From NCBI RefSeq assembly GCF_016865445.1, contig NZ_AP024412.1, forward strand, positions 868,001-932,000: DNA of 64,000 nucleotides. The letters run 5' to 3'. The position numbers were made by a program, and so were the translations under genes. Of the stretch, positions 1-64,000 are shown piece by piece. How positions within the stretch are numbered: position 1 is the first letter of the stretch; the number at the start of each line of letters is the position of its first letter. Under the pieces are notes generated by a model. That model did no database searches and was not told where the DNA came from. It worked only from the letters and a program-made list of their open reading frames with translations. This stretch comes from Mariniplasma anaerobium (lineage in GTDB: Bacteria > Bacillota_I > Bacilli_A > Acholeplasmatales > Acholeplasmataceae).

Positions 1-764
1 CAAAACCATTTGCTTTTGAGGGACCTGCAAGAATGCAAGCCGCTATATACGGTCTTGAAGAGTTAAAACCTCATGTAGATACATTAATTGTTGTTCCTAA
101 TGAAAGATTACTTGCTGTATCAGGACCTACAACACAATTATTAGATGCATTTAGAGAATCTGATAATGTATTGCGTCAAGGTGTACAAGGTATTGCAGAA
201 ATTATTGCTATTCCTGGTTTAATCAATGTGGATTTTGCTGATGTTAAAACAGTTATGGAAAATAAAGGGACTGCTTTAATGGGTATTGGGATTTCTTCAG
301 GCGAAGATCGTGCGATTGAAGCTGCAAGAAAAGCAATACATTCAAAACTCTTAGAAGTTTCTATTGATGGAGCAACTGATGCCATTGTTAATATTACTTC
401 TGGAACAAACATTACATTAATTGAAACAGAACAAGCATTATCTGAAATAAGAAATGCAACAGATAGAGATTTAAATATCATTTATGGTACAACTGTAAAT
501 GAAGATCTTGATGACGAAATGATCGTAACAGTTATTGCAACAGGTTATGAACTTAAAGCAAAAGGATCAACAATTGAAAATCTTGCATTAGAAATATTTA
601 ATAAAACTTCAGAAGAACAAATGCAAATTACTGATGAAGGTTTAAAACGAAAAAGTGAAGATGATGACGATGAAGATGATGACGATGAAGATAATGATCC
701 TGGTGTTAAACCTGGTCAAAAAAGAAATCTACCATCTTGGCTTGTCAAAAAGTCAAAATTTTAA
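1..764 (+). CDS. ftsZ: Cell division protein FtsZ (C-terminal part; 5' end outside window)
   Basis: Tubulin-like GTPase that forms the cytokinetic ring. The frame is open from base 3 without a start, so the N-terminal GTP-binding half lies upstream of the window. What remains matches the T7-loop and C-terminal domain of FtsZ: 'DNVLRQGVQGI', 'PGLINVDFADVKT' (the T7 loop that completes the neighbouring subunit's GTPase site) and 'GTALMGIGISSGEDRA'. The core is followed by a very acidic linker rich in D and E (roughly bases 655-700) and a basic C-terminal tail, 'LPSWLVKK', of the kind that binds SepF or FtsA. A terminator follows directly. Family assignment is certain. The internal ATG at 33 is not the true start. 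Confidence 0.96.
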   Translation, partial: KPFAFEGPARMQAAIYGLEELKPHVDTLIVVPNERLLAVSGPTTQLLDAFRESDNVLRQGVQGIAEIIAIPGLINVDFADVKTVMENKGTALMGIGISSGEDRAIEAARKAIHSKLLEVSIDGATDAIVNITSGTNITLIETEQALSEIRNATDRDLNIIYGTTVNEDLDDEMIVTVIATGYELKAKGSTIENLALEIFNKTSEEQMQITDEGLKRKSEDDDDEDDDDEDNDPGVKPGQKRNLPSWLVKKSKF

Positions 765-784
765 AAAGGCGTAAAGCCTTTTTT
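763..784 (+). terminator. Intrinsic terminator after ftsZ
   Basis: A stem of AAAAAGGC pairing with GCCTTTTT around a 5-base loop ends in a T run. It overlaps the ftsZ stop codon and separates ftsZ from ychF, although ychF begins only 20 bases later, so some read-through is likely. Confidence 0.85.
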
Positions 785-803
785 ACTGAAAAGAGGAAAT
801 ATC

Positions 804-1901
804 ATGTTAAAAGCTGGTATCGTTGGTCTACCAAATGTAGGCAAATCAACATTATTTAATGCCATAACAAAAGCAGAAGCACTTGCTGCAAACTATCCGT
901 TTGCAACCATTGATCCTAATGTGGGTGTAGTTTATGTCCAAGATGAAAGATTAGATGTTTTAGAATCTATATATAAACCTAAAAAAGTAGTTCCTACAGC
1001 ATATGAGTTTATTGATATAGCAGGACTTGTAAAAGGCGCTTCAAAAGGTGAAGGTTTAGGGAACCAATTTTTAAGTCACATCAGAGAAGTTGACGCTATT
1101 TGTCAAGTTGTTCGTTGTTTTGAAGATGAAAATATTACGCATGTTGAAGGTAATATTGATCCTATTAGAGATATAGAAACTATAAAACTAGAACTCAATT
1201 TAGCTGATTTAGAAGTTGTTGATAAAAGAATATCTAGATTAGATAAAAAAGCAAAAGCTAAACTAAAAGATGCAATTTTAGAGCATGAAATATTAACTAA
1301 AATTAAAGAAACACTTGATCAAAATATAAGTCCAAGAACTTTAGAGTTTCCTGAAGAAGAGTTAAAGATTATTAAAAGTTTTAATCTTTTATCACTAAAA
1401 CCTATGATTTATATCGCAAATGTTGCTGAAGAGGATTTAGCTGATCCTTCATCAAATAAACATTATCAAAATATTTTAAAATTTGCGACTCAAGAAAATA
1501 CTGATGTTGTTTTAATTTCTGCCCAAGTAGAAATGGAAATCGCATCTTTAAATCCTGAAGAACAAATCGAATTTTTAGAAGGTTATGGACTGGAAAAATC
1601 AGGATTAAATGAAGTCATCGATAAGAGTTATGAACTTCTAGGATTAAAAACTTACTTTACAGCTGGTGAACCAGAAGTAAGAGCTTGGACTTTTAAAAAT
1701 GGTATGAAAGCTCCAGCATGTGCAGGGATTATTCATAGTGACTTTGAAAGAGGATTTATTAAAGCAGAAACACTTTCTTATTCAGATTTACTAATATATA
1801 AAACTCCTCAAAAAGCTAAAGAAGCGGGTAAAGTTCGCTTGGAGGGTAAAGAGTATGTCGTCAAAGATGGAGATATCATGCTTTTTAGATTCAACGTATG
1901 A
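804..1901 (+). CDS. ychF: Redox/ribosome-associated GTPase YchF (Obg-like ATPase family)
   Basis: Ribosome-associated P-loop NTPase of the Obg/YchF group; family members prefer ATP and are linked to translation and oxidative stress. The protein has 365 residues, the usual length. The G1 motif GLPNVGKST starts at residue 8, 'DIAGLVKGASKGEGLGN' gives the switch II/G3 region, and the C-terminal TGS domain holds 'TFFTAGEPEVRAW'-type sequence (here TYFTAGEPEVRAWTF) and ends in 'KDGDIMLFRFNV'. A GAGGAAA ribosome site precedes the ATG. The last four bases overlap the start of the next gene, so ychF, ylmE and sepF form one translationally coupled operon. Confidence 0.96.
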   Translation: MLKAGIVGLPNVGKSTLFNAITKAEALAANYPFATIDPNVGVVYVQDERLDVLESIYKPKKVVPTAYEFIDIAGLVKGASKGEGLGNQFLSHIREVDAICQVVRCFEDENITHVEGNIDPIRDIETIKLELNLADLEVVDKRISRLDKKAKAKLKDAILEHEILTKIKETLDQNISPRTLEFPEEELKIIKSFNLLSLKPMIYIANVAEEDLADPSSNKHYQNILKFATQENTDVVLISAQVEMEIASLNPEEQIEFLEGYGLEKSGLNEVIDKSYELLGLKTYFTAGEPEVRAWTFKNGMKAPACAGIIHSDFERGFIKAETLSYSDLLIYKTPQKAKEAGKVRLEGKEYVVKDGDIMLFRFNV

Positions 1902-2488
1902 TTAAAGATTATAATGGTGTTATCGTTTGCGCATCTAAATATTTTAGTTGTGATGAAATCAGAACGATTTATCAAAAAGGATACCATGATTTTGGTGAAA
2001 ACAGGGTCCAATTGATGGTTGAAAAAATGGAACAATTAAAAGATTTGGATATCAATTGGCATTTCATTGGTCATCTTCAATCTAATAAGGTATCTTTGAT
2101 TATTAATGAGATAGATTATCTGCACACACTTGATAGATTGTCTGTTGCTAAAGCAATCCAGAAACATGCAAAACATAAAATAAAGTGCTTTATACAAATG
2201 AACTTAACAGAAGAAGTGCAAAAAAGTGGTGTTTATGTCGATAAATTGCCCCAATTTCTTTTAGAAATTAAAAAATATGATAAAATAGAGTTAGTCGGTC
2301 TAATGACCATAGGTATGGATGAAGATATGATAAAAACTGAAGAGGTTTTTAAACAATTATATGATTTATCTAAAGAATATCATCTACCATTATTGTCCAT
2401 GGGTATGACCCATGACTATGAACTTGCAATTAAGCATCATGCGACACATGTTAGAATTGGTAGAAAATTTTATGAGTTATTAAACTAG
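1898..2488 (+). CDS. ylmE: PLP homeostasis protein, YggS/YlmE family
   Basis: Single-domain PLP-binding barrel protein that buffers pyridoxal phosphate; it has no known catalytic reaction. The 'VCASKYFS' segment carries the PLP lysine at residue 14, and 'FGENRVQ', 'WHFIGHLQSNK' and 'VGLMTIG' are the family's signature stretches. At 196 residues it is about 25-30 shorter than most homologues, because the N-terminal helix before the first strand is missing; no upstream start can restore it without running further into ychF. Its place just before sepF is the same as in Bacillus (ylmE-sepF), which supports the call. Confidence 0.92.
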   Translation: MIKDYNGVIVCASKYFSCDEIRTIYQKGYHDFGENRVQLMVEKMEQLKDLDINWHFIGHLQSNKVSLIINEIDYLHTLDRLSVAKAIQKHAKHKIKCFIQMNLTEEVQKSGVYVDKLPQFLLEIKKYDKIELVGLMTIGMDEDMIKTEEVFKQLYDLSKEYHLPLLSMGMTHDYELAIKHHATHVRIGRKFYELLN

Positions 2489-2496
2489 GAGGCATT

Positions 2497-2835
2497 ATGG
2501 GACTTTTTAGTAAAAAACAGAAGAATCAAAAACAATTGAAATTTGAATCTAAAGAGTCAACATATGATCAAATTATTTTTGAAAAGTTAGAATCTGACCA
2601 AGATACATATCTTACAAATTTAGCTGATCAGATGATTGATGGGCATCCTTTGATTTTAAATTTTGAACCGCTTGATATTGATCAAGCAAATAAAGTTATC
2701 GCTTTTTTCTCAGGCATTGTATATGCTGTTAAAGGTGAAATCGTATTGATTCAAGAAAAAGTCTTTATGTTTGCTAATAAAGATGTTTACCTTGATGGCT
2801 CAATGGATGAGTTTATTAAAGATATCGTAGAATAA
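2497..2835 (+). CDS. sepF: Cell division protein SepF
   Basis: FtsZ-binding membrane-associated division protein. The 112-residue product has a short basic N-terminus (MGLFSKKQKN...) that could act as the membrane-targeting helix, then a compact C-terminal DUF552/SepF domain with 'HPLILNFEPLDIDQANKVIAFFSGIVYAVKG', the conserved dimerising core of the family. It is shorter than Bacillus SepF (about 150) because the linker is reduced. An AGGAGG site lies 5 bases before the ATG. The conserved neighbourhood (ftsZ upstream, ylmE adjacent, ileS downstream) agrees. In a wall-less cell, FtsZ plus SepF without FtsA nearby suggests that SepF tethers the ring; that is inference. Confidence 0.9.
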   Translation: MGLFSKKQKNQKQLKFESKESTYDQIIFEKLESDQDTYLTNLADQMIDGHPLILNFEPLDIDQANKVIAFFSGIVYAVKGEIVLIQEKVFMFANKDVYLDGSMDEFIKDIVE

Positions 2836-2839
2836 TTAT

Positions 2840-3036
2840 ATACTTGCGTTGATAAAAACACATATTATATGTTAAGGTTTTAAGCGAATTAGGGGTGGTG
2901 CAAGCCTAGTAACAAACACATATCATATATCATTTTTGAGCAAGCAATCATAAACGAAGTGCTAGATAATCTTATCTAGAACTAAGGTGGTACCGCGGAA
3001 TTTTATTTCGTCCTTAGAGATAAGGACGATTTTATT
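2840..3036 (+). promoter_or_regulatory. T-box riboswitch leader of ileS (isoleucine-type)
   Basis: Stem I is closed by CTTGC (2843-2847) pairing with GCAAG (2940-2944), giving an arm of about 100 nt. A distal loop region around 2890-2908 carries GGGGTGGTGCAAGCC. Two ATC triplets (2922-2924 and 2929-2931) on the 3' side are candidate Ile specifier codons; I cannot choose between them by eye. Stem III is CTAGATA/TATCTAG (2962-2979). The T-box core ACTAAGGTGGTACCGCGG (2981-2998) is followed by the terminator stem TCGTCCTTA/TAAGGACGA (3008-3029) and a T-rich run. Uncharged tRNA-Ile should favour the antiterminator and allow ileS expression. Confidence 0.94.
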
Positions 3037-3058
3037 TATATATAAGGAGTGAATTAAA

Positions 3059-5755
3059 ATGGATTATAAAGCAACATTATGTATGCCGAAAACAGATTTT
3101 CCAATGCGTGGAAATTTAGGTGTACGAGAAATTGAATTTCAAAAAGCATGGGAAGATAGCAATCTTTATAAAAAGGTCTTAGAACAAAATAAAAATAACC
3201 CTTCATTCATATTGCATGATGGGCCACCTTACGCAAATGGGGATATCCACATTGGACATGCCTTAAATAAAGTCTTAAAGGACTTTGTTTTGCGTTATCA
3301 AACAATGAAAGGTAAATATGTACCCTACATACCAGGGTGGGATACACATGGTTTGCCTATTGAAACAGCTGTTACTAAAAAAGGTGTTAATCGTAAAGAA
3401 ATGTCTTTAGTTGATTATCGTAAAATTTGTTATCAATATGCGCTTGAACAAGTAGCAAAACAAAAAGAGCAATTTAAGAGACTTGGTATTTTAGGTGATT
3501 GGGATAACCCATATATCACACTAACAAAAGAATATGAAGCTAGACAAGTAGGCGTATTTGCTAAAATGGTAGAAAAAGGATTAATCTATAAAGGATTAAA
3601 GCCTGTTTACTGGTCACCATCTAGTGAATCAGCATTGGCTGAAGCTGAAATTGAATATCATGATAAAGTATCAATATCTATATATGTTGCATTTAAATCA
3701 GCATCTGATGATCCTGATCTAAAAGATGCATCTTATATCATATGGACAACAACACCTTGGACGATACCAGCAAATCTAGCGATTTCTGTTCATCCAAGAT
3801 TTAACTATGTTTTATTTGAAACTAAAGGGCATAAATATATCGTAACTGAAACACTTTTAGATGAAGTTTCAAAAGAACTTGGATTTGAAGATGTTAAAGT
3901 TTTAAAAACATATAAAGGTCAAGATTTAGAATTAAAAACATATAAACATCCAATTTATGATAGAGTATCACCAATCATTGTTGGAGATCACGTAACTGAT
4001 ACTGATGGTACTGGATTAGTACATACAGCACCTGGACATGGTGAAGATGATTATAGAATTGGGAAACAGTATAATCTAGAAATCTTATGTCCTGTTGATG
4101 ATAGAGGTATCATGACTAAAGAATCAGGACCATTTGAAGGTATGTATTATGAAGCTGCAAATGAAGAAGTTGTTAAAATGCTTGATGATTTAGGGGCACT
4201 TTTAAAATCTTCTAGATTTACACATTCATATCCACATGACTGGAGAACAAGAAAACCAGTTATCTTTAGAGCAACTCCACAATGGTTTGCAAGTATAGAT
4301 AAAATTAAAAATGAACTTTTAGATGAAGTTAAAAAAGCTGAATGGTTACCTCTTTGGGGTGAATTAAGAATATCTAATATGATTACAAATAGAGAAGACT
4401 GGTGTATTTCTCGCCAAAGAGCTTGGGGTGTACCAATTCCAATCTTTTATGCTGAAAATGATGAACCAATCTTAGATAAAGATGTTCTAGATCATATCGC
4501 AGGTGAGTTTCATGAACACGGTTCAAATGTTTGGTTTGAAAAAGAAGCTAAAAATTTGCTTCCTAAAGGCTTTACACATAAAGGTAGTCCTAATAACTTA
4601 TTTAGAAAAGAAACTGATATTATGGATGTTTGGTTTGATTCAGGAACATCTCATACACTATTAGAGACTCTAGATCTTCCTTATCCTGCTGATTTATATT
4701 TAGAAGGCTCTGACCAATATAGAGGATGGTTTAATTCATCACTTACTACTGGAGTTGCAGCATATGGTCGCGCACCATACAAACAAGTTGTTTCTCATGG
4801 TTTTGTACTTGATGCTAAGGGTAGAAAAATGAGTAAATCATTAGGAAATACAGTAGATCCTAATAAACTTATGAAACAACAAGGTGCTGATATCTTAAGA
4901 TTATGGGTTGCATCTGTTGATTATCAATCAGATGTTAGAATATCTCAAGATATGATGGTCCAAGTTGCTGAAAGTTATAGAAAAATAAGAAATACAGTTA
5001 AATTTGTATTGGGTAATATCGGAGATTTTGATCCAGAGAAAGACTATATTGATTATGAACTTCGTGGTCAATTAAATAAAGTCATGACATTAAAGTATCA
5101 ACAACTTGTTAATCAAGTCATAGATGCATATGATCATTATCAGTTTGATAAAGTATATAGATCTATTGTCTCATTTATGACTAATGAATTAAGTGCGTTT
5201 TATCTTGATTATACTAAAGATATCTTATACATTGAAAAAGCAGATGGATTAATTCGAAGAAGTGTACAATCAACACTTTATGAAATACTTTTAGGTATGC
5301 TTAAATTATTAACACCAATCATGCCTCATACAACTTATGAAGCTTATCAATTTTTACCTGGTAAACACTTAGAAAATATATATCTTGAACACTTACCAGA
5401 AGTTAGAGAATTAAAAGATCAAAACTTGCTTGTTGCATTTGATGTCTTAGAGCAAGTAAGAAATCTTGCATTAAAGAGATTAGAAGAAGCAAGAGAAAAG
5501 AAGATTATTGGTAAATCTTTACAAGCAACACTAGATTTAACAGTTACCAAAGATCAAAAAGCAGCCATTGACTTATTAGATTTTAAAACACATCAAGTAT
5601 TCATTGTCTCTAAAGTAAATTTAAAAGTAGGCGAAAAACTTGAAATAGCTGTTTCTCTAGCAAATGGTCACACATGTGATCGTTGCTGGAATGTTGTCGA
5701 CCATGTTCATGAAAATGGATTATGTGATCGTTGTGATGAAATTGTTAATGGGTGA
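3059..5755 (+). CDS. ileS: Isoleucyl-tRNA synthetase
   Basis: Class I aminoacyl-tRNA synthetase charging tRNA-Ile with isoleucine, including an editing domain that removes misactivated valine. The 898-residue product has HIGH at residues 64-67 and KMSKS at 590-594. The editing CP1 region contains 'IIWTTTPWTIPANLAI' and 'GTGLVHTAPGHGEDDY'. A C-terminal zinc finger has CDRCW and CDRC pairs in the last 30 residues, typical of the bacterial type. An AAGGAG site lies before the ATG at the end of the T-box leader. Expression is expected to follow tRNA-Ile charging. The TGA stop shows that TGA is not read as tryptophan here. Confidence 0.98.
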   Translation: MDYKATLCMPKTDFPMRGNLGVREIEFQKAWEDSNLYKKVLEQNKNNPSFILHDGPPYANGDIHIGHALNKVLKDFVLRYQTMKGKYVPYIPGWDTHGLPIETAVTKKGVNRKEMSLVDYRKICYQYALEQVAKQKEQFKRLGILGDWDNPYITLTKEYEARQVGVFAKMVEKGLIYKGLKPVYWSPSSESALAEAEIEYHDKVSISIYVAFKSASDDPDLKDASYIIWTTTPWTIPANLAISVHPRFNYVLFETKGHKYIVTETLLDEVSKELGFEDVKVLKTYKGQDLELKTYKHPIYDRVSPIIVGDHVTDTDGTGLVHTAPGHGEDDYRIGKQYNLEILCPVDDRGIMTKESGPFEGMYYEAANEEVVKMLDDLGALLKSSRFTHSYPHDWRTRKPVIFRATPQWFASIDKIKNELLDEVKKAEWLPLWGELRISNMITNREDWCISRQRAWGVPIPIFYAENDEPILDKDVLDHIAGEFHEHGSNVWFEKEAKNLLPKGFTHKGSPNNLFRKETDIMDVWFDSGTSHTLLETLDLPYPADLYLEGSDQYRGWFNSSLTTGVAAYGRAPYKQVVSHGFVLDAKGRKMSKSLGNTVDPNKLMKQQGADILRLWVASVDYQSDVRISQDMMVQVAESYRKIRNTVKFVLGNIGDFDPEKDYIDYELRGQLNKVMTLKYQQLVNQVIDAYDHYQFDKVYRSIVSFMTNELSAFYLDYTKDILYIEKADGLIRRSVQSTLYEILLGMLKLLTPIMPHTTYEAYQFLPGKHLENIYLEHLPEVRELKDQNLLVAFDVLEQVRNLALKRLEEAREKKIIGKSLQATLDLTVTKDQKAAIDLLDFKTHQVFIVSKVNLKVGEKLEIAVSLANGHTCDRCWNVVDHVHENGLCDRCDEIVNG

Positions 5756-5760
5756 ATCAT

Positions 5761-6498
5761 ATGAACATATTAGTTGTAAATGATGACGGATATCAAGCAG
5801 AAGGACTAGGCATCTTAGTTAGAGCATTAGCTCCTTTTGGAAATGTTTATGTATCAGCTCCAAAATCTCATCAAAGTGCTAAATCTCATGCAATAACTAT
5901 TCAAAGTAGAATTGAGACTTTTGTTACGGAGCCTTTAAATGGATCTAGAGCTACATTAGTGGTAGATGGTACACCAGCAGATGCTGTAAGATTAGGCGTT
6001 AAAGTCTTTGATGTAGACTTTGATTTAGTTGTTTCAGGTATAAATTATGGCGTTAATATTGCTAAAGATATAATGTATTCTGGGACTGTTGCAGCTGCAC
6101 TTGAAGCTAAAATATTAGGCATTGATGCAATTGCTATTTCCGCTCCAAATACAAGATTAGAATATTTGTATGATGAAACTATCAAACTTTTTGACGAACT
6201 TTTAGAATCAGAAATATATAAAAGTGATGGTATTTTAAATATCAACTTTCCAAAAGAGACTTTTGCTAGACCAAAAGGTGTAAGAATTACATCTCAAGGC
6301 CTAAGATTACAACATGCAGAATATGTAAAGTCAGAGAAAGCTGATATATTTCATATTAAAGGAAGTATTATCAATTATCAGGAAAAACCGGAAAGCGATG
6401 TAACTGCTTTTGATGAGGGTTATGTATCTATTACACCTTTAATGGTAGATCGTACAGATTATAAACGTATTAAAGAAATTATGAACGAGGACAAATGA
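5761..6498 (+). CDS. surE: 5'-nucleotidase SurE
   Basis: Metal-dependent nucleoside monophosphatase of the SurE family. The N-terminus MNILVVNDDG gives the metal-binding DD pair at residues 8-9, and 'SAPKSHQSAKSHAIT' and 'VSGINYGVNIA' supply the other conserved metal and substrate residues. The ATG at 5761 is preferred over a GTG at 5752 because it gives the exact family N-terminus and has GGTGA (5751-5755) five bases upstream. That ribosome site overlaps the ileS stop codon, so surE is probably coupled to ileS. At 245 residues it has the normal length. A role in nucleotide recycling alongside deoC/deoD is plausible but inferred. Confidence 0.93.
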   Translation: MNILVVNDDGYQAEGLGILVRALAPFGNVYVSAPKSHQSAKSHAITIQSRIETFVTEPLNGSRATLVVDGTPADAVRLGVKVFDVDFDLVVSGINYGVNIAKDIMYSGTVAAALEAKILGIDAIAISAPNTRLEYLYDETIKLFDELLESEIYKSDGILNINFPKETFARPKGVRITSQGLRLQHAEYVKSEKADIFHIKGSIINYQEKPESDVTAFDEGYVSITPLMVDRTDYKRIKEIMNEDK

Positions 6499-6551
6499 TT
6501 GTTAAATAGTTGTCTTTATGATAAACTGAAATCGAAAAGGTAGGTGTAGAT

Positions 6552-7409
6552 ATGGCAGAGTTTCACGTACATTTTTTCAAAGAAAAAAGCAGAAAAATTG
6601 ATTTAGAAGTTCTTATTGCATTCTTTGAAGATATAAAAGGATTTAGTGTTGAAATGGATAATTCTAGTGTAAGATTTTTATATACACATCCAAGATTAGG
6701 CCAAAAAGCTAAATTTGTCATTACTCCAAAATCCCAAGTGCCAGATATATATAGATTGAGTCCTAAATTTCTAGATTTAAATTTTCATCTAGAGATGAAT
6801 TTACTCACGCCTAATTATATAGCAAATGAATTATTTGATTTGGTTAAGAAAATATGTGATCGTTTTAATTTTCATATTTATAATGAAATGTTTGAAGACG
6901 TTCTTCCTTTTAAAATGGAAGTTGTTCAAAAGGTTTATCACATGCTAAAACAAGCATATATTGATAAAAATCCTGTGATATTAAGTAACTATTTTATCTT
7001 GAGAAATGAAAAATTAAATGCAATTTATAGATATTTAGATGAACTATATGATTTGCAAAAGTATTATCAAGAACTAGATACTTATGTACCTTCATATCAT
7101 TTTTTGAAAACTGAAGAGAAAAAATTAGTCATTGGTATTGAATTTAAGGAACATACGTTAACAGTATTTCCTCCAGAAATAGATTATATATTTTATCGAT
7201 CTAAAGAACAGATTAAAGTTTTTTTAGCATCACAAGTTTTAGAAACACTAGATAAATTAACACAAGATGTTCCTGGATTTATTAAAGGAACAAAAGTAGT
7301 TCCAAAAAAGAATTTAAAAAAAGTGCATAAATTGATGAAAAAAACTAAATTTGATTTAGTTGAGCACACATTTGAAAAAGAAGTACTCACCCATTTATTA
7401 GACATTTAA
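6552..7409 (+). CDS. Conserved hypothetical protein, 285 residues
   Basis: I do not recognise this family. The protein is probably soluble: it has no signal peptide and no clear membrane segment. It mixes hydrophobic and lysine-rich stretches, and the C-terminal 50 residues are strongly basic (TKVVPKKNLKKVHKLMKKTKF), which could bind nucleic acid. The start has a good ribosome site (AGGTAGGTG). Only 10 bases separate its stop from the next gene, so the two are likely co-transcribed. Base composition matches its neighbours, so there is no sign of recent transfer. Confidence 0.8.
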   Translation: MAEFHVHFFKEKSRKIDLEVLIAFFEDIKGFSVEMDNSSVRFLYTHPRLGQKAKFVITPKSQVPDIYRLSPKFLDLNFHLEMNLLTPNYIANELFDLVKKICDRFNFHIYNEMFEDVLPFKMEVVQKVYHMLKQAYIDKNPVILSNYFILRNEKLNAIYRYLDELYDLQKYYQELDTYVPSYHFLKTEEKKLVIGIEFKEHTLTVFPPEIDYIFYRSKEQIKVFLASQVLETLDKLTQDVPGFIKGTKVVPKKNLKKVHKLMKKTKFDLVEHTFEKEVLTHLLDI

Positions 7410-7419
7410 CGAGGTAGAC

Positions 7420-8103
7420 ATGAAATATATAAAGAAAATAATTTTACATACACTTTTACATACACTTGGGTTTATCGTGATAGCTCTTGGCATTTCAAAC
7501 ATACTGACTTCAAAATTAGGAGCATCTCCAATTGATGCGTTTAATTATTTTTTACATAAGATTGTCATAAATTATATACCCTCTCTTACATTGGGTACAA
7601 TTATTATATTTACTGGATTGGCCGTAACATTATTGGCATTTATTTTTAATAAAAACAAAAACATGATCATAAGCGCAATATTTTTATTTGTTGTAGGTAT
7701 ATTTGTAGATATGTGGATGTTTTTATTAGGATATATTCCTGATCAAATACTAAGTTTGATGATTTTCAGGATATTCCTTGCAGTATCAGGTATGCTACTT
7801 TGTTCATTTGGTGTTGCAGTCACAATTCTAACAGGCTTACCTCCTTCACCATATGAAAGATTAATGCTTGTTATTCATGAAAAAATAAACAATTTAGCTA
7901 TCGCAAAAATTATAGTTGAAGGCAGTTTTTTCATTCTTGCAATTAGTTTGGGGTTATTAACACAAAGTTTATTTGAACAAGTGAATTTATTTACGATTGT
8001 CATGACATTTTCAATTGGACCACTTGTTTTATTGTTTTCAAATATGTTAAAGAAAAAATATTTTAAAGGAGAGTTAAAAAATGAATCTAAACAAGTATAT
8101 TGA
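7420..8103 (+). CDS. YczE/YyaS-like integral membrane protein
   Basis: Polytopic membrane protein of 227 residues with about five or six hydrophobic segments (roughly residues 10-30, 50-75, 80-105, 110-140, 160-185 and 190-210). The motif '[13 protein letters not shown]' after the first helix and '[12 protein letters not shown]' in the middle resemble the YczE/YyaS family of uncharacterised Bacillus membrane proteins. GAGGT lies just before the ATG. The gene overlaps the start of deoC by 23 bases, so it belongs to the deoC-deoD transcription unit, which might suggest a nucleoside or deoxyribose role; that is speculation. The substrate is unknown. Confidence 0.75.
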
Positions 8104-8755
8104 TCACACAAAATTAGGTGCAAATGTTTCTCAAGCACAAATGGATCAATTGATTGAAGAGGCTAAGACTTATGATTTTAAAAGTGTATGTGTGAATCCA
8201 ATATGGGTTAAACATGCAGCTCATAAATTAAAAAACACTGATGTTCTAGTTTGTACTGTTATAGGGTTTCCTCATGGTACACACCATCATCTAGTTAAAG
8301 CCTATGAAACATTAGAAGCTGTTAATGATGGTGCAGATGAAATTGATATGGTTATCAATGTTCATGCCTTAAAATCAAAAGATTATCATACAACTTTAAC
8401 AGAAATCAAAGGTGTTGTTGAAAGTGCTGATGGTAGATGCGTTAAAGTTATTATTGAAACATGTTATTTAACAGAAGATGAAATTGTTAAAGCTTGTGAA
8501 TTAGCAGTAGAAGCTAAAGCAACATTTGTTAAAACTTCAACTGGTTTTGGAACTGGTGGAGCAACTATAAAACATGTTGAATTAATGAAAAAAACAGTTG
8601 GAGATGATGCTCTTGTTAAAGCAAGTGGCGGAGTCAGAACATATGAAGATGCAATCAAGATGATAGAAGCAGGTGCTTCTAGAATTGGAACATCAAATGG
8701 AGTAGATATTGTAAATAAAAGGAGAACAAAAGATGATACCAACACCACATATTGA
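8081..8755 (+). CDS. deoC: Deoxyribose-phosphate aldolase
   Basis: Class I aldolase splitting 2-deoxyribose-5-phosphate into glyceraldehyde-3-phosphate and acetaldehyde, the last step of deoxynucleoside catabolism. The 224-residue protein has the Schiff-base lysine at about residue 151 in FVKTSTGFG, 'EIDMVINV' containing the catalytic aspartate, and a second conserved lysine in '[10 protein letters not shown]'. A strong AAAGGAG site lies before the ATG, inside the upstream membrane protein gene. Its 3' end overlaps deoD by 23 bases. Together with deoD and the pyrimidine phosphorylase at 17003 it gives a complete route from deoxynucleosides to central carbon metabolism. Confidence 0.97.
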
Positions 8756-9443
8756 ACTAGAAAATAAAGATTTAATCGCAAAAACAGTTTTAATGCCAGG
8801 AGATCCTCTAAGAGCTAAATTTATCGCAGATACATTTTTAACAAAAGTTGAAAAAATAAACAATGTTAGAAATATGTTTGGATATACAGGCTATTATGGT
8901 AAGAAAAAGGTTACAGTTATGGGCTCAGGTATGGGTATGCCAAGTATTGGTATATATAGCTATGAATTATACAGCTTTTATGATGTTGAAAAAATTATTC
9001 GTATTGGTTCAGCTGGAGCTTATAGTCCTGATCTTAAATTATATGATGTTTTATTAGTTGAAAAAGCTTATTCAGAATCATCATATGCAAAAACAATGGG
9101 TGTATCTAATAGAAAAATCTTATCTTCAAGCAAATCTTTAAATAATAGATTATTAAAAGCTGCTGATAAACTAGATATTACAATTAGACCCGTATTAATT
9201 CATTCATCAGATGTTTTTTATAGACTAAAAGCTGATCAATTTAAAGATATATATAAAACCTATGGTGCAGAAGCTGTAGAAATGGAATCATTTGCATTAT
9301 TTGCTAATGCAAAAGCATTAAATAAAAAAGCAGCATGTCTTCTAACAGTATCTGATTCATTGGTTACTCATGAGAAAACAACAGCTCAAGAACGTCAAGA
9401 AGCATTTACAAAAATGATGGAAGTTGCATTAAATTCTCTCTAA
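8733..9443 (+). CDS. deoD: Purine-nucleoside phosphorylase (DeoD type)
   Basis: Hexameric-type phosphorylase releasing the purine base and (deoxy)ribose-1-phosphate. The 236-residue sequence has the family's '[17 protein letters not shown]', '[18 protein letters not shown]', '[10 protein letters not shown]' and '[13 protein letters not shown]' blocks, and the catalytic aspartate in '[10 protein letters not shown]'. An AAAAGGAG site lies inside the end of deoC. The last base of its stop codon is the first base of the next start, so the following peptidase-like gene is coupled to it. Start and length agree with homologues. Confidence 0.96.
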
Positions 9444-10648
9444 TGACAGATATTAACAATGGATTTAAAACGATACAATTCGCGTTATACTTTACAGATA
9501 ATGACGATCTTGATACACGCGTGTATCGTTTTTTATTATCTAAATTACTGATTTCACATACATCAACATATCCAACAAAAGCACTGATGCATAAAAAGCT
9601 AGAAGAACTATATGGTGCTAACTTATACGCAAGAGTTGAAAGACACGCAAACTTAAATATAGTAGGCGTTGTTTTCACATGCGTCAATCCTTTAATCGTA
9701 AAAGATGATTTATTACTTGATCAAATCATTGAATTAATCAATGAAATGTTTGTTGACAGAACTTTTTTTAATGAAGATATTTTCTTAGAAGAAAAAAGAT
9801 TACTTATCGAACAATTTGATAGCATTAAAGATAATAAACGTGTGTATGCAAATTATGAATTTACTAAATTACTATTTGGTAATGATTTATATGGTTATCC
9901 ACTTCCAGGTAGACTTGAAGATATTAAAAAAGTAAAACTTGAAGATGTTATCAATTATTATAAAAATCAATTTTTAAATCAAGATATAAAAATATATTTA
10001 AATGGTCATATAAAAGAATACTCAAATCTTTTTAAAACTAAATGTTTGATTCAAGAAAAAGATAAACAATTTGATATTGACCTTTCATTTAGAAAACCTA
10101 GAGTCAATCTTTATCAAGAAGAAATGACAAAAATGAATCAAGCAATTATTAAACTTGCATATATCACTGATATTTATCGGTTTGATGACTTATATGAAGC
10201 AGCTTTATGTTTTGACCTTATACTAGGTGGTTATCCAGAATCTAGACTTTTTAAAGAGATTAGAGAGAAACAAGCGCTTTGTTATGATGTTTCATCAGGT
10301 TACGATTATTATAAAGGTATTTTAGTTATAACCAGTGGAGTCGCTAAAGATAAGAAGGATTATGCATTAAATGAAATTAAAAAATTAGTAGAAGATTTTA
10401 AGGTTCATGAGATTTCTCTTGATGAACTTAATCATGCAAAAGCTTATATTAAACACCAAATACAAAGTAGTATGGATCACCAATCTTATTTAACCAAAAG
10501 TACATTTTTAAAAAGAATCTTAAATGAAAATGTATCTACAGAAGAAAGATTAGATAGATTAGAAAAAGTCAAACTTGAAGATGTTGTTAAAATTTCTAAA
10601 TCTATCGTATTGGACACATCTTATGCGCTTTATGGAGGTGACAAATGA
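9443..10648 (+). CDS. M16 peptidase-like protein without the zinc motif (YmfF type)
   Basis: This 401-residue protein has the overall pattern of the M16 (pitrilysin) family but lacks the HxxEH zinc-binding motif, so it is probably a non-catalytic partner. It retains 'EEKRLLIEQFDSIKDNKRVYANYEF' and 'LILGGYPESRLFKEIREKQALCYDVSSGYDYYKGI', the latter typical of the M16 C-terminal domain. Firmicutes usually carry such a degenerate member (YmfF) beside an active one (YmfH), exactly as here. There is no strong ribosome site; the ATG overlaps the deoD stop and probably uses translational coupling. It overlaps the next gene by four bases. Confidence 0.88.
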   Translation: MTDINNGFKTIQFALYFTDNDDLDTRVYRFLLSKLLISHTSTYPTKALMHKKLEELYGANLYARVERHANLNIVGVVFTCVNPLIVKDDLLLDQIIELINEMFVDRTFFNEDIFLEEKRLLIEQFDSIKDNKRVYANYEFTKLLFGNDLYGYPLPGRLEDIKKVKLEDVINYYKNQFLNQDIKIYLNGHIKEYSNLFKTKCLIQEKDKQFDIDLSFRKPRVNLYQEEMTKMNQAIIKLAYITDIYRFDDLYEAALCFDLILGGYPESRLFKEIREKQALCYDVSSGYDYYKGILVITSGVAKDKKDYALNEIKKLVEDFKVHEISLDELNHAKAYIKHQIQSSMDHQSYLTKSTFLKRILNENVSTEERLDRLEKVKLEDVVKISKSIVLDTSYALYGGDK

Positions 10649-11916
10649 TTCACAAATACTATGAAAGATTTAATGAACATGTCTATATTATAAAACTTAA
10701 AAACGGAATGCAAGTTCACTTATTACCTAAAGAAGAACCAGTTTACTCAACTTATGTTGAGCTTTCAATTCCTTATGGATCACTTGATCTATCATATGCT
10801 TATGATCAAAAGAAATATTTAACACCTGCAGGAACTGCACATTTTATGGAACATAAGATATTTGCCAATCCTGATGGTGATGCGTTTGCAAAATTTTCTA
10901 ATTTAGGTGTTGATGCTAATGCGATGACATCTTATCATCAAACATCATATTTGTTTTCCGCAACTAATCATGTCTTAGAGGCTCTATCGCATCTTTTAGA
11001 TATGCTTGATACACCATATTTTACAAAAGAAAATGTAGATCAAGAAAAAGATATTATTGCAGAAGAATTAAAGATGTACTTAGATGATCCAGTATCTATG
11101 ATGCAAAACAAATTAATGGAAAACATGTATCACAATCATTTTATCAAGCATGATATTGGTGGGACAGTCGAATCTATTCAAGAAGTTACACCAGAGCTAT
11201 TAGAAGACGTCTATAAGCATTTCTATGCGCCAAACATGCGGTTGCTTACGATTTCAGGGAAAATCAATTTAAAAGAACTTAAAGCATTTTTCAAAGCTTA
11301 TGATAAACAAATAAATACAAAAATAAAACCAATCATTCATGTACCTAAAGAATCAAAAACTTTGGTAAAAAAACTTGAAGTTTTAGCAGATGATGTATCA
11401 TTTAGTAAGTTAATGATTGGGATTAAATTAGATCCTATCGGAAGATCAGATCAAGCATTAGTTAAAAGAGAAATGAGTATGACGATGTGTCTAAATATGC
11501 TTTTAGGATCTTCATCTAAAATGTATGAATCACTTTTACAACAACAAATTATTAATCAAAGTTTTTATGTCAATACTACTTTTGAGAAAAAAGCTGAACA
11601 TATTATGATTTATGCTGAAAGTAAAAAGATTAATAAGTTAAAAAATATATTAATTAATTACTTAACCAAAGATGCATTTCAAGATTTAAATGAAGAGGAT
11701 TTTGTAAGATATAAAAAAGTTTATTTAGGTCAATTCATATTTGCTTTAAATAGTATTGAGACTAAAACATATTTATACAATAAGTATTATCATCAAAAAA
11801 CATCTTTATTTGAAGTTGTTGATATGATGAATGATGTTACTTATGAAGATATGCTTAATGCATTAAACCGTATTCAAAAAAGATCAATAACAACACTTAT
11901 TTTAAAAAAAGACTAA
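10645..11916 (+). CDS. Zinc-dependent M16 family peptidase (YmfH type)
   Basis: Likely the catalytic half of a two-protein M16 peptidase. The zinc/catalytic motif HFMEH is followed about 75 residues later by the third ligand region 'EKDIIAEELKMYLDDP'. The 423-residue size and the adjacent inactive partner match the YmfF/YmfH arrangement. GGAGGTGAC lies just before the ATG, inside the end of the partner gene. A strong terminator follows, closing the operon that starts at the unknown gene or at deoC. The substrate is unknown; related proteins process peptides. Confidence 0.9.
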   Translation: MIHKYYERFNEHVYIIKLKNGMQVHLLPKEEPVYSTYVELSIPYGSLDLSYAYDQKKYLTPAGTAHFMEHKIFANPDGDAFAKFSNLGVDANAMTSYHQTSYLFSATNHVLEALSHLLDMLDTPYFTKENVDQEKDIIAEELKMYLDDPVSMMQNKLMENMYHNHFIKHDIGGTVESIQEVTPELLEDVYKHFYAPNMRLLTISGKINLKELKAFFKAYDKQINTKIKPIIHVPKESKTLVKKLEVLADDVSFSKLMIGIKLDPIGRSDQALVKREMSMTMCLNMLLGSSSKMYESLLQQQIINQSFYVNTTFEKKAEHIMIYAESKKINKLKNILINYLTKDAFQDLNEEDFVRYKKVYLGQFIFALNSIETKTYLYNKYYHQKTSLFEVVDMMNDVTYEDMLNALNRIQKRSITTLILKKD

Positions 11917-11933
11917 TTCATAGTCTTTTTTTT
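11904..11933 (+). terminator. Intrinsic terminator after the M16 pair
   Basis: GACTA pairs with TAGTC around a 5-base loop, extended by an A run pairing with a run of eight T. It overlaps the stop codon of the upstream gene. Confidence 0.9.
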
Positions 11934-12029
11934 ATAAATAACGTGTATTGTTAAGCTCATCTTTTAAATATAATCTAAATTTTAAGATAATTAATCAAAA
12001 GAGATATAGTTAATATCAAATGTGTGGTT

Positions 12030-12057
12030 TTGATTCAAATCTTCTTTAGCATATACT
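12030..12057 (+). promoter_or_regulatory. Promoter of the short ssb gene
   Basis: TTGATT at 12030-12035 and TATACT at 12052-12057 are separated by 16 bases, directly upstream of the AAGGAG site of ssb. The remaining AT-rich sequence from 11934 to 12029 shows nothing else I can support. Confidence 0.6.
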
Positions 12058-12078
12058 TAAAAACAAAAAGGAGATTAT

Positions 12079-12438
12079 ATGGTTAATCAATTGATACTTG
12101 TTGGTCGTTTGACAAAAGATCCAGAAACTAAAATATTAGCTGATGGAAGAAAAGTAAGTGATGTGATTCTTGCAGTACAAAGAGGCTTTAAGAATATGGA
12201 AGGTACATATGACACAGATTTTATTAAAATATCTGTTTGGGAAGGTCTCGCAACTGCTATAGAATCATATTGCTTCAAAGGCACGATGATTGCAGTAAAA
12301 GCAAGACTTCAAACTTACAAATATGAACTGGATGAAGAGAAAAAATTAAACATGCTTGAAGTGATTGCAGAAAGAATTACTTTCCTATCATCTACCCATA
12401 AGCAAGAAGCCGCATTAGAAAAAGAAAAGAAAGCGTAG
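12079..12438 (+). CDS. ssb: Single-stranded DNA-binding protein, short paralogue
   Basis: OB-fold protein that coats single-stranded DNA. The 119 residues cover the whole OB fold: 'NQLILVGRLTKDPETK' and 'VSDVILAVQRGFKNMEG', then 'TDFIKISVWEGLA' and 'GTMIAVKARLQTYKYE'. The C-terminus ends in EAALEKEKKA and lacks the usual glycine-rich linker and DDDIPF acidic tip that recruits other repair and replication proteins. It is therefore more like the short second SSB of Bacillus than the replicative one, which should be elsewhere in the genome. It is transcribed alone, with its own promoter and terminator. Confidence 0.9.
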   Translation: MVNQLILVGRLTKDPETKILADGRKVSDVILAVQRGFKNMEGTYDTDFIKISVWEGLATAIESYCFKGTMIAVKARLQTYKYELDEEKKLNMLEVIAERITFLSSTHKQEAALEKEKKA

Positions 12439-12487
12439 TTAAGAGTTTTTATTAATGTTTAAAATCAAGATTAGAAAAACAATAAAT

Positions 12488-12512
12488 GGATGCTAAAAAG
12501 CATCTATTTTTG
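12488..12512 (+). terminator. Intrinsic terminator after ssb
   Basis: GATGCT pairs with AGCATC around four A residues (12489-12504), followed by TATTTTTG. Confidence 0.8.
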
Positions 12513-12522
12513 TTTATTTGAC

Positions 12523-12551
12523 TTAATTTATTACTCTATTTGTGCTACAAT
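12523..12551 (+). promoter_or_regulatory. Probable pepV promoter (extended -10)
   Basis: TGCTACAAT (12543-12551) is an extended -10 element. A weak -35 (TTAATT at 12523-12528) lies 17 bases upstream. The better-looking TTGACT at 12518 would need a 22-base spacer and is less likely. Confidence 0.5.
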
Positions 12552-12571
12552 GAATTGAGGAGTTGATAACT

Positions 12572-13948
12572 ATGAATCTAAATTTTAAAGCTGAAGTATT
12601 AAAAAGAAAAGAAGATATCATCAAGGATTTAACGGGGTTAATCAAAATTAATTCTGAAATGACTACATATGATCCTGATCGTGTTGGTGCACCTTTTGGC
12701 CAAGGGATTAAAGATGCTCTAGATTATATGATTAAATTAGGTGAAAAAGATGGATTTGATTGTGTAAATCTTGATGGATATGCAGGTCATATTTCATATG
12801 GTAATCAAAAAGAATTTGTTGGAACTATTGGACATTTAGATGTTGTTCCTGCAGGTAATGATTGGACTTTTGCAGCATATGGTGCAGAAATTCACGATAA
12901 TAAAATGTATGGTCGTGGAACAGAAGATGATAAGGGACCTACAATTGCTGTTTATTATGCACTTAAAATATTAAAAGAATTAAAAGTAGATTTATCAAAG
13001 AGAATCAAATTGATATTAGGTACTGATGAAGAAACAGCTTGGAGAGGTGTTCGCCATTATTTTAGTTTATATCCTGAAATTCCAGTTTCTGGATTTATAC
13101 CAGATGCAGATTTTCCTTTAATATATGCTGAAAAAGGTATCTCAAGAATATTTATTGAAGGTAGTCTTGAAGGTAGTGATATTGTTTCTGTTCAAGGTGG
13201 ATTTAGAGATAATATGGTTCCAGATTATGCAGAAGCTTACTTGAAACCTAATGAAGATTATAAATCTTTATTTAATAAATTTTTAAAAGCAAATAAATAT
13301 TTAGGTGTTGCAGAAGATAAAGATGATTTAGTTTATATTAAAGTTTTTGGAAAAAGTGCACATGGATCTACTCCTGAATTTGGAGAAAATGCGATTGACC
13401 GCCTTTTTGAATTCTTAAGTGATGTAAATATTAATCATCCAATTGTAACTTTAGCAAAAGAAAAATTAATTCATGATATTCATGGACAAAAACTTGGTGT
13501 AGCATATAAAGATGAGGAAATGGGACATTTAACTATAAATCTTGGTGCTATGTCTACCATTGATAAAAAATATCGTTTCAATTTGAATTTAAGATATCCT
13601 AATGGTGTTAAGTTTGAAGAAGTAGTAGAAACATTAAAAGAAAATGTAAAAGCTTATGGCTCAACTGTAACAGTAGATAATCATCAAGAACTACTTTATG
13701 TTGATCCGAAATCTGAACTTGTTCAAAAGTTGTTAAAAGTTTATAGAAAACATACAAATGATATGTCTGATCCAATCACAATTGGTGGTGGCACATTTGC
13801 AAGAGCACTACCTAATAGTGTTGCTTTTGGACCACATTTCTTAGAAAAACCAACATATATTCATCAAAAAAATGAATTTATTGACTTAGATGATTTTTTC
13901 ACAGCAATTATGATTTATACGGAAGCATTATACGAATTAGCTAAGTAA
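12572..13948 (+). CDS. pepV: Dipeptidase PepV (M20 family)
   Basis: Zinc dipeptidase of the M20 family, cytoplasmic, taking part in peptide use. The 458-residue protein has the metal-binding 'GHLDVVPAG' and '[15 protein letters not shown]' segments, '[10 protein letters not shown]' with the catalytic/bridging acidic pair, and a distal '[13 protein letters not shown]' motif typical of PepV. I place the start at the ATG at 12572: GAGGAG at 12557-12562 is nine bases upstream, while an in-frame TTG at 12563 directly abuts that site. Gene order (dipeptidase, then thymidylate synthesis 13 bases later) suggests co-transcription with thyA. Confidence 0.94.
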
Positions 13949-13961
13949 AGGAGGCTTTTTT

Positions 13962-14828
13962 ATGAAAGCATATCTTGATTTATGCAAACATGTCATGGAA
14001 CATGGTACATTAAAAATGGATCGAACAAAAACAGGAACTAAGAGTGTTTTTGGTTATCAAATGCGATTTGATTTAAGTGAAGGATTTCCACTTTTAACAA
14101 CAAAAAAAGTTCACTTGAAATCAATCATCCATGAATTACTATGGTTTATTTCAGGCGATACAAATATCAAATATTTAGTAGAAAATAACGTAAAAATTTG
14201 GAACGATTGGCCATTTAAAGCTTTTAAAAAAAGTGCAGATTATCATAATGAAACGATGGATGAATATGTCCAAATGATAAAAAATGATGCTGATTTTGCA
14301 GCTAAATATGGGGATTTAGGACCAGTTTATGGTGCACAGTGGAGAAATTTTAACGGAGTTGATCAAATACAATATATCCTTGATGAACTCAAAAACAATC
14401 CAAATTCTAGACGCATGATTTTAAGTGCTTGGAATCCAAGTGAAATAAAGGATATGGCTTTGCCACCCTGTCATACACTTATCCAATTTTATGTTGCAGA
14501 TGGAAAACTATCTTTACAGTTATACCAAAGAAGCGCTGATATTTTCTTAGGAGTTCCTTTTAATATTGCATCATATGCATTATTACTTATGATGGTTGCT
14601 CAAGTTACAAATTTAGAATTAGGAGAATTTGTTCACACACTTGGTGATGCACATATCTATGTAAACCATTTCGAGCAAATCCAATTACAATTATCTAGAG
14701 AAACTAGAAAATTACCTATTATGGATATAAACAAAGATGTTAAATCATTATTTGATTTTAAATTTTCTGATTTTACATTAAAGGACTATAATCCACATCC
14801 TAGAATTAAAGGCAAGGTAGCTGTATGA
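13962..14828 (+). CDS. thyA: Thymidylate synthase ThyA
   Basis: Converts dUMP to dTMP using methylene-tetrahydrofolate. The 288-residue protein has '[11 protein letters not shown]', the catalytic cysteine at about residue 170 in ALPPCHT, '[26 protein letters not shown]' (dUMP contacts) and '[12 protein letters not shown]'. An AAAGGAGG site precedes the ATG. It overlaps folA by four bases. The pairing is functionally direct: ThyA makes dihydrofolate, which FolA reduces back to tetrahydrofolate. Confidence 0.98.
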
Positions 14829-15298
14829 TTTCAATGATATGGGCAATGGATGAAAATTGGCTAATTGGTAAAGATAATCTTCTACCTTGGCATTATCCAA
14901 AAGACCTTCAATATTTTAAGAATATGACGAAAGATCAAAGTGTCATTATGGGCGATTTAACTTATAAATCCTTAAAGACATATTATAAAACTAAACCATT
15001 ACCGTTTAAAAAGGTATATGTAGCAAATATATTAGATGTAACTTATACTGACGCAATTCATGTAAAAGATATATTTGAGTTTATTAAACATACTAAAGAA
15101 GATATATGTGTTATTGGTGGAAAAACAATCTATCAATTAATGCTGCCTTATGCAGATCGACTTTATATCACTTATGTCTTAAAAGCACATGAGGGAAACG
15201 TTTATTTTCCTAAATTTAATTTGTCCGATTTTAAATTGGTCTCTAAAAAAATGGAAGACCAATTAATATTTGCAACTTATGAAAGGAGTAAAATATGA
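14825..15298 (+). CDS. folA: Dihydrofolate reductase
   Basis: NADPH-dependent reduction of dihydrofolate. The 157-residue product has '[29 protein letters not shown]' (active-site loop and substrate acidic residue), 'GDLTYKSL' in place of the more usual GRxTxxS, and '[15 protein letters not shown]' for NADPH binding. It overlaps thyA and plsC by four bases each, giving a tight three-gene operon. Length and motifs are normal. Confidence 0.96.
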
Positions 15299-16092
15299 TT
15301 TCAGCATTATTCATCATCTCAAGTCTAGCATTTACTTATTTACTCCACATCATAACCAATACAAATTACTATTTTATTCCACTATGGTTAATAGCTGGTG
15401 TTATCTTAGGGTATTTGATTACCTTACTGTTTGTAATTGTTCAATTACCTATATTTAAGAAAACAAAATTATTTAATAAATACAAAATATATACATATCG
15501 ATCTGTTGCATATTTTTTAAATCGTTATGTCTTTAGACTAAGATTAGAAATAGTTGGTAGAGAAAATGTTCCAAAATCTGGAAGACTTACCGTATATGCG
15601 AATCATAAATCATATGCTGATCCTGTCATTGTCATGGAAGCTATCAATAGACCTACAAGCTATACACCAAAAAGTGGGGTATATAAATTTCCTTTTATGC
15701 ACGAAATGCTTGCATCATTAGGATCATTTCCTATAGATCGATCAAGCGATAGAAATACTGCTAGAGCGATGGTAGAAGCCATTAAAGTAGTCAAACAAGG
15801 TATGGCAATGGTTATTTTTCCTGAAGGTGGTATTAAAGATAGAAATGATATAAAGATGGTCGCCATGCGTGCTGGAGCATATCGCTTAGGTGTGAAAGCT
15901 GAAGCTGATTTATTACCAGTAAGCATAGATGGATCTATTATGATTAAACATAATGTCCCATTTAAGAGAACAAAAATTAAAGTCACTATTCATGAACTGA
16001 TTAAATATGAAGACATTAAAGGATTGAAAACCTCTGATTTAGCAGATAGAGTATTTCATATCATCAATGAAGAACTAACAAAAAACGACTAA
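15295..16092 (+). CDS. plsC: 1-acyl-glycerol-3-phosphate acyltransferase PlsC
   Basis: Membrane acyltransferase making phosphatidic acid from lysophosphatidate. The 265-residue protein has two hydrophobic N-terminal segments (about 5-25 and 30-50). The acyltransferase motif HX4D (H104-D109 in NHKSYAD) follows, then 'GSFPIDRSS' and the 'IFPEGG' motif, then the 'VSIDGS' block. An AAAGGAG site precedes the ATG. Its stop codon lies inside a hairpin shared with the convergent phosphatase gene. Confidence 0.92.
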   Translation: MISALFIISSLAFTYLLHIITNTNYYFIPLWLIAGVILGYLITLLFVIVQLPIFKKTKLFNKYKIYTYRSVAYFLNRYVFRLRLEIVGRENVPKSGRLTVYANHKSYADPVIVMEAINRPTSYTPKSGVYKFPFMHEMLASLGSFPIDRSSDRNTARAMVEAIKVVKQGMAMVIFPEGGIKDRNDIKMVAMRAGAYRLGVKAEADLLPVSIDGSIMIKHNVPFKRTKIKVTIHELIKYEDIKGLKTSDLADRVFHIINEELTKND

Positions 16093-16108
16093 ATTTAGTC
16101 GTTTTTTT
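16081..16108. terminator. Bidirectional terminator shared by plsC and the phosphatase gene
   Basis: The palindrome ACGACTAAATTTAGTCGT is flanked by A and T runs, so it works in both directions. The plsC stop (16090-16092) and the reverse-strand phosphatase stop (16095-16097) both lie within it, so both genes' last codons are part of the hairpin. Confidence 0.88.
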
Positions 16109-16670
16109 GATGGTCTATTAAAGTTAATTTTTGATTTTCTAATTTAAAATATAAGACATCACAATTATTAACAAGATATGTAGAAAATTGATACTTGATA
16201 GGATTGATATAAACTAAGAGTGATTTTATAACATGGGAATGAGCAACACATAAAACTTCTTGATCTTTATATATGTTTTCTAATTTCAATGTTGCTTTAA
16301 CTACTCTATTGATAATTTTATCATCATCTTCATATCCAGGATATTTATAGCCTTTTTGTCTTACTAAAGGCATGCCTTCTTCAACTGGAATTCCTTCTAG
16401 GTGAAAAAAATTTCTTTCAACAAATTGTTGTATCACATGAATTGGTTTATTATAATCCAGTTTTTTTGATAAGATAAATGCAGTTTCAAGTGCTCTAGAT
16501 AAAGGGGATGATATAAACGCATCAAATTTTTTATTTTGTGATTTAAGAATATCTGCAAGCTTATGTGCTTCTAATTTTCCATCTTCATTGAGTGGATTAT
16601 CTGTACGCCCTTGAATGATTTGATTTATATTTGAATTTGTTTGACCATGTCTTACCATTGCTAATATCAT
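16095..16670 (-). CDS. Histidine phosphatase family protein (phosphoglycerate mutase-like)
   Basis: Phosphatase of the branch-1 histidine phosphatase superfamily, 191 residues. The N-terminus 'MILAMVRHGQTNSN' carries the phospho-accepting histidine in RHG, 'SSPLSRALETA' gives the second arginine region, and 'VLCVAHSHVIKSLL' holds the second catalytic histidine. Sequence alone does not tell the substrate; members hydrolyse sugar phosphates, phosphoserine or alpha-ribazole phosphate, among others. The last is of interest because the window also encodes a B12-dependent pathway, but nothing here proves it. The small membrane protein gene lies 50 bases upstream on the same strand. Confidence 0.88.
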   Translation of the reverse strand: MILAMVRHGQTNSNINQIIQGRTDNPLNEDGKLEAHKLADILKSQNKKFDAFISSPLSRALETAFILSKKLDYNKPIHVIQQFVERNFFHLEGIPVEEGMPLVRQKGYKYPGYEDDDKIINRVVKATLKLENIYKDQEVLCVAHSHVIKSLLVYINPIKYQFSTYLVNNCDVLYFKLENQKLTLIDHQKND

Positions 16671-16720
16671 TTGTATCCTCGCTGTGTAATCTTTAGTGTT
16701 GTGTTTTTATTCTTAAGCTA

Positions 16721-16885
16721 CTATAAAAATATGATAGAAAGTATGACTAAAGCTAAAACAGCAATAAAAAGAAGAACTGATTTTAATGATAATGAGTGAT
16801 CATAATCACTTCGTTCAGTGTCATTTTCTTGATTTCTTTTTTTTTCGCTCCAAAATTCTCTTTGACGTCCATTTATATCTCTCAT
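16721..16885 (-). CDS. Small single-pass membrane protein, 54 residues
   Basis: A short reverse-strand ORF starts at ATG 16885 with AAAAGGAG six bases upstream and ends at TAG 16721-16723. The product begins MRDINGRQREFWSEKKRNQ, continues with a polar acidic/basic stretch to about residue 34, and ends in one strongly hydrophobic helix (VLLFIAVLALVILSIIFL, residues 37-54) running to the last residue. This is a tail-anchored layout with the N-terminus probably in the cytoplasm. I recognise no family. The ribosome site, clean reading frame and membrane helix make a real gene likely. It may be co-transcribed with the downstream phosphatase. Confidence 0.72.
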   Translation of the reverse strand: MRDINGRQREFWSEKKRNQENDTERSDYDHSLSLKSVLLFIAVLALVILSIIFL

Positions 16886-16970
16886 AGGAACTCCTTTTAA
16901 ATTTTTTTATTATCGCATAAAATCATTAGATTTATTATAAACATATTATACCATGTTTTACTGTCTTTTA

Positions 16971-16979
16971 TGTTAAAAT
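16971..16979 (+). promoter_or_regulatory. Extended -10 promoter of pdp
   Basis: TGTTAAAAT (16971-16979) is an extended -10 element 24 bases before the pdp start; no good -35 is visible. The same TGnTAAAAT form recurs before other genes here (58128-58136, 59507-59515), suggesting a favoured promoter style. Confidence 0.5.
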
Positions 16980-17002
16980 ATAGACAAGGAGATGTGATTA
17001 AT

Positions 17003-18298
17003 ATGCATATGATAGATATCATTACTAAAAAAAGAGATGGCTTTGAATTAACTAAAGAAGAAATTGATTATTTGATTAAATCATATACCAAAGGAGATAT
17101 ACCTGATTATCAAATCAGTGCTTTTTTGATGGCAACTTATTTTAATCAAATGACGGAACAAGAAGCAACTCATTTAGCATTAGCTATGAGAGATTCTGGT
17201 GACTCAATTGATTTATCAGAAATTAAAGGTATTAAAGTTGATAAGCATTCAACTGGCGGTGTTGGTGATAAGGTTACACTTGTCTTAGGACCACTATTAG
17301 CAGCATTAGGTGCTAAAGTCGCTAAAATGAGTGGTAGAGGTTTAGGACATACCGGTGGTACAATTGATAAATTAGAAAGTATTCCAGGATACAAAGTAGA
17401 ATTATCAGTTAAAGATTTTATTAAACAAGTCCAAGATATTGGAATTGCTGTAGTAGGTCAAAGTGGTGATGTAGCACCTGCAGATAAAAAGTTTTATGCA
17501 CTTAGAGATGTTACTGCAACAGTGGATTGCATTCCACTAATTGCATCAAGCATTATGTCAAAAAAACTAGCAAGTGGTGCAGATGCAATATGTCTAGATG
17601 TTAAAGTTGGACATGGAGCATTTATGAAAACTGAAGAAGAGGCTGTTAAATTAGCTAAGCTTATGGTTTCTATTGGTAAACTTGCAGGTAAAAAAGTAAC
17701 TGCAATTTTAACAGGTATGGATGAACCATTAGGACATAAAATAGGGAATGCATTAGAAGTTTATGAAGCAATTGAAACATTACAAGGAAATGGACCAGAT
17801 GATTTAGTTGAAGTAACGCTTGCTATTGGATCACAACTTTTAATGGATGCGAATATCGCATCATCTAATCAAGAAGCTGTAGATATGATGAATAAGGCTT
17901 TACATGATATGTCTGCATATAATAAGTTTTTAGAACTTGTGAAGGCACAAGGCGGAGATGTTAATGTATTAAAACATCCTGAATTGTTACTTTCAGATAA
18001 AAAAGTAGAAATTTTATCTTTAAAAGATGGATATATCACAGAAATGAATGCACTTGATATAGGTAAAGCAGCGATGCGCCTTGGTGCAGGTAGAGAAACA
18101 AAAGAAGATGAAATATTTTTAGATGTAGGCATTGATCTACATAAAAAAATTGGAGATCAAGTTAAAAAAGGTGAAGTGCTTGCAACATTTTATGTAAGAG
18201 ATAAAGGTGTGGAAGAAGCTAAAAATCTACTTCTTGAAGCCATTACAATAGGTGAACATCAAAAATCTATTAAACTCATTAAAAGAAAGATATCATAA
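17003..18298 (+). CDS. pdp: Pyrimidine-nucleoside phosphorylase
   Basis: Splits thymidine, deoxyuridine and uridine into base and pentose-1-phosphate. The 431-residue protein has 'VDKHSTGGVGDKVTLVLGPLLAALG' (phosphate binding, about residue 80) and 'KMSGRGLGHTGGTIDKLESIPGY', the hallmark of the thymidine/pyrimidine phosphorylase family. The ATG at 17003 is chosen over one at 16970 because AAGGAG at 16986-16991 serves it, the N-terminus then matches homologues (M-x-M-x-DII-KK), and the upstream ATG falls in the -10 element. It works with deoC at 8081 in deoxynucleoside use. Confidence 0.96.
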   Translation: MHMIDIITKKRDGFELTKEEIDYLIKSYTKGDIPDYQISAFLMATYFNQMTEQEATHLALAMRDSGDSIDLSEIKGIKVDKHSTGGVGDKVTLVLGPLLAALGAKVAKMSGRGLGHTGGTIDKLESIPGYKVELSVKDFIKQVQDIGIAVVGQSGDVAPADKKFYALRDVTATVDCIPLIASSIMSKKLASGADAICLDVKVGHGAFMKTEEEAVKLAKLMVSIGKLAGKKVTAILTGMDEPLGHKIGNALEVYEAIETLQGNGPDDLVEVTLAIGSQLLMDANIASSNQEAVDMMNKALHDMSAYNKFLELVKAQGGDVNVLKHPELLLSDKKVEILSLKDGYITEMNALDIGKAAMRLGAGRETKEDEIFLDVGIDLHKKIGDQVKKGEVLATFYVRDKGVEEAKNLLLEAITIGEHQKSIKLIKRKIS

Positions 18299-18299
18299 A

Positions 18300-19409
18300 A
18301 TGAATATTATGTATCCTGATTATACAAACTCGATACTGAACGTATCACATAGTATACTTGATTTTTATCATGCTGGTGCAAGATATCCTGTTATACCGGA
18401 ATTAAAAGAAAAATTATCAGATGATATTAAACATGTATGTCTTGTTTTACTTGATGGTATGGGCATGAATATCATCGAAAAACATTTAGAAAAAGATACA
18501 TTTATAAGAAAAAACATAGCAAAAAAAATAACTTCTATATTTCCTCCAACTACTGTAGCTGCAACAAATGCAGTTTTGACCACAAATCTGCCATATCAAA
18601 GTGGATATTTAGGTTGGGTGCAATATTTTAAAAAAGAAGATGTCAATCTAACTGTATTTTTAAATGAAGATTTTTATGATGATTCTAAACATTTTCAAAA
18701 TGATTTTAAAGAAATGTATTTGAAACAAGACTTAATATATGATTATATAAAAAAATCTAGACCAGAAGTAAAAACTTATGAGTTGTTTCCATCTTTTAGA
18801 CCAAATGGATATAAAACTTTTCATCTACAAATGAAAAGATTACTAGAAATAACTCGAAAAAAAGAAGAGAATTTCTCATATGTATATTGGACACAACCCG
18901 ATATGCTTGAGCATGAAGTCGGTATTGATGATTTATTGGTTAAAAAGAAATTACAAGACTTAAATCAAGAATTAGAAGATTTTTCAAAGATGCTTAATGA
19001 TGATACAATTCTAATTGTAATTGCAGATCATGGATTGGTTAATGTAGAAGCGATTGACTTACATAAAAATGATCAGTTAATGAATTATTTATTAAGAAAA
19101 CCTTCAATGGAACCAAGAGCAACTAACTTCTTTGTTAAACCATTTAAAAAACAACAATTTGAAAAATTATTCAATGATATGTATTCGCAATATTATAAGT
19201 TGATGAGTAAGAATGAATTCTTGTCTAGTGGTTTAATTGGTCAAGGCAAAAAGCATCCTTTACTAGATACATTTTTAGGAGATTATATTGCTATTGCGAC
19301 ATCTAATAAGTTTTTTAAATTTAAAGATGGCGTAACATTTAAAGGACATCACGCTGGCCTTTGTCAAGGTGAAATGGAAGTCCCATTGATCATTTATAAA
19401 AATAAATAA
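18300..19409 (+). CDS. Alkaline phosphatase superfamily protein (nucleotide pyrophosphatase/phosphodiesterase type)
   Basis: A 369-residue protein with the metal-binding framework of the alkaline phosphatase superfamily. 'VCLVLLDGMGMNII' supplies the first metal aspartate, 'PPTTVAATNAVLTT' contains the likely threonine nucleophile, 'QPDMLEHEVG' and 'IVIADHGLVN' supply more metal ligands, and 'FKGHHAGL' the last histidine. This pattern is that of type I phosphodiesterase/nucleotide pyrophosphatases. There is no signal peptide, so it should be cytoplasmic. The ATG at 18300 starts one base after the pdp stop; an upstream in-frame ATG at 18252 would lie inside pdp. Co-transcription with pdp suggests a nucleotide-related substrate, unproven. 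Confidence 0.85.
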   Translation: MNIMYPDYTNSILNVSHSILDFYHAGARYPVIPELKEKLSDDIKHVCLVLLDGMGMNIIEKHLEKDTFIRKNIAKKITSIFPPTTVAATNAVLTTNLPYQSGYLGWVQYFKKEDVNLTVFLNEDFYDDSKHFQNDFKEMYLKQDLIYDYIKKSRPEVKTYELFPSFRPNGYKTFHLQMKRLLEITRKKEENFSYVYWTQPDMLEHEVGIDDLLVKKKLQDLNQELEDFSKMLNDDTILIVIADHGLVNVEAIDLHKNDQLMNYLLRKPSMEPRATNFFVKPFKKQQFEKLFNDMYSQYYKLMSKNEFLSSGLIGQGKKHPLLDTFLGDYIAIATSNKFFKFKDGVTFKGHHAGLCQGEMEVPLIIYKNK

Positions 19410-19415
19410 AAAAAT

Positions 19416-19450
19416 AGCACCTCCTCAATATCATGAGGAAGTGCTTTTTA
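19416..19450. terminator. Strong bidirectional terminator
   Basis: AGCAC-TCCTCA pairs with TGAGGA-GTGCT (19416-19427 with 19434-19445; one mismatch), with T runs on both strands. It serves the phosphodiesterase gene and the converging SPFH gene. Confidence 0.9.
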
Positions 19451-19468
19451 TATGCTTTTATTTAATTT

Positions 19469-20428
19469 TTATTTCTTTGCTACAGTTTTTGCTACTTTTT
19501 CATCTTTTGCAAATTCAGCAGCCATCATAACTGATGATGCTAAGTCTGTAATATTTGTAGGTACAACAAGTTTAGTAGATTGACCGTTTGCAACTAAAGC
19601 CAATGCTTCATAAGCCTTAATTGTTAATACTGCATGATCTGGTTTAGTATCTTTAATTAACTTGATACCTAATGCTTCAGCTTCTTTTAACTTATAAATA
19701 GCTGATGCTTCACCTTCAGCCTCTAAAATCTTTTGTTGTTTAACAGCGTTTGCTCTTAGAATAACAGCTTCAGCTTCACCTTCAGCTTTTAAGATTTCCG
19801 CACGTTTTTGACCTTCAGCAATTAAGATGTTTTGACGTTTTTCACGTTCAGCACGCATTTGTTTTTCCATTGAGTCTCTAATGTCTTTAGGTGGAAGAAT
19901 GTTTTTAACTTCCACACGGTTAACTTTAATGCCCCATGGGTCAGTTGCTTCATCTAAAATCATACGCATCTTTGTGTTAATTAGATCTCTTGATGTTAAT
20001 GTTTCATCTAAATCAAGATCACCGATAATATTACGTAATGTAGTAGCTGATATCTTTTCAATAGCTAACATAGGATTTGCTGTGCCATATGTATAAGCTT
20101 TTGGATCTGTAATTGAGAAGAATACAACAGTATCAATTTGCATGGTTACGTTATCTTTAGTAATAACAGGTTGTGGATCGAAATCTTTAACTTGTTCTTT
20201 TAATGAAACTTGACTAACAACGCGATCTAGAATTGGAACTAAGAAGTGAATACCAACGCCCCAAGTTGTAGAATACCCGCCTAAACGTTCAATAACATAC
20301 TTTTTAGTTTGTGTAACTAATCTAAAACTAGCTGCGGCAATTAACAATAATAAACCGCCAACAATCAATAATGTTATACCAACTGCACCTAACATTACTG
20401 GTGAAATAAATAATTCTAAAATACTCAT
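19469..20428 (-). CDS. SPFH/stomatin-family membrane protein
   Basis: Membrane-anchored SPFH (stomatin/prohibitin/flotillin) protein of 319 residues. It has one N-terminal helix (about 10-35), then the SPFH domain (about 40-200) with 'YVIERLGGYSTTWGVGIHFLVPILDRVV', 'TSRDLINTKMRMILDEATDPWGIKVNRVEVKNILPP' and 'MEKQMRAEREKRQNILIAEGQKRAEILKAEGEAEA', which begins the C-terminal coiled coil. Such proteins form oligomeric membrane platforms. It lies 22 bases downstream of the NfeD gene, the classical SPFH-NfeD pairing. It is transcribed with the two genes upstream from the promoter at 21274-21302. Confidence 0.93.
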   Translation of the reverse strand: MSILELFISPVMLGAVGITLLIVGGLLLLIAAASFRLVTQTKKYVIERLGGYSTTWGVGIHFLVPILDRVVSQVSLKEQVKDFDPQPVITKDNVTMQIDTVVFFSITDPKAYTYGTANPMLAIEKISATTLRNIIGDLDLDETLTSRDLINTKMRMILDEATDPWGIKVNRVEVKNILPPKDIRDSMEKQMRAEREKRQNILIAEGQKRAEILKAEGEAEAVILRANAVKQQKILEAEGEASAIYKLKEAEALGIKLIKDTKPDHAVLTIKAYEALALVANGQSTKLVVPTNITDLASSVMMAAEFAKDEKVAKTVAKK

Positions 20429-20450
20429 ATTTTTCCTCTTTTCTTAAAAA

Positions 20451-20873
20451 TTATATTTTTTTAACAATCAATTTGTTGCCTTCAACATCTAAAACTCTAA
20501 TCTTTTGACCAACTTCAATATTTTCATCAGCAATTGCTGACCATTCTTGAGAACGCAATTTGATACGCCCGATGCCATTAGACATGATTGAAGATGTCAC
20601 AATACCTTCTTGGCCAATAACTGAATCAACATTGGTTTTAATCTCATTAACTTTAAAGTATTTGATAACAACTGGTCTGGTAAACAGTAGTAATACAGCA
20701 GTAACTAGTATAAATGATACAACTTGTATTGCAGGATTCACTTCAAATAGTGAAAGTACAAAACTAGGAATTGCACCAAGTGAAAACCAGATACTTACCA
20801 AGTCCGCAGTCGCAAATTCAAATGCTAATGCAACTACAAAAACACCTAACCAAAGCCAAATAAACCATTCCAT
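20451..20873 (-). CDS. NfeD-family membrane protein (short form)
   Basis: Short NfeD protein, 140 residues. Three hydrophobic segments occupy about residues 1-70, and a C-terminal OB-fold domain contains 'VDSVIGQEGIVTSSIMSNGIGRIKLRSQEWSAIADENIEVGQKIRVLDVEGNKLIV', the characteristic NfeD C-terminal repeat-like sequence. The long form's ClpP-like protease domain is absent. NfeD proteins are genetic partners of SPFH proteins. AGGAGG lies before the start, two bases after the stop of the 124-residue gene. Confidence 0.93.
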   Translation of the reverse strand: MEWFIWLWLGVFVVALAFEFATADLVSIWFSLGAIPSFVLSLFEVNPAIQVVSFILVTAVLLLFTRPVVIKYFKVNEIKTNVDSVIGQEGIVTSSIMSNGIGRIKLRSQEWSAIADENIEVGQKIRVLDVEGNKLIVKKI

Positions 20874-20874
20874 A

Positions 20875-21249
20875 TTAGACCTCCTCTTTCAAATCCATGA
20901 TCAGGATCTGTTCTTTCTCATTCCAATTTGCTTTAAATTTTTTTGTTTCATTTTCTAAATCTATATGTGCCATTGAAATGATTTCTTCCATAAATGCTTT
21001 ATTGGTTACACGACTATAAGATGATTTGACAGTAATTCTATATTTACTGCTATCAGATACATCATGTCTTAGTGCGTGTTCCTTATTTAAAGGTTTTATG
21101 AAAACTGTTTTCTTATCTTTATTATAACCTAACATTACACTATACGCATTTTCAAAGAAAGTTGTAGCAGGCTTATTCAATGTAAGATTGCCCTTTGCTA
21201 GTGTCACAATACAATCTTTCGGTCTTTCATTAAACCAAGTAATTTCCAT
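20875..21249 (-). CDS. Hypothetical protein of 124 residues in the SPFH/NfeD operon
   Basis: I do not recognise this protein. It is small and probably soluble, with a beta-rich first half ('DCIVTLAKGNLTLNKPATTFF', 'YSVMLGYNKDKKTVFIKPL') that looks like a short barrel or swapped-hairpin fold, and a charged second half. It is the first gene after a good promoter and is followed two bases later by NfeD, so it may work with the SPFH/NfeD membrane platform. An AAAGGAG site supports the start. Confidence 0.75.
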   Translation of the reverse strand: MEITWFNERPKDCIVTLAKGNLTLNKPATTFFENAYSVMLGYNKDKKTVFIKPLNKEHALRHDVSDSSKYRITVKSSYSRVTNKAFMEEIISMAHIDLENETKKFKANWNEKEQILIMDLKEEV

Positions 21250-21273
21250 AAGATATCACTCCTTTATGCATAC

Positions 21274-21302
21274 ATTATACAATAAAATTATTTAAAATAC
21301 AA
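21274..21302 (-). promoter_or_regulatory. Promoter of the 124-residue protein/NfeD/SPFH operon
   Basis: On the reverse strand, TTGTAT (21302-21297) and a perfect TATAAT (21279-21274) are separated by 17 bases, 25 bases before the start codon. Confidence 0.8.
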
Positions 21303-21317
21303 CAAAATTACATTTAA

Positions 21318-21767
21318 TTATTTAAAATTAAGTTCCTCGATTAAAAATCCATATGTTTTTGCATAGTCAATAGTCTCTGATAAAATTTCTTCTATATCCA
21401 TTTCTGCTTCTAAAGCTTCTTTAATATATGTGTGAATTGTATCATTAGAGTCTAATGAAGCATAAACGTAAGTTTTTGGATCAGTTATTGTCATATTGTA
21501 ACTTATTTCAATGGTTTTATTTATATCTTCATTTTCAATTATTGTTAATTTCTTTTTTATATGTTGTTTCTTAAGACTTACAGTTTGTATATTACGATCA
21601 AGAAGTGGAACAACAAAATAGATGCCTGGTTGATCAAGTAATTTATGAAAACTACCTAATCTTTCTATGATCATAACCTCATCTTGTCTAACGATTTTTA
21701 TGTTAGGTAACATGAGTAGAATAATCAATCCTAAAAATAGTAAAATAATTGTTAATATATCTGGCAT
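21318..21767 (-). CDS. Truncated-form SPFH domain protein (149 residues)
   Basis: A second SPFH protein consisting of one N-terminal membrane helix (about 4-22) and a single SPFH domain. 'IVRQDEVMIIERLGSFHKLLDQPGIYFVVPLLDRNIQ' is clearly homologous to the same region of the longer SPFH protein at 19469. The sequence ends at about the point where the SPFH domain ends, with no coiled coil. The reading frame is clean with a stop codon and its own AAAGGA site, so it is a short gene rather than an obvious frameshifted remnant. Whether it modifies the full-length paralogue is speculation. Confidence 0.82.
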   Translation of the reverse strand: MPDILTIILLFLGLIILLMLPNIKIVRQDEVMIIERLGSFHKLLDQPGIYFVVPLLDRNIQTVSLKKQHIKKKLTIIENEDINKTIEISYNMTITDPKTYVYASLDSNDTIHTYIKEALEAEMDIEEILSETIDYAKTYGFLIEELNFK

Positions 21768-21797
21768 ATGCCCACGTCCTTTATTTTTGTTTTATAG

Positions 21798-21826
21798 TTG
21801 TTTTTATGAAATATATATGATAATAT
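21798..21826 (+). promoter_or_regulatory. Promoter of the thiT transcript
   Basis: TTGTTT (21798-21803) and TAATAT (21821-21826) are 17 bases apart, with TGA just before the -10 (extended form). Transcription would start about 10 bases before the TPP riboswitch. Confidence 0.6.
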
Positions 21827-21835
21827 TTAGATGGT

Positions 21836-21922
21836 CACTACGGGGAGCTTAAATGCTGAGAGGACGAGTCATCGTCGACCCGAATAACCTGATCTGGATC
21901 ATACCAGCGGAGGGATAGTCGT
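21836..21922 (+). promoter_or_regulatory. TPP (THI-box) riboswitch
   Basis: Conserved TPP-aptamer sequences are present in order: CGGGGAGC (21841), GCTGAGAGGACGA (21855 onward), GACCCG, ACCTGATCTGGAT (21888 onward) and ACCAGCGGAGGGA. It lies directly upstream of a thiamine transporter gene, where TPP would repress. Confidence 0.97.
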
Positions 21923-21946
21923 TAAACGAATCAATCGAACTATCAT

Positions 21947-21977
21947 TTTCTTTGGAATATCCATAGAAATTTTTTTA
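21947..21977 (+). terminator. Expression-platform terminator of the TPP riboswitch
   Basis: TTTCTTTGGA (21947-21956) pairs with TCCATAGAAA (21960-21969) with one mismatch and is followed by seven T. Its position between the aptamer and the thiT ribosome site suggests control by transcription termination. An upstream GATAGT/ACTATC pairing (about 21914 and 21939) could be the alternative structure. Confidence 0.7.
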
Positions 21978-21997
21978 TTTTCTAAGGAGGAAAAGAA

Positions 21998-22684
21998 ATG
22001 AATCAAAAATCAGAAACAAGGAAAATGATTGCTACTATAAATTTATTAGCAATTGCAATCATTTTAGATGTATTAATCAATGCTATTCCGGTATTGAATT
22101 TGAGTATGCCTTTTGGAGGCAAATTCTTTGGAATATCTATGTTGCCAATCGTTATGATTGGGCTCATGTTTGGGTTAAAATATGGATTAATTTCAGGTTT
22201 TATTTATGCAATGTATAATTTTGGAATCGATTATATCATTTATATCGAAGCTTTAAAATCTACATTAGAAGCATGGACTGGGGAATCTTGGGGAGCATTT
22301 AAAATATTTATGCTTATCCTTTTTGATTACATCATTCCATTTATGGCATTTGGATTATCTGGTCTATTTAAAGAAGGATTTAAAACAAAAGCTAAATTTA
22401 TTTATGCTTTTGTGACTGTAAGTATTGTTCGTTTGATTTCTTCGACAATAAGTGGTGTTATCCTCTGGTCTAGCAGTATAACTTATGCTGTTGATCAAGT
22501 AGAACAAGGAGAAGCAAATCAAAATATTGCAACTCAACTATTTTCATTTGTTGGAAATAAGATTTGGTTATATTCTTTAGGCTATAATTTAATATATATA
22601 GTCTCAACACTCATTGTTACATTGATTATAGGTCTTTTATCATTTAAGAGATTGCAAGCAATTACACAAGATTATGCTATTTAG
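21998..22684 (+). CDS. thiT: Energy-coupled thiamine transporter substrate-binding protein ThiT
   Basis: Membrane S-component of an ECF transporter that binds thiamine and works with a shared EcfAAT module (not in this window). The 228-residue protein has about six membrane helices. 'LPIVMIGLMFGLKYGLISGFIYAMYNFGIDY' and a mid-protein tryptophan-rich stretch near 'EAWTGESWGAFK' resemble the ThiT thiamine-binding region. The TPP riboswitch upstream is strong independent support. AAGGAGG lies before the ATG. Its last eight bases overlap the end of the converging recU gene. Confidence 0.92.
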   Translation: MNQKSETRKMIATINLLAIAIILDVLINAIPVLNLSMPFGGKFFGISMLPIVMIGLMFGLKYGLISGFIYAMYNFGIDYIIYIEALKSTLEAWTGESWGAFKIFMLILFDYIIPFMAFGLSGLFKEGFKTKAKFIYAFVTVSIVRLISSTISGVILWSSSITYAVDQVEQGEANQNIATQLFSFVGNKIWLYSLGYNLIYIVSTLIVTLIIGLLSFKRLQAITQDYAI

Positions 22685-23258
22685 CAAAATAATGTTGTTC
22701 AATAACTTTTAAATAATCTAATCTAGGTATATATCCAAAAGATATAGGATAAGCAGAATCTTTAAATGTTTGATAAGGGATGGATTTTCGTCCCTTTTTT
22801 TCATCATTTTGCAAATCCCAATATTTAAATAATATTGCTGAAGGTAAAATATAATATTCATTAAATTGTTTGAAATGAACAATTAAAAAAGCAATGCCTC
22901 CATGAGATGCAACTTGTTTTAAATGCTCAATTTGATGCAAGTGAATGTTCTTTAAAGGCATAGATGTCTTTGAATTTGTTTCTTTAGCATCAAAATCGAT
23001 GTATCTGCCTTTATAAATACCGTTAAAATCTGTTGTTGAAGGTGTTTTATAATAAGCTTCAACAATTTTTGCTTTATTTCTGGCAGGATAACTCACACCT
23101 ACAACTTGTATCGGTGTTGGTTTTTTATGAATAACCGCAATATCATTTATTAAATAATATTGATTTGTAGTTTCAATATCATTTTCTAGAGTCATCCCAA
23201 GATTGGCACGATTATTTGTCTTATTTTGTGTTTTTCTTTTTATTGGATAATTGATCAT
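22677..23258 (-). CDS. recU: Holliday junction resolvase RecU
   Basis: Homodimeric endonuclease resolving recombination junctions, the Firmicute counterpart of RuvC. The 193-residue protein has the N-terminal 'NRANLGMTLENDIETTNQYYL' and the nuclease core 'GRYIDFDAKETNSKTSMPLKNIHLHQIEHL', with the conserved D, E and K of the restriction-enzyme-like fold. 'GGIAFLIVHF' follows, then the 'SIPYQTF' and 'YPISFGYIPRLDYL' C-terminal blocks. AGGTGAAA lies before the start. It converges on and overlaps thiT by eight bases with no terminator between them. Confidence 0.95.
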   Translation of the reverse strand: MINYPIKRKTQNKTNNRANLGMTLENDIETTNQYYLINDIAVIHKKPTPIQVVGVSYPARNKAKIVEAYYKTPSTTDFNGIYKGRYIDFDAKETNSKTSMPLKNIHLHQIEHLKQVASHGGIAFLIVHFKQFNEYYILPSAILFKYWDLQNDEKKGRKSIPYQTFKDSAYPISFGYIPRLDYLKVIEQHYFAK

Positions 23259-23303
23259 ATGTTTTCACCTATCTTAATCTTATCACATAAGAAGTAAAAA
23301 TCG

Positions 23304-23331
23304 TTGTTATATGTAAAAAAAATGGTATAAT
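23304..23331 (+). promoter_or_regulatory. Promoter of the RNase J gene
   Basis: TTGTTA (23304-23309) and TATAAT (23326-23331) are separated by 16 bases. The transcript would have a leader of about 50 bases. Confidence 0.75.
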
Positions 23332-23389
23332 AAAAACAGTTAAAAAACGTTACGAAACACCATATGTTTTTAATAAAGGAAGTGTTATT

Positions 23390-25063
23390 TTGAGTCAAAT
23401 TAGATTTTTCGCATTGGGTGGACTAGGTGAAAACGGGAAAAACATGTATGTTATAGATGTTGATCGCGATTTATATATCCTTGATGCAGGTATTAAATAT
23501 CCAAGTTCGGAATTATATGGAGTAGATGAAATCATTCCTGATTATAAGGTTTTATTACGCGCTAAAAACAGAATTAAAGGTATCTTTTTGTCACATGCAC
23601 ATGAGGATCATATTAGTGCACTACCTCATATACTTAAAGATTTAAATGTTCCAGTATACGCTACAAATTTTACAATGCAAATTGTTAAAGATTTACTAAA
23701 AGAAGCTGAATTTAATCTTGAAGAACTTACATTAAATACAATTAGCCAAAATAGTATCATTAAATTTGGGAATGTTCGTGTATCTTTTTTTAATACAACA
23801 CATTCAATTCCTGAATCTGTTGGTATTGCGATTCATACAGTAGATGGTGTCATTGTCTATACATCTGATTTTACATTTGATCAAAGCGGTCATTTAAAAT
23901 ATCAAACAGATTTTAGAAAAATTAATGAACTTGCTGAAAAGCATGTTTTACTGTTGTTAAGCGAATCATTAGGATCTACACTTGTGCTTAATGGTGGTGT
24001 GAATCAAAGCTTAGATCATAAATTAAATAGTATTTACGCAAATGCTGAAGGACGTATTATCGTATCCTTGTTTTCATCAGATTTAAAGAAAATCCAAAGA
24101 GTTGTTGATATGAGTTTACAACATCATAAAAAGATAGCAATTATTGGTAGAAGAGCGCAAAGAATTGTTGATATCGCGATTGCTGATGGATATTTAGATA
24201 TTCCTAAAACAAGTTTAATTAATCTTAAATTTATTGATGATAAAAATAAAAATGATGACCCAAATATCGTAGCATTAGTTACGGGTAATCGTCATGAACC
24301 ATTCTTTATGTTACAAAGAATGTGTAAAAAAGCTGATCGATTGATTCATATTACTGAACAAGATACAGTCGTGTTAATGACTCCACCTGTACCAGGTACT
24401 GAAAAAATGGCAGCAAGAACACTAGATGTACTATATAGAAGTGATGCGATTGTTGAAAATATTGATAAAAGATTATTAACATCGGCGCATGCGACTGGTG
24501 AAGAATTAAAAATGATGATTAATTTATTAAAACCTAAATATATCATTCCAACCATTGGGGAATATAGACACCAATATGGATTAAAAAAATTAGCAGAAGA
24601 AATCGGATATGATTCTGATCACGTCTTTATCTTAGATAACGGTGATGTTTTAAATATTAAGGATAAAGATTTATTTATATCTAGAAATGAAATCAGCGTT
24701 GGAGAAATCTTAATTGACGGAACTGCTGTTGGTGATGTTAATGACTATGTGATGAAAGATAGAGAATTACTAGCTGAAGATGGTGCGTTATTAATCGTTG
24801 CTCATGTTTCACCTAAGTATAAAAAGATCTTAGGTGATGTAGAAATCGTGACTAAAGGCTTTGTTTATGTTCAAGAATCAGAAGAAATACTAAATAATAT
24901 TAAACAATTATTTTATAAAGCCAGTGAAAAACATTTAAAAGGTAAATATATCAATTGGAATGAATATAAAAGAGATGTAAGAAATGAAATCAATAGATAT
25001 ATCTATCAAGAAATAAAAAGAAGACCGATTACTATACCAGTGATTATATCAACTGAAATTTAG
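23390..25063 (+). CDS. rnj: Ribonuclease J
   Basis: Metallo-beta-lactamase/beta-CASP ribonuclease with 5'-exonuclease and endonuclease activity, central to RNA turnover in Firmicutes. The 557-residue product has the zinc motif 'LSHAHEDHISALPH' at about residues 65-78, 'YTSDFTFDQS' and the beta-CASP segment, then a C-terminal dimerisation domain. The start is TTG at 23390: AAAGGA at 23376-23381 is well placed, and the resulting SQIRFFALGGLGENGKNMY matches the usual N-terminus. Only one RNase J gene is in the window, so I do not decide between J1 and J2. Confidence 0.95.
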   Translation: MSQIRFFALGGLGENGKNMYVIDVDRDLYILDAGIKYPSSELYGVDEIIPDYKVLLRAKNRIKGIFLSHAHEDHISALPHILKDLNVPVYATNFTMQIVKDLLKEAEFNLEELTLNTISQNSIIKFGNVRVSFFNTTHSIPESVGIAIHTVDGVIVYTSDFTFDQSGHLKYQTDFRKINELAEKHVLLLLSESLGSTLVLNGGVNQSLDHKLNSIYANAEGRIIVSLFSSDLKKIQRVVDMSLQHHKKIAIIGRRAQRIVDIAIADGYLDIPKTSLINLKFIDDKNKNDDPNIVALVTGNRHEPFFMLQRMCKKADRLIHITEQDTVVLMTPPVPGTEKMAARTLDVLYRSDAIVENIDKRLLTSAHATGEELKMMINLLKPKYIIPTIGEYRHQYGLKKLAEEIGYDSDHVFILDNGDVLNIKDKDLFISRNEISVGEILIDGTAVGDVNDYVMKDRELLAEDGALLIVAHVSPKYKKILGDVEIVTKGFVYVQESEEILNNIKQLFYKASEKHLKGKYINWNEYKRDVRNEINRYIYQEIKRRPITIPVIISTEI

Positions 25064-25072
25064 GAGGATATG

Positions 25073-25564
25073 ATGAAAATCTATACAAAGCGTGGAGATT
25101 TTGGACAAACAGATTTATTAAGAAGACGAGTTAAGAAAAATGATTTATACATCGAAGTTAATGGACAATTAGATGAAGTGATGGCAACACTTTTAGTTGC
25201 TAAACAGCATGTAAAAGACATAGAGATATTATCTGATTTAGATAAAATCCATCAAGTTATTTTTCAAATGGCTTTTGAGATTGCTTTAGATGATGAGAAT
25301 GATTTTAAAGTATTTGATGAGAATGTATCTTGGTTAGAACATCGTATTGATCAAATGGATGAAACTTTAGAAAAACTGACTAAATTTATTCAATTAGATC
25401 AAAGTATGGCTGCAGCTTGGTTAAATATGGCTCGTGTTAAAACAAGAACTGCTGAACGTGCACTCATTGAATTAAATGATCATAAAACGCTAAATGAACA
25501 GAGCTTAAAATTTATGAATAGACTCTCAGATTATTTGTTTACAGCAGGTAGAATATTTAACTAA
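25073..25564 (+). CDS. ATP:cob(I)alamin adenosyltransferase (PduO/MMAB type)
   Basis: Transfers the adenosyl group of ATP to reduced cobalamin, forming coenzyme B12. The 163-residue protein has the N-terminal ATP-loop variant 'YTKRGDFGQTDLL' (usually TGxGDxGxT), 'VNGQLDEVMATLL' and the signature 'RVKTRTAERALIEL'. AGGAGG at 25062-25067 best serves the ATG at 25073 rather than one three bases earlier. It follows RNase J closely, so it is probably read from that promoter. A terminator then separates it from the ornithine operon, whose OraSE enzyme needs this cofactor. Confidence 0.92.
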   Translation: MKIYTKRGDFGQTDLLRRRVKKNDLYIEVNGQLDEVMATLLVAKQHVKDIEILSDLDKIHQVIFQMAFEIALDDENDFKVFDENVSWLEHRIDQMDETLEKLTKFIQLDQSMAAAWLNMARVKTRTAERALIELNDHKTLNEQSLKFMNRLSDYLFTAGRIFN

Positions 25565-25565
25565 C

Positions 25566-25597
25566 AATAAGATAAGTATACTTATCTTATTTTTTTG
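25566..25597 (+). terminator. Perfect-palindrome terminator
   Basis: A 26-base perfect palindrome (25566-25591, two 13-base halves) built on AATAAGATAAGTA is followed by a run of T. It ends the RNase J/adenosyltransferase transcript. Confidence 0.9.
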
Positions 25598-25599
25598 AT

Positions 25600-25628
25600 T
25601 TACAATGTAAGCGGTTTCGTGTTATCAT
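25600..25628 (+). promoter_or_regulatory. Promoter of the ornithine fermentation operon
   Basis: TTACAA (25600-25605) and TATCAT (25623-25628) are separated by 17 bases, with a TG one base before the -10 (extended form). The weak -35 fits a regulated promoter. Confidence 0.6.
25605..25620 (+). promoter_or_regulatory. Candidate CcpA-binding cre site in the ornithine operon promoter
   Basis: ATGTAAGCGGTTTCGT matches the consensus WTGNNARCGNWWWCAW at 15 of 16 positions. It sits between the -35 and -10, where a bound CcpA would block RNA polymerase, so the operon is probably repressed when preferred sugars are present (inference). Confidence 0.6.
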
Positions 25629-25653
25629 AGTCTTGATGAAAGAAGGTATATAT

Positions 25654-26700
25654 ATGGAATTTATAAAAGTCGTTATTTGGGGATTTGGGGCTATGGGACA
25701 AGGCATGGCAGATATGTTAATTTCTAAAAAAGGTGTAAACATTGTAGGTGTTTGTGATATTAACAAAAATATCGTTAATAAAAAACTTTCTACGGTTATG
25801 CATACTAAATTAGAAAATGATGTTTTGATATCAAGTGATATTGATGAAATCCTAAAATCTAGTAAACCTGATGTAGTTTTACTATGTACAGATAGTTTTG
25901 TAAAAGGTGCTTTTCCTAAAATTAAAAAAATAGTAGAACAAAACATCAATGTTATTACAACAGCTGAAGAAATGACTTTTCCATTTGAAAGTCATCCAGA
26001 ATTATCTAAAGATATGGATGATTTGGCAAAAAAACATAAAGTTACAATTTTAGGCAGTGGCATCAATCCAGGATTTGTTATGGACTTACTTGTCTTGCAA
26101 TTAACTGGTGCAATGAAAGATGTATCACATATTGATGTTAAAAGAGTGAATAGCCTATCTCCTTTTGGACCTGCAGTGATGGAAGAACAAGGTGTTGGTG
26201 ATACACTTGATCAATATCATGAGAGAATCAAAAACAATAATCTAGCAGGACATGTAGGATTTAATCAAAGTGTTCATATGATTTTTAAAGGGCTTGGTTT
26301 AAAAGCTACTAAATTTGAACAACAAATGGAACCTATTATTTCTAATGTTGATAGAAAATCTAAATATGCAAGTGCTAAAAAAGGCACATTAGCTGGTATT
26401 AATATGACTGCACAAGGATATCTTGGGAAAGACTTATTTTTAAACATGGACCATCCTCAACAAATCGAACCACAATTAGAAGGTGTACATACTGGAGATT
26501 ATATTGATATTTTAGGGTGTCCAGATATTCATATGGCTATTACACCAGAAATTGATGGTGGTATTGGAACGATTGCGATTTGTGTCAATATGATTCCACA
26601 TGTGATTAACGCAAGAGCGGGACTTAAAACAATGATAGATCTACCTATCCCAAGAGCAATCTTAGGCGATATGAGAGATATGATTGATATAGACGAATAG
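25654..26700 (+). CDS. ord: 2,4-diaminopentanoate dehydrogenase
   Basis: NAD(P)-dependent oxidative deamination of (2R,4S)-2,4-diaminopentanoate to 2-amino-4-oxopentanoate, step 3 of ornithine fermentation. The 348-residue protein begins with a Rossmann fold (VVIWGFGAMGQGMADML) and continues with 'VVLLCTDSFVKGAFPKI', 'TAEEMTFPFESHPEL' and 'GSGINPGFVMDLL', resembling the dihydrodipicolinate-reductase-like Ord family. The ATG at 25654 has AGAAGG seven bases upstream; an in-frame TTG at 25633 lies too close to the -10. The specific function is assigned mainly because ortA, ortB, oraS and oraE follow in order. Confidence 0.92.
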   Translation: MEFIKVVIWGFGAMGQGMADMLISKKGVNIVGVCDINKNIVNKKLSTVMHTKLENDVLISSDIDEILKSSKPDVVLLCTDSFVKGAFPKIKKIVEQNINVITTAEEMTFPFESHPELSKDMDDLAKKHKVTILGSGINPGFVMDLLVLQLTGAMKDVSHIDVKRVNSLSPFGPAVMEEQGVGDTLDQYHERIKNNNLAGHVGFNQSVHMIFKGLGLKATKFEQQMEPIISNVDRKSKYASAKKGTLAGINMTAQGYLGKDLFLNMDHPQQIEPQLEGVHTGDYIDILGCPDIHMAITPEIDGGIGTIAICVNMIPHVINARAGLKTMIDLPIPRAILGDMRDMIDIDE

Positions 26701-26730
26701 ATTATCTTAATTTAGAAAGAAGGTAAATTG

Positions 26731-27033
26731 ATGATAAAAAAAGGCACATATGTATATATTAAAAAAATAGTTTTAAAATCAAGTGAGAGATCTTCACATA
26801 TACCTTTTGATACTTTAGATAAAGACTTTGTGATGAAAGTTAAAGGATATTTGATGAATGATGCATTCATTGGAGATAACGTAGATATTCTAACTGAAAC
26901 AAAAAGAAGAGTTAGCGGTATTTTAATTGAAGCAAATCCAACATATACGCATTCATTTGGAGATTATCTTGATGAAGTTAAAACTATGAAAGATATTATC
27001 CTAACAGAAATGGAGGATACCCTTCATGACTAA
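26731..27033 (+). CDS. ortA: 2-amino-4-ketopentanoate thiolase, alpha subunit
   Basis: Small subunit (100 residues) of the enzyme that cleaves 2-amino-4-oxopentanoate with CoA into acetyl-CoA and D-alanine. The protein has the compact pattern of OrtA, with 'GTYVYIKKIVL' at the start, a central 'RRVSGILIEANPTYTHSFGDYLDE' and a charged end. The ATG at 26731 is used; a TTG three bases earlier is unnecessary. It overlaps ortB by eight bases, which fits equal production of the two subunits. Confidence 0.9.
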   Translation: MIKKGTYVYIKKIVLKSSERSSHIPFDTLDKDFVMKVKGYLMNDAFIGDNVDILTETKRRVSGILIEANPTYTHSFGDYLDEVKTMKDIILTEMEDTLHD

Positions 27034-28420
27034 ATATGAAAAAATGATGACTAAAAAACAAGAGATTATGAAAGATTCTCTAAATCTTGATTATGAAAAA
27101 TTTGAACTTGAAGGTATCGCTTTTGATTATGAAAAAATGATGAATGATGCAGGTTATGATTTTGAAGCTGTTAAAAAAATTCAAGAGGATAATCATGTAG
27201 GCGACACACCATTAGTTGAATTAAAACAAATAACTAAATATGCAAGAAAGTTTGCAAAAAAAGGATATGGTGCAAGAATATTTTTAAAAGATGAAGCACT
27301 TAATCTAAGTGGTTCCTTTAAAGCAAGAAGAGCAGTTATCAGTGTATATCACGCTAAAAAAATGGGATATAAAGGTGTTGTAGCTGCAACAAGTGGCAAT
27401 TATGGTGCAGCTGTAGCTGCAATGGCTGCAAGACTTAATTTAAAGTGTATCATTGTTCAAGAAGTTTTTGATTCTAAAGATATCAGTCAACCAGAAATCA
27501 TAGAAAAAGCAAGACGCTGTGAAGCATATGGTGCTGAAGTGATTCAATTATCTGTTGGACCAGAATTGTTCTATGAATTTTTAAACATACTTGATCAAAC
27601 CAAATATTTCAATGCGTCTCTTTATTCACCATATGGGATTAAAGGCATTGAAACTTTAGGCTATGAAATAGCTGATGAAGTCCTTAAAAAAGAAAAACGA
27701 TATCCTGATGCGGTTGTTATAACAAATGCTGGTGGAGGTAATTTAACTGGTACTGCAAGAGGATTAAGATATCATGGTGCTAAAGATACTAAGATTATTG
27801 CAGCAAGTGTTGACTTATCAGGTTTACATATGGCTAGCGATCATGACTTTAATTTAAAATCATTTACCACAGGGCATACAGGATTTGGAATTCCGTTTTC
27901 AACTTTTCCTGATCGCTCTGACGTGCCAAGAAGTGCTGCAAGACCATTAAGATATATGGATCAATATGTTTTAATGACCCAGGGGGCGGTGTTTTTTATT
28001 ACAGAAGCTTTATCCTTACTTGAAGGTATGGAAAGAGGCCCTGCAGGAAATATTAGTTTAGCTGCAGCATTTTCATTGGCGCAAACTATGAAAGAAGATG
28101 AAATTATTGTTGTACAAGAAAGTGAGTATACAGGTGCTGGAAAGCATTTTAATAGTCAAATTTCTTTTGCGAAAAAACAAGGCATCATTTTAGAGTTTGG
28201 TTCTTGTGAAAAAGAGGTTGCTGGAAAAAATTTAGTTTTTCCTAAATCAGGAAAAGATGTCATACATAAAGAACTGAATTTAATGGATTTAAAGAAATCA
28301 TACTTGAAACACTATAAAGATAAAATTTTATCTAAACAAGAGTATGCATATCTTAAAGAAGAATTAAATCTAAACATAGATAAAATCATAAAAATGATGG
28401 AGGAAATCAATGAAAGCTAG
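27026..28420 (+). CDS. ortB: 2-amino-4-ketopentanoate thiolase, beta subunit (PLP-dependent)
   Basis: Catalytic subunit of AKP thiolase, 464 residues, with a fold-type II PLP enzyme architecture like threonine synthase. The PLP lysine is K99 in LSGSFKARRA, 'AATSGNYGAAVAAMAARL' binds the substrate carboxylate, and 'VVITNAGGGNLTGTARGL' is the glycine-rich phosphate loop. A GGAGG site lies inside ortA. It overlaps oraS by 11 bases. The position between ortA and oraS separates it from ordinary threonine synthases. Confidence 0.93.
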   Translation: MTKYEKMMTKKQEIMKDSLNLDYEKFELEGIAFDYEKMMNDAGYDFEAVKKIQEDNHVGDTPLVELKQITKYARKFAKKGYGARIFLKDEALNLSGSFKARRAVISVYHAKKMGYKGVVAATSGNYGAAVAAMAARLNLKCIIVQEVFDSKDISQPEIIEKARRCEAYGAEVIQLSVGPELFYEFLNILDQTKYFNASLYSPYGIKGIETLGYEIADEVLKKEKRYPDAVVITNAGGGNLTGTARGLRYHGAKDTKIIAASVDLSGLHMASDHDFNLKSFTTGHTGFGIPFSTFPDRSDVPRSAARPLRYMDQYVLMTQGAVFFITEALSLLEGMERGPAGNISLAAAFSLAQTMKEDEIIVVQESEYTGAGKHFNSQISFAKKQGIILEFGSCEKEVAGKNLVFPKSGKDVIHKELNLMDLKKSYLKHYKDKILSKQEYAYLKEELNLNIDKIIKMMEEINES

Positions 28421-28766
28421 AAAAGATGATTATGAGAAAAGAAGTCTTCATTTGCAAGATAAAACAGATCAAGAATTAAAAACATATTTTTATGAACTTT
28501 TAGATCAAATGATGGATCCAATTCTAGATTTAGCTTATACACATACTTCACCTTCTATTGAACGAAGTGTATTATTAAGAATGGGTTTTTCTTCAATTGA
28601 AGCCAAAGCTTTAGTTGATATGATTTTAGAACAAAATTTAATTTCTCATGGCGCAGGTCATGTCATTTTAAAATATGCTAAACTTAATGATCTTGATATT
28701 AGAGATGCCGGTTTAAAACTTTTAGAATCTAATGATTTTAAAGCAGTTAAGGAGGCATTCAAATGA
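28410..28766 (+). CDS. oraS: D-ornithine 4,5-aminomutase, small subunit
   Basis: Small subunit (118 residues) of the adenosylcobalamin- and PLP-dependent mutase converting D-ornithine to 2,4-diaminopentanoate. The sequence starts 'MKARKDDYEKRSLHLQDKTDQELKTYFYELLDQMMDPILDLAYTHTSPSIERSVLLRMGFSS', which is helical and typical of OraS, and includes 'GAGHVILKYA' near the end. TGGAGGAAA serves its ATG. It overlaps oraE by four bases, consistent with a fixed subunit ratio. Confidence 0.93.
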   Translation: MKARKDDYEKRSLHLQDKTDQELKTYFYELLDQMMDPILDLAYTHTSPSIERSVLLRMGFSSIEAKALVDMILEQNLISHGAGHVILKYAKLNDLDIRDAGLKLLESNDFKAVKEAFK

Positions 28767-30964
28767 TAAAACCAAATGAAAAACTAGATATTAGACATAT
28801 TTTAGATGATCTTGAAAATTATAGACCTAAGCGAAAAGGTTGGGTATGGAGAACTAAAAATCCTCAAGATATTGGAGATTTCCATTATGTTGATATTTCT
28901 GATTCACTTAAAAATTATGTTTCACTACCAAGTGCAAGATATTTAAATCATATCGATCCTCAACCAGATGCAACTATTACTACAGAGATTGCATCAGGAC
29001 GTTTTGAAGATGATATTAGAAGAATGCGTATGGCAGCTTATCATGGTGCAGATCATATCATGGTGATTAGAACTGCAGGACAATCTCATATGGATGGTTT
29101 GCTAGAAGGTACACCTCAAGGTGTAGGTGGCGTGCCTATCACTAGAAAACAAGTAAGAGCTCAACGAAAAGCACTTGATATTATAGAAGATGAAGTAGGA
29201 AGACCTATTAATTATCATTCTTATGTATCAGGAGTTGCTGGGCCGGAAATTGCAGTTATGTTTACTGAAGAAGGCGTCAACGGAGCGCATCAAGATCCTC
29301 AATATAATGTTTTGTATAGAAATATCAATATGATAAGAAGTTTTGTTGATGCTGCTGAATCTAAACGTATTATGGCATTTGGCGGACTTGCACAAATTGA
29401 TGGTGCACATAACGCAAATGCAACTGCAAGAGATGCATGGAAAGTCATGCCAGAGCTTTTAGTTCAACATGGCATCAATTCTAGATTTAGTGAAAAAGTA
29501 GGTATTAGACCTGATTTGATTTGTCTATCAACAGTTCCACCTGCTGCACCACCAAGTCCAGATATCAAAGTAAATCTTCCTTATGCACTAGCACTTCGTG
29601 AGTTTTTTAGTGCTTATAAAATGAGAGCACAAATGAATACCAAATACATGGATTCATCTACTAGAGAAGCAACCGTAACTCATGTCTTAAATTTATTAAT
29701 ATCTAAATTAACATCTGCTGATATCCAATCAACCATAACACCTGATGAAGGTCGTAATGTGCCTTGGCATATGTTTAACATTGAAGCACTTGATACGGCT
29801 AAACAAGCAATGGTAGGCATGGATGATTTAATGAGTATGCTTGAATTTAAAAAAGATAGTGATTTATTTAAAACAAAAAGAGAACTTCAAATACGATCTA
29901 TTTTAATGATGGAAGAAATGATTGAAATAGGTGGATATTTTCAGGCTGTTGAAAATGGCATGTTTGTAGATAGTGGATTATATCCTGAGCGTATGGATGA
30001 TGGTATCAGTAGAAAAATAGATGGTGGCATCGGAAGTGATACAACCTATAAGAGAGCTAAAGATTATCTAGCTCCAGTTTCTGCGCATTATGGATATAAT
30101 AATGTATCTCAATATGACTCAAAACTAGTCGATCATCCAGAAAAATTAATTGGTGGAGATACATTTGAACAACCTGATAAAATCCAATATATCGATGAAC
30201 TTGATCCAGAAGATAATGTCAATAATAGATTAGATGAAAGTGAAGCTTATAGAAACAAAAATTTATTAAAACCTGAAGTTCAATGGCTTGCTGATGGTGT
30301 TGTTACTGTTGATTTATTTTTTCCAACAGAAAAGATTATTGCAGAAGCGGCAGCACTAGAGTTAGGTAAACGTATGAATTTATCTTCAGTTGAAGTGATT
30401 CACTCTGAAGTGATGCATCCAAGTGAAGGCACACGTATACAAATTAAAGGTGTTGTAGATTTTGATATTGACATGACAAAATTAAAAATCATTAAAAAAG
30501 AAGAAAACCTTCCAGCAGATGATATCTTAGCCTATGCTAAAAAGCATCATATAAAAGTTATAGCTGGTACAGGTGGTAGTGATGAACATAGTGTTGGTAT
30601 GAGAGAAATACTTGATATCAAACATGGTGGTATCGAAAAATATGGATTAAAATATACATATCTAGGAACATCAGTACCTATAGAAAAATTTATTGATGCA
30701 GCTATTGAAGAAGATGCAAGTGTTGTGATGATTTCTTTAATTATTTCTCATGATGATATTCATTATAAGAATATGAAAAAACTAAATGATTATGCTATTG
30801 AAAAAGGTGTAAGAGATAAACTGATCTTATTAGCTGGTGGCACACAAGTGACCCCAGAGATTGCTAAAGATAGCGGAATGGACCAAGGCTTCAGTCGAGG
30901 AACTAAAGGCATTGATGTGGCTTCATTTGTCGTTAAAAAACATAAGGAAATTTATGGAAATTGA
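28763..30964 (+). CDS. oraE: D-ornithine 4,5-aminomutase, large subunit
   Basis: Catalytic subunit, 733 residues, with an N-terminal TIM barrel holding PLP and substrate and a C-terminal B12-binding Rossmann domain. The cobalamin motif DxHxxG is seen as DEHSVG with the axial histidine at residue 609. The lysine expected to hold PLP lies 11 residues later (K620 in DIKHGG), the same spacing as the His618/Lys629 pair of the Clostridium sticklandii enzyme. 'LLAGGTQVT' forms the later loop under the cofactor tail. AAGGAGG precedes the ATG. All features point to an active enzyme. Confidence 0.97.
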   Translation: MIKPNEKLDIRHILDDLENYRPKRKGWVWRTKNPQDIGDFHYVDISDSLKNYVSLPSARYLNHIDPQPDATITTEIASGRFEDDIRRMRMAAYHGADHIMVIRTAGQSHMDGLLEGTPQGVGGVPITRKQVRAQRKALDIIEDEVGRPINYHSYVSGVAGPEIAVMFTEEGVNGAHQDPQYNVLYRNINMIRSFVDAAESKRIMAFGGLAQIDGAHNANATARDAWKVMPELLVQHGINSRFSEKVGIRPDLICLSTVPPAAPPSPDIKVNLPYALALREFFSAYKMRAQMNTKYMDSSTREATVTHVLNLLISKLTSADIQSTITPDEGRNVPWHMFNIEALDTAKQAMVGMDDLMSMLEFKKDSDLFKTKRELQIRSILMMEEMIEIGGYFQAVENGMFVDSGLYPERMDDGISRKIDGGIGSDTTYKRAKDYLAPVSAHYGYNNVSQYDSKLVDHPEKLIGGDTFEQPDKIQYIDELDPEDNVNNRLDESEAYRNKNLLKPEVQWLADGVVTVDLFFPTEKIIAEAAALELGKRMNLSSVEVIHSEVMHPSEGTRIQIKGVVDFDIDMTKLKIIKKEENLPADDILAYAKKHHIKVIAGTGGSDEHSVGMREILDIKHGGIEKYGLKYTYLGTSVPIEKFIDAAIEEDASVVMISLIISHDDIHYKNMKKLNDYAIEKGVRDKLILLAGGTQVTPEIAKDSGMDQGFSRGTKGIDVASFVVKKHKEIYGN

Positions 30965-32300
30965 TGTATTAGTCGCAGAAATTGGATCAACTACAACTAT
31001 AGTTAATGCATTTAACCTTTTTGGTGTGCCTTTAGAGTTCATTGGTAGAGGTATATCTAGAACAACAGTTGAATCAGATGTAACTATCGGTCTAAATGAT
31101 GCGATTAAAGATTTAAAAAACAATTTAAACATAGATAAACTTACCTATAAAGAAATGCATGCAACATCAAGTGCAGCGGGTGGCTTAAAAATTACAGTTC
31201 ATGGTCTTGTCTATGACATGACAGCAAAAGCTGCAAAAGAAGCTGCTTTAAATGCTGGAGCAAACATTCATTTAATCACCGCAAATCTTATCGATGATGA
31301 TCATATGGATCAAATAAAAAAAGTTAAACCAAACATTATCATCATAGCTGGTGGTACCAATTATGGTGAAAAAGAAGTAAGTTTTCAAAATCTTTTAAAA
31401 GTTAAAGATTTAAATATACCTATCATTTATAGTGGTAACATAGCAAACCACAATCGAATTAAAGATTTAGATATTAAAGATTTAACCATAGTTGAAAATG
31501 TTTATCCAAGAGTTGATGATTTTAATATACTTCCTTTAAGAGCTGCTATTTATGAAACATTTGAAAAACATATCATCAAAGCCAAAGGCATGAATAAAAT
31601 TTATGACATGATCACATCACATATCGTCCCAACCCCTGGAGCTGTTATGGAAACAACACTCATTTTAAATGAATTAAAACCAGGAGTTTTAACCATTGAT
31701 GTAGGAGGGGCAACAACTGATATTCATTCAGTATGTGAACCAAGAACCATTTATCAAAAATATCATGATGGAGAACCTTTATTTAAAAGAACAGTTGAAG
31801 GTGATTTAGGTGTCTATATTAATAGAGAATTAGTCTTTAATCAATCAAATAAAAAAGAGATTTATAATCAACTTAATTTAGATGAAGAAGATATCCTAAA
31901 ATTATTAAAAAACGAACCCTTTATACCACAAACAAAAGAAGGTAAAATACTTATAGATATGCTTAGTGAAACTTGTGTATCTAAAGCCCTAGACCGCCAT
32001 GTAGGCGATTTAAGAAGAGTTTATACAACCAACGGTATGAAAGTCATTCCTGATGGAAAAGACTTAAGTGAAGTAAAAAACATCTATCTAACAGGTGGAG
32101 CATGTTTGAATCATTTAAGTATAGAAAATAAAATAGGTGAGTATTTAGAAAATCAAGTCCATAAACTCATTCCAAACAAAAATACACCTATTCATAAAGA
32201 TAGTTTATATATATTTGCCTCCCTTGGAGTCCTATCTTTAAGCTATAAAGAAAAAGTAAAAGCATATCTCAAAGAGACCTATATAAAAGGAGTTGAGTAG
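30954..32300 (+). CDS. GlmL/MutL-like ASKHA ATPase, probable partner of the ornithine mutase
   Basis: A 448-residue protein of the GlmL/MutL family (not the DNA-repair MutL) with actin-like ATPase motifs: 'VAEIGSTTTIVNAF' at the N-terminus and 'TIDVGGATTDIHSV' in the middle, plus 'IYLTGGACLNHLS' near the end. Related proteins are encoded beside B12-dependent glutamate and ornithine mutases and are thought to act as chaperones or reactivating factors. The ATG at 30954 has AAGGA five bases upstream and overlaps oraE by 11 bases; an upstream in-frame ATG at 30861 would create a 31-residue extension inside oraE. The role is inferred from family and position. Confidence 0.88.
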   Translation: MEIDVLVAEIGSTTTIVNAFNLFGVPLEFIGRGISRTTVESDVTIGLNDAIKDLKNNLNIDKLTYKEMHATSSAAGGLKITVHGLVYDMTAKAAKEAALNAGANIHLITANLIDDDHMDQIKKVKPNIIIIAGGTNYGEKEVSFQNLLKVKDLNIPIIYSGNIANHNRIKDLDIKDLTIVENVYPRVDDFNILPLRAAIYETFEKHIIKAKGMNKIYDMITSHIVPTPGAVMETTLILNELKPGVLTIDVGGATTDIHSVCEPRTIYQKYHDGEPLFKRTVEGDLGVYINRELVFNQSNKKEIYNQLNLDEEDILKLLKNEPFIPQTKEGKILIDMLSETCVSKALDRHVGDLRRVYTTNGMKVIPDGKDLSEVKNIYLTGGACLNHLSIENKIGEYLENQVHKLIPNKNTPIHKDSLYIFASLGVLSLSYKEKVKAYLKETYIKGVE

Positions 32301-33350
32301 ATGTATCCAAAAGTGATTATTGATCCTAAAAAATATGCGTTTAATGTTGATTATATTACAAACCTTTGTCATAGACAGCAACTTTCAGTGATGGCAGTGT
32401 CTAAGGTGTTTTCTAATGATCCAAAACTTATTGAGGTTCTAGACCGATCTAATGTCTCATATATAGCAGATTCTAAATTAGAAAACCTAATGCATATGAA
32501 AACAACTAAAAAGAAAGTATATCTACGCATACCTGCTTTATCAGAAGCTAGTCTAGTTGTAAGATATACGGATATGTCATTAAATTCAGAACTAGTTGTG
32601 ATTGACAAATTAAATGAAGTTGCAGCAAAAATGAATAAAAGACATCAAATTATATTTATGTATGACTTAGGAGATTTAAGAGAAGGTGTTTATTATAAAG
32701 ATTTTTCTTTAAAAGATATCAAACATATCTTAAGTTTATCTCATATAGAGTTAAAAGGCATTGGAACAAATTTAACTTGTTATGGTAGTGTTATTCCAAC
32801 TTTTGAAACTTATGAAAAACTAAAAAATATTAAAGATCAGATAGAATCAAACTTTAAGATTAAATTAGATATCATCTCAGGTGGAAATTCTTCATCTATA
32901 CCCATGCTTATGAATCAAACTCTTCCACCATATATTAACAACCTTCGCATAGGAGAAGCATTAATATTAGGTAGGGAAACAGCTTATCAAGAAAAAATTG
33001 ATCATTTATATGAAGATGTCATTACATTGGAAGTTGAAATTCTAGAGATTAAGGATAAACCTTCATTTCCAGAAGGAGAACTAGGCTATGATGCCTTTGG
33101 ACAAAAGATTGAATATGTTGATAAAGGTATGATGAAAAGAGCTATTTTAGGTATTGGAAGACAAGATGTTAGCTTAAATGATTTATATCCAATCAAAGGC
33201 ATAACTTTTATTGGTTCAAGCAGTGATCATTTAATTGTTGAAATAGCTGAAGGAAAATACCATATAGGCGATATTCTAACATTTAAATTAAAATATGGTG
33301 GTATTTTAAGCCTATTAAATTCTTCATATGTGGAAAAAACATATGTCTAA
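32301..33350 (+). CDS. orr: Ornithine racemase
   Basis: PLP-dependent racemase interconverting L- and D-ornithine, the entry step for the mutase. The 349-residue protein has an alanine-racemase-type barrel with the PLP lysine at K35 in VMAVSKVF, 'IFMYDLGDLREGVYY' and 'IISGGNSSSIPML', the last typical of Orr/YhfX-type proteins. AAAAGGAG lies before the ATG, immediately after the upstream stop. Its differences from the true alanine racemase next door, and its place in the operon, support ornithine as the substrate. Confidence 0.9.
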   Translation: MYPKVIIDPKKYAFNVDYITNLCHRQQLSVMAVSKVFSNDPKLIEVLDRSNVSYIADSKLENLMHMKTTKKKVYLRIPALSEASLVVRYTDMSLNSELVVIDKLNEVAAKMNKRHQIIFMYDLGDLREGVYYKDFSLKDIKHILSLSHIELKGIGTNLTCYGSVIPTFETYEKLKNIKDQIESNFKIKLDIISGGNSSSIPMLMNQTLPPYINNLRIGEALILGRETAYQEKIDHLYEDVITLEVEILEIKDKPSFPEGELGYDAFGQKIEYVDKGMMKRAILGIGRQDVSLNDLYPIKGITFIGSSSDHLIVEIAEGKYHIGDILTFKLKYGGILSLLNSSYVEKTYV

Positions 33351-34431
33351 AATCTATAGACCCACATGGGCAGAGATCAATCTTAACCATATTGAGCATA
33401 ACTTTAATTATGTAGCTAATCTAAATCCAAATAAACAAATTATACCTGTTGTTAAAGCTGATGCTTATGGACATGGAGCATTAGAAGTTATGAATTTTCT
33501 ATATCAAAAAGGTATAAACATGTTTGCAGTATCTTTGCTTGAAGAAGCAATCAAATTAAGAAACAACAATAAGAAAATTAAAATTTTAATGCTAGGCCCT
33601 ATTTTAGAAGATCAATTTAGTGTAGCTCAAAAAAATAAAATTGATATTACATTATATGATACAAATATAGTTCAAACTTTGTTAAAAACTAATCACAAAT
33701 TAAATGTACATCTTAAAATTGACACGGGTATGAATCGATATGGTATAAAGGATAAGAAAGAAATCCTTGAAATTATTGATCAACTTCAAACTCATAAAAC
33801 ACTTAATCTAGAAGGTGTCTTTACACATTTTGCAACCGCAAATGATGATAAAAAGATATATGATCTTCAAGTTGAAAGATTTAAAGATATTTTAAATGAT
33901 ATTAAAGTAAAACCAAAGATGATACATATATCTAATTCATCTTCAGCGATTAAATATGAAAAATACTATGATTTTACAACACATATAAGATTAGGTATAT
34001 CTTTATATGGGTTATCACTTGATAAAACAAAAACCAATCTTAAACCAGCAATGTCTTTAAAAAGTAAAGTCGTTCAGATTAAACAATTAAAAGCTGGGGA
34101 AGTAGTCGGTTATGGAGCAACTTATACATCGGTAACCAAAGAGAGAATTGCAGTTATTCCTATTGGATATGCTGATGGGTGGATAAGAAAAAACAGACAT
34201 AACGATGTTCAAATCAACCATAAAAGATATCAAATTATTGGTTTAATTTGTATGGATGCATTATTTGTCAGTATTGATTCTAAAGTACAAATTGGTGATG
34301 AAGTTACTTTATTTGGTGACTTGATTTCCATTGATGAAGTTGCAGAAAAACAGCAAACAAATCTTTATGAGGTTTGTACGAATATATCTAAACGAGTTCC
34401 AAGAATATATATACAAGGAGAAGAAAAATGA
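33343..34431 (+). CDS. alr: Alanine racemase
   Basis: PLP-dependent interconversion of L- and D-alanine. The 362-residue protein has the PLP motif [11 protein letters not shown] (K38), '[12 protein letters not shown]', 'THFATAND', the second catalytic region '[12 protein letters not shown]' with its tyrosine, and 'VPRIYI' at the end. I prefer the ATG at 33343, giving [13 protein letters not shown], which matches family N-termini; an ATG at 33328 adds five residues without a ribosome site. In a wall-less organism D-alanine is not needed for peptidoglycan, but AKP thiolase makes D-alanine, so this gene probably recycles that product (inference). Confidence 0.95.
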
Positions 34432-35444
34432 ATTTAAAAGGTAAAAGTTTATTAACATTATTAGATTATAAACCTGAAGAAATCCAGTATTTGATTAATC
34501 TTGCTAAAAGGCTTAAAGAAGAGAAAATCCAGGGTATACATCATCGTTATCTAGAAGGTAAAAATATTGTATTGCTTTTCCAAAAAGACTCTACAAGAAC
34601 TAGATGTGCATTTGAAGTAGGTTCAACTGATTTAGGCATGCAAACAACATATTTAGGACCAACTGGATCACAAATGGGTAAAAAAGAAAGTGTTAAAGAT
34701 ACCGCTAGAGTCTTAGGGAAAATGTATGATGCTATTGAATTTCGTGGATATCGTCAATCAGATGTAGAAGCTTTAGCTAAATATTCAGGTGTTCCTGTAT
34801 ATAATGGATTAACTGATGAATTTCATCCAACACAAATTCTAGCAGACTTTCTAACCATACAAGAAAACTTTGGATATTTAAAAGGCATTAAGTTTGCATA
34901 TTATGGAGATGCTAGAAATAATATGGGTAACTCATTAATGATTGGTTGTGCTAAGATGGGTATGCATTTTAAAGCTGTAGCTCCTAAAGAGTTATGGCCA
35001 ACTCAAGAGTTAATTGACACTTGTAATCTGATTGCTCAAACAACAGGTGCGACACTAACCTTTGAAGAAGATCCTATGAAAGGTGCTAAAGATAGTGATG
35101 TTATTTATACTGATGTTTGGGTATCCATGGGAGAACCTAAAGAAGTCTGGGCAAAGAGAATTGCAGAACTTTATCCATATCAAATTACTAAAAAGATTAT
35201 GAATCAAGCCTATAAGACTGCAATATTTATGCATTGTCTACCTGCTTTCCATTCACTAGACACTGAAGTTGGAAAACAAGCAGCTCTAGACTTTGGAAAA
35301 GATTATCCAAGTTTAGCTAATGGTGAATTAGAAGTAACTGATGAAGTTATAGAATCAAATCAAAGTGTTGTTTTTGAAGAAGCTGGAAATAGAATGCATA
35401 CAATTAAAGCAGTTATTCTAGCATCACTTACAGATGATTTTTAA
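34428..35444 (+). CDS. argF: Ornithine carbamoyltransferase (probably catabolic)
   Basis: Reversible carbamoylation of ornithine to citrulline. The 338-residue protein has the carbamoyl-phosphate motif STRTR (about residue 56), '[13 protein letters not shown]', '[12 protein letters not shown]' and the ornithine-binding '[15 protein letters not shown]'. Length and the last motif resemble catabolic ArcB enzymes. CAAGGAG lies in the end of alr with a four-base overlap, so it is the last gene of the ornithine operon. In catabolism it would turn citrulline into ornithine and carbamoyl phosphate; arginine deiminase and carbamate kinase are not in this window. Confidence 0.95.
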
Positions 35445-35472
35445 TCACAAAAGATAAAGAAATAATCAATTA

Positions 35473-35506
35473 GGAAAACCAAGGTTATCTTGGTTTTCTT
35501 TTTTTA
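35473..35506 (+). terminator. Terminator of the ornithine operon
   Basis: GGAAAACCAAG pairs with CTTGGTTTTC around a short loop (35473-35498), followed by a long T run. Confidence 0.92.
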
Positions 35507-35537
35507 AATGATTAAGCGATGAAGATAAGGTTTATTC

Positions 35538-35566
35538 TTGACAAAGACGTAGTATTCGTGTAAACT
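35538..35566 (+). promoter_or_regulatory. Promoter of the ABC-F gene
   Basis: A perfect TTGACA (35538-35543) and TAAACT (35561-35566) are separated by 17 bases. The leader that follows (about 35573-35633) contains GCTA/TAGC and AGCG/CGCT pairings ending in a T run at about 35608-35614, which could act as an attenuator. Confidence 0.75.
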
Positions 35567-35633
35567 TAATCGGGCTATAAAAGCGTATAGATTGATCGCT
35601 ACTAGCTATTTTTTATGAATATGAGGTATAAAC

Positions 35634-37250
35634 ATGATTGCTGTTTCAAAATTAAGTTTAATTTTTCCAGATAAAAAAATATTTACAGATGTAAATCTAA
35701 AATTCGTACCAGGAAATTGCTATGGTATTATTGGTGCAAACGGTGCTGGAAAAACAACATTTTTAAAATTATTATCAGGTGAAAAGAAAGCTACATCTGG
35801 TGATATTATCATAGATAAAGGTAAAAGACTTGCGACTCTTAATCAAAATCAAAATGCTTTTGATGACTATACAGTTGTAGAAACTGTGATTATGGGATAT
35901 AAAGAGTTATTTCAAATCATGAAAGATAAAGAAGTCTATTATGAAAAGCTTGATTTAACTGAAAAAGAAGGATATGAATTAGCTGATTTAGAAATTCTTT
36001 TTGCAGAACTTGATGGATGGAATGCTGAAGTAGATGCTGAAAAACTACTTAATGGACTTAATGTTCCTATGGAAGATTTTAGTAAAAAAATGAAAGATAT
36101 CCTACCTAAAAATAAAGTAAAAGTATTACTTGCACAAGCACTTTTTGGAAGCCCTGATATTTTATTATTAGATGAACCTACCAACCATTTAGATTTTGAA
36201 GCGATTAATTGGCTAGAAGAATATCTTATCAATTATGAAAATACTGTAATCACAGTATCTCATGATAGACATTTTTTAAATAATGTATGTACACATATGG
36301 TTGATATAGATTTTTTTCAAGCTAAAATGTATGCAGGAAATTATGATTTTTGGTTAGAATCATCACAATTGATGCAAAAATTAATGGCTGATAAAAATAA
36401 GAAAAAAGAAGAACGTATTGCGGAATTAAAAAGCTTTATTGCTAGATTTAGCGCAAACTTATCTAAATCAAGTCAAGCAACATCACGTAAGAAGTCTTTA
36501 GAAAAAATAGAATTAGATGAAATTGTACCATCTTCAAGAAAATATCCATTCATAGGATTTGAAATCGAAAAAATATTAGGAAAAGATGTATTAGAAGTTG
36601 AAAATCTAGGATTAACTATTGATGAACAAGTTTTATTTGAAAATGTTTCTTTTATTATCAATCGTGAAGACAAAATAGCATTAATTGGTAAAAATGATTT
36701 AGCTAAAACTGCTTTATTAAAAGTTCTAGCTGGAGAATTAGAACCAACTTCTGGAAAACTTAAATGGGGACAAACTGTTAATAAGTCATATTTTCCAGGC
36801 GAAAATGAAAAGTTTTTTGTTAATTCTGATTTAAATTTAGTCGAATGGTTAAGACAATACTCAAAAGAACCTGCAGAAACATATATTAGAGGATTTTTAG
36901 GACGTATGCTATTTAGTGGAGATCAAGCATTAAAAGAAGTTAAGTTTTTATCTGGTGGAGAAAAAATGCGTTGTATGTTTTCTAAGATGATGCTTTCTCA
37001 AAGTAATACTTTAATTATTGATTCACCAACAAACCATCTTGATTTAGAAACTATTCAATCAGTTGATAACGGATTATCAAACTTTAAAGGTGCTTTAATT
37101 CTAGTTTCTCATGACCATAGATTGTTACAATCTGTTACGAATAAAGTTGTAGAGATTGGAAATGTTGGATCATATAGCTATGAAGGAACATTTGATTCAT
37201 ATTTGAGTCATGATCAATTAAAAGAACAAAGAAAACAAATATATAAATAA
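35634..37250 (+). CDS. ABC-F family ATPase (YkpA/YbiT-like)
   Basis: Cytoplasmic tandem ATPase of the ABC-F type, which acts on ribosomes; it has no membrane domain. The 538 residues hold a first cassette with Walker A 'GANGAGKTT' and Walker B 'LLLDEPTNHLD', a charged linker (about 240-300), and a second cassette. The first signature is degenerate (LPKNKVKV instead of LSGGE-like), the second Walker A reads 'GKNDLAKTAL', and the second Walker B reads 'LIIDSPTNHLD', with serine at the catalytic glutamate. The second signature, LSGGEKMR, is intact. One composite ATP site therefore looks active and the other weak. A GAGG site lies before the ATG. Confidence 0.92.
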   Translation: MIAVSKLSLIFPDKKIFTDVNLKFVPGNCYGIIGANGAGKTTFLKLLSGEKKATSGDIIIDKGKRLATLNQNQNAFDDYTVVETVIMGYKELFQIMKDKEVYYEKLDLTEKEGYELADLEILFAELDGWNAEVDAEKLLNGLNVPMEDFSKKMKDILPKNKVKVLLAQALFGSPDILLLDEPTNHLDFEAINWLEEYLINYENTVITVSHDRHFLNNVCTHMVDIDFFQAKMYAGNYDFWLESSQLMQKLMADKNKKKEERIAELKSFIARFSANLSKSSQATSRKKSLEKIELDEIVPSSRKYPFIGFEIEKILGKDVLEVENLGLTIDEQVLFENVSFIINREDKIALIGKNDLAKTALLKVLAGELEPTSGKLKWGQTVNKSYFPGENEKFFVNSDLNLVEWLRQYSKEPAETYIRGFLGRMLFSGDQALKEVKFLSGGEKMRCMFSKMMLSQSNTLIIDSPTNHLDLETIQSVDNGLSNFKGALILVSHDHRLLQSVTNKVVEIGNVGSYSYEGTFDSYLSHDQLKEQRKQIYK

Positions 37251-37282
37251 AAAGATGCCTGAATTTCAGGCATCTTTTTTTA
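37248..37282. terminator. Bidirectional terminator between the ABC-F gene and rarA
   Basis: AGATGCCTG pairs with CAGGCATCT (37253-37261 and 37267-37275), with A and T runs on either side. Confidence 0.92.
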
Positions 37283-38512
37283 TCTTTTCTTATGTTTGAT
37301 TTTATCAATTATTTTCAAGCGATCAGACAATGCTTTTTCATATGAACTTTCATCTTTTGGATGGAAATATGTCTTATCTTTAATTAAATTAGGTAAATAA
37401 GATTGATCATTTAATGAATTTTCATCTGAATGTGGATAATGATATATTTCAGGATTCATTTTAATCTTTCTATTGACTGCATGATCAGGTAAAACACCAC
37501 AATCATTATTTTCTATATCATGTAGCGCTTCATCAATGGCTAAATATCCTGTATTACTCTTAGGAGAAAGTGCCATATCAACAACAATAACACCTAACAT
37601 AATACGTGCTTCAGGTAGTCCTACTTTAAGCGCTGCTTCAGTTGCAGCTAATACTTTTTGTCCCATCAATGGATTAGCTAAGCCAATATCTTCATAAGCA
37701 ATCACTAATAATCTTCTAATGATTGATAATAAATCACCTAATATAATAAGTCTTGCTAGATAATGAACTGCCGCATCTACATCAGAACCTCTAATTGATT
37801 TTTGAAGTGCACTTAATAAATCATAAAAGTGATCTTCATGATTATCTAAATCAAGTTGTTTTTTACCACTTACTCTTCTAACATGTTGTGCGGTTAAGAT
37901 ATCGTTACCTTCTAAAATAAGAGATGCGCTTTCTAATAGATTTAATGCAGTTCTAATTTCATGATTAGAATATCTTATGATTTCATCAAGAGCTTTTTGA
38001 TCGATTGTGATATCAACTTCAAGTTCTTGTATGCCATTTAAAACAGCTTTTTTTAAGTCTTCATCTTCAAGCTTCTTAACTTCATATAAATGACATCTAG
38101 AACGAATGGCTGGGTTTACACTTTGATAAGGATTTAAAGTGGTTAATCCAATAACTGTAGCCTTACCATTTTCCATAAATGGAAGCAGATAATCTTGAGT
38201 GTCTTTTTTCATTCTATGAATTTCATCAATGACGATTAAGATATCTTTATAAACTGTTGTATCTACAATATCTTTTAATTTTTGTTTAGAATCTGTAGAA
38301 GCATTAAAAAAATATGTTTCTAGATTTGATTTATTGGCAAAAATGTTCGCAATTGTAGTCTTTCCAGTTCCTGGAGGACCATATAATATAAATGATAAAA
38401 TTTTAGATTTTTCTAACATCATAGATAAGACACCATCTTGTGAAACAAGATGGTCTTGTCCATAAACGTTTTTGAATTCAGTTGGTCGTATTCTATAAGC
38501 TAATGGCTTCAT
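37280..38512 (-). CDS. rarA: Replication-associated recombination protein A (RarA/MgsA)
   Basis: AAA+ ATPase acting at stalled replication forks. The 410-residue protein begins 'MKPLAYRIRPTEFKNVYGQDHLV', has Walker A 'GPPGTGKTTIANIFA' at about residue 45, Walker B 'ILIVIDEIHRM' and sensor region 'VIGLTTLNPYQSVNPAIRSR'. The family C-terminal part has 'KSIRGSDVDAAVHYLARLI' and 'RRLLVIAYEDIGLANP'. AGGTGA precedes the ATG. The reverse-strand extended -10 TGATATAAT (about 38528-38536) probably serves it. Confidence 0.96.
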   Translation of the reverse strand: MKPLAYRIRPTEFKNVYGQDHLVSQDGVLSMMLEKSKILSFILYGPPGTGKTTIANIFANKSNLETYFFNASTDSKQKLKDIVDTTVYKDILIVIDEIHRMKKDTQDYLLPFMENGKATVIGLTTLNPYQSVNPAIRSRCHLYEVKKLEDEDLKKAVLNGIQELEVDITIDQKALDEIIRYSNHEIRTALNLLESASLILEGNDILTAQHVRRVSGKKQLDLDNHEDHFYDLLSALQKSIRGSDVDAAVHYLARLIILGDLLSIIRRLLVIAYEDIGLANPLMGQKVLAATEAALKVGLPEARIMLGVIVVDMALSPKSNTGYLAIDEALHDIENNDCGVLPDHAVNRKIKMNPEIYHYPHSDENSLNDQSYLPNLIKDKTYFHPKDESSYEKALSDRLKIIDKIKHKKR

Positions 38513-38540
38513 TTAATCACCTAACAACATTATATCATAC

Positions 38541-38569
38541 TTGTAAAATCAAATAGAATAGGTTAAAAT
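38541..38569 (+). promoter_or_regulatory. Promoter of the apt-relA-dtd operon
   Basis: TTGTAA (38541-38546) and TAAAAT (38564-38569) are 17 bases apart. The site lies beside the divergent rarA promoter, so the two may compete. Confidence 0.65.
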
Positions 38570-38615
38570 ATTTAAGTGATACAAAAAAATATAAGAAACA
38601 ATATGGAGGTTTAAT

Positions 38616-39128
38616 ATGAACTTAAGAGATTATATTGCAGAGGTACCTAATTTTCCTAAAAAAGGCATACTATTTAGAGATATAACACCATTGATGTCAG
38701 ATGGAAAAGCTTATCAATTTGCAGCAGAAGAGTTTACAAAATACGCTAAAGAAAAAAAGGCAACAGTGATTGTTGGACCTGAAGCTAGAGGATTTATTTT
38801 TGGATGTCCAGTTGCAACTAATTTAGGCATTGGATTTATTCCAGTTAGAAAACCAGGAAAACTTCCACGAGAAGCTATTTCAGTTTCTTATGACTTAGAA
38901 TATGGTTCAAATCATTTATGCATGCATAAAGATGCAATTAAACCTGGCGATAGAGTTTTAGTCATTGATGACTTGTTAGCTACAGGTGGCACAATGGAAG
39001 CAACAGTCGAACTTGTTGAAAAACTTGGTGGTAATGTTGTAGGACTTGCTTTTCTAATTGAACTTAGCGATTTAAACGGTAGAGATAAACTTCAAAACCA
39101 TGATATACTTACTTTAATTAAATATTAA
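38616..39128 (+). CDS. apt: Adenine phosphoribosyltransferase
   Basis: Salvages adenine to AMP using PRPP. The 170-residue protein has '[15 protein letters not shown]', '[15 protein letters not shown]', '[12 protein letters not shown]' and the PRPP loop '[16 protein letters not shown]', all in normal order. AATGGAGG lies before the ATG. Its place upstream of relA is the same as in Bacillus (apt-relA), linking purine salvage with the stringent response. Confidence 0.98.
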
Positions 39129-39145
39129 AAGAAAGAAGTTTTTAT

Positions 39146-41323
39146 ATGACAGATCCTTTATTTGAATCCTTAGTAGAATCTTTCCAATCATATATTCATA
39201 ACCCAAAAGATATAGAGCTTATTAAAAAAGCTTATTTTTTGTCGAAGGAAAGTCACGAAGGTCAAATGCGTAAGAGTGGGGATCCATATATTACACACCC
39301 TGTTGCAGTTGCAAAAATTCTAGCAGAATTAACAGCTGGTCCAGCTACAATCATTGCTGCATTACTTCATGATACTGTTGAAGATACATCAGTAACACTA
39401 AAAGATGTTGAAAAAGATTATGGTCCTGAGATAGCAGCATTAGTAGATGGTGTAACTAAAATAGGTAAATTATCTTTTAATATCGTTGCTTCACAAGCAG
39501 AAAATCATCAAAAAATGTTATTAGCAATGGCTAAAGATATTAGAGTTATCTTAATAAAGATTGCTGATCGCCTACATAATGTAAGAACACTAAACTCTAT
39601 GTCTCCTGAAAAGCAATATAAAATAGCCAGTGAAACACTTGATATTTATGCACCACTTGCTCATAGACTTGGGATATTTAGAATAAAAGCTGAACTTGAA
39701 GATCGTTCACTAAGATATACTGATCCACCCATGTATTATAGAGTTTCAAATATGATTCAGACTAAAAAGACAGAACGAGAAGCTTCTATAGAACATGTAA
39801 TAGAACATATCAAAGAATTGTTTGTACATTCTAAATTAAAAGATTATGAAATTAAAGGTAGAATTAAAAATATATTTTCAATTTATAAAAAAATGGTTAG
39901 AGATAATAGAGCTTTTGAAGATATTTACGACCTATTAGCTGTTAGAATTATCGTTGATAAAGTTGAAACTTGTTATCAAGCTTTAGGCATTATTCATGCT
40001 AATTTTACGCCTATTCCTAGACGATTTAAAGACTATATCGCAGTACCTAAGCCAAATATGTATCAATCCCTTCATACGACTGTCTTATCAGAAGATGGGA
40101 CGTTATTTGAAGTTCAAATCCGAACAGAAGAAATGGATCATGTTGCAGAATTTGGGGTTGCTGCTCACTGGGCATATAAAGAAAATAAAACATATTCTAG
40201 AGAACGTGAGCAATTTGAAATTGCTCAAAAACTTAAATGGTATGGCGAATTAATGAAGATGACCGAAGATTCTGATGAAACTGAAGGTAGTGCTGAAGAG
40301 TTTGTTGGAACTGTTAAAGGTGATATTCTTGACGCCAATGTTTATGTGTTTACACCAAAAGGTGCAGTTATAGAATTACCTAAAGGTGCAACACCTATAG
40401 ATTTTGCTTATCGTATTCATACTGATATTGGTAATAAAATGGTTGGTGCAATTGTTAATAATAGAATTGTGACACTAGATTATGAACTAAATACTGGGGA
40501 TATTGTAAGTGTTAGAACTAATAAAAATTCATATGGTCCGAGTGAAGATTGGTTAAAAATAGCGAAATCTTCACATGCAAAACATAAAATTAAAGGTTTT
40601 TTAAATAAATTAAATAGAGATAATTTAATTCAATTAGGAAAAGAACAACTAGATCGAGAAATGCATGCACAAAAAGTTACACAAACACTTGATGATGCAT
40701 TTGTTAAAAAATTCTTTGAAAAGAATATGATTTCTGATGTTGAATCACTACATCTTGAAATTGGTAAAGGTATCATAAGTGCTAAAACTGTTGTTTCTAA
40801 AGCTTTAGGCAAAGAAGTTGATAAGGAAGAATTCTTACAACGTCAAATGGAAAAAGCTGCAAGACAATTAACAACACATAGTGAAACTGGTGTTGTTATC
40901 GAAGGTCTCTCTAGTCCACAAATAAAACTTGCAAATTGTTGTTTGCCTATTCCTGGTGATCAAATTATCGGTTTTGTAAGTAAAACAAGTGGTATTGTTA
41001 TTCATTCAACATTTTGTCCAAACTGTAATCAATTTGATGAAAATAGATTAATTGAAGCATTCTGGTCATCTGAAATCACAAGAAAATATCCTACAAGAAT
41101 TAAAATTATAGGAACAACAAAACCAACACTCTTAACTGAAGTCGTTACTGCAGTCAATGCACATTCGATATCGATTGCAGAAGTTAATGCTACGAATGGT
41201 TCTAATATGGAAATGGTTATTAAACTAAAAGTCTTAATTAACGATCAAAACACTTTACAATCACTTATGGTTAACTTAAGAAAGATTAGCGATATCTTTC
41301 AAGTAGAAAGAGATTTCAAATGA
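39146..41323 (+). CDS. relA: Bifunctional (p)ppGpp synthetase/hydrolase (RelA/SpoT homologue)
   Basis: Makes and degrades the alarmone (p)ppGpp. The 725-residue protein has an N-terminal HD hydrolase domain ('HEGQMRKSGDPYITHPVAVA', 'ALLHDTVEDT', 'KIADRLHNVRTL') and a synthetase domain with 'RFKDYIAVPKPNMYQSLHTTV' (about residue 290). A TGS domain near 'YVFTPKGAVIELPKGATPIDFAY' follows, then a zinc-finger region ('KLANCCLPIPGD', 'FCPNCNQF') and a C-terminal ACT domain. Both active sites look intact. The end overlaps dtd by four bases. Confidence 0.97.
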   Translation: MTDPLFESLVESFQSYIHNPKDIELIKKAYFLSKESHEGQMRKSGDPYITHPVAVAKILAELTAGPATIIAALLHDTVEDTSVTLKDVEKDYGPEIAALVDGVTKIGKLSFNIVASQAENHQKMLLAMAKDIRVILIKIADRLHNVRTLNSMSPEKQYKIASETLDIYAPLAHRLGIFRIKAELEDRSLRYTDPPMYYRVSNMIQTKKTEREASIEHVIEHIKELFVHSKLKDYEIKGRIKNIFSIYKKMVRDNRAFEDIYDLLAVRIIVDKVETCYQALGIIHANFTPIPRRFKDYIAVPKPNMYQSLHTTVLSEDGTLFEVQIRTEEMDHVAEFGVAAHWAYKENKTYSREREQFEIAQKLKWYGELMKMTEDSDETEGSAEEFVGTVKGDILDANVYVFTPKGAVIELPKGATPIDFAYRIHTDIGNKMVGAIVNNRIVTLDYELNTGDIVSVRTNKNSYGPSEDWLKIAKSSHAKHKIKGFLNKLNRDNLIQLGKEQLDREMHAQKVTQTLDDAFVKKFFEKNMISDVESLHLEIGKGIISAKTVVSKALGKEVDKEEFLQRQMEKAARQLTTHSETGVVIEGLSSPQIKLANCCLPIPGDQIIGFVSKTSGIVIHSTFCPNCNQFDENRLIEAFWSSEITRKYPTRIKIIGTTKPTLLTEVVTAVNAHSISIAEVNATNGSNMEMVIKLKVLINDQNTLQSLMVNLRKISDIFQVERDFK

Positions 41324-41757
41324 GAGTCATCGTTCAAAGAGTGAAGCAAGCTTCAGTCGAAGTGAAGCATAAAGAGGTTGCATCTATTTCTAAAGGATAT
41401 TTATTGTATATTGGATTAAGTGATACAGATAACGAAAAGATTGTTGAAAAAGTTGCAACTAAAGTTAAGAATTTAAGAATTTTTGAAGATGAACATCAAA
41501 AAATGAATTTAAGTTTAAAACAAGTTAATGGATCTATTTTAGCAGTTTCCCAATTTACATTATATGGTGATACAAAAGGTAATAATAGACCATCTTTCAT
41601 AAGAGCTGCTAGACCTGAAGTTGCAAAACCATTGTATGAATCATTTATTGCTCACTTAAAAGAAGAATTTGATGTTAAATCAGGCATTTTCCAAGAAGAT
41701 ATGGATATTTTGAGTGTAAATGATGGACCTGTAACGATTATCATTGAAATAGATTGA
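41320..41757 (+). CDS. dtd: D-aminoacyl-tRNA deacylase
   Basis: Removes D-amino acids (and glycine mischarged on tRNA-Ala) from tRNA. The 145-residue protein has 'MRVIVQRVKQASVEV', the catalytic motif 'SQFTLYGDTKGNNRPSF' and the cross-subunit 'NDGPVTIIIEI'. It is coupled to relA as in Bacillus (relA-dtd). Its function fits a cell that makes D-ornithine and D-alanine through the ornithine operon, although the gene is common anyway. The TGA stop overlaps the -35 of the hisS operon. Confidence 0.96.
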   Translation: MRVIVQRVKQASVEVKHKEVASISKGYLLYIGLSDTDNEKIVEKVATKVKNLRIFEDEHQKMNLSLKQVNGSILAVSQFTLYGDTKGNNRPSFIRAARPEVAKPLYESFIAHLKEEFDVKSGIFQEDMDILSVNDGPVTIIIEID

Positions 41758-41783
41758 CAATAAGACTATAAAAAAGATAAAAT
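41754..41783 (+). promoter_or_regulatory. Promoter of the hisS-aspS operon
   Basis: A perfect TTGACA (41754-41759, overlapping the dtd stop) and TAAAAT (41778-41783) are 18 bases apart. Transcription would start near 41790, only about 10 bases before the T-box Stem I. Confidence 0.7.
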
Positions 41784-41800
41784 AAGAGTATAAATAAATA

Positions 41801-41941
41801 GCCTGTGAAAAAGTGTATTTAAGTTATTAAATAGTGACACCTTTGGAGGCATTAGATATGAAAATGAGGGCTAGAAATTATTCTAGAACTAAGGTGGTAC
41901 CGCGATTATTCGTCCTTAGATTTTTTAAGGACGATTTTTTT
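41801..41941 (+). promoter_or_regulatory. Short T-box riboswitch leader of the hisS-aspS operon
   Basis: Stem I is closed by GCCT (41801-41804) and AGGC (41847-41850) and capped by TATTTAA/TTAAATA (41816-41822 and 41827-41833), about 50 nt in all, without room for the usual distal domain. The 3' side of the internal loop reads GTGACACC and holds GAC (Asp, 41836-41838) overlapping CAC (His, 41838-41840). Stem III is CTAGAA/TTCTAG (41871-41886). The T-box core ACTAAGGTGGTACCGCG (41888-41904) is followed by terminator CGTCCTTA/TAAGGACG (41911-41933) and a T run. Confidence 0.93.
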
Positions 41942-41964
41942 TAAATAGATGAGAGGATATTTTG

Positions 41965-42546
41965 ATGAAAAAGAAACCATTTAAACATATGCCTAAAGTA
42001 TTATTTGGTGAATATATGTTAAGAACACTTAAAACAAAAGATTATCGAGATTTATTTGAATATGGTAAGGATCCAGAGGTTACAAAATTTTTAAATTGGG
42101 GACCAATGGTTTTATCAATTGAAGCCAAAAGATCAATTAAAGAAATTTTCTATCCTAGAGTAAAAAATGGACTACCTGTAGGATATGCAATCATAGATAT
42201 CAATAAAAATAAAATGATAGGTACCGTTGATTTTCATTCAGTCATAAGTGATCAAAACACTGCAGAAATCGGATATGTTATTCATAAAGATTACTGGGGT
42301 AAAGGAATTATGACTCAAGCAGTAAAAGAACTTATAAAGCTTGGATTTACTTATCTAAACTATGATAAGATCATCATCAAGCATTTAAGTAAAAATATTG
42401 GAAGTCAAAGAGTCATTGAAAAATCAGGATTTAAATATATTAAAAAAGAACCATATACACTTAAAAAAATAAATTCAATTATCGAAGATGATATGTTGAT
42501 ATATGAAATAACCAAGGAGGATTATCATGGCAGCAAACAGAGTTAA
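41965..42546 (+). CDS. GNAT family N-acetyltransferase (RimJ/RimL-like)
   Basis: Acetyl-CoA-dependent acetyltransferase of 193 residues. The GNAT fold is seen in 'LRTLKTKDYRDLFEYGKDPEVTKFLNWGP', 'KMIGTVDFHSV' and the acetyl-CoA loop 'IGYVIHKDYWGKGIMTQAVKELIKLGF', then 'NIGSQRVIEKSGFKYI'. The substrate is unknown; relatives acetylate ribosomal protein N-termini. The ATG at 41965 with GAGAGGA upstream is preferred over a TTG three bases earlier. It is the first gene after the T-box and overlaps hisS by 20 bases, so its expression should follow tRNA charging. Confidence 0.88.
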   Translation: MKKKPFKHMPKVLFGEYMLRTLKTKDYRDLFEYGKDPEVTKFLNWGPMVLSIEAKRSIKEIFYPRVKNGLPVGYAIIDINKNKMIGTVDFHSVISDQNTAEIGYVIHKDYWGKGIMTQAVKELIKLGFTYLNYDKIIIKHLSKNIGSQRVIEKSGFKYIKKEPYTLKKINSIIEDDMLIYEITKEDYHGSKQS

Positions 42547-43795
42547 GGGTACATATGATGTACTTCCAAGTGAATCTTATAAATGGGTCGCTTTAGAAAC
42601 TAAGATTAGAGAGATTCTTAGTTTATATAACTTAAAAGAAATTAGAACTCCTATGATGGAGTATTCTAATGTTTTTCATAGAGATTCTGAAGGATCTGAC
42701 ATGGTAACAAAAGAAACATATGATTTTGTTGACAGATCTAATCGAGCATTAACCTTAAGACCAGAAGGTACTGCCGGCGTGATTAGAAGTTATGTAGAAA
42801 ATAAATTATATGCGTCTCAAGAATTAGAAAAAGTCTATTATATTGGACCTAATTTTAGATATGAAAGACCAGGGAAAGGTAGATATCGCCAATTTTCTCA
42901 ATTTGGTGTTGAAGCTATCGGAACAGTTGATCCAGCATTAGATGCTGAAATGATTATCCTTGCTTATGATTTTATTAAAAGATTAGGATTAAAAGGTGTT
43001 AAGGTAAGAGTTAATACACTTGGAGATCAAGAATCAAGAGATAGATATCAAGAAGCTTTAGTTAAGCACTTCACACCACATATTCATGAGTTATGTGAGG
43101 ATTGTAAAAATCGTATTGATAAAAATCCTTTGCGTATATTAGACTGTAAAATTGATTATAAACATGAATCAGTCATTAATGCACCAACGCCTCTAGATTT
43201 ATTAAATGATGCATCACGTGCTTACTTTGATGAAGTCAAGAGTCACTTAGAAATGTGTGGTATAGATTATGTGATCGCACCTAAATTAGTTAGAGGACTT
43301 GACTATTATAGTCACACCGTATTTGAAATAGAAGCCGATATAAAAGGCTTTGGAGCTGCTAATGTACTTGGTGGTGGTGGAAGATACCAAAAATTAGTTT
43401 CTGAGCTTGGAGGGCCTGATTTAGGCGGTATAGGCTTTGCATTTGGTATGGAAAGATTGTTAATGGCATTAGAGGCTAATCACATTGAACTTAATGAAGA
43501 TGTTGAAGTTGATTGTTTTGTCATTACTTTTAGTAAAGAGTTAAAAAAAATAGGAACTAAAATTTTATATGATCTTAGACAAGAAAATTTTGTTTCAGAT
43601 ATGAACTATACAGCTAAATCTTTTAAAGGACAACTTAAACAAGCATTAAGATTTAATTCCAAGTATTTAATTATTCTTGGTGATGAAGAATATGCTAGAG
43701 GTGTAGTCGGTATTAAAGATACAAAAACTGAAATTCAAGAAGAAATTAAAATAGAAAATATCACTGCATATATAAAGAAAAAGATGGAGAAATAA
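42527..43795 (+). CDS. hisS: Histidyl-tRNA synthetase
   Basis: Class II synthetase charging tRNA-His. The 422-residue protein has motif 1 region 'IRTPMMEYSNVFHRDSEGSDMVTKETYDFVD', motif 2 'YIGPNFRYERPGKGRYRQFSQFGVEAIG', the histidine-binding 'LVRGLDYYSHTVFEI' and motif 3 'GGIGFAFGMERLLMAL', then an anticodon-binding domain. AAGGAGG lies before the ATG, inside the GNAT gene. It is followed one base later by aspS. Confidence 0.98.
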   Translation: MAANRVKGTYDVLPSESYKWVALETKIREILSLYNLKEIRTPMMEYSNVFHRDSEGSDMVTKETYDFVDRSNRALTLRPEGTAGVIRSYVENKLYASQELEKVYYIGPNFRYERPGKGRYRQFSQFGVEAIGTVDPALDAEMIILAYDFIKRLGLKGVKVRVNTLGDQESRDRYQEALVKHFTPHIHELCEDCKNRIDKNPLRILDCKIDYKHESVINAPTPLDLLNDASRAYFDEVKSHLEMCGIDYVIAPKLVRGLDYYSHTVFEIEADIKGFGAANVLGGGGRYQKLVSELGGPDLGGIGFAFGMERLLMALEANHIELNEDVEVDCFVITFSKELKKIGTKILYDLRQENFVSDMNYTAKSFKGQLKQALRFNSKYLIILGDEEYARGVVGIKDTKTEIQEEIKIENITAYIKKKMEK

Positions 43796-43796
43796 A

Positions 43797-45512
43797 ATGA
43801 AATATACACATAATAATAATGAACTAAATATATCAAATGTTTTACAAGAAGTTTTCTTAAAAGGTTGGGTTCAAAAATCTAGAAACTTAGGTGGACTTAT
43901 CTTTATCGATTTAAGAGATCGTTTTGGAGTTACACAATTAATGGTTAAACCTGATAATGCTTTTTATGAAGTTGCTTTAAAGATTAGAAGTGAATTTGTC
44001 ATAGAAGTTAAAGGTATCGTTGTTGAGCGTGAAAGTAAGAACTCAGGCATGTCTACAGGGCAAATAGAAATTGATGTTAAAGAACTAACTGTCTTAAGTG
44101 CAGCTGAAACACCTCCAATTACTGTATCTGATGATACAGATGCTTTAGAAGAAACGAGATTAAAATATCGTTATCTTGATTTAAGAAGACCAGTCATGCA
44201 AAACTTTTTAATTCAAAGACATAAAATTACTCAATCCATCCGTAGCGTTTTAGTTAAGGAAGGCTTTTATGAGTTAGATACACCTATATTAGGGAAATCA
44301 ACTCCTGAGGGAGCACGTGACTATTTAGTGCCTTCTAGACTATATGCAGGTCACTTTTATGCACTTCCTCAATCTCCTCAAATCTATAAACAATTATTTA
44401 TGGTAGCTGGGTTTGAAAAATACTTCCAAATGGCTAAATGCTTTAGAGATGAAGATTTAAGAGCTGATCGTCAACCTGAGTTTACTCAAGTTGATATCGA
44501 AGCATCTTTTATCGATGAAGAAGATATACAAGGTTTAATTGAACGTATCATGAAACACACATTTAAAGAAGTATTAGATGTGGATGTGAACATACCATTT
44601 TTAAAGATGAGCTATAAAGAAGCAATGGAAAAATATGGTACTGATAAACCAGATATGCGCTATGAATTACTAATTAATGAATATAAAGATGCATTTAAAG
44701 CCATTGATATTCCATTGTTTAATGAAAAAGCCTTTGTTAAGGGCATCTTATTAGAAAAAGGTGCAAGTTTAACTAGAAAGCAAATTGATAAATTACAAGA
44801 TTTAGTTAAAAAGAATCATGGAGATGCACTTGTATTTATTAAAAATCAAGAAGGTGTATATTCAGGAAGTATCAATAAATTTATGAGTCCAGAAAATTAT
44901 CAATCTTTAAACTTAAAAGATCAAGATATTTTATTTTTAGTTCCTGGGAATGATGAACAAGCATTAAATGCACTTGGAGCTTTAAGAATAGAATTGGCAA
45001 AAACTTTTAATTTAATTGATGAAAATGTCTATAAATTCTTATGGGTTACTCAATGGCCATTATTAGAATATGATGAAGATGAAAAACGTTTTTATGCAAA
45101 ACATCATCCATTTACAGCACCAAGTGATGCAAGTCAATTAAAAACTAATCCAAAAGAAGCGATGGCTAAAGCTTATGACATCGTTTTAAATGGTTATGAA
45201 ATTGGTGGTGGATCGATTCGTATCCATAATCAAGAAGTACAGAAATTAATGTTTGAAACACTAGGGTTATCAGATCAAGAAGTTAAACATCGTTTTGGAT
45301 TCTTTGTAGATGCTCTAAAATATGGTACACCACCACATGGAGGTCTAGCTCTAGGACTTGATCGTATTGTTATGCTTATGACGCATACGGCTAATATTAA
45401 AGATGTTATCGCGTTTCCTAAGACACAAAGTGCGAAAGATCAAATGATGCAAGCACCAAGTGATGTGGATCAAGTTCAACTTGATGAATTACATTTAAAG
45501 ATTGGAGAATAA
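43797..45512 (+). CDS. aspS: Aspartyl-tRNA synthetase
   Basis: Class II synthetase charging tRNA-Asp. The 571-residue protein is the bacterial type: an N-terminal OB anticodon domain ('FLKGWVQKSRNLGGLIFIDLRDRFGVTQLM'), then 'RYLDLRRPVMQ', motif 2 'AKCFRDEDLRADRQPEFTQVDIE', the inserted GAD domain, and motif 3 'GGLALGLDRIVMLM'. It shares the hisS operon and T-box leader. A GGAG site lies in the end of hisS. Confidence 0.98.
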   Translation: MKYTHNNNELNISNVLQEVFLKGWVQKSRNLGGLIFIDLRDRFGVTQLMVKPDNAFYEVALKIRSEFVIEVKGIVVERESKNSGMSTGQIEIDVKELTVLSAAETPPITVSDDTDALEETRLKYRYLDLRRPVMQNFLIQRHKITQSIRSVLVKEGFYELDTPILGKSTPEGARDYLVPSRLYAGHFYALPQSPQIYKQLFMVAGFEKYFQMAKCFRDEDLRADRQPEFTQVDIEASFIDEEDIQGLIERIMKHTFKEVLDVDVNIPFLKMSYKEAMEKYGTDKPDMRYELLINEYKDAFKAIDIPLFNEKAFVKGILLEKGASLTRKQIDKLQDLVKKNHGDALVFIKNQEGVYSGSINKFMSPENYQSLNLKDQDILFLVPGNDEQALNALGALRIELAKTFNLIDENVYKFLWVTQWPLLEYDEDEKRFYAKHHPFTAPSDASQLKTNPKEAMAKAYDIVLNGYEIGGGSIRIHNQEVQKLMFETLGLSDQEVKHRFGFFVDALKYGTPPHGGLALGLDRIVMLMTHTANIKDVIAFPKTQSAKDQMMQAPSDVDQVQLDELHLKIGE

Positions 45513-45513
45513 T

Positions 45514-46011
45514 ATGAAATCTATTGTTTTAGCTGGAGGTTGTTTTTGGGGTGTAGAAGCCTATTTTGATCAACTTAAAGGTATTAGTGAGACTTCAGTA
45601 GGTTATGTTGATGGAGATAAGAAAAATCCTACTTATCATGAAGTTTGTAATGGATTAGCTTCTCATGCAGAAGCATGTAAAGTTATCTATGATGAAAATG
45701 TTATATCTTTAGAAGGTGTTTTAGAACATTTTTTCAGAATTATGAATCCATTTAGTTTAAATAAACAAGGTAATGATTATGGAAATCAATACAGAAGTGG
45801 AATTTATCTAGATGATATGAGTGAAAAACCATTAGTAGAAGCTTATATGAAATCTTATTTTGGTAAAAATTATGATCGTGTTGTTGTTAAGGTTAAAGAA
45901 AATAAAGATTATGCTTTAGCAGAAGACAATCATCAAAAATATTTAAAGAAAAACCCATTTGGTTATTGTCATGTAAATTTAGGGTTAGCGAAAAGAGATG
46001 AAAAAAAATAA
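45514..46011 (+). CDS. msrA: Peptide methionine sulfoxide reductase MsrA
   Basis: Reduces methionine-S-sulfoxide in proteins. The 165-residue protein has the catalytic '[12 protein letters not shown]' at its start and '[21 protein letters not shown]', the family's substrate-binding block. No recycling cysteine pair is obvious at the C-terminus. The ATG at 45514 is preferred; an in-frame TTG at 45502 would start inside aspS. GGAG lies just before it. Its stop overlaps the next start by one base. Confidence 0.95.
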
Positions 46012-46484
46012 TGAGAAAATCATATATATCATGGGATGATTATTTCATGGGTGTAGCTAAATTATCAGCATTAAGAAGTAAAGATCCAAAAACACAAGTT
46101 GGAGCATGCATTGTTAACGAGGATTTAAGAATAGTTGGTATTGGATATAATGGGATGCCACAAGGTGCAAAAGATGATGAATTTCCTTGGGGGAGTGAAG
46201 GCGATTATTTGGATACAAAATATCCTTATGTTGTCCATGCAGAAGCTAATGCCATACTCAATGCGACACAATCTTTAAAAGGGTCTAAAATATATGTGAC
46301 ACTTTTTCCTTGTAATGAATGTACAAAATTGATCATTCAAAGTGGAATTAAAGAAATTGTCTTTGAAAGTGATAAATATCAACATACAAAAGAACACCAA
46401 GCAGCACTTAAAATGTTAAAAGCTGCACATGTGACGACACGTAAGATCGAAGTTGGTGAATTATCTTATGTTAACATTTCTTAA
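46011..46484 (+). CDS. comEB: dCMP deaminase (ComEB)
   Basis: Zinc enzyme turning dCMP into dUMP, feeding thymidylate synthase. The 157-residue protein has the zinc/catalytic motif '[10 protein letters not shown]' and '[16 protein letters not shown]', with the two zinc cysteines, after an N-terminal '[13 protein letters not shown]'. It shares a base with the msrA stop and overlaps the next gene by 17 bases, so it is translationally coupled on both sides. Confidence 0.95.
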
Positions 46485-47457
46485 AGAACATAAAATTGGT
46501 ATTATCATAGGCTTTTTTGCGTATATTTATGTATTATTTGTCGCAGTTGCGCCAACTAACTACAATGTGACTGCCCCAGGTGGTCTGACTGCAGTAGAAA
46601 GTAATTTTATTATTGAAGATCATGAAATGCCTGATCAATTCTTTAGTATTTATGTATATTCATATGATCCTATTACCGCATTTCAATTTATGGTCTTGCA
46701 GAACAATGAGCAGTTTGTTTTAAGAAAACCTACCATAAGAGAACAAGAAAATACAATTATTGATGAATATAGACAAGGTCAAATATCAAAAAGTGTATCT
46801 TATCAAATTTCGCTTATTAAAGCCTATACAATGGCTCAAGATCAAGATGATACAATTATTATGGACTATGGATTTGAAGGGTTATATATTTATGATTTTC
46901 CTAAAAGATTAGATGAAGTCTCTATAGGCGACGTCATTAAAGAAATCAATGGTCAATTATATGCAGATTATGAGCCTCAAGAGTTCTTTGATTTAAGTAG
47001 TCATCAACAAGTAACCTATTTAATTCAAAAAAATGATGGAACAGAATATGTACTCAATTATGATCAAATTGAAGGGGATGTATCCTTTTGGTTTTATCCT
47101 AAATATGATATTTACCAAGCTTTTCCAGCTTATGAGCTTCCTGGACTTAACTCTACAGTTGGAGGACCAAGTGGAGGCATGCTACAAACCCTTAGTATTT
47201 ATGTAAGTTTACTAAAACTAAACATTCCAGATATCAAAATTTCTGGAACTGGCACCATAAATAGCGATGGAACCATCGGTAGAATCGGTGGAATTAGACA
47301 AAAAATATACACTGCAGAATTCAATAAAGTTGATGTGTTTTTTATACCAGAATCACACTTAGATGAGATAGATGGTATTGATTATTCATTTGTTATTGTA
47401 CCAGTAGAAACCATAGAAGAGGCGGCTAATTGGCTATATGAAACATATAATGGATAA
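46468..47457 (+). CDS. PDZ domain/Lon-like serine protease (YlbL/SepM type)
   Basis: Membrane-anchored protease of 329 residues with an N-terminal helix (about 9-28), a PDZ domain (about residues 140-195, '[15 protein letters not shown]'-like sequence) and a C-terminal S16 Lon-type catalytic domain. The serine lies in '[11 protein letters not shown]' and the lysine in '[11 protein letters not shown]', the expected Ser-Lys dyad. The layout matches Bacillus YlbL and streptococcal SepM, which cleave outside the membrane. I use the ATG at 46468, inside comEB; a TTG at 46453 is possible. The substrate is unknown. Confidence 0.9.
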
Positions 47458-47824
47458 GGTTTATAAGTTTTATCACAAGTATAGAAATCTAGTCAAGTTG
47501 ATTGATAGACAAACGACAATGAAAACCACTTTAAAATCTGTTTTTGGCGCACTACTTATTTCGTTTCTAATCATACTTTTACCAGTAATCTTGCTTATCA
47601 ATTTGTTTATATTTACTAAACTTACATTAATTTTATCGATAATTTTGATATGTATGCTGATTTTGTGGGTTTATTTGTATTATCATTTTTATTACGTGCT
47701 TATTCAGAACTATCATGAAAAAATAAAAGAAATTAACACAACAGTTCCTAAATTAGTAGAATTTTCTTTTGTGGGATTTATAATGCTCACGCTAGGTATT
47801 GTGGTTTTATCAGTTGTGTTTTAA
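47438..47824 (+). CDS. Small hypothetical membrane protein, 128 residues
   Basis: I do not recognise a family. The protein has a basic N-terminal 30 residues, then two long hydrophobic segments (about 33-58 and 60-85), a polar loop, and a final helix (about 108-128). It overlaps the protease gene and precedes lspA by 12 bases, so it belongs to that operon. The start is uncertain: an ATG at 47450 is equally possible and neither has a clear ribosome site. Confidence 0.7.
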   Translation: MKHIMDKVYKFYHKYRNLVKLIDRQTTMKTTLKSVFGALLISFLIILLPVILLINLFIFTKLTLILSIILICMLILWVYLYYHFYYVLIQNYHEKIKEINTTVPKLVEFSFVGFIMLTLGIVVLSVVF

Positions 47825-47836
47825 AAGGAGTTTGCT

Positions 47837-48373
47837 ATGATTATAGGATTCATTATCATTTTTGCCACATTATTTATAGATCAACTATCTAAACAATTAG
47901 CATATCATTTGATTGCTCCAACTTTTTCAGGAACTAACACAGTACTTTTAAAAAATGTATTGGAGCTTAGTTATTATGAAAATCCAGGTGCATCTCTAGG
48001 TATATTAGAGGGTTTTGCATATAAGAGTCTTTTATTCTTTGTTATCACAGTTATAGCCTTAATTATTTTTGGATATTTATTTAAAGATAGTGATTTCAAA
48101 CATAAAAAAATATACTCTATATCAATTGCTCTATTTATTAGTGGAACGCTAGGTAATGCTATAGATAGAGCACTATATGGCTTTGTTATAGACTTTTTAC
48201 ACTATCCGTTCTTAGATTTTCTAAACAACATACCAGGAATAAGTAATTTTACCAACAATATGGCAGATAATTATTTATCAGCTGCAATCATACTATTTGG
48301 TATTGATCTATTTTTCTTCGAATCAAAGAGAAACAAACAAAAAAAGGATGAGCAAAATGCCAAAATCAATTAA
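47837..48373 (+). CDS. lspA: Lipoprotein signal peptidase (signal peptidase II)
   Basis: Integral membrane aspartic protease that cleaves prolipoprotein signal peptides. The 178-residue protein has four membrane helices, 'IDQLSKQLAYHLI' after the first, 'YYENPGASLGILEG', and the catalytic aspartates in 'GNAIDRALYGFVIDFLHY'. It ends in a lysine-rich tail. AAAAGGAG lies before the ATG. It overlaps rluD by 17 bases, the same lspA-rluD order as in Bacillus. Confidence 0.95.
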   Translation: MIIGFIIIFATLFIDQLSKQLAYHLIAPTFSGTNTVLLKNVLELSYYENPGASLGILEGFAYKSLLFFVITVIALIIFGYLFKDSDFKHKKIYSISIALFISGTLGNAIDRALYGFVIDFLHYPFLDFLNNIPGISNFTNNMADNYLSAAIILFGIDLFFFESKRNKQKKDEQNAKIN

Positions 48374-49259
48374 AATCGATATATCTCAAGAAAAACAAAG
48401 ACTGGATACTTTTTTATCAGAAAATGAATATCCAGATAAAAGTAGAAGTTATGTACAAACACTGATTAAAGATGAAAAGATTTTAGTTAATGGACTAAAG
48501 GTTAAAACCGGATATACATTAAAAGAAGGCGATTTGGTTAGTCTTTTAGACGTAGAACTAAAAACACTAGATCTTGAACCTGTTGATCTACATTTAGATA
48601 TTGTCTATGAGGATGATGACCTACTTGTGATCAATAAGCCTGAAGGGTTAGTTGTGCATCCAGCATCGACTTATCATAAGCCAACACTTGTTCATGGTTT
48701 AATGCATCAAATAGACCATTTAAGTTCTATAAACGGTGTTATAAGACCAGGTATCGTTCATAGAATTGATAAAGATACCAGTGGTTTATTAGTCGTTGCT
48801 AAAACGGATCAAGCTCATCAATTATTAAGTGAACAATTAAAAAATCACGAAATCACAAGAACTTATACAGCTCTTGTCTATCATGATTTTGATGAAAATG
48901 AAGGTACAATTAAAGCTCCAATAGGCCGACATCCAAAAAATAGAATGAAAATGACTGTTTTAGAAAGCGGTAGATTTTCTGTAACACATTTTAAAGTATT
49001 AAAAAGATTTGATCAATATACTTTAATTTCTTGTGATTTAGAAACTGGAAGAACACATCAAATTAGAGTTCATATGGCATATATTAATCATCCAGTTGTT
49101 GGAGATCCTATTTATGGACCAAAAAAAGTCATTTCAAAACATGGTCAATTTCTACATGCAACAGATTTATCTTTTGTTCATCCCATAAAAAAAGAGCATA
49201 TGACATTTCATGCCGATATACCCTCTTATTTTCAAAAATTCTTGGATGAATTAGAATAA
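48357..49259 (+). CDS. rluD: Ribosomal large subunit pseudouridine synthase (RluD family)
   Basis: Forms pseudouridine in 23S rRNA. The 300-residue protein has an N-terminal S4 RNA-binding domain ('QRLDTFLSENEYPDKSRSYVQTLIKDEKILVNG') and the catalytic 'GIVHRIDKDTSGLLVVAKT', with the aspartate. 'LETGRTHQIRVHM' and 'GDPIYGP' complete the site. The ATG at 48357 is favoured because AAGGATGA lies nine bases upstream; an ATG at 48348 is in the ribosome site itself. Its last nine bases overlap the converging rnhC gene. Confidence 0.93.
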   Translation: MPKSIKIDISQEKQRLDTFLSENEYPDKSRSYVQTLIKDEKILVNGLKVKTGYTLKEGDLVSLLDVELKTLDLEPVDLHLDIVYEDDDLLVINKPEGLVVHPASTYHKPTLVHGLMHQIDHLSSINGVIRPGIVHRIDKDTSGLLVVAKTDQAHQLLSEQLKNHEITRTYTALVYHDFDENEGTIKAPIGRHPKNRMKMTVLESGRFSVTHFKVLKRFDQYTLISCDLETGRTHQIRVHMAYINHPVVGDPIYGPKKVISKHGQFLHATDLSFVHPIKKEHMTFHADIPSYFQKFLDELE

Positions 49260-50108
49260 ATCTTGTTTTGTTACATTTTTAAAATTCATTTTTGTAACAT
49301 TATGTAGCTGTTTTTGACCTTTTTTCTCAAAAATAGTTTTAACCATTTCATCAACTTCTTTACTTGCACCTTTTAAAAGTTTGATACCAAGCTTTTGACT
49401 ATATTGTTGCATCTTAACTAAAAAAGCGTAGCGTGCTATAATAGACGCAGCTGCAACACTCAAATGAACTTGTTCAGCTTTTGTGTGAAAATCAATATCA
49501 CGATAAACTAAAGTTTCATCTTTTAAGTAGTTGTAATATAGTTGTGGTGTACAAAATTGATCTAAGATCACTGGGACTGTTTCCTTTAACTTAGAAGAAG
49601 TTTTAATGATTGCTTGATTATGAAGTAAAGCTTTCATCTTATTCAAGTTGTAACCTTCACTAACTAGTTTATTGTACTTAGTTGGTGGAAGAATTAATAG
49701 TGAATGAACAAGTTTTTTAGCTAGTTTTGGAGCAATATCAATGATTTGTTGATCACTCATATTTTTTGAATCTCTAACATTAAGTTCTTCTAAATAAGGA
49801 ATTTCTGACTTGTTAACAAATGCAGAACAAACAACTACAGGTCCAAAAACATCACCTGTACCTACTTCATCTGAACCAATTGCTGCATAGTCTTCTTTAT
49901 TTAAATGTGTCTTAATAGCTACCAACTCATGTGTGACTTCATCACCTTGCAATAAAACTTTTCCAGTTTTATAAGCTAGGATATCAATATCGTTATGTTT
50001 AGCATGAAAAAGCAAATAGGGATTTTTCGCCTCTACTTGATGATATTGATAAACTTTGTTAAGTTTTTCTAATTCTAAATCTGTTACTGACATTGTGTAA
50101 TGTTTCAT
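49251..50108 (-). CDS. rnhC: Ribonuclease HIII
   Basis: Degrades RNA in RNA-DNA hybrids. The 285-residue protein has an N-terminal TBP-like substrate-binding domain (about 1-80) and an RNase H type 2 catalytic domain starting 'AIGSDEVGTGDVFGPVVVCSAFV', where the D-E-x-G motif identifies the HIII/HII group. 'LNVRDSKNMSDQ' and 'HLSVAAASIIARYAFL' follow with further acidic and structural residues. AGAGGTGA precedes the ATG. It converges on rluD with no separating terminator. Confidence 0.94.
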   Translation of the reverse strand: MKHYTMSVTDLELEKLNKVYQYHQVEAKNPYLLFHAKHNDIDILAYKTGKVLLQGDEVTHELVAIKTHLNKEDYAAIGSDEVGTGDVFGPVVVCSAFVNKSEIPYLEELNVRDSKNMSDQQIIDIAPKLAKKLVHSLLILPPTKYNKLVSEGYNLNKMKALLHNQAIIKTSSKLKETVPVILDQFCTPQLYYNYLKDETLVYRDIDFHTKAEQVHLSVAAASIIARYAFLVKMQQYSQKLGIKLLKGASKEVDEMVKTIFEKKGQKQLHNVTKMNFKNVTKQDLF

Positions 50109-50129
50109 GTTTCACCTCTTATTATCAAG

Positions 50130-50139
50130 TATAATTATA
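50130..50139. promoter_or_regulatory. Overlapping divergent -10 elements of rnhC and mutS2
   Basis: The palindrome GTATAATTATAC (50129-50140) contains TATAAT on the forward strand (50130-50135) and TATAAT on the reverse strand (50139-50134). No strong -35 is visible on either side. Confidence 0.5.
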
Positions 50140-50168
50140 CCATATTTTTAAGGAAAAAGGGTTCTTTT

Positions 50169-52493
50169 ATGAGATTTATGACGAAAACGCTTGAATTAGA
50201 TGTAATCATCGAAAGAATATTGAAAAATATTAAATCTGATTCAGCATCCCAAAATTTAATAAATCTAACTCCATATACTGACATTTTTACAATTTCTAGT
50301 AAACTAGATGAAGTTGTTGACATGTTAGAACTAGTTGCTAGATTAGGAACAATGCCTTTTTTAGCCAATTTTGATATATATCCACTCATTCATTATGCAG
50401 AAATCAAGAGAACTTATACCATTCAAGATTTACTTTATATACGTTTGTTTTTGGTAATGGAGCGAGATATACTTGCTTATCTAAAACAAAAGCAATCTCT
50501 AAAAATAGAAAGTCCAACTTTATCACCACTTTTTAGCCAACTGTCTAATCATAGATATTTGTTAGATTATATGAGTTCGAAAATAGATGAAGATGGTGTT
50601 ATATTAGATGATGCAACACCAAAACTTTTAAGTATTAGAAAAGATTTGTCACGTTTTGATAAGCAATTACAAGATAAATTACAAAAAATGGTTATAGATT
50701 ATCAAAGTTATTTAAATGATGCAAATATCGTCATGAGAAATGATAGATTTTGTATTGGTGTAAAAGAAGCATTCAAGCATAAGATCAAAGGTGTTATTCA
50801 TGATATGAGTGCATCAAAACAAACGATTTATATTGAACCTGAACAAACAAGATCAATTACAGCACATATTGAGAGTTTAAAAGTTGATGAGCAAAGAGAA
50901 ATAGATGTTATTATTGCATCTATTAGTGAACAAATACAAGAAGCACATGAATCTTTAAAATATAACATCGATATACTAGTTAATCTTGATTTAATTCATG
51001 CTAAAGCTATATATGCACTTGATATCGATGGACATAAACCAAATATTAATAAAGATGGATTTATTCAACTAATTAAAGCAAAACATCCATTATTAAATCC
51101 AAAAGAAGCAGTTCCAATTGATTTAACTTTGGATAAAAATTTAAAAACATTATTAATAACAGGACCAAATACTGGTGGTAAAACAGTTGCATTAAAAACT
51201 TTAGGCTTATTGACCTTAATGACTCAAATAGGTGTTTTAGCACCTTTAAATGAAGCTAGTAATATTGCGATATTTGATCAAGTATTTGCAGATATTGGTG
51301 ATGAACAGTCTATATCGCAGTCTTTATCAACATTTTCATCACATTTAACTAAAATAATCAACATGATATCTGAGATGAAAGATAATACTCTAGTATTATT
51401 AGATGAAATAGGTAGTGGTACCGATCCTAATGAAGGCGTTGCACTCGCTATTTCTATATTAGAAGCCTTTAAAGCCTTTGATGCTAGAATGATGGTCACA
51501 ACACACTACTCTGAGCTTAAAAGCTATGCATTTGAGCAACCACATATGACTACAGCTAGTGTAGCCTTTGATAAAAAGACATTAAAACCGTTATATTATC
51601 TTCAAATGGGAACTACTGGATCATCTCATGCATTTTTGATTGCAAAACGTCTAGGTCTAAAAGATGAAATCGTAAATCATGCATTAAAACTTTATGAGGG
51701 TAGACAAACTGATTTAGCTAAAATGATGGAAAAACTTAATGATGAAATGGTTGATATCCAAAAAGAAAAAGAAACCTTAAATAAAGAACTTATTTTAGTT
51801 AAAAATGAGAAAAAACATTATGAAACTGTCAAAAATGATCTTTTACAAAAGCAAGATCAAATGATCGAGAAAGTCAAACATACTGAAGAAACTAAATGGT
51901 TAAAACTTCGAGATGAAGCAAGTAATTTAATTGAGCTTTTAAAAGAAAAATCGACATTAACTAAACCAGAAATAGCAGAATTAAAATATAGATTAAATCA
52001 AAATATTGCAAACGATAAATCTCTATATTTTGAAGAAGAATTAAATATTGGAGATGAAGTTTTTATTACAAGTTATCAACAATATGGTAAAATCGTAGAT
52101 ATTAAAGATGATTTATATCGAGTAAAATTTGGTCAATTTGATTTAAAATTTAAAGCCAAAGATATAAAAAAAGAAAAAGATGATAAACCCAAAAAGAAGA
52201 AAACTGTTGTTAAATCTAAACAATCAGAGCCATTTAAACCTCAAAAACAAGGAAAAATGGAAGTTGATTTAAGAGGATTTAGATTTGAAGAAGTTAAAGC
52301 AGCCCTTGATGATGCAATTGATGGCGCAATGATTTCTGGATTAACGACTTTAAGAATTATTCATGGATTTGGAACTGGAGCCGTTAGAAAAGCTGTCCAT
52401 CAGTATATTCAAAGCTCTCCATATATTAAAGATCATCGTTTTGGTGGTGAGGGTGAAGGGTTAAATGGTGTAACAATTGTTACATTAAAATAA
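50169..52493 (+). CDS. mutS2: Endonuclease MutS2
   Basis: MutS-family ATPase with a C-terminal Smr nuclease domain, implicated in limiting recombination and in splitting collided ribosomes. The 774 residues include Walker A 'ITGPNTGGKTVALKTLGLL' (about residue 335), 'DIGDEQSISQSLSTFSSHL', Walker B 'LLDEIGSGTDPNEG', a long coiled-coil region, a lysine-rich linker and an Smr domain with 'DLRGFR' and 'HGFGTGAVRKAV'. The ATG at 50169 has AGGAAAAAGGG upstream and gives the normal N-terminus; an upstream in-frame ATG at 50100 overlaps rnhC. Confidence 0.96.
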   Translation: MRFMTKTLELDVIIERILKNIKSDSASQNLINLTPYTDIFTISSKLDEVVDMLELVARLGTMPFLANFDIYPLIHYAEIKRTYTIQDLLYIRLFLVMERDILAYLKQKQSLKIESPTLSPLFSQLSNHRYLLDYMSSKIDEDGVILDDATPKLLSIRKDLSRFDKQLQDKLQKMVIDYQSYLNDANIVMRNDRFCIGVKEAFKHKIKGVIHDMSASKQTIYIEPEQTRSITAHIESLKVDEQREIDVIIASISEQIQEAHESLKYNIDILVNLDLIHAKAIYALDIDGHKPNINKDGFIQLIKAKHPLLNPKEAVPIDLTLDKNLKTLLITGPNTGGKTVALKTLGLLTLMTQIGVLAPLNEASNIAIFDQVFADIGDEQSISQSLSTFSSHLTKIINMISEMKDNTLVLLDEIGSGTDPNEGVALAISILEAFKAFDARMMVTTHYSELKSYAFEQPHMTTASVAFDKKTLKPLYYLQMGTTGSSHAFLIAKRLGLKDEIVNHALKLYEGRQTDLAKMMEKLNDEMVDIQKEKETLNKELILVKNEKKHYETVKNDLLQKQDQMIEKVKHTEETKWLKLRDEASNLIELLKEKSTLTKPEIAELKYRLNQNIANDKSLYFEEELNIGDEVFITSYQQYGKIVDIKDDLYRVKFGQFDLKFKAKDIKKEKDDKPKKKKTVVKSKQSEPFKPQKQGKMEVDLRGFRFEEVKAALDDAIDGAMISGLTTLRIIHGFGTGAVRKAVHQYIQSSPYIKDHRFGGEGEGLNGVTIVTLK

Positions 52494-52503
52494 TGCTTTT
52501 ATC

Positions 52504-52531
52504 TTGAAATAATTTCAAAATACTATATAAT
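52504..52531 (+). promoter_or_regulatory. Promoter of the thioredoxin gene, with an inverted repeat over the -35
   Basis: TTGAAA (52504-52509) and TATAAT (52526-52531) are 16 bases apart. The -35 is part of a perfect inverted repeat, TTGAAAT-A-ATTTCAA (52504-52518), that could be an operator. Confidence 0.65.
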
Positions 52532-52571
52532 ATAATTATAATAAAATTTATTAAGAAATGAGGATAATTTA

Positions 52572-52880
52572 ATGATTGAATATCAAGGACAACCGTATCA
52601 AGAAGCAGTTGGACAACAAGGATTAGTAGTTGTACAATACTATGCAACATGGTGTGGACCATGTAAGATGTTAAAACCTGTTTTAGAAGCTATCAGTACT
52701 GAAATGACTGACGCTAAATTCTTTAGAGTAGACATTGACCAATTTAGAGCACAAGCAATTGATGCTAGCATTAGAAGCGTACCTACTGTAGTTGTATACA
52801 AAGATGGCGAAGAAGTAGATCGTCAAAGTGGATACCAACCAAAAGAACGCGTTCAAGCTTGGCTTAACCAAAGCAAATAA
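52572..52880 (+). CDS. trxA: Thioredoxin
   Basis: Small redox protein of 102 residues. The active site WCGPC lies at about residues 29-33 in 'QYYATWCGPCKML', followed by 'FFRVDIDQ' and the cis-proline motif 'IRSVPTVVVYKDGEEVDRQSGY'. GAGGA precedes the ATG. It is transcribed alone from its own promoter to its own terminator. It would supply electrons to MsrA and ribonucleotide reductase. Confidence 0.96.
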   Translation: MIEYQGQPYQEAVGQQGLVVVQYYATWCGPCKMLKPVLEAISTEMTDAKFFRVDIDQFRAQAIDASIRSVPTVVVYKDGEEVDRQSGYQPKERVQAWLNQSK

Positions 52881-52882
52881 TT

Positions 52883-52905
52883 AAAGCACTTTAAGTGCTT
52901 TTTTT
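52883..52905 (+). terminator. Terminator after trxA
   Basis: AAAGCACT pairs with AGTGCTTT around a short loop and is followed by a T run. Confidence 0.88.
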
Positions 52906-52942
52906 ATTGCTTAAAATCTAGTATAATAGATATGGTGATTAG

Positions 52943-53791
52943 ATGAATGGTTTTTTACTTGTAAATAAGCCTGTAGGTATGACATCACATGATGTTGTTT
53001 ATTACTTAAAAAGGAAATTTAACATAAAAAAAATAGGACACACTGGTACTCTAGATCCTTTTGCAAGTGGTCTACTTATTTTATGTATAGGCAAAGCAAC
53101 AAAGCTTGCTGATCTATTTCAAAACAAGGATAAGACCTATGAAGGTACAATTATATTTAATCATCATTATGATACTTATGATCATACAGGAACAATTTTA
53201 GAATCAAAAAATATAGTTATTGATCAAGATGTATTAAAAGAACAAATTCATCAGATGATTGGGACTTACGATCAACTTCCACCTATGTATGCTGCAATCA
53301 AGGTTAATGGAAAAAAACTTTATGAGCTTGCAAGACAAGGTATAACTATAAAAAGAGATACACGCAAGGTATCTATCTATGATTTTAAGATGTTATCTCC
53401 ATTAAAAGATAATGCTTTTGACTTTTCTATTGAAGTTTCAAAAGGTACATATATAAGAAGTATTGCAGTCGATTTAGCTGAAAAGCTTGATACTTTTGGA
53501 GCGTTAGCTCGACTAAATAGAACTTCTATAGGTCAATATAGCTTAAAAAATGCACATGATTTAGAAAAAATAGAGATTCATGATTTAATAACATTAGAGA
53601 CATACTTTTCTAATTATCCTAAACTTAACTTAAACCCATATATGATTAAACTTGTTAAAAATGGGATTTATTTAGATGAAAGACAAACAACAATGGATTG
53701 TGATTTTGTGGTTTATGATGAAGAGGATCAAATGATTGCTTTTTATCAAAGAACACAGCCAAATACGTATAAACCAGCACTAATACTTTAG
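52943..53791 (+). CDS. truB: tRNA pseudouridine-55 synthase TruB
   Basis: Forms pseudouridine 55 in the T loop of tRNAs. The 282-residue protein has '[17 protein letters not shown]', the catalytic aspartate D38 in '[14 protein letters not shown]', '[22 protein letters not shown]' and '[18 protein letters not shown]'. A TATAAT at 52922-52927 may be its -10. The next gene, ribF, starts nine bases after its stop, the same truB-ribF order as in Bacillus. Confidence 0.96.
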
Positions 53792-53800
53792 GAGATAGTT

Positions 53801-54694
53801 ATGATTATTTTATATAATACATATGATAAAATTGAAAACACTGATGATTTAACGATTACAATGGGTAACTTTGATGGCTTACATTTAGGTCACCAACAGC
53901 TCATTAATCGTGTTTTACGATATAAAGATACGAAACATGCAGTTCTTACATATGATCCGCATCCATCAGAAATACTACGTAAAATGCCGTTTAGAACATT
54001 AACTCAAAAAAGAGATAAAATTGAATTGCTATCACAATTTCCTCTAGATTATGCGATTATTGTGAAATTTGATGAGCCATTTTCAAAATTGAATGTTAAA
54101 CAATTTATTGAATTTTTACAAAGAATTTCAGTAAAAAGGTTAGTTATTGGTAGAGATGCAAGATTTGCCTATCGTGGTGTTGGAACTATTGATGAATTAA
54201 GAAAATACTTTGTTGTAGATGTGATGAATGATTTGGTTTATAATCATACAAGAGTATCTACAACCTATATTAAAGACTTTTTAATCCAAGGTGATTTAGG
54301 CTCTGCTCGAAAATTACTAAATAGACACTATCAAATAACTGGGAAAGTATTACATGGACATAAAATAGGTAGAGGTATTGGATATCCAACTGCAAACATC
54401 GATTTTGATAATTATTATCTGCCTAGAATGGGTGTTTATTATGTAAAGGTATTTGTTAATGAAACTTGGTATCATGGTATGGCTAACATTGGACACAATC
54501 CTACAATTAATTTTAGTGAATCAAGACGCCTAGAAATATTTATTCTAGATTTTGATGAGGACATCTATGATAAAAAGGTTCTTGTTGATTTTATGCACTA
54601 TATGAGACCAGAATATAGATTTCCATCAAAGGATGCTTTAATTAGACAATTAAAAAAAGATGAACAAATGGTAAGATCGCTAGCAAAAGTATAA
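53801..54694 (+). CDS. ribF: Bifunctional riboflavin kinase/FAD synthetase
   Basis: Converts riboflavin to FMN and then FAD. The 297-residue protein has an N-terminal nucleotidyltransferase domain ('TMGNFDGLHLGHQQLI', 'LTYDPHPSEILRKM', 'VIGRDARFAYRGVG', 'RVSTTYIKDFLIQGD') and a C-terminal kinase domain ('VLHGHKIGRGIGYPTANIDFD', 'YYVKVFVNETWYHGMANIGHNPT', with the DFMHYMRPEYRF end). AGGAG precedes the ATG. Confidence 0.97.
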   Translation: MIILYNTYDKIENTDDLTITMGNFDGLHLGHQQLINRVLRYKDTKHAVLTYDPHPSEILRKMPFRTLTQKRDKIELLSQFPLDYAIIVKFDEPFSKLNVKQFIEFLQRISVKRLVIGRDARFAYRGVGTIDELRKYFVVDVMNDLVYNHTRVSTTYIKDFLIQGDLGSARKLLNRHYQITGKVLHGHKIGRGIGYPTANIDFDNYYLPRMGVYYVKVFVNETWYHGMANIGHNPTINFSESRRLEIFILDFDEDIYDKKVLVDFMHYMRPEYRFPSKDALIRQLKKDEQMVRSLAKV

Positions 54695-54702
54695 AAATAT
54701 GC

Positions 54703-54708
54703 TATAAT
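54703..54708 (+). promoter_or_regulatory. Extended -10 of darA
   Basis: TGCTATAAT (54700-54708) lies 26 bases before the darA start. No convincing -35 is present. Confidence 0.5.
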
Positions 54709-54733
54709 ACACATATAGAATAGGGGTGTACAT

Positions 54734-55057
54734 ATGAAAATGATTATTGCTATTGTATCTAATGATGATGCAAATAAAGTTCAAAAAGCATTAGTTAAAG
54801 AAAAATTCTTTTCAACTAGACTTTCTTCTACTGGAGGCTTTTTACGTGCTGGTAATGTCACTTTTATGATTGGCGTCAATGATGAAAAAGTTCCACAAGC
54901 ACTTGAAGTTATTGAAGCACATAGTAAAAAAAGATCACGTCTTGTTCCAAACACAATAGTTAATGAATTTGGTTCTTTTTCTTCACTTCCAATAGAAGTA
55001 GAAGTTGGAGGAGCTACAGTATTTGTTATAAATGTAGATCAGTTCATAAAAATTTAG
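54734..55057 (+). CDS. darA: Cyclic di-AMP receptor protein DarA (PII-like)
   Basis: Small PII-like protein of 107 residues that binds cyclic di-AMP. 'MKMIIAIVSNDDANKVQKALVKEKFFSTRLSSTGGFLRAGNVTFMIGVND' is the family's signature N-terminal half, and 'EVEVGGATVFVINVDQF' ends the protein. Target proteins are unknown. Its presence suggests that the organism makes cyclic di-AMP; the cyclase gene is not in this window. Confidence 0.93.
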   Translation: MKMIIAIVSNDDANKVQKALVKEKFFSTRLSSTGGFLRAGNVTFMIGVNDEKVPQALEVIEAHSKKRSRLVPNTIVNEFGSFSSLPIEVEVGGATVFVINVDQFIKI

Positions 55058-55065
55058 TTAAAATG

Positions 55066-55093
55066 TTGCATTTTTATAAAAAAATGTTACAAT
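55066..55093 (+). promoter_or_regulatory. Promoter of rpsO
   Basis: TTGCAT (55066-55071) and TACAAT (55088-55093) are 16 bases apart, with TGT before the -10 (extended form). Confidence 0.7.
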
Positions 55094-55099
55094 AAAAAG

Positions 55100-55140
55100 G
55101 CGGTAACAAGGTTTCGGGACAGCCGACCCATACTTTAGTT
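55100..55140 (+). promoter_or_regulatory. Structured leader of rpsO, candidate S15 autoregulation site
   Basis: The short leader is unusually GC-rich for this genome. It can form TCGG/CCGA (55114-55117 with 55123-55126), extended by GG/CC pairs. S15 represses its own mRNA by leader binding in several bacteria, so this is a plausible S15 site, but I cannot match a known leader class. Confidence 0.4.
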
Positions 55141-55159
55141 ATTCGAAGGAGGAAAGAAA

Positions 55160-55429
55160 ATGGCACTTACAAAAGCTGAAAAGCAAGAAATCATTAAAAG
55201 TTATGCAATCAAAGAAGGAGATACTGGTTCTCCAGAAGTACAGGTAGCTGTATTATCTGCAGAAATCGCATCTCTAAACGAACATTTACAAAAACACATT
55301 CATGATTTCCACTCTCGTCGTGGTTTATACATGATGATTGGTAAGAGACGTCGTTTGTTAAAGTATTTACGTCATGAAGATGTAGCACGTTATCAAACAC
55401 TAATTCAAAGATTAGGATTACGTCGATAA
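55160..55429 (+). CDS. rpsO: Ribosomal protein S15
   Basis: Primary 16S rRNA-binding protein of the small subunit. The 89-residue sequence has '[50 protein letters not shown]', typical of the family. GAAGGAGG lies before the ATG. It is transcribed alone, followed by a terminator, and then by pnp, the same rpsO-pnp order as in many bacteria. Confidence 0.98.
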
Positions 55430-55456
55430 AAGATTGCGAAAGCAGTCTTTTTTTTT
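55429..55456 (+). terminator. Terminator after rpsO
   Basis: AGATTGC pairs with GCAGTCT around GAAA (55431-55448, one G-T pair), followed by at least eight T. Confidence 0.88.
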
Positions 55457-55566
55457 AGTTTTAGCCTCATTTAGTAGGAAAAAATATAAATATATGGTAT
55501 TATATATAAGGTTAAATAATAAAATATTATATGAGAAAACATATAAAATGAAGGAGATTTTATATT

Positions 55567-57693
55567 ATGAGCAAAAAAGTATTTGAAACAACACTTGGCG
55601 GTAGAGCCTTTAGTGTTGAGATTGGTGAAGTAGCTAAACAAGCGAATGGTTCAGCTTTTATCAATTATGGTGACTCTACAGTATTAAGTGTAGTAACAGC
55701 AAAAACAGAACCATCACCTATGGATTTTTTCCCTTTGATGGTTATTTATCAAGAAAAACTATACGCAGGTGGTAAAATACCTGGTGGATTTTTAAGAAGA
55801 GAAGGTAGACCATCAGAACATGAAACCTTAACTTCAAGATTAATTGATAGACCATTAAGACCTATGTTTCCTGAAGGATTTAAAAATGATGTTCAAATCA
55901 TTAATACTGTATTAAGTAGTGATCCTGAAGCAACAACTGAAATGGCAGCTTTATTTGGTTCTTCACTTGTTTTAGGAATATCTAATATTCCATTTAATGG
56001 ACCTGTAGCGGGTGTAACCGTTGGTTTAGTTGATGATAAATTTATCATTAATCCAACACCTGAACAATTAGAAACTAGTAAAATTGACCTTATTGTAGCT
56101 GGTACAAAAGATGCAATCAATATGGTTGAAGCTGGCGCAAAACAAATCGATGAAGATACAATGTTAGATGCAATTTTATTTGGACATGACGCAATTAAAG
56201 CATTAGTTGCTTTCCAAGAAAAAATTATTGCTGAAATAAAACCAGAAAAAATGGATTACACTGTATTTGAAATTGAAGATAGTGTTAGAAAAGCAGTTCA
56301 TGAATTTTGTTTTGATCGTTTAATTGCTGCAGTATCTTTATTTGATAAATTAGAAAGATATCGTAAGATAGACGAAATTAAAGAAGAAGCAGTTGAAAAC
56401 TTTAAAACTAAAGGATTCTTTAATGACATGAATGGTGTACAAGTTTTTGATGAAAAAGCACATAAAAACTATATTCAACAAGTTAAAACTGTTGTTGATC
56501 AAATTGTAACAAAAGAAGTAAGAAGATTAATCACTGAAGATAAAGTACGCCCTGATGGACGTAAAGTTGATGAAATCAGACCTTTGGACTCTAGAATCGA
56601 TATTCTAAAAAGAGCTCATGGTTCAGCACTTTTCACAAGAGGACAAACTCAAGCATTAGGTGTTGTAACGTTAGGAGCATTAGGAGAAAGTCAATTTATT
56701 GATGGACTTGGCATATTAGATAAAAAACGTTTTATGCTACATTATAACTTCCCACCATTTAGTGTTGGTGAAACAGGACGTTATGGCTTTGTAGGGCGTA
56801 GAGAAGTAGGACATGGCGCATTAGGCGAACGTGCATTACTTCAAGTATTACCTGATGAAGAAACTTTCCCATATACAATTAGAGTTGTATCAGAAATCTT
56901 AGAATCTAACGGTTCATCATCTCAAGCAACAATTTGTGCGGGATCTATGGCTTTAATGGCTGCAGGTGTACCACTTGAAGCACCAGTTGCAGGTATTGCA
57001 ATGGGTTTAATTAAAGATGGCGACAATTATACAATTTTAAGTGACATCCAAGGTATGGAAGATCATGAAGGCGATATGGACTTTAAAGTTGCTGGTACTG
57101 AAAAAGGTATTACAGCTCTTCAAATGGATATTAAGATCCTAGGTATTACTAAAGAAATACTAAAAGAAGCATTAGAACAAGCAAAACATTCAAGATTACA
57201 CATCTTAAAACATATGAATGAAATTATCGCAACCAATAGAGAAGAATTATCAGATTATGCTCCAAAAGTTGCTATGTTTAGAATTAATCCTGATAAGATT
57301 AGAGACGTTATTGGTGCTGGTGGTAAGATTATTACTAAGATGATTGAAGAGTTTGATAATATTAAAATTGATATTGAACAAGATGGTCGTGTCTTCTTAA
57401 TGCATCAAGATTCTAAGTATATTAAACTTGCAAAAGCATATATTGAAAACTTAGTTAAAGAAGCAGAAGTTGGTAAGATTTATGAAGGTAAAGTAACAAG
57501 AGTTGAAAAATTTGGTTGCTTCGTTGAAATCTGGCCAGGAACTGAAGGATTAGTACATATCTCTAAACTTGCAAAAGAAAGAGTAGAAAAAACTGAAGAT
57601 GTAGTCTCACTTGGAGATATCATTTTAGTTAAATGTATTGGTGTTGATGATAAAGGTCGTATCGATTTATCAAGAAAAGCAGCATTAAAATAA
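55567..57693 (+). CDS. pnp: Polyribonucleotide nucleotidyltransferase (PNPase)
   Basis: Phosphorolytic 3'-5' exoribonuclease. The 708-residue protein has two RNase PH domains ('GGKIPGGFLRREGRPSEHETLTSRLIDRPLRPMFPEGF' in the first; 'GSALFTRGQTQALGVVTLG' and 'HYNFPPFSVGETGR' in the second), a KH domain ('RDVIGAGGKIITKMIEEF') and an S1 domain ('YEGKVTRVEKFGCFVEIWPGTEGLVHIS'). GAAGGAG lies before the ATG. A probable extended -10 (TGGTATTAT, 55495-55503) lies upstream. It works with RNase J in mRNA decay. Confidence 0.98.
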   Translation: MSKKVFETTLGGRAFSVEIGEVAKQANGSAFINYGDSTVLSVVTAKTEPSPMDFFPLMVIYQEKLYAGGKIPGGFLRREGRPSEHETLTSRLIDRPLRPMFPEGFKNDVQIINTVLSSDPEATTEMAALFGSSLVLGISNIPFNGPVAGVTVGLVDDKFIINPTPEQLETSKIDLIVAGTKDAINMVEAGAKQIDEDTMLDAILFGHDAIKALVAFQEKIIAEIKPEKMDYTVFEIEDSVRKAVHEFCFDRLIAAVSLFDKLERYRKIDEIKEEAVENFKTKGFFNDMNGVQVFDEKAHKNYIQQVKTVVDQIVTKEVRRLITEDKVRPDGRKVDEIRPLDSRIDILKRAHGSALFTRGQTQALGVVTLGALGESQFIDGLGILDKKRFMLHYNFPPFSVGETGRYGFVGRREVGHGALGERALLQVLPDEETFPYTIRVVSEILESNGSSSQATICAGSMALMAAGVPLEAPVAGIAMGLIKDGDNYTILSDIQGMEDHEGDMDFKVAGTEKGITALQMDIKILGITKEILKEALEQAKHSRLHILKHMNEIIATNREELSDYAPKVAMFRINPDKIRDVIGAGGKIITKMIEEFDNIKIDIEQDGRVFLMHQDSKYIKLAKAYIENLVKEAEVGKIYEGKVTRVEKFGCFVEIWPGTEGLVHISKLAKERVEKTEDVVSLGDIILVKCIGVDDKGRIDLSRKAALK

Positions 57694-57726
57694 TTATTAG
57701 TTTTAAAACTATGATAAAATGAATTC

Positions 57727-58081
57727 GAGTCAATGGAAGGTGACCAAGCTTATACTTGTATAGGTTAGGAAAGTCCATGCTAGCACATTCTGAAATGAAT
57801 GTAGTGTTTGTGCCTAAGGAAACAATAACTTAGGGTACATCTTAGCGATGTAACGGCGTCAAATGATCTAAGGCTTATGCTATGATCTATGACCAAACGT
57901 GCCACAGAAACGAGATACTTAGAAATAAGTATATGAAACGCGGTAAACCCCTCAAGCTAGAAACCCAAATTTTGGTAGGGGAACGTAAAATAGCGAAACA
58001 AAGCTAAATTACGCTACTTATGTAGAGATAAATGGTCACACCCTTTAGGGATACAGAACATGGCTTATGCACATTGACTTA
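57727..58081 (+). ncRNA. rnpB: RNase P RNA (B-type)
   Basis: Catalytic RNA that matures the 5' ends of tRNAs. Conserved segments occur in order: GGAAAGTCCATGC (57768 onward), GCCACAGAAACGAGATAC (57901 onward), GAAACGCGGTAAACCCCTC and ACAGAACATGGCTTATG (58052 onward). Helix P1 is AGTCAATG (57728-57735) with CATTGACT (58072-58079), which sets the ends. The overall size and the ACAGAACATGGCTTAT ending fit the Bacillus type. TGATAAAAT (57712-57720) is a possible extended -10. A strong terminator follows. Confidence 0.96.
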
Positions 58082-58082
58082 T

Positions 58083-58116
58083 AAAAGGTCCTCAAAATTT
58101 GAGGACCTTTTCTTTT
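58083..58116 (+). terminator. Terminator after rnpB
   Basis: AAAAGGTCCTC pairs with GAGGACCTTTT around AAAATTT, followed by CTTTTT. Confidence 0.93.
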
Positions 58117-58158
58117 TATCATATACATGTTAAAATAAACAAGAGTAGAGGTGAGATT

Positions 58159-59463
58159 ATGCTTGATAACATATGGAGTTTATTTGTAATCATTTTTCTG
58201 TTGATTTTAATCAATGGATTTTTTGCTGCAAGTGAAATGGCTTTAGTATCAATGAAAAAGCAAGACATGAAAAATCTTGCACATAAAGGAAACAAAAAAG
58301 CAATATTGGTTTTAAAAGTCACAGAAGATTCCACAAAATATTTATCAACCATTCAAGTTGCTATCACGCTTGCAGGTTTTATGTCAAGTGCATTAGCCGG
58401 TGCTAGATTGTCTTCAACGTTTGTTGAAATATTTTCAAATGTAGGAATAGTTATATCTACCAGTGTTGCAGTTATTATTATTACACTTATATTATCATTC
58501 TTGACTTTAGTTTTAGGAGAATTAGTTCCTAAAAAATTGGCATTAGCAAACCCTAATAAATTTGCTTTAATCTCTATTAGAACTGTATACTTTGTAATGA
58601 TTGTTACAAAGCCCTTTGTTTGGTTACTCTCTATATCAACAAAAGCAGTTTTAAGTTTATTAAGATTTAATACTACTAAAGCTAAAGAATCGATTACTGA
58701 AGATGAAATCAGACGATTAATTAATTTAGGTCAAATTCAAGGTTTATATAAAAATCAAGAAAGAGAAATGCTAGAAAATATTTTCAGATTTGATGATTTG
58801 AGTGCAGATATGATTAAAACACCTCGAACAAAGACTTATGGTGTAGATATCAATCTAGAACTTAAAGATATCTTATTAAAGATAATAGAATCAAAATATT
58901 CTAGAGTAATCATATTTGATAAAGATTTAGAACATATACTAGGTATCGTTCATATTAAAGATATTTTAATTTTTGCAAGTCAAAACAATATTAAAGATCT
59001 TGATATTAAATCATTGTTAACTAAACCAAATTATGTACCAAAAGATATAAAAATAAGTCAATTATTTAAAGATATGCAGGTTAATAATCTACAATTCGTC
59101 TTATTAGTAGATGAATATGGAGGATTTGAAGGTATTGTTACACTTGAAGACATCATTGAAGAAATTGTTGGTAATATCTATGATGAACATGATACTTATA
59201 ACGAACATATAAATAAAATAGATGAAGATACATATATCATTGATGGAGAAATGTCAATCAAAGATATTAATGAATATTTAGATATCTATCTAGAAGAAAA
59301 CAATGAGAGATACTATAGTTTAAGTGGACTTTATATCTACTTATTGGGACACATTCCAAAGCCACAAGAGACTAAAGAATTAACATACAAAAATATCAAA
59401 CTTGACATAGATAGTTTCAATCAAGAAAATATCGCAAAAATATCACTAAAAATCATAAAATAA
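58159..59463 (+). CDS. HlyC/CorC (CNNM) family membrane protein
   Basis: Membrane protein of 434 residues with an N-terminal DUF21/CNNM membrane domain (about 1-180, four hydrophobic segments, including 'LINGFFAASEMALVSM' and 'LVLGELVPKKLALANP'), two CBS domains (about 200-340) and a C-terminal CorC_HlyC domain. 'FVLLVDEYGGFEGIVTLEDIIEEIVGNIYDE' is the hallmark of the second CBS. The family is linked to Mg2+ (or Co2+) transport or efflux. The ATG at 58159 with GAGGTGA upstream is chosen; the longer frame from 58099 runs into the rnpB terminator. TGTTAAAAT at 58128-58136 is a likely extended -10. Confidence 0.93.
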   Translation: MLDNIWSLFVIIFLLILINGFFAASEMALVSMKKQDMKNLAHKGNKKAILVLKVTEDSTKYLSTIQVAITLAGFMSSALAGARLSSTFVEIFSNVGIVISTSVAVIIITLILSFLTLVLGELVPKKLALANPNKFALISIRTVYFVMIVTKPFVWLLSISTKAVLSLLRFNTTKAKESITEDEIRRLINLGQIQGLYKNQEREMLENIFRFDDLSADMIKTPRTKTYGVDINLELKDILLKIIESKYSRVIIFDKDLEHILGIVHIKDILIFASQNNIKDLDIKSLLTKPNYVPKDIKISQLFKDMQVNNLQFVLLVDEYGGFEGIVTLEDIIEEIVGNIYDEHDTYNEHINKIDEDTYIIDGEMSIKDINEYLDIYLEENNERYYSLSGLYIYLLGHIPKPQETKELTYKNIKLDIDSFNQENIAKISLKIIK

Positions 59464-59486
59464 CACCAACTTAATACGTCTATACA

Positions 59487-59515
59487 TAGACATTAAAGCT
59501 ATATTATGGTAAAAT
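59487..59515 (+). promoter_or_regulatory. Promoter of the L25 gene
   Basis: TAGACA (59487-59492) and TAAAAT (59510-59515) are 17 bases apart with TGG before the -10. A perfect inverted repeat, GTCTA-TACA-TAGAC (59478-59491), overlaps the -35. Confidence 0.65.
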
Positions 59516-59547
59516 ACTTACAGTAAAAACTAGGAGGAAGTAAAAAG

Positions 59548-60165
59548 ATGAAAATAAATTTAAGAACCAGATCACTTCGTGAAGTCAGAAAAGACAGAAT
59601 GATCCCTGGTGTTATGTATGGTAAATCTATTGATTCAACTAATATTGAAGTAGAAGAAAAAGCTTTTAAAGATGCTCTTTCAGAATACGGTAAATCAATG
59701 ACTTTTCAAGTTGAATTAGATGGCCAAATTCATAATGTATACATTAAACATGTTAAAACTACAATTTTGAGACCACATGATATTATCCATTTTGAATTTC
59801 ACAGAATCGCAGCTGATGAAACAGTATCTGCAAGTATTCCAGTAATTATTCATGGTAAAGATGAACTTGACAAACGTAGACTATATGTCCAAATGGGATT
59901 ATCTAGTATCGATTGTGAATATTTATCAGGTAGTGGTATTTCAAGCTTTGAATTTGATGTTTCTGAAATGGAAATGGACGATTCAGTTCACGTTAAAGAT
60001 CTTGTTGTTCCTGAAGGTGTAACAATTCATGAAGATTTAGAACAAGTTGTATTTAGTGTTAAAGAAGCACATGAAGCACCGGAAGAAGAAACTGAAGATG
60101 CTGAAGAAGGTATTGAATACGATACTGGTGAAGCTGAAGAAGTTGAAGAAGACAAAGAAGCTTAA
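59548..60165 (+). CDS. rplY: Ribosomal protein L25 (Ctc/TL5 type)
   Basis: 5S rRNA-binding ribosomal protein of the long, two-domain form. The 205 residues include the N-terminal L25 domain ('RSLREVRKDRMIPGVMYGKS', 'VYIKHVKTTILRPHDIIHFEFHRI') and a TL5-like C-terminal domain ('SIPVIIHGKDELD', 'DSVHVKDLVVPEGVTIHEDLEQVVFSV'), then a highly acidic tail of about 35 residues. An AGGAGG site precedes the ATG. In Bacillus the homologue (Ctc) is a general stress protein. Confidence 0.95.
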   Translation: MKINLRTRSLREVRKDRMIPGVMYGKSIDSTNIEVEEKAFKDALSEYGKSMTFQVELDGQIHNVYIKHVKTTILRPHDIIHFEFHRIAADETVSASIPVIIHGKDELDKRRLYVQMGLSSIDCEYLSGSGISSFEFDVSEMEMDDSVHVKDLVVPEGVTIHEDLEQVVFSVKEAHEAPEEETEDAEEGIEYDTGEAEEVEEDKEA

Positions 60166-60177
60166 AGACAATAAATG

Positions 60178-60210
60178 AAAAGTAATCATATAACATGATT
60201 ACTTTTTTTT
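60178..60210 (+). terminator. Terminator after the L25 gene
   Basis: AAAAGTAATCAT pairs with ATGATTACTTTT around ATAAC, ending in eight T. Confidence 0.93.
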
Positions 60211-60237
60211 GTGATAAAATAGAGTTAGGTGATCTAT

Positions 60238-60891
60238 ATGAAAATAAAACTAACACACATTACAATGAATTATGAAATATATGGTAAAGGTAAACCCTTA
60301 ATTCTTGTTCATGGAAACCAAGAAGACCATCATATTTTTGATTGTTTAATAGATGCTTTAAAAGATTCTTATCATATATATGCACTTGATAATAGAAATC
60401 ATGGAGATAGTAGTAAAAACGATGATTATTCTTATGATGCTATGACAGATGATTTATATGAATTTATCTTAAAGCTAGATATACAACATCCAAGTATTCT
60501 AGGATTTAGCGATGGCGGTATTATCGCTTTAAAACTAGCAATTAAGGTTCAAAATCTCTTAAATAAGCTGATTTTATGTGGCGTTAACTACGATGTTAAA
60601 GGTATAACTAAAAAGGCTTATAAAGATATCTTAAATGAATATAATAAGACAAAAAATCCATTACTAAAGCTTATGATAGATCAACCACACATTTTAAAAA
60701 ACAGTATCAAGAATATCGAGTTAAATACTTTGATTATTGTCGGACAATATGATGTAATTAAATTAAAACATACGCATAAACTTCATCATATGATTAAAAA
60801 TTCTAAACTTATGATTCTAGATCATAAGGCACATGATGATTATATAATTGATAAAGATGATTTAAAAAATATAATTAAAGAATTTGTATAA
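60238..60891 (+). CDS. Alpha/beta hydrolase, small
   Basis: Cytoplasmic alpha/beta-hydrolase of 217 residues with no signal peptide. The nucleophile elbow is 'GFSDGG', the oxyanion region 'ILVHGNQEDHHIFDCL', the acid is likely the aspartate in 'IVGQYDVI', and the histidine lies in 'LDHKAHDDYI'. The substrate cannot be read from sequence. The ATG at 60238 with TAGGTGA upstream is preferred over a GTG at 60229. TGATAAAAT (60212-60220) is a possible extended -10. Confidence 0.88.
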   Translation: MKIKLTHITMNYEIYGKGKPLILVHGNQEDHHIFDCLIDALKDSYHIYALDNRNHGDSSKNDDYSYDAMTDDLYEFILKLDIQHPSILGFSDGGIIALKLAIKVQNLLNKLILCGVNYDVKGITKKAYKDILNEYNKTKNPLLKLMIDQPHILKNSIKNIELNTLIIVGQYDVIKLKHTHKLHHMIKNSKLMILDHKAHDDYIIDKDDLKNIIKEFV

Positions 60892-60892
60892 T

Positions 60893-60941
60893 AAAAAAAA
60901 GGCTATTAAACATGAAATTCATGTTTATATAGCCTTTTATC
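60893..60941. terminator. Bidirectional terminator between the two hydrolase genes
   Basis: AAAAGGCTAT and ATAGCCTTTT flank AACATGAA/TTCATGTT to form a long stem with A and T runs on both sides. Confidence 0.9.
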
Positions 60942-60951
60942 TTAAATAAGA

Positions 60952-63030
60952 TTAACCAATAGTAAGTAAGTAAACTACTGTATTTGCTAATGTAATGATT
61001 GTAAAGAATACAGAACTAAAGATTACACCAGTCCAAATGTTACCAGTTTTTTGTGATATTCTTCTCATAAGAATACCAGCAACTGATAATGTAGGAATTA
61101 AACCTACTGTTAATATTGCGCTAAGTGAGAATGTTGGATAAGCTGCAACACCTGTATTATATAATACTGAATATTGATAAACTAAGAAGATAAGAACTGG
61201 TCCAGCAAGTATGACTGCAGCAAACACATCACCAAGCCAACCTTTTATATTCTTTGTATTTACGAAAACAGTGATGCCAGCAGCGAAATAGTAAATAAAG
61301 AATAAAGGTATGTATCTTAATGCAGCTACAAATTGTTGTGAGTTAAAGATTTGAATTGCATAAGTGTAGAATCTAAAGTCAGTTAAGAAAACCCATCCAA
61401 CGATAGCTACAACAAATAATAATCCAAATGCTAAGACAAGAGCAGTAAGTATACTTGCTCCAACTTGTTTATAAGATGCTTTCAAACCATAAGGATTTTC
61501 TACAACTTCACCTTGATTAAACATTGGAGTTGTACCCATTACAACTAATAAGATTAATCCAGCACTACCTATAGCCCAATAAACGATTGTATTTACAGAA
61601 GGAGCACTCCAGAAATAAACATTAGTAAATAATTGAGTATTTGTTAATAAGAATCTGAAAGCAAGTGCAACAAAGATAACAACAACAGATGATAAAGTAG
61701 CTTTTTGAGCAACTTTGATCATATTATCTTTCTTAGCTTCTAAGCCAGTAGCGATAGTTGCTGCAACCCAAACTGCTAATATGACAACAACAGCACCAGC
61801 GATGATATAATACATTGCTGTAGCTAAGGTATCAAGCTCTGCAGATCGATCCATTAAAGGTTTAAGGAAATAGAAACTTAATAATAAACTGATTATTACA
61901 ATTAAGCCTTTTAAATATTTCTTTTCTTTTGAAACTGGTAAAACATCATCTTGTGTAAGTTCTACACCATTAGCATAAACTTTATTAAATACTGGTAATG
62001 TAGTTACAAGCATAAATGCTGGAACGATCATTGCAAATAAAGCTACTAAGCCAACAAGTGTAAATGCTTCTTTTAACCACCAAGTTTGTGTTGTACTACC
62101 TGTTTGAATATCATATGATTCTAATGTTCCCAATCCATAAAGATCTAATTGATAGTCAAATGCTTTTTCAAAAAATCCAATAGTATATGCGCCAGATTCT
62201 AGAGACCATGTGTTTTGAGGATGTGTTTCATCTGGTGTATAAATAACTCTTTGTCCACCATCTTTGCTATAGAATGCACCAGCAGTTGCGCTGCCTTCTA
62301 CAGTTCTTCCTAAAAAGTCTAGTCCTACTGGATCAGTTGTATAATCTTTATATCTAACTGAACCATCTTCACCAGGAGTAACATTATCAAAGAAGAATTG
62401 ATCATAATGAGCTGCGATAACACCACTTGATCTAGTTGCGAATAAATCTGAAGCACCAGGAGCAACATATCTAAAGTCAGCACCTACTGCTAAAGATGCA
62501 GCGATTTTACGATAACCATTAGTTGCAAAATCCATTTCATCAAATAAAACAGCATATTCAGATGAGAAGCCACCCATTGAATGTCCACTAACACCAATCA
62601 TACCATTTCCTAGACTGTCTTTTAGAACATAATCTTGTTCGTACATGTATTGAACTGCATCATATACACTTTTAACAAAGAAGTTAAATGCAGCAGGAGT
62701 TTCCCAAACTGAGTCTCCATGATCATACATATCAAAAGCTAAAACTACATATCCTCTTTTTGATAATTCGATTGCACCAATTTCTTGCATTTCAGAATTA
62801 TTCAAATATCCATGAGTTAGGACAACAGCAGGAGCAGGATTATCTTCATCAACACCTCTTGGTGTATATAAATAACCAGCTAACTCACCATTTTCAGTTT
62901 CAAAACTAATCTTATCTACTTTTACTGAGAAGAATGAATTTTGAACCAATGATGCAAAGAAACTCGCAAGCAATACTACTAGTAACAATGAAACTAACCA
63001 TTTTGTTGGTCTTGACAATTTTTTAAACAT
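60952..63030 (-). CDS. Large alpha/beta hydrolase fused to a multi-helix membrane domain
   Basis: A 692-residue protein with an N-terminal membrane anchor (about 10-30) and an extracellular-type hydrolase domain. That domain has 'PAVVLTHGYLNNSEMQE', the nucleophile elbow 'GVSGHSMGGFSSEYAV' and 'VLAFDMYDHGDSVW'. From about residue 315 to the end come roughly ten hydrophobic segments. The hydrolase part should face outside the cell. The ATG at 63030 with GGGAG five bases upstream is used; the longer frame to 63045 starts at GTG. I do not recognise the whole-protein family. It has a long, structured leader. Confidence 0.85.
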   Translation of the reverse strand: MFKKLSRPTKWLVSLLLVVLLASFFASLVQNSFFSVKVDKISFETENGELAGYLYTPRGVDEDNPAPAVVLTHGYLNNSEMQEIGAIELSKRGYVVLAFDMYDHGDSVWETPAAFNFFVKSVYDAVQYMYEQDYVLKDSLGNGMIGVSGHSMGGFSSEYAVLFDEMDFATNGYRKIAASLAVGADFRYVAPGASDLFATRSSGVIAAHYDQFFFDNVTPGEDGSVRYKDYTTDPVGLDFLGRTVEGSATAGAFYSKDGGQRVIYTPDETHPQNTWSLESGAYTIGFFEKAFDYQLDLYGLGTLESYDIQTGSTTQTWWLKEAFTLVGLVALFAMIVPAFMLVTTLPVFNKVYANGVELTQDDVLPVSKEKKYLKGLIVIISLLLSFYFLKPLMDRSAELDTLATAMYYIIAGAVVVILAVWVAATIATGLEAKKDNMIKVAQKATLSSVVVIFVALAFRFLLTNTQLFTNVYFWSAPSVNTIVYWAIGSAGLILLVVMGTTPMFNQGEVVENPYGLKASYKQVGASILTALVLAFGLLFVVAIVGWVFLTDFRFYTYAIQIFNSQQFVAALRYIPLFFIYYFAAGITVFVNTKNIKGWLGDVFAAVILAGPVLIFLVYQYSVLYNTGVAAYPTFSLSAILTVGLIPTLSVAGILMRRISQKTGNIWTGVIFSSVFFTIITLANTVVYLLTIG

Positions 63031-63058
63031 ATAATCTCCCTTCACTTTCTATTTTTTT

Positions 63059-63078
63059 ATATACAATCTATTGTATAT
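63059..63078 (-). promoter_or_regulatory. Operator-like inverted repeat before the large hydrolase gene
   Basis: ATATACAAT-CT-ATTGTATAT is a perfect nine-base inverted repeat. It lies directly downstream of a reverse-strand TATAAT (63084-63079), at the place of a transcription start, so a dimeric repressor could bind it. Confidence 0.5.
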
Positions 63079-63105
63079 ATTATAAATGTAAATAACTGAC
63101 AAAAT

Positions 63106-63149
63106 AAAAAAAGAGCATGAACAAACCTATTTGTATGTTTGCTTAGCTC
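63106..63149 (-). terminator. Reverse-strand terminator in the hydrolase leader
   Basis: GAGC-TAAG-CAAAC pairs with GTTTG-TTCA-GCTC (63113-63149, with small mismatches), followed by seven T on the reverse strand only. Confidence 0.8.
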
Positions 63150-63156
63150 AGGGACT

Positions 63157-63172
63157 CTTAAAGCGTTTTCAT
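63157..63172 (-). promoter_or_regulatory. Candidate CcpA (cre) site in the hydrolase leader
   Basis: The reverse-strand sequence ATGAAAACGCTTTAAG matches the 14-position cre consensus TGWAARCGYTWNCW at 13 positions. It lies just downstream of the expected transcription start, where CcpA can block elongation. Confidence 0.55.
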
Positions 63173-63185
63173 TAACTTTTACTTG

Positions 63186-63214
63186 ATTATATCACTGTTT
63201 TTTATATCTGTCAA
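63186..63214 (-). promoter_or_regulatory. Perfect-consensus promoter upstream of the hydrolase leader
   Basis: TTGACA (63214-63209) and TATAAT (63191-63186) are separated by exactly 17 bases, with TGA before the -10. It is the strongest promoter I see in the window. The start would be near 63179 and the downstream hairpin would end transcription about 75 bases later. Confidence 0.88.
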
Positions 63215-63248
63215 TAATTTAAAAAAGAAATCTAGATTAATATTAATA

Positions 63249-64000
63249 TTAAAAAATACCTAATGCTCTTAATATAATAAATGTAATATAAGATGCATAT
63301 AAAGTTAAAAGTATAAGGCCATCAATTTTAGATAATTTATTCTTTAATAAGCCTAATGCAACTGTTAATGATGTGATTCCAATTAAAATAATCATATCAA
63401 CTAATACATCTTGATTTAATCCTAGAGGTACGACAACACCAGATAGCCCAACAATTAATAGTATATTAAATACATTCGAACCAATGACGTTTCCTAATGC
63501 GATATCAGCTTCGCCTTTTTTAGCTGCTATAGCTGATGTAACAAGTTCAGGTAAAGATGTGCCAAGTGCAACAATAGAGAGCCCTACAAGGGTTGTAGCC
63601 TTGCTTATGGACATGTCAAACGACTTGGTTAGTGTTTCAATTGCGATATATTCTGCACCTTCTGTAACTAAGAAGCCACCAAGTGCTACACCTATGATAC
63701 CTATGATTAATAAGGTCATTGCTTTTTTTGTATCTACAAAAGGTAAATCTTCTTCAGATATATCTTTTTCAGAAGTAATCATTAAATACATATAAAAAGC
63801 AAAAGCTAGTAATAAGATAAGAGCTTCCCACCATACGATAGCAGCATCTGCTTGAAATAAATAACCCAAAGTGGCTAATAGTATTGTAATTCCAATTAAA
63901 AACGGAAATTCTTTTTTTCGCATAGATTTTTTAACGACAACTGGCATAATAAGAGCACTTGTACCTAAAATAAGTGTTAAGTTAGCAATATTAGATCCTA
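63249..64000 (-). CDS. CaCA-family Na+/Ca2+ exchanger-like protein (N-terminus outside window)
   Basis: Integral membrane cation exchanger of the YrbG/CaCA family. The frame stays open to the window end beyond the ATG at 63947, and the extra codons read GSNIANLTLILGTSALI, the end of the first alpha repeat, so the true start lies outside. The second alpha repeat is intact: 'GTSLPELVTSAIAAKKGEADIALGNVIGSNVFNIL'. About eight hydrophobic segments are visible, with an acidic cytoplasmic loop (about 'SEKDISEEDLPFVDTKK') in the middle. It probably expels Ca2+ or a similar cation; specificity is unknown. Confidence 0.92.
   Translation of the reverse strand, partial: GSNIANLTLILGTSALIMPVVVKKSMRKKEFPFLIGITILLATLGYLFQADAAIVWWEALILLLAFAFYMYLMITSEKDISEEDLPFVDTKKAMTLLIIGIIGVALGGFLVTEGAEYIAIETLTKSFDMSISKATTLVGLSIVALGTSLPELVTSAIAAKKGEADIALGNVIGSNVFNILLIVGLSGVVVPLGLNQDVLVDMIILIGITSLTVALGLLKNKLSKIDGLILLTLYASYITFIILRALGIF

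Follow-up and report, generated by a model that had tools for sequence, protein, structure and literature searches.

In the scheme published in 2023, T-boxes fall into four classes, all of which carry an elbow-binding tip on Stem I, a Stem II, or both, and tRNA binding is described as being augmented by the Stem I tip, by the Stem II S-turn, or by the two together (PMC10482949). According to PMC7583486, transcriptional T-boxes generally require the elbow-binding tip, whose double T-loop carries the motifs AGAGA and UGxRA and which current models hold to be needed for speed in such T-boxes, while short-stem T-boxes without a tip are reported to need Stem II (PMC7583486, PMC10482949). With respect to the genes controlled, hisS-aspS T-boxes with a GACAC specifier loop are known from bacilli and lactobacilli and have been attributed mainly to tRNA-Asp (Gutierrez-Preciado 2009, cited in PMC5313534). 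A T-box able to read two codons has been described in Clostridium acetobutylicum (Saad 2013, cited in PMC4919913; also PMC7778990).

The leader described here comes from Mariniplasma anaerobium (family f1, probably Acholeplasmataceae; genome size 1.9 Mb), within a stretch of 64,000 nucleotides of contig NZ_AP024412.1 that was analysed as a whole (henceforth the window). It shares with the bacilli and lactobacilli examples the operon genes, the GACAC loop and the main assignment to tRNA-Asp, and differs from them in its truncated Stem I, a feature that the literature covered does not report for them. The layout of the locus is given in the table. Its promoter matches 11 of 12 consensus bases, and dtd, the gene just upstream, has its stop codon inside the -35 box. 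Between the leader and hisS lies a GNAT acetyltransferase gene, which has to be added to the genes listed in the original prediction. Most relatives likewise have about 600 bases between T-box and hisS, which fits retention of the GNAT gene at that place. Elsewhere in the window there are a TPP riboswitch (21831-21932) and a class B RNase P RNA (57732-58072), both ordinary.

Features of the hisS-aspS leader and its surroundings (window coordinates)
Feature	Position	Strand	Details
dtd gene	41320-41757		upstream of leader
Promoter	41754-41783	+	-35 TTGACA 41754-41759; 18-nt spacer; -10 TAAAAT 41778-41783; putative start near 41790
Stem I	41801-41850	+	50 nt
P1 of Stem I	41801-41803 with 41848-41850		GCC/GGC
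K-turn of Stem I	41804-41808 with 41846-41847		UGU bulge 41804-41806; tandem G.A 41807-41808/41846-41847
P2 of Stem I	41810-41813 with 41841-41844		AAAG/CUUU
Cap helix of Stem I	41816-41822 with 41827-41833		7 bp, plain, GUUA loop
Specifier loop core GUGACA	41834-41839	+	loop reads GUGACAC; 3' side of Stem I
Asp specifier GAC	41836-41838		conserved purine A 41839; GACAC 41836-41840
Overlapping CAC	41838-41840
Linker	41851-41870	+	20 nt, single-stranded; usual place of Stem II and IIA/B pseudoknot
Stem III	41871-41886	+	CUAGAA/UUCUAG
Antiterminator	41889-41919	+	T-box bulge UGGU 41895-41898
Intrinsic terminator	41910-41942	+	stem 41910-41934; 8 U; mutually exclusive with antiterminator
GNAT acetyltransferase gene	41965-42546	+	PF13302 E 8e-30; first gene of operon
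hisS	42527-43795	+	PF13393 E 3e-38
aspS	43797-45512	+	PF00152 E 2e-123

The original prediction for this place was a T-box that joins a minimal Stem I to a transcription-terminator platform, and its parts are all present: the 50-nt Stem I, an intact core and an intrinsic terminator (0.2 expected in shuffled sequences). As in members of Rfam family RF00230, the GAC specifier fits the downstream aspS, and a UGGN bulge, an antiterminator and an alternative terminator can be recognized. The match to RF00230 (41785-41920; 46.2 bits, E 3.5e-9) is the lowest of the 12 T-boxes in the genome, the other 11 scoring between 84 and 149 bits, and amounts to half of the gathering score of 93, which is a curation cut-off and not a biological feature. 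None of 20 short loci passes that score and only one of 20 full-length hisS loci of the clade does, so the sub-threshold value reflects the model rather than the absence of a T-box. Judged by its sequence, the stretch 41801-41942 is confirmed as a real transcription-attenuation T-box ahead of GNAT, hisS and aspS.

The simple seven-pair cap predicted in place of the distal elbow-binding domain was found as described, and the double T-loop motifs (AGAGA, UGxRA) are absent from Stem I of the window leader. The case for a minimal T-box is stronger than first put forward, given that Stem II and IIA/B are missing as well; where they usually stand there is the single-stranded linker, with a GAGGG purine run at its end, just before Stem III. 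The combination does not correspond to any of the published classes. Class I has a long Stem I with a distal double T-loop plus Stem II, against a plain cap and a mere 20-nt linker here. Class II, exemplified by Bacillus subtilis glyQS (PMC10482949), shares the transcriptional output, the K-turn, the single-stranded linker in place of Stem II, Stem III and the antiterminator/terminator pair, but glyQS has a long Stem I with a double T-loop and reads Gly, whereas the window leader has a tipless Stem I of half that length and an Asp specifier. Classes IV and III (Actinomyces, Nocardia ileS; PMC10482949) resemble it in having a Stem I without an elbow-binding tip, with the specifier in a side bulge in class IV as in the window leader, and in an apical loop in class III as in two relatives (L089 and L116, see below). 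Their Stem I is short or intermediate in length, they carry Stem II, which class III needs, and they are mostly translational, whereas the window leader has an intrinsic terminator and no Stem II. With neither tip nor Stem II in its predicted fold, the leader is thus outside the four classes listed in the open-licence papers that make up the literature covered. As a separate observation, T-boxes with a long Stem I and no Stem II precede ileS, tyrS, trpS, metG, alaS, valS and pheS in f1 (L010, L011, L213, L214, L217, L218, L227, L240, L243, L255); the class of that build is described as glycine-specific in PMC10482949.

Of 101 genomes, 99 had a hisS gene that could be located. The upstream DNA was inspected for nearly all of them, and 73 hisS T-boxes were classified as short (33, without the distal tip) or full-length (40, with it). 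The short form is present in nine genera of f1. Full-length forms occur in f5 as well as in genera g12 and g15 and some of the g3 genomes. On a HisRS tree of 49 genomes the truncation changes at least six times. Stem I measures 36–59 nt across 26 short leaders; L232, which is counted among the 33, is intermediate in length and has a long plain helix. In L089 (G016) and L116 (G009), which have no Stem II, Stem I is a hairpin of about 36–40 nt whose apical loop holds the specifier, and it may be the smallest of any transcriptional T-box; L089 is without any cap and L116 is able to present CUGUGACA in an 8-nt hairpin loop. Stem II was not seen in the hisS leaders of f1 or f5, where the specifier stands 26–34 nt from Stem III. 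In the hisS leaders of f3 Stem I is full, and ahead of Stem III an insert of about 25 nt carries a conserved CGTACCAGGCGTTAACGG-like IIA/B stretch.

Covariation among the relatives supports the base pairs of the short form. In the 26 short leaders 90.2% of the cells were paired, compared to 38–54% in slid controls with the partners moved by 1–3 columns, and changes on both sides were counted in 16 of 29 pairs, where shuffling gave 8.4 and none of 500 shuffles reached as high. The tandem G.A of the K-turn is present in all 26, the third K-turn position varying (A.G, U.U and other mismatches), and P2 shows compensatory changes, with AAAGG/CCUUU in most leaders, UUAGG/CCUAA in L021 and CGAGG/CCUCU in L032. 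The cap varies in sequence in almost every genus and, with the exception of L089, keeps its pairing; its low value in the column count (56%) arises because the register moves by 1–2 bases between sequences, and 3–8 pairs are found when each sequence is measured by itself. All five Stem III pairs show changes on both sides across the relatives, and the antiterminator is 98–99% paired in 25 sequences.

The promoter follows the length of Stem I. A promoter-like sequence was found in 32 of the 33 short leaders, its -10 box lying 85–115 nt ahead of the T-box core (L232: 131), while in the 23 of 40 full-length leaders where a promoter was found the -10 box is 143–168 nt from the core, a displacement of about 45 nt with ranges that do not overlap. 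By these positions the putative promoter has moved together with the deletion in Stem I, which agrees with the original argument that a start near 41790 leaves no space for a longer arm. A longer leader hidden upstream, which would make the short Stem I a misreading, was rejected on this shift of the promoter.

We consider it highly probable that the leader is a tRNA-Asp-responsive, transcription-attenuating T-box controlling the GNAT-hisS-aspS operon. Uncharged tRNA-Asp would pair through its GUC anticodon with the GAC of the 50-nt Stem I, and the basal K-turn of Stem I would fold the remainder of the leader back, allowing the 3' end of the tRNA to pair with the UGGU bulge. That pairing would hold the antiterminator and let RNA polymerase pass into the three genes, while charged tRNA-Asp could not pair with UGGU and the terminator would form. 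GAC is kept in 72 of the 73 hisS leaders and is followed by a purine in all of them; the bulge is only ever UGGU or UGGC, both of which suit G73 of tRNA-Asp (by wobble and by Watson-Crick pairing, respectively). The sole loss of GAC is in L033 (G012), a leader with full Stem I that reads GUGGCAC for GUGACAC and retains CAC; its GGC could pair with GUC by a middle G.U or read another tRNA.

How a leader lacking both affinity modules might hold its tRNA is suggested by the two bases ahead of the specifier. GU precedes GAC in all 33 short leaders and in 6 of 40 full-length ones, and it is the only new conserved feature of the short form (Fisher p 5e-15 for association with truncation, a value that ignores shared ancestry). 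On the HisRS tree of 49 genomes U-1 changes five times, and a tree-based test of U-1 against truncation, with at most two supported independent pairs differing in both traits, had no power. The resulting GUGACA complements U33-G34-U35-C36-A37-C38 of tRNA-Asp at every base (the anticodon loop of this tRNA reads CUGUCAC in each of the 17 genes parsed), and the computed duplex is worth -7.3 kcal/mol in the GU form vs -4.2 in the GG form. In glyQS it was shown not to matter whether the 3' purine pairs with U33 (cited in PMC7583486), and so the realistic gain is U-1:A37 and G-2:C38.

Two readings of this element have to be weighed. GU may be kept for the structure of the shortened specifier loop and not for pairing with A37 and C38, a reading to which we give only just short of an even chance: some ileS and tyrS leaders of full length have U-1 as well, and the invariant tRNA-Asp loop leaves co-variation no signal to compare. 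Against it, G-2 fits C38 of tRNA-Asp whereas ileS leaders (tRNA A38) have mostly A at -2, and L089 and L116 retain GUGACA even though an apical loop offers the element another structural setting. The other reading, that the extended GUGACA pairing partly offsets the missing elbow contact and Stem II, we hold more tentatively, at somewhat below even. Because GU is already found in some full-length leaders, it may predate the truncation, permitting the loss rather than trailing it. Equally tentative is the suggestion that these leaders may make up a fifth T-box architecture, transcriptional, without tip or Stem II, in which GUGACA pairs with 5–6 anticodon-loop bases in a kissing-loop-like manner, from a simple hairpin loop in L089 and L116.

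In view of the published need for a tip or Stem II (PMC7583486, PMC10482949), the leader could be weak or need a helper. Alternatively, it could be a decaying T-box that has lost its tRNA-binding tip and serves for the most part as a weak constitutive terminator. Neither of the known affinity modules is indeed present, full and short forms alternate within genus g3, and the small genomes of genus g8 yield no T-box match. Drift would not, however, produce the conservation seen: nine genera have maintained the specifier, K-turn, P1, P2, Stem III, UGGN and antiterminator through compensatory changes, and the promoter distance is preserved. We regard decay as improbable.

Of the original proposal that GAC (Asp) and CAC (His) overlap in GACAC and match both synthetases downstream, the overlap itself stands and the dual specificity is not supported. 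A T-box in which either tRNA-Asp or tRNA-His relieves termination would suit the presence of both aspS and hisS, GACAC is found in most of the 73 relatives, and the Clostridium T-box (cited in PMC4919913 and PMC7778990) is a precedent for reading two codons. An unconserved second codon in relatives had been named beforehand as evidence against such a reading, and this is what was found for His: CAC is kept in 57 of the 73 leaders and lost in 16 (GACAA in 13, GACGC in two, GACAG in one) with hisS still downstream, including L016, which has GACAA, and L017, both from the same genus as the window, and it changes eight times on the HisRS tree, unlike what would be expected of a two-codon T-box with both codons conserved. 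In T-boxes without Stem II the purine just 3' of the specifier, which stacks beneath the helix of codon and anticodon, is described as critical (PMC7583486); GAC has one and CAC does not, the next base being C or T in 56 of 57 leaders. That the bulge is never UGGG is a weaker point, since the discriminator of tRNA-His (C73) is paired, TBDB exempting this tRNA from the discriminator rule, and the UGGN form therefore says little about it. Conservation, the stacking purine and the published view of GACAC as mainly a tRNA-Asp signal (PMC5313534) together led us to reject dual reading, which is very unlikely. Probably only one of the two overlapping codons is read, and the leader is most likely tRNA-Asp-specific, a minor response to tRNA-His besides being conceivable.

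In line with the covariance search suggested along with the original prediction, a covariance model of the short form was run on 160 genomes from the order and 392 from the phylum. Its top matches were only at hisS in f1, and no other short leader was present among the matches inspected in these genomes, the order-level matches in G091 and G150 (75–77 bits) being left out. The high-scoring matches inspected away from hisS were rejected as short T-boxes, all having a full Stem I (metG L213; tyrS L214, L217, L266 and L267; ileS L215 and L220; alaS L216; trpS L218).

What appears new here, set against the open-licence literature, is a transcriptional T-box without tip and without Stem II, the two overlapping codons of GACAC having been known already. 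Standard Rfam thresholds miss this group of short hisS T-boxes. Together with their full-length relatives they form a natural deletion series at a single operon, going from a full Stem I with the insert, through a full Stem I without Stem II and the 50-nt form, to a bare hairpin, with T-box cores that are nearly identical throughout, and this series makes the minimal requirement of a T-box directly testable.
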